Positions 1-33,669 of a stretch of DNA of 33,669 bases are shown here, one piece after another. Source of the stretch: Eubacterium sp. Its GTDB lineage: Bacteria > Bacillota > Clostridia > Lachnospirales > Lachnospiraceae. The position numbers were made by a program, and so were the translations under genes. The first letter of the stretch is position 1, and each line of letters opens with the position of its first letter. The notes beneath the pieces are model-generated. The model had not been told where the DNA came from. It did no database searches and worked only from the letters and a program-made list of their open reading frames with translations. Location: assembly GCA_017472565.1 (NCBI GenBank), contig JAFUPY010000057.1:1-33669 (forward strand), in the 5' to 3' direction.

Positions 1-341
1 AATGAGATTATATTAAAACCTGAACTGTTGAAATAAGAAAACCGTGCTTTGCCATCTCCTGAAATATAGGAATTACCAAGAGGTGGAAGTTTCCCTTGCA
101 AATCCGCAAACGAAGCGACGACTTCTTATTTGTATGCAACAAAATATAACCTCGATGAAATGGTAACACTAAAGAAACGTTGATTTCAAGCGGTTTGTAA
201 CACTAAGTTCCACTCTCGCAATAGAAATTTCCAGTTGAACTGATTTTCGCAAGATTTATTTCTGTTTTCAAGGTACGGATTTGGAAGTAAGTTTTGCAAA
301 AATTTATCGAGCAGAACTTACTTTTGCAAACTGGAAGTAAA

Positions 342-369
342 AATCTCAATTTACCAATCTCAATTTACC
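342..369. repeat. 14-base tandem direct repeat (two copies)
   Basis: AATCTCAATTTACC occurs twice head to tail (342-355 and 356-369) with no mismatch. It lies just before the CATGAAAAATGT triplet. The function is unknown; it could be a slippage product. Confidence 0.8.
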
Positions 370-383
370 TTATTGAAAATTCA

Positions 384-460
384 CATGAAAAATGTTAAAA
401 TCACAAAAGAAGTGCGCATGAAAAATGTTGAAATTACGAAAAAGTGCGCATGAAAAATGT
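384..460. repeat. Triplicated CATGAAAAATGT element upstream of AAA_14 ATPase
   Basis: CATGAAAAATGT begins at 384, 418 and 449, a spacing of 34 and 31 bases. Copies two and three are preceded by AAGTGCG and the intervals are related (AAA-T-AC-AAA). The first copy reads ACAT-GAAAA-ATGT, a short inverted repeat, so each unit could be a protein-binding site. The third copy contains the upstream in-frame ATG at 457, which has no ribosome binding site, supporting a later start for the ATPase gene. There are only three units and no leader or cas genes, so this is not a CRISPR array. Confidence 0.7.
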
Positions 461-495
461 GTTTGACTCATATAATTGTTTTTGGGAGGGCATAT

Positions 496-1794
496 ATGTA
501 TCGAAGTTTAATGAATGAATTACTGAAGTGGAAACAGAAAAAGAATCGCAAACCACTGATTATTCGTGGCGCAAGACAGGTTGGAAAAACCTGGATTATG
601 AAGGAGTTTGGTCGCTTATATTATAAAAATGTGATCTATATCAATTTTGATAACAATGAAAGAATGCATCAGGTGTTCGAACTTGATATGGATACAAAGC
701 GCATTCTTTCTGCATTAAAAATTGAAGCAGGAAAAGAGATTCTTCCAGAAGAAACACTGATTATTATGGATGAAATTCAAGAAGTACCGAAAGCATTAGC
801 TTCTTTAAAATATTTTTATGAAAATAGTCCTGAGTATCATATTCTTGCAGCCGGTTCTTTGCTTGGGGTAGCGCTTCATGCGGGAACTTCTTTTCCTGTG
901 GGTAAGGTTGATTTTTTGAATCTGTATCCATTGAATTTTGTGGAATTTTTGATGGCTATTGGAGAAAATGGTTTGGCAGAGTTGCTTCAGAAAATGGATT
1001 ATACCATGATAAATGCATTCAGTAGTAAATATATAGATTTGTTGAAACATTATTATTATGTTGGCGGTATGCCAGAAGCTGTAAAGACCTATGTTGAAAC
1101 AGATAACATGCAGGAAGTAAGAACCATTCAAAAAGCCCTTTTGGATTATTATGCAAATGATTTTTCAAAGCATGCACCGAAGGAAACAATTCCAAGAATT
1201 CAAATGGTTTGGCAGTCCATTCCAATGCAGTTAGCAAAGGAAAATAAGAAATTTATTTATGGAGTAATGCGCGAAGGTGCCAGAGCAAAGGATTTTGAAT
1301 TGGCAATTCAATGGTTGCAGGATTGTGGATTGATTTTAAAAAGCGTGAGAATTTCAAAACCAGGCATGCCCCTGATTGCATATATGGAAATGAATGTTTT
1401 TAAAATGTATATGTTAGATGTGGGTCTGCTTGCTGCTCGAGGAAATCTGGATTCAAGAGTTCTATTGGAAGGGAATAGAATATTTGAAGAGTTTAAGGGT
1501 GCATTGACAGAGCAATATGTGGCCCAAGAGTTGGTAGCATCTGGCAGAAATTTGTATTATTATAGCAAAGAAAATTCATCGGGAGAGCTGGATTTTGTTC
1601 TTCAAGAAGGAATGTATATCATTCCTATGGAAGTAAAGGCCGAAGAAAACCTTCAGGCGAAAAGTTTACAGGCATATTGTAAAAAATACCAACCTGAGAT
1701 TGCGATTCGAACATCTATGTCTAATTATCGTGAGCAGGATTGGATGGTAAATGTGCCGTTGTATGCATTGACACCATACCTTGATCACATTTAA
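496..1794 (+). CDS. AAA_14 / DUF4143 ATP-binding protein
   Basis: This is a 432-residue P-loop ATPase of the AAA_14 plus DUF4143 type, common in gut anaerobes and of unsettled function. Walker A is GARQVGKT at residues 25-32 and Walker B ends in IIMDEIQ with D92-E93, followed by a sensor-like AAGSLLG. The C-terminal DUF4143 part has a PD-(D/E)xK nuclease-like signature: E364-L-D366 followed by E379-V-K381. The start at 496 was chosen because GGGAGGG (484-490) stands five bases upstream; the in-frame ATG 13 codons earlier lies in a repeat without a ribosome binding site. The gene stands alone after a repeat-rich leader. Proteins of this family have been proposed as mobile or defence-associated ATPases, but nothing in the window fixes a role. 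Confidence 0.85.
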   Translation: MYRSLMNELLKWKQKKNRKPLIIRGARQVGKTWIMKEFGRLYYKNVIYINFDNNERMHQVFELDMDTKRILSALKIEAGKEILPEETLIIMDEIQEVPKALASLKYFYENSPEYHILAAGSLLGVALHAGTSFPVGKVDFLNLYPLNFVEFLMAIGENGLAELLQKMDYTMINAFSSKYIDLLKHYYYVGGMPEAVKTYVETDNMQEVRTIQKALLDYYANDFSKHAPKETIPRIQMVWQSIPMQLAKENKKFIYGVMREGARAKDFELAIQWLQDCGLILKSVRISKPGMPLIAYMEMNVFKMYMLDVGLLAARGNLDSRVLLEGNRIFEEFKGALTEQYVAQELVASGRNLYYYSKENSSGELDFVLQEGMYIIPMEVKAEENLQAKSLQAYCKKYQPEIAIRTSMSNYREQDWMVNVPLYALTPYLDHI

Positions 1795-1881
1795 GTGAGA
1801 TGATAGGAAGGTAAACTATGTTTGTTATGTGATTTAAAGAGTCGTTCCAATAATCATATCATCATGAGGAGATTGCTGAAA

Positions 1882-3000
1882 ATGGATGATTTTACAAAAA
1901 TATCAAAGGAACAGTGGAAATATGTAACAGATGAGAATCTAAGTGCAAAGGAAGTTGTACAGTTTCTAAAGAACGATATGCGAGTACGTACGTTTACGGA
2001 TAATCTTGCTGCAGTAACTTCCATTGCGGAGATTGACAAGAGATTGGCAGAGGGACTGTACGGGATAAAGCAAGGCCTTGGCGAGCAGGCACAGCTTGAT
2101 AACATTCGCAGAAAAGTGCGTAATTGGATGAATAACAAGAATCTTCCGACGGATCGTGAGGAAATATTTCAAATCTGTTTTGCGCTGGAACTTGATTTGG
2201 AACAGGCGGACAAGTTGATTTCCCGACTGACAGAGCAGGGGATTCATTATCGCAATCAGAGAGAGATGGTGTATGCCTATTGTCTCAAACATGGGCTTTC
2301 TTACATGACAGGAAGAGAGATGCTTATAGAACTGCAAGGAGAGAGTGTAACTTCTGGAATACCTGGGGATAAACATGAGGATGTTTCTGTGAAAACATCT
2401 TCTCCGAAGACCCATATGATGCGACGTGTTTTTTTACAGGTAGATGCCAAGGAAGATTTGTTTACCTTTATCTTAAACCATCGGGCACAGATGGGTACGG
2501 GGCATAATACGGCATATGAGTACTTCTGCAAGATGCTGGCAACCCTGTCGGGAGAAAATATGGCAGGAGAGGATACGTATTCGATGGAGTATATTGCTGA
2601 GCACTATCTGCGGTTGAATATACCAGTTGACAAGCGGACATCCGGATATTCTACGGTGCAAAAAATGGTAAAAAAATACTGGCCCGGAGCCAGAAATATT
2701 AAGGCGATGAAAAGTCGTCTTGAGGATGTAAATCGAAAAACACTATTACTATTGTACTTAGTAACAGGTGGAGTTTGGGAAAAAGAGTACGAGGAAATAG
2801 ACGAAGCCTACGTTCCGTTTGATGAATTCCTGGAGACTCACTGTAAAAAAATGAATAAGATGTTGATGGATTGCGGCATGAGCCGTGTGGATCCACGCAA
2901 CATCTTTGACTGCCTTGTGCTCTATTGTCTGCGCCCAGAGGATGAAGTGTTTATGAGTGAGCGCATGGAAGAACTGGTATTGGAAGTGTTTGAGACATAA
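1882..3000 (+). CDS. Hypothetical protein with HTH-like segment, possible regulator
   Basis: This 372-residue protein has no signal peptide or membrane segment and I do not recognise its function. Residues about 70-105 (beginning IRRKVRNWMNNK, then ...REEIFQICFALELDLEQADKLI) resemble the helix-turn-helix and following helix of XRE-type regulators, where a sparsely conserved NW..G..P..RE pattern is usual. The C-terminal half is helical and ends in a DPRNIFDCLVLYCLR segment. The start at 1882 was preferred over an in-frame TTG at 1822 and an ATG at 1864 because GAGGAG (1866-1871) is correctly placed upstream of it. Its stop lies one base from that of the convergent XRE gene. Sitting at the edge of the kinase/FHA cluster, it may be a regulator or cytosolic partner of that system; this is inference. 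Confidence 0.7.
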   Translation: MDDFTKISKEQWKYVTDENLSAKEVVQFLKNDMRVRTFTDNLAAVTSIAEIDKRLAEGLYGIKQGLGEQAQLDNIRRKVRNWMNNKNLPTDREEIFQICFALELDLEQADKLISRLTEQGIHYRNQREMVYAYCLKHGLSYMTGREMLIELQGESVTSGIPGDKHEDVSVKTSSPKTHMMRRVFLQVDAKEDLFTFILNHRAQMGTGHNTAYEYFCKMLATLSGENMAGEDTYSMEYIAEHYLRLNIPVDKRTSGYSTVQKMVKKYWPGARNIKAMKSRLEDVNRKTLLLLYLVTGGVWEKEYEEIDEAYVPFDEFLETHCKKMNKMLMDCGMSRVDPRNIFDCLVLYCLRPEDEVFMSERMEELVLEVFET

Positions 3001-3001
3001 A

Positions 3002-3322
3002 CTACTGGGAGAGCCCTTTTAAATATGCTAAAGCTAATGTCTGTTTCTCGGATGACAAAAGGTTGAAGAGAGACAGGCATTCTTTTTGTGCTTTTGTCAG
3101 ATCCAAAGGTGCATCGTCAAGGTTGAAAAATTGTGACATACTTATGCCAAGTCCATCACAGATCTTTCGCAGTGTTGTAAGAGATGGCTGATTGCCCTTT
3201 AACAACATGGTGTTCAGTGTGGAATAAGGAATCCCTGACAATTTTGCCAACTTATAATAAGATAAATCACGTGTCTGACACAATTCTTTAATTCTTGCAT
3301 TAACATCAAAATCTACCGACAT
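3002..3322 (-). CDS. XRE-family transcriptional regulator
   Basis: This 106-residue protein has an N-terminal Cro/C1-type helix-turn-helix at about residues 9-66 (DLSYYKLAKLSGIP, then YSTLNTMLLKG, PSLTTLRKICDGLGISMSQFF). A short helical tail of about 35 residues may serve for dimerisation. It is transcribed towards the upstream hypothetical gene and away from the signalling cluster. A minus-strand AAAGGT lies a few bases before the ATG. Its likely promoter has a perfect TATAAT on the minus strand (3368 to 3363), and an ATAACGAA half-site lies just downstream of it, consistent with autoregulation. The same half-site occurs at the promoter of the FHA operon, so this protein is the best local candidate for a repressor of the cluster. 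Confidence 0.9.
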   Translation of the reverse strand: MSVDFDVNARIKELCQTRDLSYYKLAKLSGIPYSTLNTMLLKGNQPSLTTLRKICDGLGISMSQFFNLDDAPLDLTKAQKECLSLFNLLSSEKQTLALAYLKGLSQ

Positions 3323-3344
3323 ATCACACTACCTTTGCTAATAT

Positions 3345-3421
3345 TTCGTTATAGTTTCTATCATTATATCTTTTTTAAAAAATCATTCACAGATAAAGAA
3401 AAGCGTCATAACAATAACGAA
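3345..3421. promoter_or_regulatory. Two ATAACGAA half-sites, candidate XRE operator
   Basis: ATAACGAA is present on the minus strand at 3352-3345 and on the plus strand at 3414-3421, oriented away from each other in the gap between the xre gene and the downstream plus-strand operon. The same half-site recurs as a palindrome at 3813-3832. A second motif, CGTCATA, is directly repeated at 3404-3410 and 3426-3432, start to start 22 bases, about two helical turns. Binding is inferred, not shown. Confidence 0.4.
3363..3368 (-). promoter_or_regulatory. -10 element of the xre promoter
   Basis: The minus strand reads TATAAT here, a perfect -10 hexamer, about 40 bases before the xre start codon. No good -35 hexamer is seen at 16-18 bases, so the promoter may be weak or depend on other contacts. 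The predicted start of transcription falls beside the ATAACGAA half-site at 3352-3345. Confidence 0.45.
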
Positions 3422-3442
3422 GAAACGTCATACGGAAACAAG

Positions 3443-3471
3443 TTGCACGAATTCATTTTTGGGAATGTTAA
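3443..3471 (+). promoter_or_regulatory. Possible sigma-A promoter for the first gene of the cluster
   Basis: TTGCAC (3443-3448) and TGTTAA (3466-3471) are separated by 17 bases and lie 28 bases before the ATG at 3499. The match to consensus is partial, so this is tentative. Confidence 0.3.
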
Positions 3472-3498
3472 CCTGTTTTTAGAAAGGCGGAGATACCT

Positions 3499-3822
3499 AT
3501 GAAAAAAGAAGACGCAAAACATCTGTTACAATCGCTCATTTCAAAAGATGATCCTACGCCACGAGAGTTGCTTTCTATTGCAAAATCTTATCTTGCAGGT
3601 ACAGTTTTACAGGATTTTGTTGCAGCAGAAGCGTATTTGATGCGAGTGGTTGAGACAGAGCATGAACCAGAAGCATTTGAAGCGATGGTGCTGTATGGAC
3701 GAGAAATCTTAGGACTGAAAAAAGTACTGTCGGATGCAGATTATATGGAACTGATACAAAGTGAGGATAAGCATAAACGCTACAAGCTTTCCTTGTTGCA
3801 CAAAGACGATAATTCGTTGTAA
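3499..3822 (+). CDS. Small TPR/Sel1-like hypothetical protein
   Basis: This 107-residue, largely alpha-helical protein has no signal peptide. Residues about 18-60 (PRELLSIAKSYLAGTV, then FVAAEAYLMRVVE, EPEAFEAMVLYGREILG) resemble the paired helices of TPR or Sel1-like repeats, which usually mediate protein contacts. Two glycine-containing helix turns support this, but the match is by eye only. AAAGGCGGAG lies upstream of the ATG. It is the first gene on the plus strand of the signalling cluster, 49 bases before the first FHA protein, and the gap contains a candidate promoter and operator. A role as an adaptor for the kinase or FHA proteins is plausible but unproven. Confidence 0.7.
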   Translation: MKKEDAKHLLQSLISKDDPTPRELLSIAKSYLAGTVLQDFVAAEAYLMRVVETEHEPEAFEAMVLYGREILGLKKVLSDADYMELIQSEDKHKRYKLSLLHKDDNSL

Positions 3823-3823
3823 T
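3796..3823 (+). promoter_or_regulatory. Candidate promoter of the FHA/kinase operon
   Basis: TTGCAC (3796-3801) is followed after 16 bases by TGTAAT (3818-3823), five of six matches to the -10 consensus. The -10 lies within the palindrome at 3813-3832, an arrangement expected for a repressed promoter. It overlaps the end of the preceding gene. Confidence 0.4.
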
Positions 3824-3846
3824 TATAACGATAAGATGTTATAATT
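3813..3846. promoter_or_regulatory. Overlapping palindromes, candidate operator of the FHA operon
   Basis: Two inverted repeats overlap here. The first is TTCGTTGT (3813-3820), AATT, ATAACGAT (3825-3832), a near-palindrome made from the same ATAACGAA half-site seen at the xre promoter. The second has perfect 9-bp arms, AATTATAAC (3821-3829) and GTTATAATT (3838-3846), with an 8-base centre. Both lie between the candidate -35 hexamer and the AAGGAGG of the first FHA gene. The second could also fold in RNA just before the ribosome binding site. Confidence 0.5.
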
Positions 3847-3871
3847 GTCTGAAATAAGGAGGAAATGCTCT

Positions 3872-5563
3872 ATGAATGATATCATGAATACTATGAAAAA
3901 AGGCATGATAGATGGTTGGAATGACACTATGGCGGAAAGCATGGCACCAGACTTGATGGAAAGCGTGATGGAGAGTGTGGATGAGACTACGCTGCCAATC
4001 TATCTGCTATTGATATATGGTGAAGAAGAATCCTTCGTGGTGAATGCTTTTTATGTTGAGGATACCAATGGAACAGGAAATGGATATTTGCTGACCGATG
4101 GAATCGTAAGCACAATGGCCGATGCAGGATATGAGATCTATATTGCATGTCAGGGTTTTGTAGAGGAAGTAGATGGCTATTATTTTGACGAGAATAATGC
4201 GATTACCTATCTTCAAACAGATGCCATGACAGGAATTCGTCCTTTTGAGATGTCTGAGCAGATGGATGGGAAGGATCCGTTTTTAGCGTATTTAACAATG
4301 ACAGAGGCAGAGAACTTTGAGTACATGGCTTATCAGTTGGATCTTTCCACCTGGGAGACCTCTGGCTCACTTTATTTTAGTGATTCCCAGATTGGTGGTC
4401 TTGAATGGCTGGGAGCACCTGTTTTTGACAGTGAGACCTGCGATGTGGTTGGTTTGATGCATGCAGACGATGGGTATAATGCTGTGATTGCAGATATCAC
4501 ACATATGGATTTTGTTGAGGAGCAGGCACTTGTGACAGGAAGTGGTGGAGCTACAGCAAATACAACCACGGATGGAGATTCTCAGTCAGAAGGTGAGGCG
4601 GAAGGACAGACGCAAGTTCAGTCTGAAAATCCTTCTGGCACAACAACTACGGGAATCGGGACAGCTTCCGGTGGAACGACTTCTGGTTCTCATGGTGGTA
4701 TGCAGGGATCTGCCGTGGGGATTTTGGTTATTATTGTCATTGCGATTGTTGCAGTGTATTTCTACAAGAAGAAAAAAGGTTCTACAAAACCACCAGCCGA
4801 TGCTGCAGAAATTCCATATCAGGGAACCGTGATGTTAGAGGAAACTGCAGCTGATGAAACAGAGGAAACATACGTGAACGAACAGACACAGATGGAGCAG
4901 AAGACGGGTAGTTATCAGGTTCGGAGTATTAGCGGTTCTTTTGCAGGTCAGATTTTTATTCTGGATGGCCATATGAAAATCGGTCGTAATTCACAATGTG
5001 CAATTGCATATTCTGATCAGACAAAAGGAATCAGCGGTTTTCATTGTGAAATCTATGAATATGAGAGTGGAATTGTTCTTAGAGATTTGCAGTCTACATA
5101 TGGAACATTTGTTGAAATGGGTGGAAAAAAGACGAAATTACAGCCTGCTTTGGAGTATTTCTTACAACCAGGAGATGTATTTTATCTGGCCGACGAGCAG
5201 CAATCTTTTCGTGTGGAACGTGCTGGTGAAAGTAGAGCGATTCTTGCACCTGCAGTAAAGGCAATTGTATCACCTAAACCAGGTGAGATTTATCGTGCCG
5301 ACATGGATAGGCGTATTCTTTTTGGACGTTCTGAATATGCACAGGTACGGTTTCCAGAAGATGCGAAGGCAATCAGTACAAAACATTGTGTATTATACCG
5401 AACAAATGAAGGCCTGTTTTTAATGGATACCGGCTCCACCAACGGAACATTTTTTAGAGAGGATCAGAGATTACGAGCGAATGTGCCATATCCGGTGAAG
5501 AAGGGAATGTCCTTTTTTTTAAGTTCGCCTAACTATACCTTTGTGATTACAGAAGATGAATAA
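3872..5563 (+). CDS. Membrane protein: degenerate trypsin-like domain, TM, two FHA domains
   Basis: This is a 563-residue protein. Residues about 25-215 look like a trypsin/DegP-fold domain: NGTGNGYLLTDGIVS corresponds to the GSG...T-AH-V region and WLGAPVFDSETCDVVGL to the GNSGGP-V region, but the His and Ser positions read Ile and Leu, so it should be catalytically dead. A Gly/Ser/Thr-rich linker (about 225-280) precedes one hydrophobic helix (281-300) and KKKKG. Two FHA domains follow, each with the phosphothreonine-binding signature: R372, S388-x-x-H391, STYGT 408-412; and R486, S502-x-x-H505, STNGT 522-526. The start was set by AAGGAGG (3856-3862). The positive-inside rule puts the FHA domains in the cytoplasm and the protease-like domain outside, although no N-terminal signal peptide is visible. 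It is probably a sensor or scaffold read out by the neighbouring kinases. Confidence 0.85.
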   Translation: MNDIMNTMKKGMIDGWNDTMAESMAPDLMESVMESVDETTLPIYLLLIYGEEESFVVNAFYVEDTNGTGNGYLLTDGIVSTMADAGYEIYIACQGFVEEVDGYYFDENNAITYLQTDAMTGIRPFEMSEQMDGKDPFLAYLTMTEAENFEYMAYQLDLSTWETSGSLYFSDSQIGGLEWLGAPVFDSETCDVVGLMHADDGYNAVIADITHMDFVEEQALVTGSGGATANTTTDGDSQSEGEAEGQTQVQSENPSGTTTTGIGTASGGTTSGSHGGMQGSAVGILVIIVIAIVAVYFYKKKKGSTKPPADAAEIPYQGTVMLEETAADETEETYVNEQTQMEQKTGSYQVRSISGSFAGQIFILDGHMKIGRNSQCAIAYSDQTKGISGFHCEIYEYESGIVLRDLQSTYGTFVEMGGKKTKLQPALEYFLQPGDVFYLADEQQSFRVERAGESRAILAPAVKAIVSPKPGEIYRADMDRRILFGRSEYAQVRFPEDAKAISTKHCVLYRTNEGLFLMDTGSTNGTFFREDQRLRANVPYPVKKGMSFFLSSPNYTFVITEDE

Positions 5564-5573
5564 GGAGGTGCCT

Positions 5574-6950
5574 ATGGGCAATCGAACTTATTTTAAAAAA
5601 GCAAAAGAAAATCAGATGAGTTGGAAAGATATCTTTTCTGATGTACGAAAAAAACACACTAAGGAAGAAACAGACCGTGTTCTGATTGCAGGAACCAGCC
5701 TAACAACACCAAAGGAAGAGGAAATGCTTGCAGGTTGGCAAAAGCCGTTCGTGTTTGCCAGGTTTTTCCTCATTTATCTGATTGGACTATTTGCTCTTTT
5801 GATTTTGTATCGTGTGTTACAGCATCCGGGTGGCGCGATGCTGCTTATGATTGGCTTGCCTTGCATATTTCCACTGACCATGCTGCTGCTAGTGTGGGAG
5901 ATGCACATTCCCAGAAGCATTTCTCTGGTAGAGGTAATTGAGGTGGTTGCGATTGGCGGTATTTTGTCCCTCATTGTGGCAGTGATTGGATTTAATACCA
6001 CGGATATCGGAGCTGCTATTTTGGCTGGTGTGATTGAGGAACCTGCCAAAATCATCATTGCATTTTATTTTTTGAAAAGAAGAAATCGGAAATATATCCT
6101 GGATGGCATACTGATAGGTGTTGCGGTAGGGGCTGGGTTTGCCATGCTGGAGTCTATCTACTATAGCTTGAGCAGCTTTTATACCGATGGACTTAGTGCA
6201 GGGGTTTCCTTGGCGTTGCTGCGGTGCGTACGTTCCATTTCGAGTCACGCAATGTATGCGGGAATCGCTGCTGGCGGTTTGATGTTGGCTACCAAAAAAG
6301 AAGTCCTAAACATCAAGCATCTGCTGAAACCGGAATTTTTAAAATATTTTGCCTTGGCAATTGTATTGCACGCGATTAACAATGCAGGAGATTTGGGATT
6401 GCCGGTATTTTTTGGAGGATTTGTTTCCATTCCTTGGCTGGTAAAAACCATCATTGGATTGTGGGTATTGTTTTCACTGATAAAAAAAGGTGTAAACCAG
6501 GTGGTTATGATCTGTATTGAGAAAAATGCAGGCAGAGTTACGGTGGCGGTAAATCGTAAAGTAGCGCCAATACAGCTGGGAGAGATACCAAAGGGTGAAA
6601 ATATGCATGCTCCTATTAGGCAAGCGCATCAGCATAAGTTAATAATTGAGGGAATTACTGGTCCATACAAGGGAAAATCCTATCAAATGCGAGAAGGAAC
6701 TACGATATCCATTGGTCGATTGGTGGATAAAAACGATATTGGATTAGGAAACTGTGCAAGTGTTAGCGGAATGCATTGCAGTATCAGTGCCCGATCAGGA
6801 AGGCTCTATGTGAAAGATCTGAATTCCACAAACGGAACCTATGTAGGAAGTACACGGCTTTTGAAAGGACAGGAAATTGCTGTTATAGATGGACAGATGC
6901 TATATCTGGGCAGCAGGGAATGTGGCTTTCGCATTCATATTGAATCTTAG
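5574..6950 (+). CDS. PrsW-family intramembrane protease fused to FHA domain
   Basis: This is a 458-residue polytopic membrane protein. A short cytosolic N-terminus (about 55 residues) is followed by roughly eight hydrophobic helices carrying the PrsW glutamic-protease motifs: E155-E156 (GVIEEPAK), E193 in GFAMLE, H225 in HAMYAG and H266 in LHAINN. The C-terminal 110 residues are an FHA domain with R382, S398-x-x-H401 and STNGT 418-422. PrsW proteins cleave membrane-bound anti-sigma factors in Bacillus, so this one may cleave a membrane substrate under control of a phosphothreonine signal. The start follows AAGGAGG (5562-5568), which overlaps the stop of the preceding FHA gene; the earlier in-frame ATG lies before that site. 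No sigma or anti-sigma gene is in the window, so the substrate is unknown. Confidence 0.9.
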   Translation: MGNRTYFKKAKENQMSWKDIFSDVRKKHTKEETDRVLIAGTSLTTPKEEEMLAGWQKPFVFARFFLIYLIGLFALLILYRVLQHPGGAMLLMIGLPCIFPLTMLLLVWEMHIPRSISLVEVIEVVAIGGILSLIVAVIGFNTTDIGAAILAGVIEEPAKIIIAFYFLKRRNRKYILDGILIGVAVGAGFAMLESIYYSLSSFYTDGLSAGVSLALLRCVRSISSHAMYAGIAAGGLMLATKKEVLNIKHLLKPEFLKYFALAIVLHAINNAGDLGLPVFFGGFVSIPWLVKTIIGLWVLFSLIKKGVNQVVMICIEKNAGRVTVAVNRKVAPIQLGEIPKGENMHAPIRQAHQHKLIIEGITGPYKGKSYQMREGTTISIGRLVDKNDIGLGNCASVSGMHCSISARSGRLYVKDLNSTNGTYVGSTRLLKGQEIAVIDGQMLYLGSRECGFRIHIES

Positions 6951-6961
6951 GGGGTGATGAT

Positions 6962-8143
6962 TTGGAGCTAATGAATCGAGCTCTGCCAAATGGAACCATG
7001 ATTCATGGTAGATATCGCATTCAAAAAGAATTGGGCGAAGGCGGGTTTGGAATCACCTATCAGGCTTACGATAGAAAGACGGACCATGTTGTTGCATTAA
7101 AAGAATATATGCCCATAGATGTTGCATATCGCCGCATGGGGCAAGCCTATGTTATGGCAGCTTCCGGCAATGCAGAGGCCTATCAGCGATTTCGAGAGAA
7201 GTTTCTTGAGGAGGCAAAGCTAATTTATCGGTTTCGTAATCATTCGAACATTGTTTCTGTGAAGCATTTGTTTTACGAAAACAATACGGCTTATTATGTA
7301 ATGGAATATCTGGATGGGTATGACCTTGGCAGTTATGTTAAAAAAGTGGGAGAGATCGTTCCTTGGCCGGTGCTAAAACAGATTATGCATCCTATCGTAA
7401 ACGCACTTTATCTAGTGCATCAAGAAGGTGTGGTTCATTGCGACATCAGCCCAGACAATATCTTTATGGAAAAAAGTGGTGGTGTTAAGCTGATTGATTT
7501 CGGAGCGGCAAAAAATGTGATGAAATCACCATCTACCATCATTACGTTAAAAAAAGGCTTCGCTCCCCCAGAGCAGTTTTCTGCGTCTGGAAAGATTGGC
7601 CCTTGGACAGATGTGTATGCTTTGGCAGTTACGATTTACTGGTGCGCAACAGGGAAAATGCCACCAAATGCTCCAGATCGAGTGAATGGTGCCAGAGTGC
7701 CATTCCCGTCAGAACTAGGATGTCAAATTCCATCAAAACAGTGGGAAGAGACATTGATGAGAGGAATGGAATTAAAGATAGAACATCGGTATAAGAGTGT
7801 TCAGGCGTTTTGGCAGGGATTGTCAGGAGAACAACCTGAAGCCAAAATGCAAGGGGTGCATGGATATTTTGAGGGATCGAAAATTGTAATTGAAGCAGAC
7901 AAAACATATTTTTTGGGTACCGATTCAGAGAGATGTCAGCTTGTGTATCCTGAGATGACACCCGGAATCAGTCATGTTCATCTGCGTTTGTGGATACAAG
8001 ACAATAAATTGGCTGCCATGGATATGAAGAGTAGATATGGTTCTTTTTTTAATGGACGGCGTATGACGCCTGGACTTGTATATACTTTGCAAACCGGTGA
8101 TTTACTAGAATTGGCTTCTGGACAACTATTCCAAGTAAAGTAG
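6962..8143 (+). CDS. Serine/threonine protein kinase with C-terminal divergent FHA domain
   Basis: This 393-residue protein has no membrane segment. The kinase domain (about 15-285) has a glycine loop (GEGGFGITY), the ATP-anchoring K47 in ALKEY, a catalytic loop H159-C160-D161 instead of HRD, DFG at 179-181, an APPEQ equivalent of APE, and WTDVYAL. Residues about 300-393 resemble an FHA domain in which the usual GR is GT, while S-x-x-H (ISHVH) and SRYGSFFNG are kept, so binding may be weakened. Catalytic Asp and Lys are intact, so activity is expected. The start appears to be TTG at 6962, placed seven bases after GGGGG (6950-6954); the in-frame ATG at 6971 has a poorly spaced site. It is 11 bases downstream of the PrsW-FHA gene. 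Confidence 0.9.
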   Translation: MELMNRALPNGTMIHGRYRIQKELGEGGFGITYQAYDRKTDHVVALKEYMPIDVAYRRMGQAYVMAASGNAEAYQRFREKFLEEAKLIYRFRNHSNIVSVKHLFYENNTAYYVMEYLDGYDLGSYVKKVGEIVPWPVLKQIMHPIVNALYLVHQEGVVHCDISPDNIFMEKSGGVKLIDFGAAKNVMKSPSTIITLKKGFAPPEQFSASGKIGPWTDVYALAVTIYWCATGKMPPNAPDRVNGARVPFPSELGCQIPSKQWEETLMRGMELKIEHRYKSVQAFWQGLSGEQPEAKMQGVHGYFEGSKIVIEADKTYFLGTDSERCQLVYPEMTPGISHVHLRLWIQDNKLAAMDMKSRYGSFFNGRRMTPGLVYTLQTGDLLELASGQLFQVK

Positions 8144-8250
8144 GCGGAAATAAGTTGAACAAAAGTAAAAATAGGAGAGGTATTCTCTTTATATAAAATC
8201 AAATCAAAAAGAATGTAATAACAAAACAGTTATTTTCAAGGAGGACAATT

Positions 8251-8874
8251 ATGGAACTGAAACGATGTGTATATGGACACACTTATGACCCTTCAATTTA
8301 CCCTGAATGCCCAGAATGCGCAAAATTAAAAGGGGAGACCGTACCACTTGATCATGCAATGTTTGGTGCAGAAGACTATGGCAAGACACAGCCACTTCAT
8401 AGCCCAACACAGCCAATTAACCATGGACAGGATCATTGGGCAGATGCCAGCAATTATAAGGAAGCAGATGCGTATTCAGAAAACTACGCACCTACTATGC
8501 CGATTGGGTATCAGGATAGCCCAGACAAAGCAAAAGCACAACTTCCTGTTACTGGGTGGTTAGTATGCATTGATGGTGCATCAAAGGGAAGTGACTACCG
8601 TATTCATGAGGAATACAACTATATTGGAAGAAGTAGTAAGATGGATATTTGTATTCAGGGAGATCCAACGGTATCTCGTGAAAATCATGCTATTATTGCA
8701 TATGATAAATTGGAAAAATTATTCTACATTGCGCCATCTGGTGGAGGCAGCATTATCCGTGTTAATGGGAAAGCAGTCCTTTCCAGCATGGAACTGAATG
8801 CTTTTGATAAGGTGTCTATTGGACAGAGCGTATTCTTGTTTGTGCCATTTTGTGGGGAACGTTTTGACTGGTAA
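8251..8874 (+). CDS. Zinc-ribbon FHA-domain protein
   Basis: This is a 207-residue soluble protein. The N-terminus has a CxxxH...CxxC metal site (C6, H10, C20, C23), a short treble-clef-like module often seen on Clostridial FHA proteins. A polar linker rich in Gln, Asp and Pro covers about 35-90. The FHA domain (about 93-207) has G126-R127-S and a SRENHA motif, one residue longer than the classical S-x-x-H, and a VNGK strand in place of STNGT. An optimal AAGGAGG (8238-8244) lies seven bases before the ATG. The 107-base gap before it is the largest inside the cluster after 3872 and may hold a secondary promoter, though none is clear. It is a likely phosphothreonine reader or kinase substrate. 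Confidence 0.88.
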   Translation: MELKRCVYGHTYDPSIYPECPECAKLKGETVPLDHAMFGAEDYGKTQPLHSPTQPINHGQDHWADASNYKEADAYSENYAPTMPIGYQDSPDKAKAQLPVTGWLVCIDGASKGSDYRIHEEYNYIGRSSKMDICIQGDPTVSRENHAIIAYDKLEKLFYIAPSGGGSIIRVNGKAVLSSMELNAFDKVSIGQSVFLFVPFCGERFDW

Positions 8875-8898
8875 TATTTTAAGTGGGAGGTGCTTGCG

Positions 8899-10029
8899 AT
8901 GGTAGTAACTACAAAAAATCCTCTTGCAGGTTATGTGAAACCAGAAGAAATCCCCGGACAGAGTAATAATGAAAATCCTCTGTTACAGCAGGAAGAGGAA
9001 CCAGATACAAGTGCCATAGCGAAAGAAGAACAGCAACAGGCACAGCCAATCCAGCCGCAGACGGAGCAGCAAGAAACAGGAACGCTCCAACATTGGATGA
9101 ATCAGGTTCCAACACAGGCTCTGTTTATACCACTTGTAGTTGTCATAGTGATATTATTACTTTTATTATTCCTGCGTGGAAAAAAAGGAAAGTCGGACTC
9201 CAAGGATGCGATTGACAGTAGTATAATAGAAAAAACAGATGCAGATGGTATTCAGAACATGCCTACAAAAGGTTTGATGGTAAAATACTCTGTGGTTCAT
9301 GAAATTGGTGCTCGCAGCGAACAGCAGGACAGTTATAGTATTTCTGATTGTGAAAAAGAGTCTTTTTTTGAAAAGAAAGGGTTTCTTGCAATTGTTGCTG
9401 ACGGCATGGGTGGCTTGACCAATGGCGGACAAGTAAGCAATCTATTAACGAAATATGGGCAGGAACTGTTTGAATCCAGTCCTGAGTATCTGATGCCGGC
9501 AGATTTGCTGCTAGAGATTGTAAACAAGTGCAATTATCAGGTAAATCAACTGTTACGAAACGGTCAGAGAAGTGGATCTACTCTTGTGATGGCACATATT
9601 AAAGATGGATTTCTACACTTTTTGACAATCGGAGATAGCCACCTGTATTTGTATCGAAACGAAGGATTAATTCTTTTGAATCGAGAACATGTATTTGGTG
9701 AAGAATTAGCACTACAAGCAGCCAATGGCATGGCTCCTGTCATAGCCGTTAGTCAGGATAAACAAGCTGGTTCTTTAACCAGCTATTTGGGAGAAGGACG
9801 ATTATCACACATTGACCGCAATCAAAAAGGATTGCGATTGTTGCCGGGAGATAAATTGTTGTTGTGTAGTGATGGGGTTTATGGAACGCTTACAGAAACG
9901 CAGATGGAACAGGCGTTATCCTTAGATGGTGAAATGTCTACGGAGCAGATGCAAAAGTTAATTGAAGACAGAGAAGCAAAATACCAAGACAATTATACCG
10001 CTTTGTTGTTGGAATATAATGGAGTATAG
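8899..10029 (+). CDS. Membrane-anchored PP2C-type protein phosphatase
   Basis: This is a 376-residue PPM/PP2C phosphatase. The first 74 residues are acidic and Gln-rich with no signal peptide. One hydrophobic helix (about 75-95) is followed by RGKKGK, which places the catalytic domain in the cytoplasm. The metal-binding motifs are complete: D144 in RSEQQD, D168 in VADGMGG, GSTLV, GDSHLYLYR, D325 in LCSDGVYG and D364-N365 in QDNYT. These coordinate two Mn/Mg ions and dephosphorylate Ser/Thr. The start at 8899 follows GGGAGG (8885-8890); a GTG three codons earlier overlaps that site. It is expected to oppose the kinases of the same operon at the membrane. Confidence 0.92.
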   Translation: MVVTTKNPLAGYVKPEEIPGQSNNENPLLQQEEEPDTSAIAKEEQQQAQPIQPQTEQQETGTLQHWMNQVPTQALFIPLVVVIVILLLLLFLRGKKGKSDSKDAIDSSIIEKTDADGIQNMPTKGLMVKYSVVHEIGARSEQQDSYSISDCEKESFFEKKGFLAIVADGMGGLTNGGQVSNLLTKYGQELFESSPEYLMPADLLLEIVNKCNYQVNQLLRNGQRSGSTLVMAHIKDGFLHFLTIGDSHLYLYRNEGLILLNREHVFGEELALQAANGMAPVIAVSQDKQAGSLTSYLGEGRLSHIDRNQKGLRLLPGDKLLLCSDGVYGTLTETQMEQALSLDGEMSTEQMQKLIEDREAKYQDNYTALLLEYNGV

Positions 10030-10032
10030 CAA

Positions 10033-10788
10033 ATGAAGGTTAAGACAGCAGTAATCTCCCGATGTGGGGGCAGAAAACAAAATGATGATACCGTAAAAGT
10101 TTGCCGGCGAGGTGAGGACTGCTGCGTGTTTGTCGGAGACGGACTTGGAGGTTATCGGGATGGCTGGGCAGCATCTCTGGCAGCGGCGGAAGCAATTGAG
10201 GATTTCTATCAGAGAAACAGTCTTTTATCAGAAGAACGGATGGAGCAAGCCGCCAAGAATGCCAGAATTGCGGTGGAAAGACAACAGTCTGCACAGGTCA
10301 GTAACATGAAAACTACCTTGACGGTGTTGGCTGTAGAAGGTGAACAGGCTCGTTGGATGCACATTGGCGATACCAGAGTGTATTATTTTAAAAACGGCAC
10401 ATTGATGGAGCAGACCATGGATCACAGCGTTTCCCAGCTTGCGGTGCTGATGGGAGAGATTACACCGGACGAGATTCGCAATCACGAGGATCGCAATCGT
10501 GTGTTGAGAGCTTTAGGCAGTGATAACAGCAAACCAGACATTTCTTCCCGGATAAAACTGGAGGGAAAAGAGGCATTTCTTCTTTGTACCGATGGATTTT
10601 GGGAGCATGTCTTGGAAAATGAGATGGAACAGACTTTGCAAGAGGCAATGGAGGCAGAGGCATCTCCGGAATGCTGGCTTCTTGCGATGGAGAAGATATT
10701 AAAAACAAGAGTGTCAAAAGAACATGACAACTATTCGGCGGCAGCAGTTTTTTGCCAACGAGGACAATACGCAGGAAGGAGAGATTAG
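10033..10788 (+). CDS. Soluble PP2C-type protein phosphatase
   Basis: This is a second, compact PPM/PP2C phosphatase of 251 residues, with no membrane segment. Motifs in order are GRKQNDD, GDGLGG, MKTTLTVL, GDTRVYYF, DHSVSQ, a HEDRNRVLRALG segment typical of bacterial PP2Cs, LCTDGFWE and HDNYSAA. All metal-ligand aspartates are present. It starts three bases after the stop of the first phosphatase and ends directly against the start of the LRR kinase, so translation is probably coupled across the three genes. Two phosphatases of one family side by side, one membrane-bound and one soluble, suggest that they act on different pools of substrate. Confidence 0.93.
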   Translation: MKVKTAVISRCGGRKQNDDTVKVCRRGEDCCVFVGDGLGGYRDGWAASLAAAEAIEDFYQRNSLLSEERMEQAAKNARIAVERQQSAQVSNMKTTLTVLAVEGEQARWMHIGDTRVYYFKNGTLMEQTMDHSVSQLAVLMGEITPDEIRNHEDRNRVLRALGSDNSKPDISSRIKLEGKEAFLLCTDGFWEHVLENEMEQTLQEAMEAEASPECWLLAMEKILKTRVSKEHDNYSAAAVFCQRGQYAGRRD

Positions 10789-13365
10789 ATGGAACAGAAG
10801 CGGTGCTATGGATGTATGAAAATAAAGTCTCAGGGCTCTGTATGTGAACATTGTGGATATGATGAAAGTATATCCAATGATATTCATCAGCTTCCTGCGG
10901 GAACGATTTTAAAAGAACAGTATTTGATTGGCCGTGTTCTTGGACAGGGCGGATTTGGCATTACTTACCTTGGCTGGGATCTGTACCTGGATGTGCCAGT
11001 GGCAGTGAAGGAATATTATCCAAGCGGTATGGTCATGCGTGAAGTGTCTGTAACTATGGATGTTACCAGCATGAGCGGTGAGGTGGGAACCAGATTTCGC
11101 AATAACAAGGAACGATTTATGCGAGAAGCCAAGATGTTGGCTCGCTTTTCTCAGGTGCCGGAGATTGTACAGGTAAAGACCTTTTTCCTGGCAAATAATA
11201 CGGCCTATATCGTGATGGAATATGTGGAGGGCATTACCCTTAAACAGTATGTGAAACAGCAGGGCGGAAAGCTTTCTGTAGATGAGACGTTAAAGTTGAT
11301 GAGCCCTGTGATGAAGGCCCTTGGCAAGGTACATAAGTCAGGATTGGTTCATCGGGATATCAGTCCGGACAATATTATGATGCTTCCGGATGGCGGTGTA
11401 AAGCTGCTTGACTTTGGTGCTGTGCGAGACGTAGGAGAAGCGGATGTAGAAAAGCAGCTGACGAAGTCCACAGAGGCAATATTAAAGCAGGGCTATGCCC
11501 CGATTGAACAGTATCAGAATCGAGGAAGTCTTGGGCCTTGGACCGATGTCTATGCCCTGTGTGCGACAATGCTGTATTGTATGACAGGACAGGTGCCGCC
11601 AGATGCACCAGAGAGAGTACTTGGAGATGAGGCCTTGGACTTTGGTGCCATGGTGCCAGAACTTACCGAAGAACAAAAACAGGCTTTTTGCGCCGGAATG
11701 GAGCTGCGGGCACAGAATCGTACCTCTTCCATGGACGAATTGTATCGAATGTTTGTGAGAGAACAGGCTGAGGATAGCATCTATGTGAAGAAAGAAGATA
11801 GAGAACATAATAAAACAGAAGTTGTAACGACATATAAAAACAAGGAGAAGAATCCGGTTGCGGTTTCAAAAGAGGAACAGAAAAAGAAGCGAACAATGCT
11901 CCTTCTTCTGCTTGTGGGCATTGCCATTGTGTTAGCCCTTCTTCTGGCAGTAAAGCTGACGGGTGAAAACAATGGTTCCAATCCTTCCGGGGCATCTTCA
12001 CAGAAAGACAATGTGGTAGAGACCCGGGATTATCTGTGGATGAATGAAGGGGAACCTACTGCCCAGGGAGACTGCAGCGAAAACCTGCGCTGGGAGTTTT
12101 ATGAAGAGACAGGCAATCTGTATATCATAGGAGAGGGTTGGATGCCAGATTACAATGGTCAGTGGCAATATGAAGCAGAACACAATAATGCTGATCCCAA
12201 TTTAACGCTGGCTCCTTGGATGGATTACTCTGAACAGATTTACCGTGTGATTTTGGTACATGGTGTACCTAATATTTCTGCCAATGCCTTTGCTAATTGT
12301 AATTATCTCAGCGAAGTATACTTTGGAGAGTCTGTAAAAGAGATTGGTTGGCAGGCGTTTTTAGCAACTGCAATTACAGAGGTGGAAATACCGGACACGG
12401 TAAACCGAGTTTCTAATTGTGCTTTTAACTGGTGTGAACAATTGGAGACCGTCTATGTGTCAGATGCAATTGCACAGCTGGAGCCTGGAGTGTTTGCCAA
12501 CTGTACAAGTCTTAAGATGGTATATCTCAATGCTTATACGGAAATTCTTACAGAAGAAGGTGGGATTACCCCATTCCATAATCGTAATGAAGATGCCTCC
12601 GAACTGACCGTTTCACCAGATTTGACGATTTACTGTGAGGAGGGGGCTCCTGCCTATGAATTCGCCATGGAATATAATGTTGCATGGAGTTCCATCTATG
12701 AAGGTCAGTGTGGAGATGAGGTATTCTGGAACTATGACGATGAGAACAAGACCTTAACGCTGACAGGCCAGGGAGGCACCTGGTACTATGATGTTTGGGA
12801 ATCAGATAAGGAAGTATACACATCGCGTATGCCGGAACGTTGTGTTCGCAGTGATATGCCAGGATATTACTATCTGCACAGAGAGGATATTCAAAAAGTA
12901 GTTGTACAAGAGGGAATCACGGAGCTTAATCGAGGCGCCTTTTTCCATTTGATAAATCTAACGGAAGTAGATTTTGGCACAGTTGAGAAGCTGGATTGTG
13001 TCTTTGCACAGTGCCATGAATTGCAAGAAGTTACATTTCCTGAGTCTGTAAAATGGATCGAAGGGTATACTTTTGATGGATGTCCTGCACTTAAGAATGT
13101 ATGGATTACCGCAGCGGATGCTCATATTGGAATGCTGGCTTTTGCTGCCTGTGAAAATCTGGAGAATATCTATTTTGGCAGAGAAAATTTTGCAGACACA
13201 GAGGAACCATATTGGAATATCTTATCAGACCATACGGATGAATTTGCTTATTACCCTGTTAGCGATCACCTTGTGTTACATGTATACGCAGGAAGTCCTA
13301 TAGAAGAGACGGCAAATCGTCTGGCAGAGATGTATGGTGTTCAATGTGAAGTGATTACAGAATAG
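10789..13365 (+). CDS. Zinc-ribbon Ser/Thr kinase with TM and BspA-like LRR ectodomain
   Basis: This is an 858-residue receptor-like kinase. A four-Cys zinc ribbon (C6, C9, C19, C22) opens the protein. The kinase domain (about 45-325) is complete: GQGGFGITY, K74 in VAVKEY, H188-R189-D190, DFG at 208, YAPIEQY and WTDVYAL. A basic linker (KKKR) precedes one transmembrane helix (370-392). The outer part holds two modules of the BspA/LRR_5 type, each opening with a CG(E)NL-W-F-like segment (SENLRWEFYEETGNLYI; GDEVFWNYDDENKTLTL) followed by repeats such as AFANCNYLSEVYF and TFDGCPALKNVWI. Orientation is kinase in, repeats out. The layout parallels PASTA kinases, with the LRR array as a likely ligand or surface sensor. 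It starts at the first base after the phosphatase gene. Confidence 0.92.
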   Translation: MEQKRCYGCMKIKSQGSVCEHCGYDESISNDIHQLPAGTILKEQYLIGRVLGQGGFGITYLGWDLYLDVPVAVKEYYPSGMVMREVSVTMDVTSMSGEVGTRFRNNKERFMREAKMLARFSQVPEIVQVKTFFLANNTAYIVMEYVEGITLKQYVKQQGGKLSVDETLKLMSPVMKALGKVHKSGLVHRDISPDNIMMLPDGGVKLLDFGAVRDVGEADVEKQLTKSTEAILKQGYAPIEQYQNRGSLGPWTDVYALCATMLYCMTGQVPPDAPERVLGDEALDFGAMVPELTEEQKQAFCAGMELRAQNRTSSMDELYRMFVREQAEDSIYVKKEDREHNKTEVVTTYKNKEKNPVAVSKEEQKKKRTMLLLLLVGIAIVLALLLAVKLTGENNGSNPSGASSQKDNVVETRDYLWMNEGEPTAQGDCSENLRWEFYEETGNLYIIGEGWMPDYNGQWQYEAEHNNADPNLTLAPWMDYSEQIYRVILVHGVPNISANAFANCNYLSEVYFGESVKEIGWQAFLATAITEVEIPDTVNRVSNCAFNWCEQLETVYVSDAIAQLEPGVFANCTSLKMVYLNAYTEILTEEGGITPFHNRNEDASELTVSPDLTIYCEEGAPAYEFAMEYNVAWSSIYEGQCGDEVFWNYDDENKTLTLTGQGGTWYYDVWESDKEVYTSRMPERCVRSDMPGYYYLHREDIQKVVVQEGITELNRGAFFHLINLTEVDFGTVEKLDCVFAQCHELQEVTFPESVKWIEGYTFDGCPALKNVWITAADAHIGMLAFAACENLENIYFGRENFADTEEPYWNILSDHTDEFAYYPVSDHLVLHVYAGSPIEETANRLAEMYGVQCEVITE

Positions 13366-13378
13366 AAAGGGACAAGCT

Positions 13379-14463
13379 ATGCAAGAGACAGGATGTTGGC
13401 TGATGGAAGGAACGGTGGTTGGAGAACGATATCAGCTGGGAGCCGTTCTTGGAATCGGCGGATATGGGATTACCTATCGGGGATTGGATCTTCGCCTTGA
13501 ACGTCAGGTGGCAGTAAAGGAATATTATCCGGGATTTTGGGCGAACCGCCTGGGTGATCATCATAAGGAGGTCTACTGCTACGCGGAAGCGGAAGAATCC
13601 TATGAAAAAGGACTGGAGCGTTTTTTAGACGAAGCAAAATCCTTAGTGGCACTTTCTCACATTCCAGAGGTGGTAAGAGTCAGTGACTTTTTTCGGGAAA
13701 ACAATACTGCCTATCTTGTGATGGATTATCTGGATGGACAGAATCTGAAGCAGATGGCACAGGGATTTGGTGGGAGATTCCGGCGGAGGTATTGATTCCC
13801 GTGCTGGAACCACTGATCAAGTCCTTTGGGAAAATCCATGCAAGTGGTCTGATTCACAGAGATTTGAGCCCTGATAATATTATGATGTTAAGTGATGGAA
13901 GCGTGCGGCTGATTGATTTTGGCAATGCAAGAGATGTGACAAATGGCAAGTCCATGACCCTGGCTATGAAGCAGGGATTTGCAGCTCCGGAACAGTACAA
14001 AAGCCGTGGGCAGGGAACCTGGACAGATGTGTATGGTATCTGTGCCACGGTGTATTATTGCCTGACAGGGAAGTTGCCGCCACAGGCAATGGAACGACTG
14101 ACGGGTGCACCTTTTCCTACACCTACAGAGCTGGGAGTTGACATTTTGCCACAGTGGGAGTCGGCGATTATGGATGGGTTAGATCTTTTTGTAAAGAGTC
14201 GTATCCAGACCATGGATGAATTGTGGGAGCGCATATATAAAGAACCAGATATTGCGGATGAAGAATTGTTGAGCGAACAGATGACAGTGGTACATACAAC
14301 CGATGCTACAGGAAATATACAAAGGGATGTGACAACGATTCCTACGCAACAACTGACCGCCAAAAAGTATTCTTCTCAGGAACGTATACAGTGGCTTCAG
14401 GAACGCTTCTTGCAGATGCGTGCGAAATGTGTAGAAGTATTCAAGCGAATGAAAGAAAAGTGA
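13379..14463 (+). pseudogene. Ser/Thr kinase interrupted by a one-base frameshift
   Basis: Bases 13379-13795 encode a kinase N-lobe (GIGGYGITY, VAVKEYYP) that ends at a TGA. Bases 13792-14463 in the -1 frame encode the matching C-lobe (HRDLSPDN, LIDFGNAR, FAAPEQY, WTDVYGI). Adding one G to the run at 13772-13774 joins the two into 361 residues. The rejoined segment from DYLDG to GKIH then has exactly the same length (39 residues) as the matching part of the preceding LRR kinase. No slippery heptamer is seen, so this is a real mutation, a phase-variable G run or a sequencing error. If intact, it would be a soluble kinase without a zinc ribbon or membrane helix, ending in a basic amphipathic helix. 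The HRD and DFG motifs are conserved, so any inactivation looks recent. Confidence 0.85.
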
Positions 14464-14466
14464 TAA

Positions 14467-14925
14467 ATGATGAAAAATATCCGGGAATTTGACTATTGTA
14501 TCTATTGTTTTTCCAAAAAAGAGAATATAGATAGTCCATGTCCAACGTGTGGATATGAAGCTGAGTATTTAGGACTTCCTGGATGGTGGTTACCGCCGGG
14601 AACAGTTCTAAAGGGCAATTATATGGTGGGGAAACCTTTAGAGGAAAAGGAAGATGAATTTCATTATTTGGGATGGGACATCGAACGAAAATTACTGTTG
14701 GAAATCGTAGAATATTTTCCAAAACAGTGGGTGACTCGGGATGTCACAGCAACAGAGCAGGTGAATTGTTTTCCTGGAAAGGAATCCTTGCTGGAAGAAG
14801 GCAGGCAGCAATTTTTTGAAAAAGCAAAGCTGTATTTTCAGTGCGTCAGCCGCGTGGAAGACGTGCTTCATATGGATTTCTTTTTCCGCAATCAGACCTG
14901 CTACTATATTCGGCAGAAGAAGTAG
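14467..14925 (+). CDS. Orphan zinc-ribbon plus kinase N-lobe (pseudokinase fragment)
   Basis: This 152-residue protein aligns with the first ~150 residues of the LRR kinase: zinc ribbon (C11, C14, C25, C28), PPGTVLKGNYMVG, HYLGWD, EYFP, then an NQTCYYI stretch equal to the NNTAYIV of the kinase hinge, where it stops. The glycine loop is replaced by an acidic EEKEDEF stretch, the ATP lysine is V81, and the alpha-C glutamate position is Lys. It therefore cannot bind ATP in the usual way, and no C-lobe lies downstream. The frame is open and the zinc cysteines are kept, so it may be a retained regulatory N-lobe rather than plain decay. It begins three bases after the frameshifted kinase, with a weak ribosome binding site, so it probably depends on coupling. 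Confidence 0.7.
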   Translation: MMKNIREFDYCIYCFSKKENIDSPCPTCGYEAEYLGLPGWWLPPGTVLKGNYMVGKPLEEKEDEFHYLGWDIERKLLLEIVEYFPKQWVTRDVTATEQVNCFPGKESLLEEGRQQFFEKAKLYFQCVSRVEDVLHMDFFFRNQTCYYIRQKK

Positions 14926-14936
14926 TTGCAATTACC

Positions 14937-14965
14937 TTGCGCATTATCTGATATTAATGTAATAT
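14937..14965 (+). promoter_or_regulatory. Candidate promoter of the FliB-like gene
   Basis: TTGCGC (14937-14942) and TAATAT (14960-14965) are 17 bases apart. TTGCGCATTAT is nearly repeated as TTGCGTATTAT at 14971-14981, a 34-base period. It lies between the signalling cluster and the methylase gene and suggests separate transcription, but the -35 match is weak. Confidence 0.3.
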
Positions 14966-15008
14966 TTACTTTGCGTATTATTAAAATTGAGTCAGAAAGC
15001 GTATATTT

Positions 15009-16187
15009 ATGGAATACACATACCCATCTTATTATAAAAAATTTACCTGTACCGCAGACAAGTGTTCCGACACCTGCTGCGCTGGCTGGGGCATTGCCAT
15101 CGACAATAAGTCGTTGAAACGGTATAAACAGGCAGACAAGGAGCTGGGAGCCTTCGGTAATCGGTTATACAACTCCATTGACTGGGAGGATGGTTCCTTT
15201 TATCAGCATGGAAAACGATGTGCCTTTTTAAACGAGGACAATCTTTGTGACATGGTGCTGGAAGCAGGCGAGGATTATCTGTGCAAGACCTGCCGTCGTT
15301 ATCCAAGACACTATGAGGAGTTTGAAAACCTGCGAGAAGTATTGCTGTCCCTGTCTTGTCCGGAAGTAGCACAGATTCTGCTAACGTGTCAGGAAAAAGT
15401 TACATATGAGACCGTAGTGCAGGAGCGAGATCAGGTAGAAGAGTACGAGTACTTTGACTTTCTTTTATTTACCAAGCTGCAAGATGTAAGACTATTTATT
15501 CAGGAGATATTCCAGAATCGTGAGTTATCTATCGCAGAGAGAATGGCATTTGTTCTTGCTATGGTTCACGATATGCAGACCCGCATTCGAAAGCAGGAAC
15601 TGTTTGGCATCGATAACATTTTAGATAAATGTGAAAGAGAATCTGCCTGGAAACAGGTTCGTAAAAAATGGCCGTTGTATCAAAATAGGAAATCAGAACG
15701 AAGATATCTGCTGCATAGCATGTTTCTTGATTTGCAATCTTTAGAAGTGTTGAATGCAGAGTTCGTAACCTGGATGCATAAGGCGCAATGGATCTTATAT
15801 CAAGAACTCACAGAAACTGATTATGAAGCTGCAAGAAAGACTTTTGCAGAATGTGATGAGCAGATAGCGATTCAGCAGGAACAACTTTTGGTTTACTTCC
15901 TGTATAGTTATTTTTGTGGAGCCGTCTACGACGAGGATGCTTTTAGCAAGATCAAGTTGGCAATCGTACATACCCTGTTGCTCAGTGAGCTGTTTCTGGC
16001 TCGCTGGATACAGAACGGCAATCACATAGCAGGAACACCACTGACATTGGAAGAAAAAGTTGATATTGCTCATCGCTATGCAAGGGAAATCGAACATTCT
16101 GATCCAAATCTCAATAAAGTAGAAAACCTCATGAGAGAAAAAACCAAATATTCTTTGTATGATTTACTGGTAGTAATTTTAAATTAA
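15009..16187 (+). CDS. FliB-like lysine N-methylase family protein
   Basis: This 392-residue protein matches the FliB (flagellin lysine-N-methylase) family as found in Lachnospiraceae. The signature is a Cys-rich N-terminus, C14, C19, C23-C24 (KCSDTCCAGWG), then GKRCAFLNEDNLCD and LCKTCRRYPRH, which probably binds a metal cluster. The rest is helical. In Salmonella, FliB methylates lysines on flagellin; in Clostridia the substrate is mostly unproven. No flagellar gene is in this window, so the target may be another protein. The gene follows the kinase cluster after an 83-base gap with a possible promoter, and ends before a strong terminator. The start codon lacks a strong Shine-Dalgarno sequence, but family members begin with the same M-YTYPSYY pattern. 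Confidence 0.85.
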   Translation: MEYTYPSYYKKFTCTADKCSDTCCAGWGIAIDNKSLKRYKQADKELGAFGNRLYNSIDWEDGSFYQHGKRCAFLNEDNLCDMVLEAGEDYLCKTCRRYPRHYEEFENLREVLLSLSCPEVAQILLTCQEKVTYETVVQERDQVEEYEYFDFLLFTKLQDVRLFIQEIFQNRELSIAERMAFVLAMVHDMQTRIRKQELFGIDNILDKCERESAWKQVRKKWPLYQNRKSERRYLLHSMFLDLQSLEVLNAEFVTWMHKAQWILYQELTETDYEAARKTFAECDEQIAIQQEQLLVYFLYSYFCGAVYDEDAFSKIKLAIVHTLLLSELFLARWIQNGNHIAGTPLTLEEKVDIAHRYAREIEHSDPNLNKVENLMREKTKYSLYDLLVVILN

Positions 16188-16190
16188 AAA

Positions 16191-16228
16191 GAAGTTCTGT
16201 AACTTTCAGTTACAGAACTTCAATTTTT
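16191..16228 (+). terminator. Rho-independent terminator after the FliB-like gene
   Basis: The hairpin has perfect 14-bp arms (16191-16204 and 16208-16221, beginning GAAGTTCTGT) and a 3-base loop, followed by AATTTTT. It closes the FliB-like gene and, because the arms are preceded by A residues, could also work on the other strand. Confidence 0.92.
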
Positions 16229-16320
16229 ATGTGTTTCTCAAAATGAAAAAAATATGCTACATTTTAAACAGTAAAGTAGTTTGGGAACTATATTTTATTT
16301 TTTAAAAGGAGAGGTATATT

Positions 16321-17304
16321 ATGCAGACAGCAAAACAGGCGATGCTTGCCATTTTAAAAGGCGAAAAAGCAGATTTTATCCCAGAAGCATATTCCACAAT
16401 GAAGGATGTTGTTTACCCAGGGGAACGTTTTATTGACTTAAAGAACTTTGATCCATACGGAACAGGTCCAGACGCATGGGGGGTTATGTGGACAAACCAG
16501 GGTCCAAATCCAATGATCGATGGTAACACAGTAGCAAAAGACTTTAGACTTTTTGAAGATGTAGCTGACTGGAAAAAGTATGTTAAATTTCCTAAATTCA
16601 GCAAGTTTGTACTGAAAATGATCTTCAAAAACATGCAGAAAGGCATGGGTGTAAACCGCGATGAACACGTTGTTTCCTGTCTGTTACTGTCAGGTGCATT
16701 TGAACGTGTAAATCAGATGGTAGGTTTTGAAAATGCTCTCTGCGCATTCTATGAATGTCCAGACGAAATGAAAGAACTGTTAAATGCAATCGCTGATTAC
16801 AAGATTAAATGTATTGAATTAGCACATAAGACATTAAAACCAGACGTTATTCATATGCATGATGACTGGGGAACTAACGATAACATGTTCTTCTCGCCAG
16901 ATATCTGGAGAGAATTTATCAAACCAATCGAAAAACGTTACGCAGACAAAATCCATGAATTAGGTATGATTTACATGCATCATTCCTGTGGACATATTGA
17001 ACAGATTATTCCTGACTTGGTTGAAATCGGTGTGGATGCCATCAACCCAATGATGATTTCCAACGATCTTGATACACTGATGGAAAAATATGGTGATAAG
17101 ATTACATTCTGCGGTGGTATCGATAGCCAGACAATGGAAATCGAAGCAACTCCAGAAGCAGTTACGCGCGAAGTTCGCAAAGCAATGGACAAATATGCGA
17201 ACAAAGGAAGATATCTTCCATATATCATTCCTATTAATGAAGCAACCTTTGGAATGTACGTTGGTGCTGTAACAGAATACGGTCGACAGATCGAATTAAA
17301 ATAA
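16321..17304 (+). CDS. UroD-family (corrinoid methyltransferase-like) protein, copy 1
   Basis: This 327-residue protein has the TIM-barrel fold of the uroporphyrinogen decarboxylase superfamily. The catalytic N-terminal motifs of true haem-pathway UroD are absent. Instead H221-S-C223 (MHHSCGHIEQ) and C264 (FCGGID) match the His-x-Cys...Cys zinc site of MtaA/MtbA-type methylcobalamin methyltransferases, so it probably transfers methyl groups with a corrinoid partner. No corrinoid protein is in the window. It is preceded by AAAAGGAGAGG nine bases before the ATG. A close paralogue follows in tandem. Codon choice is strongly biased (many GGT, CGT, GTT), suggesting high expression. The methyl donor or acceptor cannot be told from sequence. 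Confidence 0.85.
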   Translation: MQTAKQAMLAILKGEKADFIPEAYSTMKDVVYPGERFIDLKNFDPYGTGPDAWGVMWTNQGPNPMIDGNTVAKDFRLFEDVADWKKYVKFPKFSKFVLKMIFKNMQKGMGVNRDEHVVSCLLLSGAFERVNQMVGFENALCAFYECPDEMKELLNAIADYKIKCIELAHKTLKPDVIHMHDDWGTNDNMFFSPDIWREFIKPIEKRYADKIHELGMIYMHHSCGHIEQIIPDLVEIGVDAINPMMISNDLDTLMEKYGDKITFCGGIDSQTMEIEATPEAVTREVRKAMDKYANKGRYLPYIIPINEATFGMYVGAVTEYGRQIELK

Positions 17305-17320
17305 GATATAATAGTAATAC

Positions 17321-17339
17321 ATAAAAATTTGATTTTTAT
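17321..17339 (+). other. A/T hairpin between the UroD-like paralogues
   Basis: ATAAAAAT (17321-17328) and ATTTTTAT (17332-17339) form a perfect 8-bp inverted repeat with loop TTG just before AAAGGAGAGG of the second gene. It has no G-C pair in the stem, so it is more likely an RNA-processing or spacer element than a terminator. Confidence 0.35.
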
Positions 17340-17357
17340 TTAAAGGAGAGGTATATT

Positions 17358-18344
17358 ATGCAGACAGCAAAAGAGGCTATGCTTGCCATTTTAAAAGGCG
17401 AAAAAGCAGATTTTATTCCAGAACCATATTCCGTAATCAAGGACGTTGTTTTTCCAGGAGAACGTTTTATCGACCTTGAAAACTTTGATCCATACGGAAC
17501 AGGTCCAGATGCATGGGGGGTTATGTGGACAAATCAGGGACCAAACCCAATGATCGATGGTAACACAGTAGCAAAAGACTTCCGTTTATTTGATGACGTG
17601 GAAGAATGGAAAGACCATGTGAAATTCCCACCAGTCGATTTTATGCCATTAGAACAGATCTTTGGCGGTATGTGCCATGGTATGGGTGTAAACCCTGAAG
17701 AACACGTTGTTTCTTGTCTGTTGCTTTCCGGTGCATTTGAACGAGTAAACCAGATGGTTGGTTTTGAAAACGCTCTTTGTGCATTCTATGAATGTCCAGA
17801 CGAAATGAAAGAACTGTTAAATGCAATTGCTGATTACAAGATCAAATGTATCGAACTGGCTCACAAATATTTAAAACCAGATATGATTCATATGCATGAC
17901 GACTGGGGAACCAATGATAACATGTTCTTCTCACCAGAAATCTGGAGAGAGTTTATCAAACCAATCGAAAAACGTTACGCTGATAAAATCCATGAATTAG
18001 GCATGATCTACATGCATCATTCCTGTGGTTACATCCAGCAGATCATTCCAGACCTTGTAGAAGTAGGTGTAGATGCCATCAACCCAATGATGATTTCCAA
18101 CGATATTGATGCGCTTATGGCTGAATACGGCGATAAGATCACATTCTGTGGTGGTATGGATAACCAGAAGATGGAAGCTCCAGATGCAACAGAAGAAATG
18201 ATTCGTGAAGAAATCCGCAAAGGTATTGACAAGTACATCAACAAAGGAAGATTCCTTCCATATATCATTCCGATCAAAGAGTACACATTTGGTATCTGGA
18301 TTGATGAGGTGAACAAATACGGCCGTCAGGTTGAATTGAAATAA
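17358..18344 (+). CDS. UroD-family (corrinoid methyltransferase-like) protein, copy 2
   Basis: This is a 328-residue tandem paralogue of the preceding gene. The first 81 residues differ at only seven positions, and a 56-residue block from EHVVSC to ELAHK is identical. The zinc-site residues are kept (HHSCGY; FCGGMD). The leaders are also alike (AAAGGAGAGGTATATTATG before both starts), so the duplication included the ribosome binding site. The copies diverge most at the segment after KFP (about residues 92-108) and at the C-terminus (EYTFGIWIDEVNKYG against EATFGMYVGAVTEYG), which may reflect different substrates or partner proteins. It ends before a terminator, so the pair forms its own operon. 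Confidence 0.85.
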   Translation: MQTAKEAMLAILKGEKADFIPEPYSVIKDVVFPGERFIDLENFDPYGTGPDAWGVMWTNQGPNPMIDGNTVAKDFRLFDDVEEWKDHVKFPPVDFMPLEQIFGGMCHGMGVNPEEHVVSCLLLSGAFERVNQMVGFENALCAFYECPDEMKELLNAIADYKIKCIELAHKYLKPDMIHMHDDWGTNDNMFFSPEIWREFIKPIEKRYADKIHELGMIYMHHSCGYIQQIIPDLVEVGVDAINPMMISNDIDALMAEYGDKITFCGGMDNQKMEAPDATEEMIREEIRKGIDKYINKGRFLPYIIPIKEYTFGIWIDEVNKYGRQVELK

Positions 18345-18379
18345 TGATTTTTCCTTTAAACAGAGAAAACAAGAGAGAG

Positions 18380-18413
18380 TCCCTTGGCAGCGTAAGCTGT
18401 CAGGGGATTTTTA
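18380..18413 (+). terminator. Rho-independent terminator after the UroD-like pair
   Basis: A 12-bp stem (TCCCTTGGCAGC at 18380-18391 with GCTGTCAGGGGA at 18396-18407, including two G-U pairs) and a GTAA loop are followed by TTTTT. Confidence 0.9.
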
Positions 18414-18551
18414 AGTGAACAAAAAATGAGTGTAATAAAAAATAAGATGAATACAATTCACTGTTTTAATATGAAAAAGTGACAAAAATGTAACTTCTAT
18501 TTTGTGATAAATAACGATAAGTATTTATAATAAGTACTTTTGGATAATGGG

Positions 18552-18580
18552 TTGACATTAGTTTAACAAAGCAGTAGACT
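18552..18580 (+). promoter_or_regulatory. Sigma-A promoter of the glycine riboswitch/agcS unit
   Basis: A consensus TTGACA (18552-18557) is followed after exactly 17 bases by TAGACT (18575-18580). Transcription would begin near 18587, about 20 bases before the first aptamer. Confidence 0.8.
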
Positions 18581-18609
18581 ATCAATAATTAAATAAAGAC
18601 AAGTTGAAG

Positions 18610-18799
18610 TTCGCAGGAAATTGACCACGGGTCAGACCGAAGGAGCAAAACTCTCAGGTGTCTCTCAGGAGATGAGGACTGTGAATGGATTGTAACTCTG
18701 GAGAACCTCTTATCCGCATCATCAGATGCGAAGGAAGAGTGCCGAAGGTGCAAGGCTTATCCAAACGGATTTGCTAATCTCTCAGGCCAAAGGACAGAG
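18610..18799 (+). promoter_or_regulatory. Tandem glycine riboswitch (two aptamers)
   Basis: Aptamer 1 (18610-18685) is closed by TTCGCAG/CTGTGAA and contains ACCGAAGGAGCAAA and CTCTCAGGTG. Aptamer 2 (18696-18799) is closed by CTCTG/CAGAG and contains GCCGAAGGTGCAA, AATCTCTCAGGCCAAAGGACAG and a CGCATC/GATGCG hairpin. These are the conserved parts of the glycine riboswitch, joined by a 10-base linker. A terminator hairpin at 18915-18943 sits between the aptamers and the symporter gene, so control is probably by transcription termination. Since the target is a transporter, the sign of the response (uptake repressed or export induced by glycine) is not decided by sequence alone. Confidence 0.95.
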
Positions 18800-18914
18800 A
18801 AAGTACATATCTTTTGTACATGCTGTTCGTATCAGAGAAGTTTTTTGATTCTTATTCTTTGATGCGATTTTTTATTTGTATGACAAAGGTTGTTGTATTT
18901 ACTATTGTTTCTTT

Positions 18915-18950
18915 AATCCAGATGCGTATATGCCATCTGGATTTTGTTTT
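18915..18950 (+). terminator. Terminator hairpin of the riboswitch expression platform
   Basis: AATCCAGATG (18915-18924) pairs with CATCTGGATT (18934-18943) around a 9-base loop and is followed by TTGTTTT. It lies in the leader before agcS and is the likely switch point. An alternative weaker stem (TCAGAGAA/TTCTTTGA) upstream could take part in antitermination. Confidence 0.75.
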
Positions 18951-19020
18951 AAAGGAAACGATAGAGAGTTATTCCAACTTCTTTATTTAAAATAATAAAG
19001 AAAACGAGGATGAGTAGAAA

Positions 19021-20442
19021 ATGTGGGAAACGATTAACAAGTTATTGGTTAGTATTGACGATTTTGTCTGGGGCTGGCCGCTGATGATCTTGATCATTGC
19101 AGGTGGTGTATGGCTTACCTTACGTGTCAGCGTATTGCAGGTAAGAAAACTCCCATTGGCTTTAAAATGGATGATAAAGAACGAAGAAGACGGTGTTGGT
19201 GAAGTATCTTCTTTTGGTGCGTTATGTACAGCCCTTTCTGCTACGATTGGTACCGGTAATATCGTCGGCGTTGCAACCGCTGTTTGTGCCGGTGGCCCAG
19301 GTGCACTTTTCTGGATGTTGGTAGCAGCGTTCTTTGGTATGGCTACTAAATATGCGGAAGGGTTATTGGCTGTTAAGTATCGTGTGGTTGATGAAAAAAC
19401 AGGTCATTCTCTTGGAGGTCCTTTCTATTATATTGAACGTGGTATGGGACCAAAATGGAAATGGCTGGCGAAAATTTTTGCTATTTTTGGTGTATGTGTA
19501 GGTCTGTTTGGTATTGGTACTTTTACACAGGTAAATGGTATTGTATCTGCGGTAAAGAATTTCTTTGACCCTAACATGACAATGCCTGTAACAATTCCAG
19601 GTATTGGTACCTATTCTGTAGTTGTTGTAATTGCATCTATTATTTTGGCAGTGTGTGTGGCTCTGGTAGTTATCGGTGGTATCAAACGTATCGCCAATGT
19701 ATCACAGGTCATTGTTCCATTTATGGCGATTATCTACGTTGCATTCTGTCTGATCATGATCATTGTTAATATTACAGAAATTCCAAATGCAATCGTAACA
19801 ATTGTTCACGGTGCATTTAACCCACGTGCCGTAACCGGTGGTGTGGTTGGTACCATGTTCATCGCAATGCAGAAGGGTGTTGCCCGTGGTATTTTCTCCA
19901 ACGAAGCAGGTCTTGGTTCTGCTCCAATCGCAGCAGCCGCAGCAAAAACAAAAGAGCCTGTACGTCAGGGTCTGGTATCTATGACAGGTACTTTTATCGA
20001 TACTATCGTTATCTGTACAATGACAGGTCTCTCCATCGTACTGACAGGCGCATGGCAGGTAGAAGGCTTAGAAGGTGTGGCTGTTACTACATATGCATTC
20101 CAGAACGGTCTTCCATTCCCAAGTCAGGTATCTGCCTTTGTATTAATGATTTGTCTGGTATTCTTTGCATTTACAACGATTCTTGGATGGGACTATTATT
20201 CGGAACGTTGTCTGGAATACTTAACAGGCGGCAAGACAAGAGCGGTGAAGATTTATCGTTGGATCTATATCCTTGCAGTATTTATTGGACCATACATGAC
20301 AGTATCTGCAGTGTGGACAATTGCCGATATTTTCAATGGTCTGATGGCGATTCCAAACATGATTGCCCTGTTTGCGTTAAGTGGTGTTGTAGCAAAAGAA
20401 ACAAAGAAGTTTTTTGAGAAGAAAAAGCAGCAGCAAATGTAA
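19021..20442 (+). CDS. agcS: Sodium:alanine/glycine symporter, riboswitch-controlled copy
   Basis: This is a 473-residue AgcS/DagA-family (APC superfamily) transporter with about eleven hydrophobic helices. Family hallmarks include SATIGTGNIVGVATAV, GGPGALFWMLVAAFFGM-TKYAEG, GGPFYYIERGMG and FSNEAGLGSAPIAAAAAKT. Members move alanine or glycine with Na+. The tandem glycine riboswitch upstream points to glycine as the relevant substrate. The start follows GAGGATGAG. Codon use is highly biased towards GGT/CGT/GTT-type codons. Closely related to the next gene; the two N-termini (WGWPLMILI-AGG-WLT) align without gaps. Confidence 0.95.
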   Translation: MWETINKLLVSIDDFVWGWPLMILIIAGGVWLTLRVSVLQVRKLPLALKWMIKNEEDGVGEVSSFGALCTALSATIGTGNIVGVATAVCAGGPGALFWMLVAAFFGMATKYAEGLLAVKYRVVDEKTGHSLGGPFYYIERGMGPKWKWLAKIFAIFGVCVGLFGIGTFTQVNGIVSAVKNFFDPNMTMPVTIPGIGTYSVVVVIASIILAVCVALVVIGGIKRIANVSQVIVPFMAIIYVAFCLIMIIVNITEIPNAIVTIVHGAFNPRAVTGGVVGTMFIAMQKGVARGIFSNEAGLGSAPIAAAAAKTKEPVRQGLVSMTGTFIDTIVICTMTGLSIVLTGAWQVEGLEGVAVTTYAFQNGLPFPSQVSAFVLMICLVFFAFTTILGWDYYSERCLEYLTGGKTRAVKIYRWIYILAVFIGPYMTVSAVWTIADIFNGLMAIPNMIALFALSGVVAKETKKFFEKKKQQQM

Positions 20443-20487
20443 GAGATTTGGTATTGAAAATGTAAAGTAAAAAGGTATGAATCTATT

Positions 20488-20538
20488 TCCCGCAGGAGCG
20501 TAACGATGTAAGCATTGAAGCGTTTCTGCGGGATTTTA
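20488..20538 (+). terminator. Terminator after the first agcS
   Basis: TCCCGCAG (20488-20495) pairs with CTGCGGGA (20526-20533), with a further imperfect pairing inward, followed by TTTTAAT. It separates the two symporter genes. Confidence 0.8.
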
Positions 20539-20570
20539 ATTGTGCGCAATCATAAATAATGCCAAATTGC

Positions 20571-20599
20571 TTGACTTTATTTAAGATACGTAATAAACT
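20571..20599 (+). promoter_or_regulatory. Promoter of the second agcS
   Basis: TTGACT (20571-20576) and TAAACT (20594-20599) are separated by 17 bases and lie 60 bases before the ATG. No glycine aptamer is present in this leader, so the second symporter escapes direct riboswitch control. Confidence 0.6.
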
Positions 20600-20659
20600 T
20601 TAGTTTATTAAAGCAATAGAGATGTAGAGTTGTAAAATAAAAAAGAAAGAGGTATTGAT

Positions 20660-22075
20660 ATGTTCCTTGAGATTCTGAACAAAATCGATGGTATTGTCTG
20701 GGGTTGGCCCCTGATGATTCTTATCCTTGCCGGCGGTGCATGGCTGACCATTCGTGGTGGTTTGCTGCAGGTAAGAAAGCTTCCATTAGCTTTAAAATGG
20801 ATGATTAAAAATGAAGATGGCGGTGAAGGTGAAGTATCTTCCTTCGGGGCTCTGTGTACAGCACTTTCTGCCACGATCGGTACCGGTAACATCGTAGGTG
20901 TTGCGACAGCGGTATGTTTAGGTGGTCCAGGTGCTTTATTCTGGATGTTAGTTGCAGCATTCCTTGGTATGATGACAAAGTTTTCAGAAGGTTTACTGGC
21001 AGTTAAATATCGTGTTATCGATAAAGATGGTCACGCCCTTGGTGGTCCTTTCTATTACATTGAACGTGGTATGGGACCAAGATGGAAATGGCTGGCAAAA
21101 TTGTTTGCAATTTTTGGTGTTTTAGCTGGTTTACTTGGAATTGGTACGATTACACAGGTAAATGGTATTGTTTCTGCAGTTAAGAACTTCTTTGATCCTA
21201 ACAATGCGTACTTGGTTAGTATCCCAGGTATCGGTGATTACTCAATCGTAGTCATTATTGCAGCTGTTGTTGTTGCTGTATTAGTTGCCATCGTATTGAT
21301 TGGTGGTATCAAACGTATTTCCGGCGTTTCCACAATTGTCGTACCATTTATGGCAATCCTTTATATTGTATTCTGTCTGATTATTATCATTGGCAATATT
21401 CAGGCTGTTCCAGCAGCAGTTGTTACTGTTGTACATGGTGCTTTCAATCCTAGTGCTGTAACAGGTGGTGTGGTTGGTACTATGTTTGTGGCAATGCAGA
21501 AAGGTGTTGCTCGTGGTATCTTTTCCAACGAAGCAGGTCTTGGTTCTGCACCGATCGCAGCAGCTGCAGCCCAGACAAAGGATCCGGTTCGACAGGGTCT
21601 GGTATCCATGACAGGTACATTTATTGACACAATTATCATCTGTACCATGACAGGTCTGTCCATTGTATTAACAGGCGCATGGCAGGTGGAAGGCTTAGAA
21701 GGTGTTGCAGTTACTACATATGCATTCCAGCAGGGACTTCCATTCCCACCACAGGTTGCATCTTTTGTACTGATGATCTGTCTGGCGTTCTTCGCATTCA
21801 CAACGATCCTTGGTTGGGACTATTACTCTGAACGTTGTCTGGAATACTTAACTGGCGGCAAGACAGTTGCTAACAAGGTTTACCGATGGCTCTATATCAT
21901 CGTAGTATTTATTGGACCATTCCTGACAGTATCTGCAGTATGGACAATTGCCGATATCTTCAACGGCCTGATGGCAATCCCTAACATGATCGCACTGTTC
22001 GCGTTAAGTGGTGTTGTTGCAAGAGAAGTTAAGAAATTCTACAAGAGAAAGAAAGTAGATGTAGTGGAAGACTAA
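20660..22075 (+). CDS. agcS: Sodium:alanine/glycine symporter, second copy
   Basis: This is a 471-residue paralogue of the preceding symporter with the same hallmarks (SATIGTGNIVGVATAV, FSNEAGLGSAPIAAAAAQT) and about eleven membrane helices. Differences concentrate in the loop after KNFFDPN and at the C-terminal basic tail. GAAAGAGG lies before the ATG. It has its own promoter and ends in an unusual structured terminator (22091-22187). The two may have different affinity or direction, or respond to different conditions, since only the first is preceded by a glycine riboswitch. Confidence 0.95.
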   Translation: MFLEILNKIDGIVWGWPLMILILAGGAWLTIRGGLLQVRKLPLALKWMIKNEDGGEGEVSSFGALCTALSATIGTGNIVGVATAVCLGGPGALFWMLVAAFLGMMTKFSEGLLAVKYRVIDKDGHALGGPFYYIERGMGPRWKWLAKLFAIFGVLAGLLGIGTITQVNGIVSAVKNFFDPNNAYLVSIPGIGDYSIVVIIAAVVVAVLVAIVLIGGIKRISGVSTIVVPFMAILYIVFCLIIIIGNIQAVPAAVVTVVHGAFNPSAVTGGVVGTMFVAMQKGVARGIFSNEAGLGSAPIAAAAAQTKDPVRQGLVSMTGTFIDTIIICTMTGLSIVLTGAWQVEGLEGVAVTTYAFQQGLPFPPQVASFVLMICLAFFAFTTILGWDYYSERCLEYLTGGKTVANKVYRWLYIIVVFIGPFLTVSAVWTIADIFNGLMAIPNMIALFALSGVVAREVKKFYKRKKVDVVED

Positions 22076-22090
22076 AATTGTATAGAGATT

Positions 22091-22187
22091 AGAGAGTTCC
22101 TTCGCAGGAAAAAAATTGGCTCTTACAAACCTTAGGACGGTTTGCGCGAGGCAATTTTCTTCCTGCTACGGGGATTCTCTTTTTTTA
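22091..22187 (+). ncRNA. Structured 3' terminator RNA with conserved 41-base core, copy 1
   Basis: The outer helix AGAGAGTTCC/GGGATTCTCT (22091-22100, 22171-22180), a GCAGGAA/TTCCTGC helix, then the core at 22115-22155, followed by a T run. The core is ATTGGCTC / TTA / CAAACC - loop TTAGGAC - GGTTTG / CGC / GAGGCAAT, so a G-G mismatch sits inside the lower stem and a 3x3 internal loop separates the two stems. The core is 38 of 41 bases identical to that at 31470-31510, while the outer helices are unrelated. It serves as the terminator of the second agcS. I cannot assign it to a known RNA family from memory. Confidence 0.75.
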
Positions 22188-22246
22188 TATTCTGATTTAT
22201 GGTATTCTAATTGTGTATGTAAATTTTTAGCGAAAGGGTAACCGAT

Positions 22247-25200
22247 ATGGCACTGCAGTTTATCATTGGTAGTTCCGGCAGTGGAAAGACGGATTGGATT
22301 TACCGAAAGATGCTTTCCATGGCGGAACAGAACAAGCAGAAAAGTTTTTATATGATTGTTCCTGAGCAGTTTACCATGCAGACGCAAAAGGCATTGGTAG
22401 AACGCTCTAATAACCATGCCATTTTAAATATTGACGTGGTCAGCTTTGACCGTCTGGCGTACCGTGTTTTTGATGAACTGGGAAAAACGGATCTGGTGGT
22501 GCTTGAGGATACCGGCAAAAATCTGATTTTGCGTAAACTGGCGGAGGATTGTAAGGAGCAGTTGACCACGCTGAAGCATCAGGTCCATAAGATCAGTTAC
22601 ATTGACCAGATCAAGTCTCTGATCTCAGAGTTTATGCAATATGGTCTGGAACCGGAGGATCTGGAATGTTATCTGGATCAAATGCAGACCGAATCTGCCC
22701 TTTATTATAAGTTGAAAGACATGCTCCTGCTTTATCAGGCGTTTGATACCTATTTGCGAGAAGGATATGTGACTTCGGAAAAGATTCTGGAAGTGCTGGC
22801 TCAGTCTGTGGAGGAGTCAGAGTTATTAAAGGGGGCTGTGTTTGCCTTTGATGGGTTTACCGGTTTTACTCCGGTGCAGATGAAGCTGGTGCGGGAATTG
22901 CTTTCTGTAGCCGAGACAAGCTATGTAAGTGTGACCATGGATCCGGATGTGGAGCTGTATGCAGATAAGGGTATGCAGGATCTGTTTTACATGAGCCGCA
23001 AGATGACTCGTTCCGTGGCAAGGCTTGCAGGGGATGTGGGCTGTGAGATCGCAGAGCCAATCTTTTTAAAGGCTTCCTGTGAGGATGCAGATATGTCAGG
23101 TACAGATGGGGAAGCATATTCTGGAGAGCTTCTTAGGGGAAGATTTTGCAATAATCCAGTGCTTGCTCACATGGAAAACAATCTGTTCCGTCCACGACAG
23201 TGTTCTTTTGAAAAGGAAACCGTGACAATTTGTCCGAAGACTGGCAAAACGCAATCCATAGAAGCGATCTCGATGCATTCTTTGGCAACACCGAGAGATG
23301 AACTGTTATATGCGGCCTCTCAGATTCGCAGCCTGATCAAACAGCATGGCTATCGCTATCAGGACTTTGCCATTGTCAGCGGCAATGTTGCCGGTTATGA
23401 AAAGTATGCCAGGGAAATCTTTGACATGTATGAGATTCCTTACTTTTCTGATGTAAAAGAGACGATTTACTATCATCCATTTACCGAATGGGTGAGAGCG
23501 TTTATAGAGATGATTGAAACGGGATTTGCCTATGACAGTGTGTTCCGTTATTTGCGATGTGGTCTGTCCGGATTTTCTATGGAAGAAATCGACATTCTGG
23601 ACAATTATGTGTTGGAGCGTGGTATCCGCAGCTTTCAGAAATGGAAGGAAAAGTGGGTGCATCCATCCAGACAGACCGGTCGTGGTATAAAGAAGACAGA
23701 GGAGGAAAAATTAGCAGCGCTGCTGCAGTTAAATGGACTGCGGGAGCGGTTTGTTGCCCAGGTTACGCCTGTTTATGAGCAGGTGGAAAAGGGGCAGGTG
23801 TCTGTGTTTTCCATGACCCAGGCATTGTATCAGGTCATGGTTGACCTTGCAATCCAGCAACAGTTAAAGGACAGGCAGGGAGCTCATGAGAAAGCAGGCA
23901 ACGAATATCTGGCGGCATCTTATGGACAGATTTATAAAATTGTCATTGACTTGCTGGACAAGGTGGTGGATTTGCTTGGCAATGAGACCATGTCTGTGCG
24001 GGAGTATGGAGAGATTCTGGATGCAGGATTTTTAGCAGCCAAGGTGGGAACCATTCCGCCGGGCGCGGATTGTGTTATCCTTGGTGACATTGAGCGAACC
24101 CGCCTGGATCACATCAAGGTGCTGTTTTTCCTTGGGGTAAACGATGGTATTGTACCAAAGATGGCAGACCGTAAAAATCTGTTGTCTCAGTATGACAGAG
24201 AACGTATGGCGGCAGATGCGATTGAACTGGCGCCAACCACCCGTGAACAGGTATTTTTACAGAAGTTTTATCTGTATTTGAATATGACAAAGCCAGAGGA
24301 TGCGCTTGTGATGACCTATGCCCGCATGGACAGTATGGGTACAGCGCAAAAGCCGTCCTATCTGGTGAATACGATCCGGCAGATGTTTCCTTGCCTTACT
24401 GTACAGGAAATCGAAGCGGATTTTAACGATGAAATGATGACTGCAAAAAGCAGTACAAAACAATATTTAAAAGGTTTGATGAATGCTCAGCAGGGATTGG
24501 TTTCCAGGGATTTTGCTGCCCTGCATCAGTGGCGCATGAACCAGCCGGCATACAGGCAAAGCACAGAACGATTGTTAGATGCCGCCTTTGCCGTCTTTGA
24601 TGGAGAAACACTTTCTCCGGAACTGGCAAAAAAGCTGTATGGAACAACCTTGTACAATTCAGTAACAAGGCTGGAACAGTTTTTCAAGTGTGCCTATGCA
24701 CATTTCCTTCAGTATGGGCTGCGCCTTGCGGAACGTTCGGAGTACAGTTTTGAGGCATCGGATATGGGAACCGTGTTCCATGATTCCATTGAGTGTTATT
24801 GCCGCAAAATGTGGGAAGCAGAGTATGACTGGTTTACCATTACAGAAGATGCCCAGGAGCGTATTCTTGGGGAGGCGGTTTCTGAGACACTTTTGTCTAT
24901 GGACACAGGTGTATTGTTGGATTCTGCCAGAAGTCAATATATGACCACACGGATTTCTAACATTCTGGGACGCAGTGTATGGGCACTGACCAAGCAGATT
25001 CGTAAGGGTAAGTTTGCGCCAATGGCATATGAAACATCCTTTTTCCAGGAGTTGGATCTGGAAGATGTTCAGATGGTGATAACAGGCAGAATTGATCGAC
25101 TGGATACCTACGAAAACGATCAGCAGATGTATGTAAAGGTCATGGATTACAAGTCCGGTAAGAAGGATTTTGACCTGCAGAATGTATATAATGGTCAGGG

Positions 25201-25777
25201 CTTGCAGCTTGCAGTGTACATGCACAGTGCTATTGAAAAACTGCAGGAAAAGTACAAGGATAAGGATGTGATTCCAGCAGGCATGCTGTACTATCATTTG
25301 GAGGATCCAATGGTGGAAGCAGAGGCCGGCATGGAGGAAGCCGATATTGACCAGAAGATTTTTGAAAAACTTCGCCCGACAGGATTGGTGAATGCAGATA
25401 CTGCAGTGTTAGATAAGCTGGATCTGCAGTTGACAGAAGCAAAGGGCAAGTCGGATGTAATCCCTGTAACCTTAAATAAAGACGGCTCTTTGAGTAAGCG
25501 CGGGTGCTCCACAGCAACCAGAGAGCAGTTTCAGATCTTGGATGATTTTGTGATAGACAAGATGAAACAGGCAGGAGTGGATATCATGAGCGGAATCATC
25601 GACCCGCATCCTCTTGCCACAGACACCATCGATGGCTGTGAGTGGTGTCCATATCAGGATATTTGTGGATTTGATGTGCGCATTCCCGGATATGAGAAAA
25701 ATCAGCCGGAGACATTTTCCGAGGAAGAACTCTGGGAGAAGATGTCTCAAAAGACAAGCCTGGAGGCAGGATTATGA
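22247..25777 (+). CDS. addB: AddB, subunit of the ATP-dependent helicase-nuclease AddAB
   Basis: This 1176-residue protein is AddB, which with AddA processes double-strand breaks and recognises Chi for RecA loading. It opens with a Walker A motif (IGSSGSGKT, residues 7-15). The C-terminal nuclease domain has D967-Y-K969 (VMDYKSGKKDFD). The four cysteines of the iron-sulphur staple are present: C815 (FFKCAYAHF) and C1131, C1134, C1140 (CEWCPYQDIC), the same spacing as in Bacillus AddB. Length is normal. A GAAAGGG lies before the ATG. The stop overlaps the addA start by four bases (ATGA), so the subunits are translationally coupled. Confidence 0.97.
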   Translation: MALQFIIGSSGSGKTDWIYRKMLSMAEQNKQKSFYMIVPEQFTMQTQKALVERSNNHAILNIDVVSFDRLAYRVFDELGKTDLVVLEDTGKNLILRKLAEDCKEQLTTLKHQVHKISYIDQIKSLISEFMQYGLEPEDLECYLDQMQTESALYYKLKDMLLLYQAFDTYLREGYVTSEKILEVLAQSVEESELLKGAVFAFDGFTGFTPVQMKLVRELLSVAETSYVSVTMDPDVELYADKGMQDLFYMSRKMTRSVARLAGDVGCEIAEPIFLKASCEDADMSGTDGEAYSGELLRGRFCNNPVLAHMENNLFRPRQCSFEKETVTICPKTGKTQSIEAISMHSLATPRDELLYAASQIRSLIKQHGYRYQDFAIVSGNVAGYEKYAREIFDMYEIPYFSDVKETIYYHPFTEWVRAFIEMIETGFAYDSVFRYLRCGLSGFSMEEIDILDNYVLERGIRSFQKWKEKWVHPSRQTGRGIKKTEEEKLAALLQLNGLRERFVAQVTPVYEQVEKGQVSVFSMTQALYQVMVDLAIQQQLKDRQGAHEKAGNEYLAASYGQIYKIVIDLLDKVVDLLGNETMSVREYGEILDAGFLAAKVGTIPPGADCVILGDIERTRLDHIKVLFFLGVNDGIVPKMADRKNLLSQYDRERMAADAIELAPTTREQVFLQKFYLYLNMTKPEDALVMTYARMDSMGTAQKPSYLVNTIRQMFPCLTVQEIEADFNDEMMTAKSSTKQYLKGLMNAQQGLVSRDFAALHQWRMNQPAYRQSTERLLDAAFAVFDGETLSPELAKKLYGTTLYNSVTRLEQFFKCAYAHFLQYGLRLAERSEYSFEASDMGTVFHDSIECYCRKMWEAEYDWFTITEDAQERILGEAVSETLLSMDTGVLLDSARSQYMTTRISNILGRSVWALTKQIRKGKFAPMAYETSFFQELDLEDVQMVITGRIDRLDTYENDQQMYVKVMDYKSGKKDFDLQNVYNGQGLQLAVYMHSAIEKLQEKYKDKDVIPAGMLYYHLEDPMVEAEAGMEEADIDQKIFEKLRPTGLVNADTAVLDKLDLQLTEAKGKSDVIPVTLNKDGSLSKRGCSTATREQFQILDDFVIDKMKQAGVDIMSGIIDPHPLATDTIDGCEWCPYQDICGFDVRIPGYEKNQPETFSEEELWEKMSQKTSLEAGL

Positions 25778-28700
25778 GTGTAAAGTGGACCGACAGACAA
25801 CAACAGGTCATAGATTTGCATAATAGAAACCTTTTGGTGGCAGCAGCAGCTGGTTCCGGTAAGACAGCGGTTTTGGTAGAGCGTATGATTCAGATGATCA
25901 CCCGCAAGGAAGCCCCTGTGGATATTGACCGGTTGCTGGTGGTAACGTTTACCAATGCAGCGGCAGCCCAGATGCGGGAACGAATTGGCGCAGCTCTTGA
26001 GGCGGCTCTAAAGGCGGATCCGGACAACGTGCACTTGCAGACCCAGGTGACGCTTCTTCATAATGCCCAGATTTCTACCATTCACAGCTTTGGTCTGCAT
26101 GTAATCCGCAATCATTTTTATCAGATTGACCTGGATCCGGCTTTTCGTATTGGTGATGAGCGTGAGATCGACATGCTAAAAGACGATGTGCTGGAAAAAG
26201 TAATGGAAGCCGCTTATGCAAAAGGCGACCAGACATTTTTGGATTTTGTGAAGGCCTATAGCAACACAAAAAATGATAAAAACATCTGCGAGATGATTTT
26301 GGCATTTCACAGCTATGCAGACAGTTATCCATGGCCATTAGAGTGGCTGGAAGGTTGTGTGGAACTGTATCAGTGCGATTCGGTAGAAAGCTTTAATCAG
26401 CAGCCCTGGGTCGGTGAATTGATGGCGTATGTCCACGAACTGACAGTCGGTTTTGAAGAACGGTTGTTTTATGCCCAGAGATTGGCATTGGAGCCGGAGG
26501 GACCACAGTTATTCGCAGAAACCATAGAAAAGGATCTTGCATTTTTGGATGCCTTACAGAAGTGTGAATCCTATTCTGCCTGTTATCAGTTGTTGACGGA
26601 CATGGAGTTTGCCCAGCTGTCCCGTAAAAAGCAGGTCTGTGATACCGCGTTACGAGAGTCCGTTAAGTCTATTCGCAATGATGTGAAAAAGCAGTTGGAA
26701 AAGCTGCGGGATACCTACTTTTCCTATGCACCGGCAGAGCAGGTACAGATGCTTGTGGATGAGCGTCCGATGATGGAAGTGCTGATCGGACTCACCAGGG
26801 ACTTTATGGAACGGTTTGCCAAAGCTAAGGATGAGAAAAATATCATTGACTTTGGAGACATAGAGCACTATACTTTAAAAATTTTGGTGGACGAAAAAAC
26901 CAAGCTGCCAACGGCAACTGCCAGAGAATATCAGGAGCGTTTCTGCGAAATTATGATTGATGAGTATCAGGACAGCAACTATGTCCAGGAAGCGCTTTTG
27001 ACAGCAGTTTCACGTCAGCAAAACGGAGAGAATAACATGTTCATGGTTGGGGACGTAAAGCAGAGTATTTACCGTTTCCGATTGGCGCGTCCGGAGCTTT
27101 TTATGGACAAGTACAGACGCTTTCAGACAGAGGATGCGGATGGTGGAAGTCAGCGTATCGACCTGCATCACAACTTCCGAAGCCGACCAGAGATTTTACA
27201 GTTTACCAATGATGTCTTTTTCCACATTATGGAGGAAGACATGGGAAATATTAGATACGATGATGAAGCGGCGCTGTATCCGGGCAGAGACTTTGAAGAA
27301 CCGCCAAAGCCAACCACATTTGTGCCAGAAGTCCTTGCTATCGTAGCGGAGAATGATATAGAAGACAAAATTGCCCATGAGGCGCGGGTGGTGGCCACCA
27401 GGATTCGTCAGATGACAGATCCGATGACCGCAGATGGGTATTGCCCGGAATATCGGGATATTGTCATTTTAGTCCATGCCATGAAGGGCTGGAGTGATAT
27501 CTTCTTAAAAGTATTTGCAGAGGAAGGGATTCCACTGATCAGTTCCTCAAGAAGCGGTTATTTTTCAGCGACTGAGGTGCAGACGGTACTTCAGCTTTTA
27601 AAGGTGCTGAACAATCCAAGACAGGATATTGCTCTGGCAGGGGTATTAAAGTCTCCAATTGGAGGCATGACTGCCACAGAGCTTGCCCAGATCAAGGCCG
27701 CTTTCCCGGAATTGACCTTCTATGAAGCTGTTGCAAGATGGAATGCTCTTACAGGAGAAGACGCAGCAGCGATTGTAAAAGAAAAAATTGCAGACAGTGA
27801 GCAGTTGTTGCAGATGCATGAAAAGGTAACTGGATTTTTTGCATTTGTATCCAGGATGAGGGAACAGATTCCGGACACGCCGATTCATGAACTGATTCAA
27901 AGGATTTATCAGGAGACAGGGTATCTTGATTATGTGACCGCTCTTCCCGGTGGCGAGCGTCGCCGAGCCAATCTGGATATGCTGGTGGAACTGGCGATTT
28001 CCTATGAAAACACCAGTTATCAGGGTCTGTTTGACTTTGTCCGCTATATTGAAAAAATGCTTCGTATGGAACTGGATTACGGTGAAGCGGAGCTTGTCAG
28101 CGAGCAGGAAAATGCAGTTCGCATGATGACCATTCACAAGAGTAAAGGTCTGGAATTCCCAGTGGTATTTGTCTGTGGCATGGGCAAAGAGTTCAATCTG
28201 ATGGGGCTTAACAATGCCTTGATTTTTCATCCAAAATACGGGGCAGGACTTCGCTGGCTTGGCAAGGAAAAAAGAGTAAAGAAAAATGCTCTGGCAAGAC
28301 AGGTCTTTGGTCTCTTAGAACGTCGGGAACTGTTAGGGGAAGAACAGCGACTGTTGTATGTTGCTCTGACCAGAGCAAAAGAAAAGCTGATTCTCACCGG
28401 TATCATCAAGGACAAGGAAAAGTACAATGGGTTTGCCTTGCATGAGCGAGAAGTGCTGTCATTTACAGAGCGTATGGATGCCAAATGCTTCTGGGACTGG
28501 GTATTGCCGGCGATTTACAGAGGCAATGTTTCCTGTAACCTGCAGTCAATGGATTCCAGTTATATTGAGCAGGGGCGCACATTGCAGATGATATCCCGCA
28601 CAAAACAACGGGAGCAGTTGTTGGAAGCATTAAAGCAGACAGACGAAGAAGCGTTTTCACAGGTCGATGCAATGCTGCGCTGGACCTACCCGCATGCAGC

Positions 28701-29367
28701 AAGTACGGCCTTAAAGCAGAAAGTATCCGTATCCGAAATCAAGCATCGATTCATGGAGCAGCAGAACCTGGAAGATGCAGTATCTCTCCACAAAGAGCAG
28801 GAAGTGATGCCATATATTCCACGATTTGCAGACCGCATCGATGAGGAAAATGCGGGAGCACTTCGCGGTACCGCCATGCATCGTTATCTGGAATGCTTTG
28901 ACTTTGCCAAAATGGCGGACGTGGGTGTTGCAGAACAGCTAGAAGCAATGAGCCAGTCCGGCAGATTATCCGATGACCTGCGGGGCAGACTCAACTTGAA
29001 ACAAATCGAACAATTCCTTTCCACCGACGAGGCAAAACGAATGGCAGCAGCGGATATAGCAGGCAATCTGTACCGGGAAAAACCATTTGTGATGTCCATT
29101 CCAGCATCGCAAGTCTGGGAAGGTGCATCTGAGGATGATCCGGTTTTAGTACAGGGTATCGTGGATGTATTCTGGATGGAAGAGGACGGCATTACGTTGC
29201 TTGATTACAAGACAGATGCGGTGTCTGAACCAGAAGAGTTGGTGCGACGCTATAAAGTGCAGTTAGAATTATACGCGGGAGCATTATCTCGAGTATTTGA
29301 CAATTGCAAGGTAAAGGATATTTTGATATATTCATTTAAGTTAAATAAAATGATTTCTATGGAGTAA
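25774..29367 (+). CDS. addA: AddA, helicase-nuclease subunit of AddAB
   Basis: This is a 1197-residue UvrD/Rep-type SF1A helicase with a C-terminal nuclease domain. Motifs include Walker A AAAGSGKT (K30), TFTNAAAAQMRERI (motif Ia), D396-E397 in DEYQDSN (motif II), GDVKQSIYRFR (motif III), MTIHKSKGLEFPVVF (motif V) and LLYVALTRAKEKL (motif VI). The nuclease signature is LLDYKTDAV with D1144 and K1146. It unwinds DNA in complex with AddB and cuts one strand. It begins at the ATGA overlap with addB and ends six bases before the maf gene. Confidence 0.97.
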   Translation: MSVKWTDRQQQVIDLHNRNLLVAAAAGSGKTAVLVERMIQMITRKEAPVDIDRLLVVTFTNAAAAQMRERIGAALEAALKADPDNVHLQTQVTLLHNAQISTIHSFGLHVIRNHFYQIDLDPAFRIGDEREIDMLKDDVLEKVMEAAYAKGDQTFLDFVKAYSNTKNDKNICEMILAFHSYADSYPWPLEWLEGCVELYQCDSVESFNQQPWVGELMAYVHELTVGFEERLFYAQRLALEPEGPQLFAETIEKDLAFLDALQKCESYSACYQLLTDMEFAQLSRKKQVCDTALRESVKSIRNDVKKQLEKLRDTYFSYAPAEQVQMLVDERPMMEVLIGLTRDFMERFAKAKDEKNIIDFGDIEHYTLKILVDEKTKLPTATAREYQERFCEIMIDEYQDSNYVQEALLTAVSRQQNGENNMFMVGDVKQSIYRFRLARPELFMDKYRRFQTEDADGGSQRIDLHHNFRSRPEILQFTNDVFFHIMEEDMGNIRYDDEAALYPGRDFEEPPKPTTFVPEVLAIVAENDIEDKIAHEARVVATRIRQMTDPMTADGYCPEYRDIVILVHAMKGWSDIFLKVFAEEGIPLISSSRSGYFSATEVQTVLQLLKVLNNPRQDIALAGVLKSPIGGMTATELAQIKAAFPELTFYEAVARWNALTGEDAAAIVKEKIADSEQLLQMHEKVTGFFAFVSRMREQIPDTPIHELIQRIYQETGYLDYVTALPGGERRRANLDMLVELAISYENTSYQGLFDFVRYIEKMLRMELDYGEAELVSEQENAVRMMTIHKSKGLEFPVVFVCGMGKEFNLMGLNNALIFHPKYGAGLRWLGKEKRVKKNALARQVFGLLERRELLGEEQRLLYVALTRAKEKLILTGIIKDKEKYNGFALHEREVLSFTERMDAKCFWDWVLPAIYRGNVSCNLQSMDSSYIEQGRTLQMISRTKQREQLLEALKQTDEEAFSQVDAMLRWTYPHAASTALKQKVSVSEIKHRFMEQQNLEDAVSLHKEQEVMPYIPRFADRIDEENAGALRGTAMHRYLECFDFAKMADVGVAEQLEAMSQSGRLSDDLRGRLNLKQIEQFLSTDEAKRMAAADIAGNLYREKPFVMSIPASQVWEGASEDDPVLVQGIVDVFWMEEDGITLLDYKTDAVSEPEELVRRYKVQLELYAGALSRVFDNCKVKDILIYSFKLNKMISME

Positions 29368-29372
29368 CAAAC

Positions 29373-30125
29373 ATGATCAAATGGGTGTTGGCGTCCAAAT
29401 CGCCAAGAAGAAAAGAATTATTTGAGCAGATGGAGGTTCCTTTTGAAATCCATCCGTCTGTTGGAGAAGAACATATTACAACCACGGATCCGGAAGTGGC
29501 AGTTGTGCAGTTGGCAGAGCAGAAAGCACAGGAAGTGGCACTGTTGTACATGAATATTATGGATGCCCAGTTGTCCTCTACCGTACAGTGGATGATGGAA
29601 GAACGCAATCAGGAATACAGCAAGGAATCCAACCAGAAGGTGGATGGATATATGATTGTTGGCGCTGATACTATCGTGGTTTACGAAGGCCAGATTTTAG
29701 GCAAGCCAAAGGACGAGGAAGAAGCGATTGCCATGCTGGAAAAGCTGTCCGGAAAGACTCATCAGGTGTACACGGGAGTTTGTCAGATCCTGATTACATC
29801 CAAGGGAATGGACACTAACAGCTTCTTTGAAAAAACAGATGTGACCTTCCATCGTCTGCGCTACAGCGAGATTCAGTCTTATGTAAAAAGCGGCGACCCT
29901 ATGGACAAAGCCGGAGCGTATGGGATTCAGGGCAAGTTTGCTCTCTATGTGAAAAAGATTGATGGAGACTACAACAATGTAGTAGGTCTGCCAATCAGTA
30001 AGTTATATCAGGAAACAAGAAGAATGTTTCCACTGGTATTTCTTCCGACCGGATGCAGTTGTGGAAAGGAAGGCTGCAACTGTGATGTGCAGGGGCTGAT
30101 CAATCTCTCAAAACAGGATTTTTAA
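29373..30125 (+). CDS. maf: Maf family nucleoside triphosphate pyrophosphatase with Cys-rich tail
   Basis: Maf proteins hydrolyse dTTP/UTP or modified nucleotides to monophosphates and affect septum formation. Hallmarks seen are ASKSPRRKEL at the N-terminus, the catalytic D99 in VGADTIV, GKPKDEEEA, LSGKTHQVYTGV and MDKAGAYGIQG. At 250 residues it is longer than the usual 185-200. An insert of about 25-30 residues (about 60-90, including TVQWMMEERNQEYSKES) precedes the catalytic strand, and the tail has C228-S-C230...C235-N-C237, a possible metal site not part of standard Maf. It lies six bases after addA and is probably cotranscribed. Confidence 0.93.
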   Translation: MIKWVLASKSPRRKELFEQMEVPFEIHPSVGEEHITTTDPEVAVVQLAEQKAQEVALLYMNIMDAQLSSTVQWMMEERNQEYSKESNQKVDGYMIVGADTIVVYEGQILGKPKDEEEAIAMLEKLSGKTHQVYTGVCQILITSKGMDTNSFFEKTDVTFHRLRYSEIQSYVKSGDPMDKAGAYGIQGKFALYVKKIDGDYNNVVGLPISKLYQETRRMFPLVFLPTGCSCGKEGCNCDVQGLINLSKQDF

Positions 30126-30135
30126 GTTAACTTAA
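30122..30135. other. Perfect 14-base palindrome after maf
   Basis: TTAAGTTAACTTAA overlaps the maf stop codon and is followed by six A residues. It could be a protein-binding site before the small acidic gene. As RNA the stem has only two G-C pairs and no loop, so a terminator is unlikely. Confidence 0.4.
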
Positions 30136-30192
30136 AAAAGTTAGAATTAAAACAACGTAGGATTTAAGTGAACAATCAAAGGAGGATCCTTC

Positions 30193-30453
30193 ATGGCAAT
30201 GTATGAAAAAATCGTTTTGGATACATTTTTAGAAAAACAGTTGCAGCTGTTCCCAGAAACAGTGGCAGAAGATGCTGAGGAAGCAGATGATTTCTTAGAC
30301 ATGATGATGGCAGTTGTCTGCAAGAACTTAAAAGAAGTAAAAAAATACTTAGAAGACAGCGATGCGGATATCGTTGGTATGAGCGATCAGGAAATTGAAG
30401 AATCCGCAGAAGTATTCAAGCTTCCAGATGGCAGATATCTGGTGGTACTGTAA
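30193..30453 (+). CDS. Small acidic hypothetical protein
   Basis: This 86-residue protein is strongly acidic (AEDAEEADDFLDMMMAV; EDSDADIVGMSDQEIEESAEVF) with no membrane segment or cysteine cluster (one Cys). An excellent AAAGGAGG (30178-30185) lies seven bases upstream, so it is probably well translated. The C-terminal LPDGRYLVVL suggests a small beta hairpin after helical segments. I do not recognise the family. It is placed between maf and the parvulin-like lipoprotein gene, whose ribosome binding site overlaps its stop codon, so the two are likely coupled. Confidence 0.8.
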   Translation: MAMYEKIVLDTFLEKQLQLFPETVAEDAEEADDFLDMMMAVVCKNLKEVKKYLEDSDADIVGMSDQEIEESAEVFKLPDGRYLVVL

Positions 30454-30466
30454 GGAGATTGTCCGT

Positions 30467-31441
30467 ATGCGAAAGATGAAAATAATAGCATTTTTGATGG
30501 CAGCAGTGCTGCTCGTAGCCAGTGTGGTTGGCTGCTCTGGCGGTGCGTCATCCACAAGTGCGGTTTTTAAGATTGGCAAAGAAAAATGCTCCATGACAGA
30601 AGCGAAGATTCTGCTGGTGAATTACCAGAATCAGTATCGTGATGTGTATGGGGTAGATCTTTGGAAAGCTACAGAAAATGACAATCAGGAGCTGGAAAGC
30701 TACATCAAGGATCTGACCATTTCTCAGCTCGCTGAGATTTATATGATGGCATATATTGGTGAAGATCAGGATATGGAACTGACAGACGTAGAATTAGAGC
30801 ATGTTCAGGCGGCAGCAGCGGCGTATTATGGCTCTTTAAACGATGCAGAAAAGGATTATTTTGGTGCATCTGAAAAAGACATGGAAGCACTGTATGAAAA
30901 GTATGCGATGGCAAGAAAAGTGTTTGCTACATTGACACAGAACGTTAGTCAGGAAGTTAGCGATGATGATGCCAGAGTCATGTCCGTGATGCAGATTTAT
31001 ACGGAGGACAAAGCAACAGCAACGACTGCATACAACAAAGTAAAAAGTGGAAGCGAGTTTTCTGCAGTGGCTGCTACTTATGACGAGTCAGGCACAATTA
31101 ATACAACCGTTGATCGTCTGTCAGTGCCAGCAGAAGCAGAAGATGCAGTGTTTGACCTGTCCAATGAAGAATATACACCTGTGCTTGAAACCGCAGATGG
31201 ATATTATATTTACTATTGTGTAAATAATTATGAAGAAAGTTTGACAGAAGAAAACAAAGAAAAAGTATTGGCGGCCCGCATGGAAGAAGCAGTGGCGTCT
31301 ACCTATGAAACCTATGCAGCGTCTACGGATTCCAGGATGTATGCAGATGCCTGGGAACAGGTGAAGGTCAATACAGACGAAGCTCTTACAACTATTACCT
31401 TCTTCGATGTGTTTGAAGAGTATTGTGGGGCAGATTATTAA
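30467..31441 (+). CDS. Parvulin/PrsA-like lipoprotein
   Basis: This is a 324-residue secreted lipoprotein. The signal peptide MRKMKIIAFLMAAVLLVASVVG ends in a lipobox with the lipidated C23. A SurA/PrsA-type N-terminal helical region follows, then a PpiC-like segment (residues about 165-260: KVKSGSEFSAVAATYDESG, DRLSVPAEAEDAVFDLSNEEYTPVLETADGYYIYY). The usual parvulin active-site His and Cys/Asp residues are not evident, so it is probably a folding chaperone more than an isomerase. The start follows AAGGAG (30452-30457), which overlaps the preceding stop; an in-frame ATG 24 codons earlier falls inside the upstream gene and would spoil the signal peptide. Confidence 0.87.
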   Translation: MRKMKIIAFLMAAVLLVASVVGCSGGASSTSAVFKIGKEKCSMTEAKILLVNYQNQYRDVYGVDLWKATENDNQELESYIKDLTISQLAEIYMMAYIGEDQDMELTDVELEHVQAAAAAYYGSLNDAEKDYFGASEKDMEALYEKYAMARKVFATLTQNVSQEVSDDDARVMSVMQIYTEDKATATTAYNKVKSGSEFSAVAATYDESGTINTTVDRLSVPAEAEDAVFDLSNEEYTPVLETADGYYIYYCVNNYEESLTEENKEKVLAARMEEAVASTYETYAASTDSRMYADAWEQVKVNTDEALTTITFFDVFEEYCGADY

Positions 31442-31455
31442 TAGAATTGTTAAAT

Positions 31456-31530
31456 GAGACTGAAAAAATATTGGCTCTTAAAAACCTTAGAACGGTTTTC
31501 GCGAGGCAATATTTCTTTCAGTCTCTTTTT
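31456..31530 (+). ncRNA. Structured 3' terminator RNA with conserved 41-base core, copy 2
   Basis: A perfect outer helix GAGACTGAAA/TTTCAGTCTC (31456-31465, 31516-31525) continues through an A-U stretch into the core at 31470-31510, and a T run follows. The core repeats that at 22115-22155 with three changes: one compensatory pair (C-G at 22126/22144 becomes A-T at 31481/31499) and one loop G to A. The G-G mismatch, the TTA/CGC internal loop and a single unpaired C on the 3' side of the A-U helix are the same in both. It ends the lipoprotein transcript and faces the convergent htpG gene. Confidence 0.75.
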
Positions 31531-31535
31531 AGTGC

Positions 31536-31569
31536 CATAAAAATAAGAGAATCCCAGCATGGAATCCTC
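31536..31569 (-). terminator. Terminator of htpG
   Basis: Read on the minus strand, GAGGATTCC (31569-31561) pairs with GGGATTCTC (31555-31547) using two G-U pairs around a 5-base loop, followed by TTATTTTTATG. On the plus strand the stem would have two mismatches, so it works for htpG only. Confidence 0.8.
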
Positions 31570-31596
31570 CTATTTCTATAGTAAACAAGGGGTATC

Positions 31597-33669
31597 TTAC
31601 TTAGCCAGTAACATCATGATTGCGTTGCTTCTCTGAACAAATGCTGCCATTTCTTCAGAGGTCAATGGATGGTTGGAAAGTCTTGCCAGATCGTAAAGTT
31701 GTTCGCAGAAGGTTGGAACGTTTTCTGATTCTGGATTTTCCAGAATGTAGTTTACCAGTGGGTTTGCCACATTCAATGTCAGTGACTCGTGAATTGCAAA
31801 CATGGATGGATCCATGCCGTACATATTGTACATCTTCATCATATCCTGCATACGTCTGTCTGTTTCGCTGACTGTTAAAATAGAAGCAACCGTAGCGTCT
31901 TTTAACTTTTCTACTTTTACATCCAGGGCATCGTTTCCTAATGCTTTTCTGAAAATATCGGTGAGCGCATCCAAAGCAGCCTGTAACTCTTCTTCTGAAA
32001 CATCCTCTTTTAAGGCGCTTGTGATGTCAGCATCGATACGCATGAACTGATACTGTTCATTTCTTGCTTCCAACTGGGAAATGAAGGAAGCATCGATGGA
32101 GTGAGTCAGGATAACCGCATTCATATCCTGTTCTTTGAACATCTGGATGTACTGACCCTGCTGTTCAAGGTCTGTTACATAGTAGATGGTCTTTTTCTCT
32201 GCTTCATCGTTGTTGTCATCCATAGCATCAACGTTTTCATCAACAACTTCCACATCTACGTCGGAGCCATCTTCGGAAACGGCTTTTCCTTCTTTTACAA
32301 GCAGTTCTGGAAGTGTGAGATACTTATCATTCAAGTCTTTGAACAGGATGAAGTTGTTCATTCTGTCACAGAATTTTTCGTCTCTTAAGCAACCAAATTT
32401 GATAAATGGGCTGATGTCATCCCAGTATTTTTCATAATTTTCTTTCTCTGTTTTGCACATGCCGGACAGCTTGTCTGCCACTTTCTTTGTGATGTAGTCA
32501 GAGATTTTCTTTACAAAACCATCGTTCTGCAGCGCACTTCTGGAAACATTCAGTGGCAGGTCTGGACAGTCAATGACACCTTTTAAGAGCATCAAAAACT
32601 CTGGAATCACTTCCTTGATGTTATCAGCGATAAACACCTGGTTGTTATACAGCTTGATTGTTCCTTCAATGGAATCGTATTCTGTATTGATTTTTGGGAA
32701 ATACAGAATACCCTTCAAGTTGAAAGGATAGTCCATGTTCAGGTGAATCCAGAACAGTGGTTCTTTGTAATCCTTGAATACGTTGCGGTAGAAGGCCTTA
32801 TAGTCTTCTTCCGAGCATTCGTTCGGATGTTTAGTCCACAGTGGATGTGTATCATTCAGTGGCACTGGGCGCTTGATGATCTTTGCTTTTTCCTGACGTG
32901 GAGAAACTTCAACGATTTCCTTTGTGCCATCTTCCTTTTCTTTTACTTCTGTTTTTGCTTCTTCAATGATAGTCTCAACAAGCGTATCTTTTTCTGTCAG
33001 TTCATCCATAGGAATGGTTTCATATGCAGGTTCTGCATTTTCATTTTCCAGATAGATGGCTGTTGGCATGAAAGAGCAGTATTTTGTGATCACTTCTCTT
33101 GCACGGTATTCGTTGGCGAATTCCAGACAATCTTCGTTTAAGAACAGTGTGATGGTAGTACCAACGGCATCTCTTGTGCCATCAGACATATCAAACTCTG
33201 TGCCGCCGTCACATTCCCAGTGAACAGGTGCTGCGCCTTCTTTGTAAGACAGGGTATCAATATGCACTTCGTCTGCAACCATAAAAGCAGAGTAGAAGCC
33301 AAGACCAAAGTGTCCGATAATCTGATCTTCATTTGCTTTGTCTTTATATTTTTCCAGAAAGTCTGTTGCTCCGGAAAACGCAATCTGGTTGATATATTCT
33401 TCCACTTCGTCAGCGGTCATACCAAGACCATTGTCGATAAATTTCAAAGTCTTATCCTGTGCATTCACCACAATTTTGATCTTCGCTTCGTAATCATCTG
33501 GAATAGAGTATTCACCCATCATATCCAGCTTTTTCAGCTTGGTGATCGCATCGCAGCCGTTGGAAATCAGCTCACGATAAAAAATATCATGGTCAGAATA
33601 GAGCCATTTTTTGATAATTGGGAAAATGTTTTCACTGTTGATAGAAAGACTACCGTGTTTGTTACTCAT
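31597..33669 (-). CDS. htpG: Hsp90-family molecular chaperone HtpG
   Basis: This is a 690-residue Hsp90 homologue, an ATP-dependent homodimeric cytosolic chaperone. The GHKL ATPase motifs are present: E33 and N37 in RELISNGCDA, D79 in DNGLGM, and GHFGLGFYSAFMV. Middle-domain residues include DLPLNVSRSALQ with the catalytic Arg. An acidic stretch (VDVEVVDENVDAMDDNNDEAE, about residues 466-486) and a charged linker (EVKEKEDGTKEI, about 242-253) are longer than in E. coli HtpG. The ATG is the last three bases of the window, so the promoter and any heat-shock operator lie outside. The N-terminus (KHGSLSINSENIFPI) matches clostridial HtpG, so the gene is probably complete. Confidence 0.95.
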   Translation of the reverse strand: MSNKHGSLSINSENIFPIIKKWLYSDHDIFYRELISNGCDAITKLKKLDMMGEYSIPDDYEAKIKIVVNAQDKTLKFIDNGLGMTADEVEEYINQIAFSGATDFLEKYKDKANEDQIIGHFGLGFYSAFMVADEVHIDTLSYKEGAAPVHWECDGGTEFDMSDGTRDAVGTTITLFLNEDCLEFANEYRAREVITKYCSFMPTAIYLENENAEPAYETIPMDELTEKDTLVETIIEEAKTEVKEKEDGTKEIVEVSPRQEKAKIIKRPVPLNDTHPLWTKHPNECSEEDYKAFYRNVFKDYKEPLFWIHLNMDYPFNLKGILYFPKINTEYDSIEGTIKLYNNQVFIADNIKEVIPEFLMLLKGVIDCPDLPLNVSRSALQNDGFVKKISDYITKKVADKLSGMCKTEKENYEKYWDDISPFIKFGCLRDEKFCDRMNNFILFKDLNDKYLTLPELLVKEGKAVSEDGSDVDVEVVDENVDAMDDNNDEAEKKTIYYVTDLEQQGQYIQMFKEQDMNAVILTHSIDASFISQLEARNEQYQFMRIDADITSALKEDVSEEELQAALDALTDIFRKALGNDALDVKVEKLKDATVASILTVSETDRRMQDMMKMYNMYGMDPSMFAIHESLTLNVANPLVNYILENPESENVPTFCEQLYDLARLSNHPLTSEEMAAFVQRSNAIMMLLAK

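Follow-up and report, generated by a model that had tools for sequence, protein, structure and literature searches.

The described systems closest to the hairpin family reported here are the REPs, which occur with TnpA-REP/RAYT transposases, and the IS200/IS605 elements, which have non-autonomous derivatives. Two sources present REPs as imperfect palindromes scattered between genes, with mismatches that are conserved (PMC3733652, PMC8266576), and located chiefly between unidirectional and convergent genes (PMC3733652); in E. coli, the stem mismatches are required by the transposase and GTAG precedes the hairpin (PMC8266576). PMC2267715 counts 92 families of small stem-loop repeats in 40 genomes and reports uptake sequences that pair as terminator hairpins, and PMC3049150 concerns the small repeats BOX and RUP of pneumococcus.

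Here we analyze a stretch of 33,669 nt (the window) on the forward strand of contig JAFUPY010000057.1 from Eubacterium sp. (Lachnospiraceae; assembly GCA_017472565.1, 2.1 Mb, 68.6% complete). We think it likely that two hairpins in this window belong to a new family of small imperfect palindromes that is restricted to its species and resembles REPs in its mobile-type behavior, some of the copies nested in terminator-like stems and part of them probably recruited as terminators. As with REPs, the copies are dispersed, intergenic and imperfectly palindromic with kept mismatches, they are enriched between unidirectional and convergent genes, where most core 1 copies lie, and GTAG sometimes stands at the hairpin foot. 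REPs are palindromes of 20–50 bases with the tetranucleotide GTAG (or CGTC) at one end. The host core has 41 bases, but a whole class A unit with its ends is longer, at about 80 bases, and unlike REPs the element has several internal loops, exchangeable cores and terminator stems. GTAG is found at the foot of 7 of the 25 class A and core 2 copies read on one strand, the others having GAAG (8), GGAG (3) or another or unreadable tetranucleotide (7).

The likeness to IS200/IS605 derivatives lies in folded single-strand hairpins whose mismatched bases serve as recognition sites (PMC8266576). Those derivatives have a left end and a right end apart from each other, whereas the host element is a single composite hairpin. 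A search of the host assembly (68.6% complete) with the Pfam Y1_Tnp profile, positive on an E. coli control, found no intact Y1-type transposase and one broken tnpA. This tnpA lies beside a TnpB-like ORF of 371 aa in an IS605-type locus (L083:1845-3226, host contig C1), the sole one in the host; by eye no such hairpin surrounds it, and an IS605 or REP transposase as the mobilizer is unsupported. Going by description, the family also resembles other small stem-loop repeats in being short, intergenic, foldable and limited to a species or genus. Uptake sequences in terminators are likewise repeats that supply terminator stems, but there two short words form the stem, whereas here a mismatched hairpin forms its tip or inside. 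Among the papers that literature searches returned, we recognized none describing this hairpin family.

Two hairpins in the window

The two 41-base cores that drew attention to this DNA are confirmed in sequence and fold. Core 1 lies on the forward strand at 22115..22155 (copy 1) and 31470..31510 (copy 2), with covariance-model matches at 22111-22159 (77.7 bits) and 31466-31514 (76.5 bits). The copies are identical at 38 of 41 positions, and the three differences are a compensatory change from a C-G to an A-U pair and one loop base. In each fold, G.G stands as a mismatch, TTA faces CGC across an internal loop and TTAGNAC forms the terminal loop; in copy 1, TTA occupies 22123-22125, CGC 22145-22147 and the terminal loop 22132-22138. 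The full hairpins are far more stable than shuffled sequences (z-scores of -7.27 and -7.31), and at up to three mismatches the window holds these two copies only, against none in 100 shuffles.

Around copy 1, alignment with other class A copies delimits a whole class A element at 22096..22175 on the same strand, laid out as left end GTTCC, loop TTC, GCAGG ... CCTGC, loop TAC and right end GGGGAT. This element is enclosed, downstream of agcS, by a terminator-like outer stem AGAGAG / TTCTCT with a T run (22091..22186, forward strand; sequence and fold). Copy 2 lies in a class B terminator-like hairpin, GAGACTGAAA / TTTCAGTCTC followed by TTTTT, at 31456..31530 on the forward strand; sequence, fold and gene families place it between convergent genes for a PPIase-like lipoprotein and htpG.

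The preliminary description held that the outer helices share no sequence. They do differ between copies 1 and 2, but copy 1 contains the further conserved layer with class A ends (22096-22175), and copy 2 belongs to a stem class with sequence features common to other copies: GCNGG beside an A-tract occurs in 13 of 23 class B copies, copy 2 itself being without it, and many class A copies also have GCNGG. Its observation that a gene's 3' end carries a terminator-like stem with a T run stands, by sequence and fold, for both window copies; the same arrangement recurs in many class B copies and is absent from class A copies within operons. A consensus terminator scan (loops of 3–8 bases) missed copy 2 and picked out a different, small hairpin at copy 1, because the hairpins of the family differ in shape from the consensus scanned.

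The suggestion that the hairpin could be a known Rfam family did not hold up. At gathering score, a search of the whole window returned a glycine riboswitch aptamer alone (RF00504, 18688-18807, 54.1 bits) and no hit at either copy; at E values up to 10, the matches to copy 1 were 13 microRNA models and a single lncRNA model, none of which reached its gathering score.

Cores, ends and coreless loops in the host genome

A pattern search of the host genome at up to three mismatches found core 1 at 33 places, compared with none for a reversed control pattern. The core 1 covariance model, built from 30 copies, returned 75 matches, which resolve into at least 42 distinct places (a lower bound, from 150 scored of 911 host candidates) and 33 opposite-strand rows of the same palindromes. 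In 419 kb comprising the window and 20 further stretches, the latter drawn from contigs on which copies had previously been located, the model found 12 places and one chance-level match (E 2.4). In an alignment of 24 distinct rows, pairing holds in 98.8% of stem cells and five pairs change on both sides, an outcome reached by none of 500 shuffles and none of six slid versions. The internal loop is conserved alongside: among the 42 copies, 35 keep the G.G mismatch and 41 the 5' TTA, whereas the 3' side reads CGC in 22 and CTC in 10; two of the rows counted (L067 and L069) are shifted by one base. A single copy, L068, was noted as fully paired. These data support the preliminary description in several points: the hairpin has stems that covary around a conserved internal loop, it recurs behind unrelated genes, and it frequently lies within a terminator-like stem or serves as one.

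We sorted the 42 copies, partly by eye, into 19 of class A or degenerate class A and 23 of class B. Class A copies have the ends GTWCCTNCGC (left) and GCTWCGGGGATA (right) and a second 3x3 internal loop, TNC/TWC. In class B, the core runs directly into the stem, usually with T-rich sequence after it. Five class A copies (L001, which is window copy 1, L007, L015, L023 and L067) are enclosed by a longer terminator-like stem, a call of nesting made partly by eye; in L015 no T run follows that stem directly. Beside one class B copy (L018), two further 3'-half copies of the element stand about 20–110 bases past the core.

Searching for the ends led to elements with similar ends around a different core, AAAAG-CCC-GCTGC-TAANAATC-GCAGC-TTAC-CTTTT (core 2). 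The end patterns are noisy, with 102 left-end matches against 70 in the control and 70 right-end matches against 35. A core 2 model built from four copies identifies 11 elements in the host. In their 11 forward rows, four wrong-strand rows having been left out of the alignment, 241 of 250 cells pair and 12 pairs change on both sides, and none of 500 shuffles reaches as high; in L190 the stems are replaced and CCC/TTAC is kept. The core 2 model also matches seven class A copies of core 1 (E 6.7e-7 to 1.1e-3), among them window copy 1 at 22096-22176 (E 1.2e-5), with scores no better than those of the wrong strand of the model's own copies. The sequences themselves show common ends on the two cores, for which these cross-matches are supportive, though not decisive.

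Five core 2 elements also lie inside terminator-like stems, three of which start with GGGGCTGTTG or a near variant. Three terminator-like loops hold the ends with no core (L118, L119 and L176), and we read them as deletion remnants. No gene-carrying version was seen among the elements reached, unsystematically, through the end patterns. On host contig C49, a core 2 element (L188) is directly followed by the coreless terminator L176, and both share GGGGCTGTTG; on contig C62, a core 2 element of about 126 bases (L166 / L192) has a second hairpin between its core and its right end.

Gene context and distribution among relatives

The 42 core 1 and 11 core 2 copies are mostly intergenic. By a longest-ORF script, core 1 lies between tandem genes in 21 cases, convergent genes in 18 and divergent genes in one, two copies being without known neighbors. 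Relative to a background of gaps of at least 60 bases sampled from contigs already known to carry copies, convergent gaps are enriched (18 of 40 copies, against 8.6% of bases or 12.9% of gaps; the count takes in L073, whose downstream ORF looks spurious, and leaves out L007 and L066) and divergent gaps nearly avoided (1 of 40, against 18% of gap bases). The shared orientation of the two window copies does not extend to the family: between tandem genes, 17 of 29 copies point with the genes (13 of 21 for core 1 pooled with 4 of 8 for core 2, p 0.46). By eye, the core of convergent copies is often nearer the gene it points away from, and in L017 and L027 the T run is on the strand opposite to the core.

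Neither the core 1 nor the core 2 model matches the congener, the one other genome of the genus compared. Among 396 other genomes of the family, covered by 397-genome scans with stricter filters than in the host and about 12–15 candidates scored per genome, the core 1 model gave one weak look-alike, in Frisingicoccus caecimuris; at 40.8 bits, it falls within the range of the wrong strand of true copies (30 to 56 bits). Over the contigs of the species set, from which near relatives of the window are possibly missing, a tight pattern matched nowhere and a loose one once, at that same Frisingicoccus terminator; a loose core 1 pattern had no match in viral contigs. The single core 2 match in the 396 genomes (L207, genome G143) looks on inspection like an ordinary hairpin that lacks the loops. 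The covariance-model search proposed in the preliminary description yields many covarying copies in the host and no clear ones in related genomes. Two observations that it had named as evidence against its reading, absence from relatives and copies in the opposite orientation, are, at least in part, what we find.

The Frisingicoccus terminator (L061 / L082:4054-4084) has the core 1 architecture, and the gene it follows is homologous to the one preceding host copy L026. We considered whether the family originated from the terminator of that one gene, and find this improbable; the gene is near-universal (377 of 397 genomes), and by eye no such hairpin is present at 28 other loci. We take the look-alike as a probable coincidence.

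Syntenic junctions could be compared directly. At 10 of 23 loci compared by script, both neighboring genes are adjacent in the congener, and the element is absent at all 10, the congener being too diverged for base-exact empty sites. With genes named from a reading of their proteins, the agcS-addB junction (window copy 1) and that of L020 have unrelated ordinary terminators in the congener, and the pairs rlmB-sigma factor, engB-znuA and lon-engB have almost no gap between them there. No target-site duplication was found in 13 class A copies (567 offset and length trials, best p 0.045), a weak test given uncertain boundaries.

Explanations for the family

The tally so far, at least 42 core 1 copies, 11 core 2 elements and three coreless remnants, shows ends and mismatched internal loops largely kept while the stems covary in both cores. 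Mobile palindromes are expected to leave such traces: restriction to one lineage, occurrence in either orientation, different cores with the same ends, and remnants that have lost the core. Copies would spread as DNA, with a putative mobilizing enzyme acting on the folded single strand, which it might recognize, by analogy with TnpA-REP and the IS200/IS605 transposases, from the mismatches that stay in place, a conserved 5' arm and the hairpin foot. The copies would insert or persist at the 3' ends of genes, some of them within terminator-like stems. Position and sequence suggest that class B copies terminate transcription and may have arisen from class A at convergent gene ends, where they would have become intrinsic, often two-way, terminators.

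The preliminary description took selection for an RNA structure inside a terminator as the simplest reading. Its structural part stands; a transcript-oriented RNA element is disfavored because clear copies are missing from relatives and copies lie in both orientations relative to genes. We regard as unlikely, though deserving of weight, the proposal that the hairpin is an mRNA 3'-end binding site for an RNA-binding protein or nuclease, acting in termination, stability or the release of a small RNA and multiplied because it was useful. Covarying stems with a kept loop would suit such a site, but covariation by itself does not imply an RNA role, because hairpin-templated repair could yield it without selection on RNA. 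The position of copies at gene 3' ends, their scarcity between divergent genes and the tendency of convergent cores to lie nearer the gene they point away from also fit, whereas an orientation of 17 of 29 with tandem genes, class A copies in operons that lack them at the syntenic congener junctions and the absence from the congener do not. The stronger keeping of the 5' TTA (41 of 42) than of the 3' side counts against the mobile reading, since an RNA- or strand-specific function would also explain it. That reading is further weakened by the negative searches for a mobilizing gene (Y1_Tnp profile, 68.6% complete assembly) and for a target-site duplication.

Passive spread, in which recombination or template switching among similar terminator palindromes homogenized their tips with no dedicated mobile element, seems to us improbable; operon copies at places where the congener junction has no terminator, and two cores sharing conserved class A ends, are hard to reconcile with it, even if the fully paired L068 looks as though its other arm had served as template and GCNGG is common to 13 of 23 class B stems. 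Least probable of all, and by our estimate very much so, is a DNA recognition sequence, such as an uptake signal or nucleoid-protein site, maintained in terminators as uptake sequences are in certain other bacteria. Many near-identical intergenic copies in one species, and the terminator-pairing uptake sequences mentioned above, would agree with it; the unit, however, is no short word but a lengthy hairpin with mismatches, whose cores can be exchanged. With 42 copies in 2.1 Mb, core 1 is also sparse for an uptake sequence.

A more speculative extension of the mobile-palindrome reading, which we regard as unlikely, is a new class of modular mobile hairpin that has intrinsic terminators as its niche. 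With conserved ends and interchangeable covarying cores, it would enter or become the interior of terminators. An enzyme unlike the known REP transposases might copy it by way of a single strand in folded form, either DNA or the terminated 3' end of an RNA. More broadly, the family suggests a route by which a mobile-type repeat could build and spread transcription terminators. With its pair of cores, its end motifs and the syntenic junctions that lack it, it offers a concrete handle on what moves such palindromes. It also advises caution, as covarying repeats in terminators may mimic regulatory RNAs. Separately, host contig C5 contains a 12-base tandem repeat of in-frame length, GAAAAAGGAGCC, in at least five units (L125:2330-2410).
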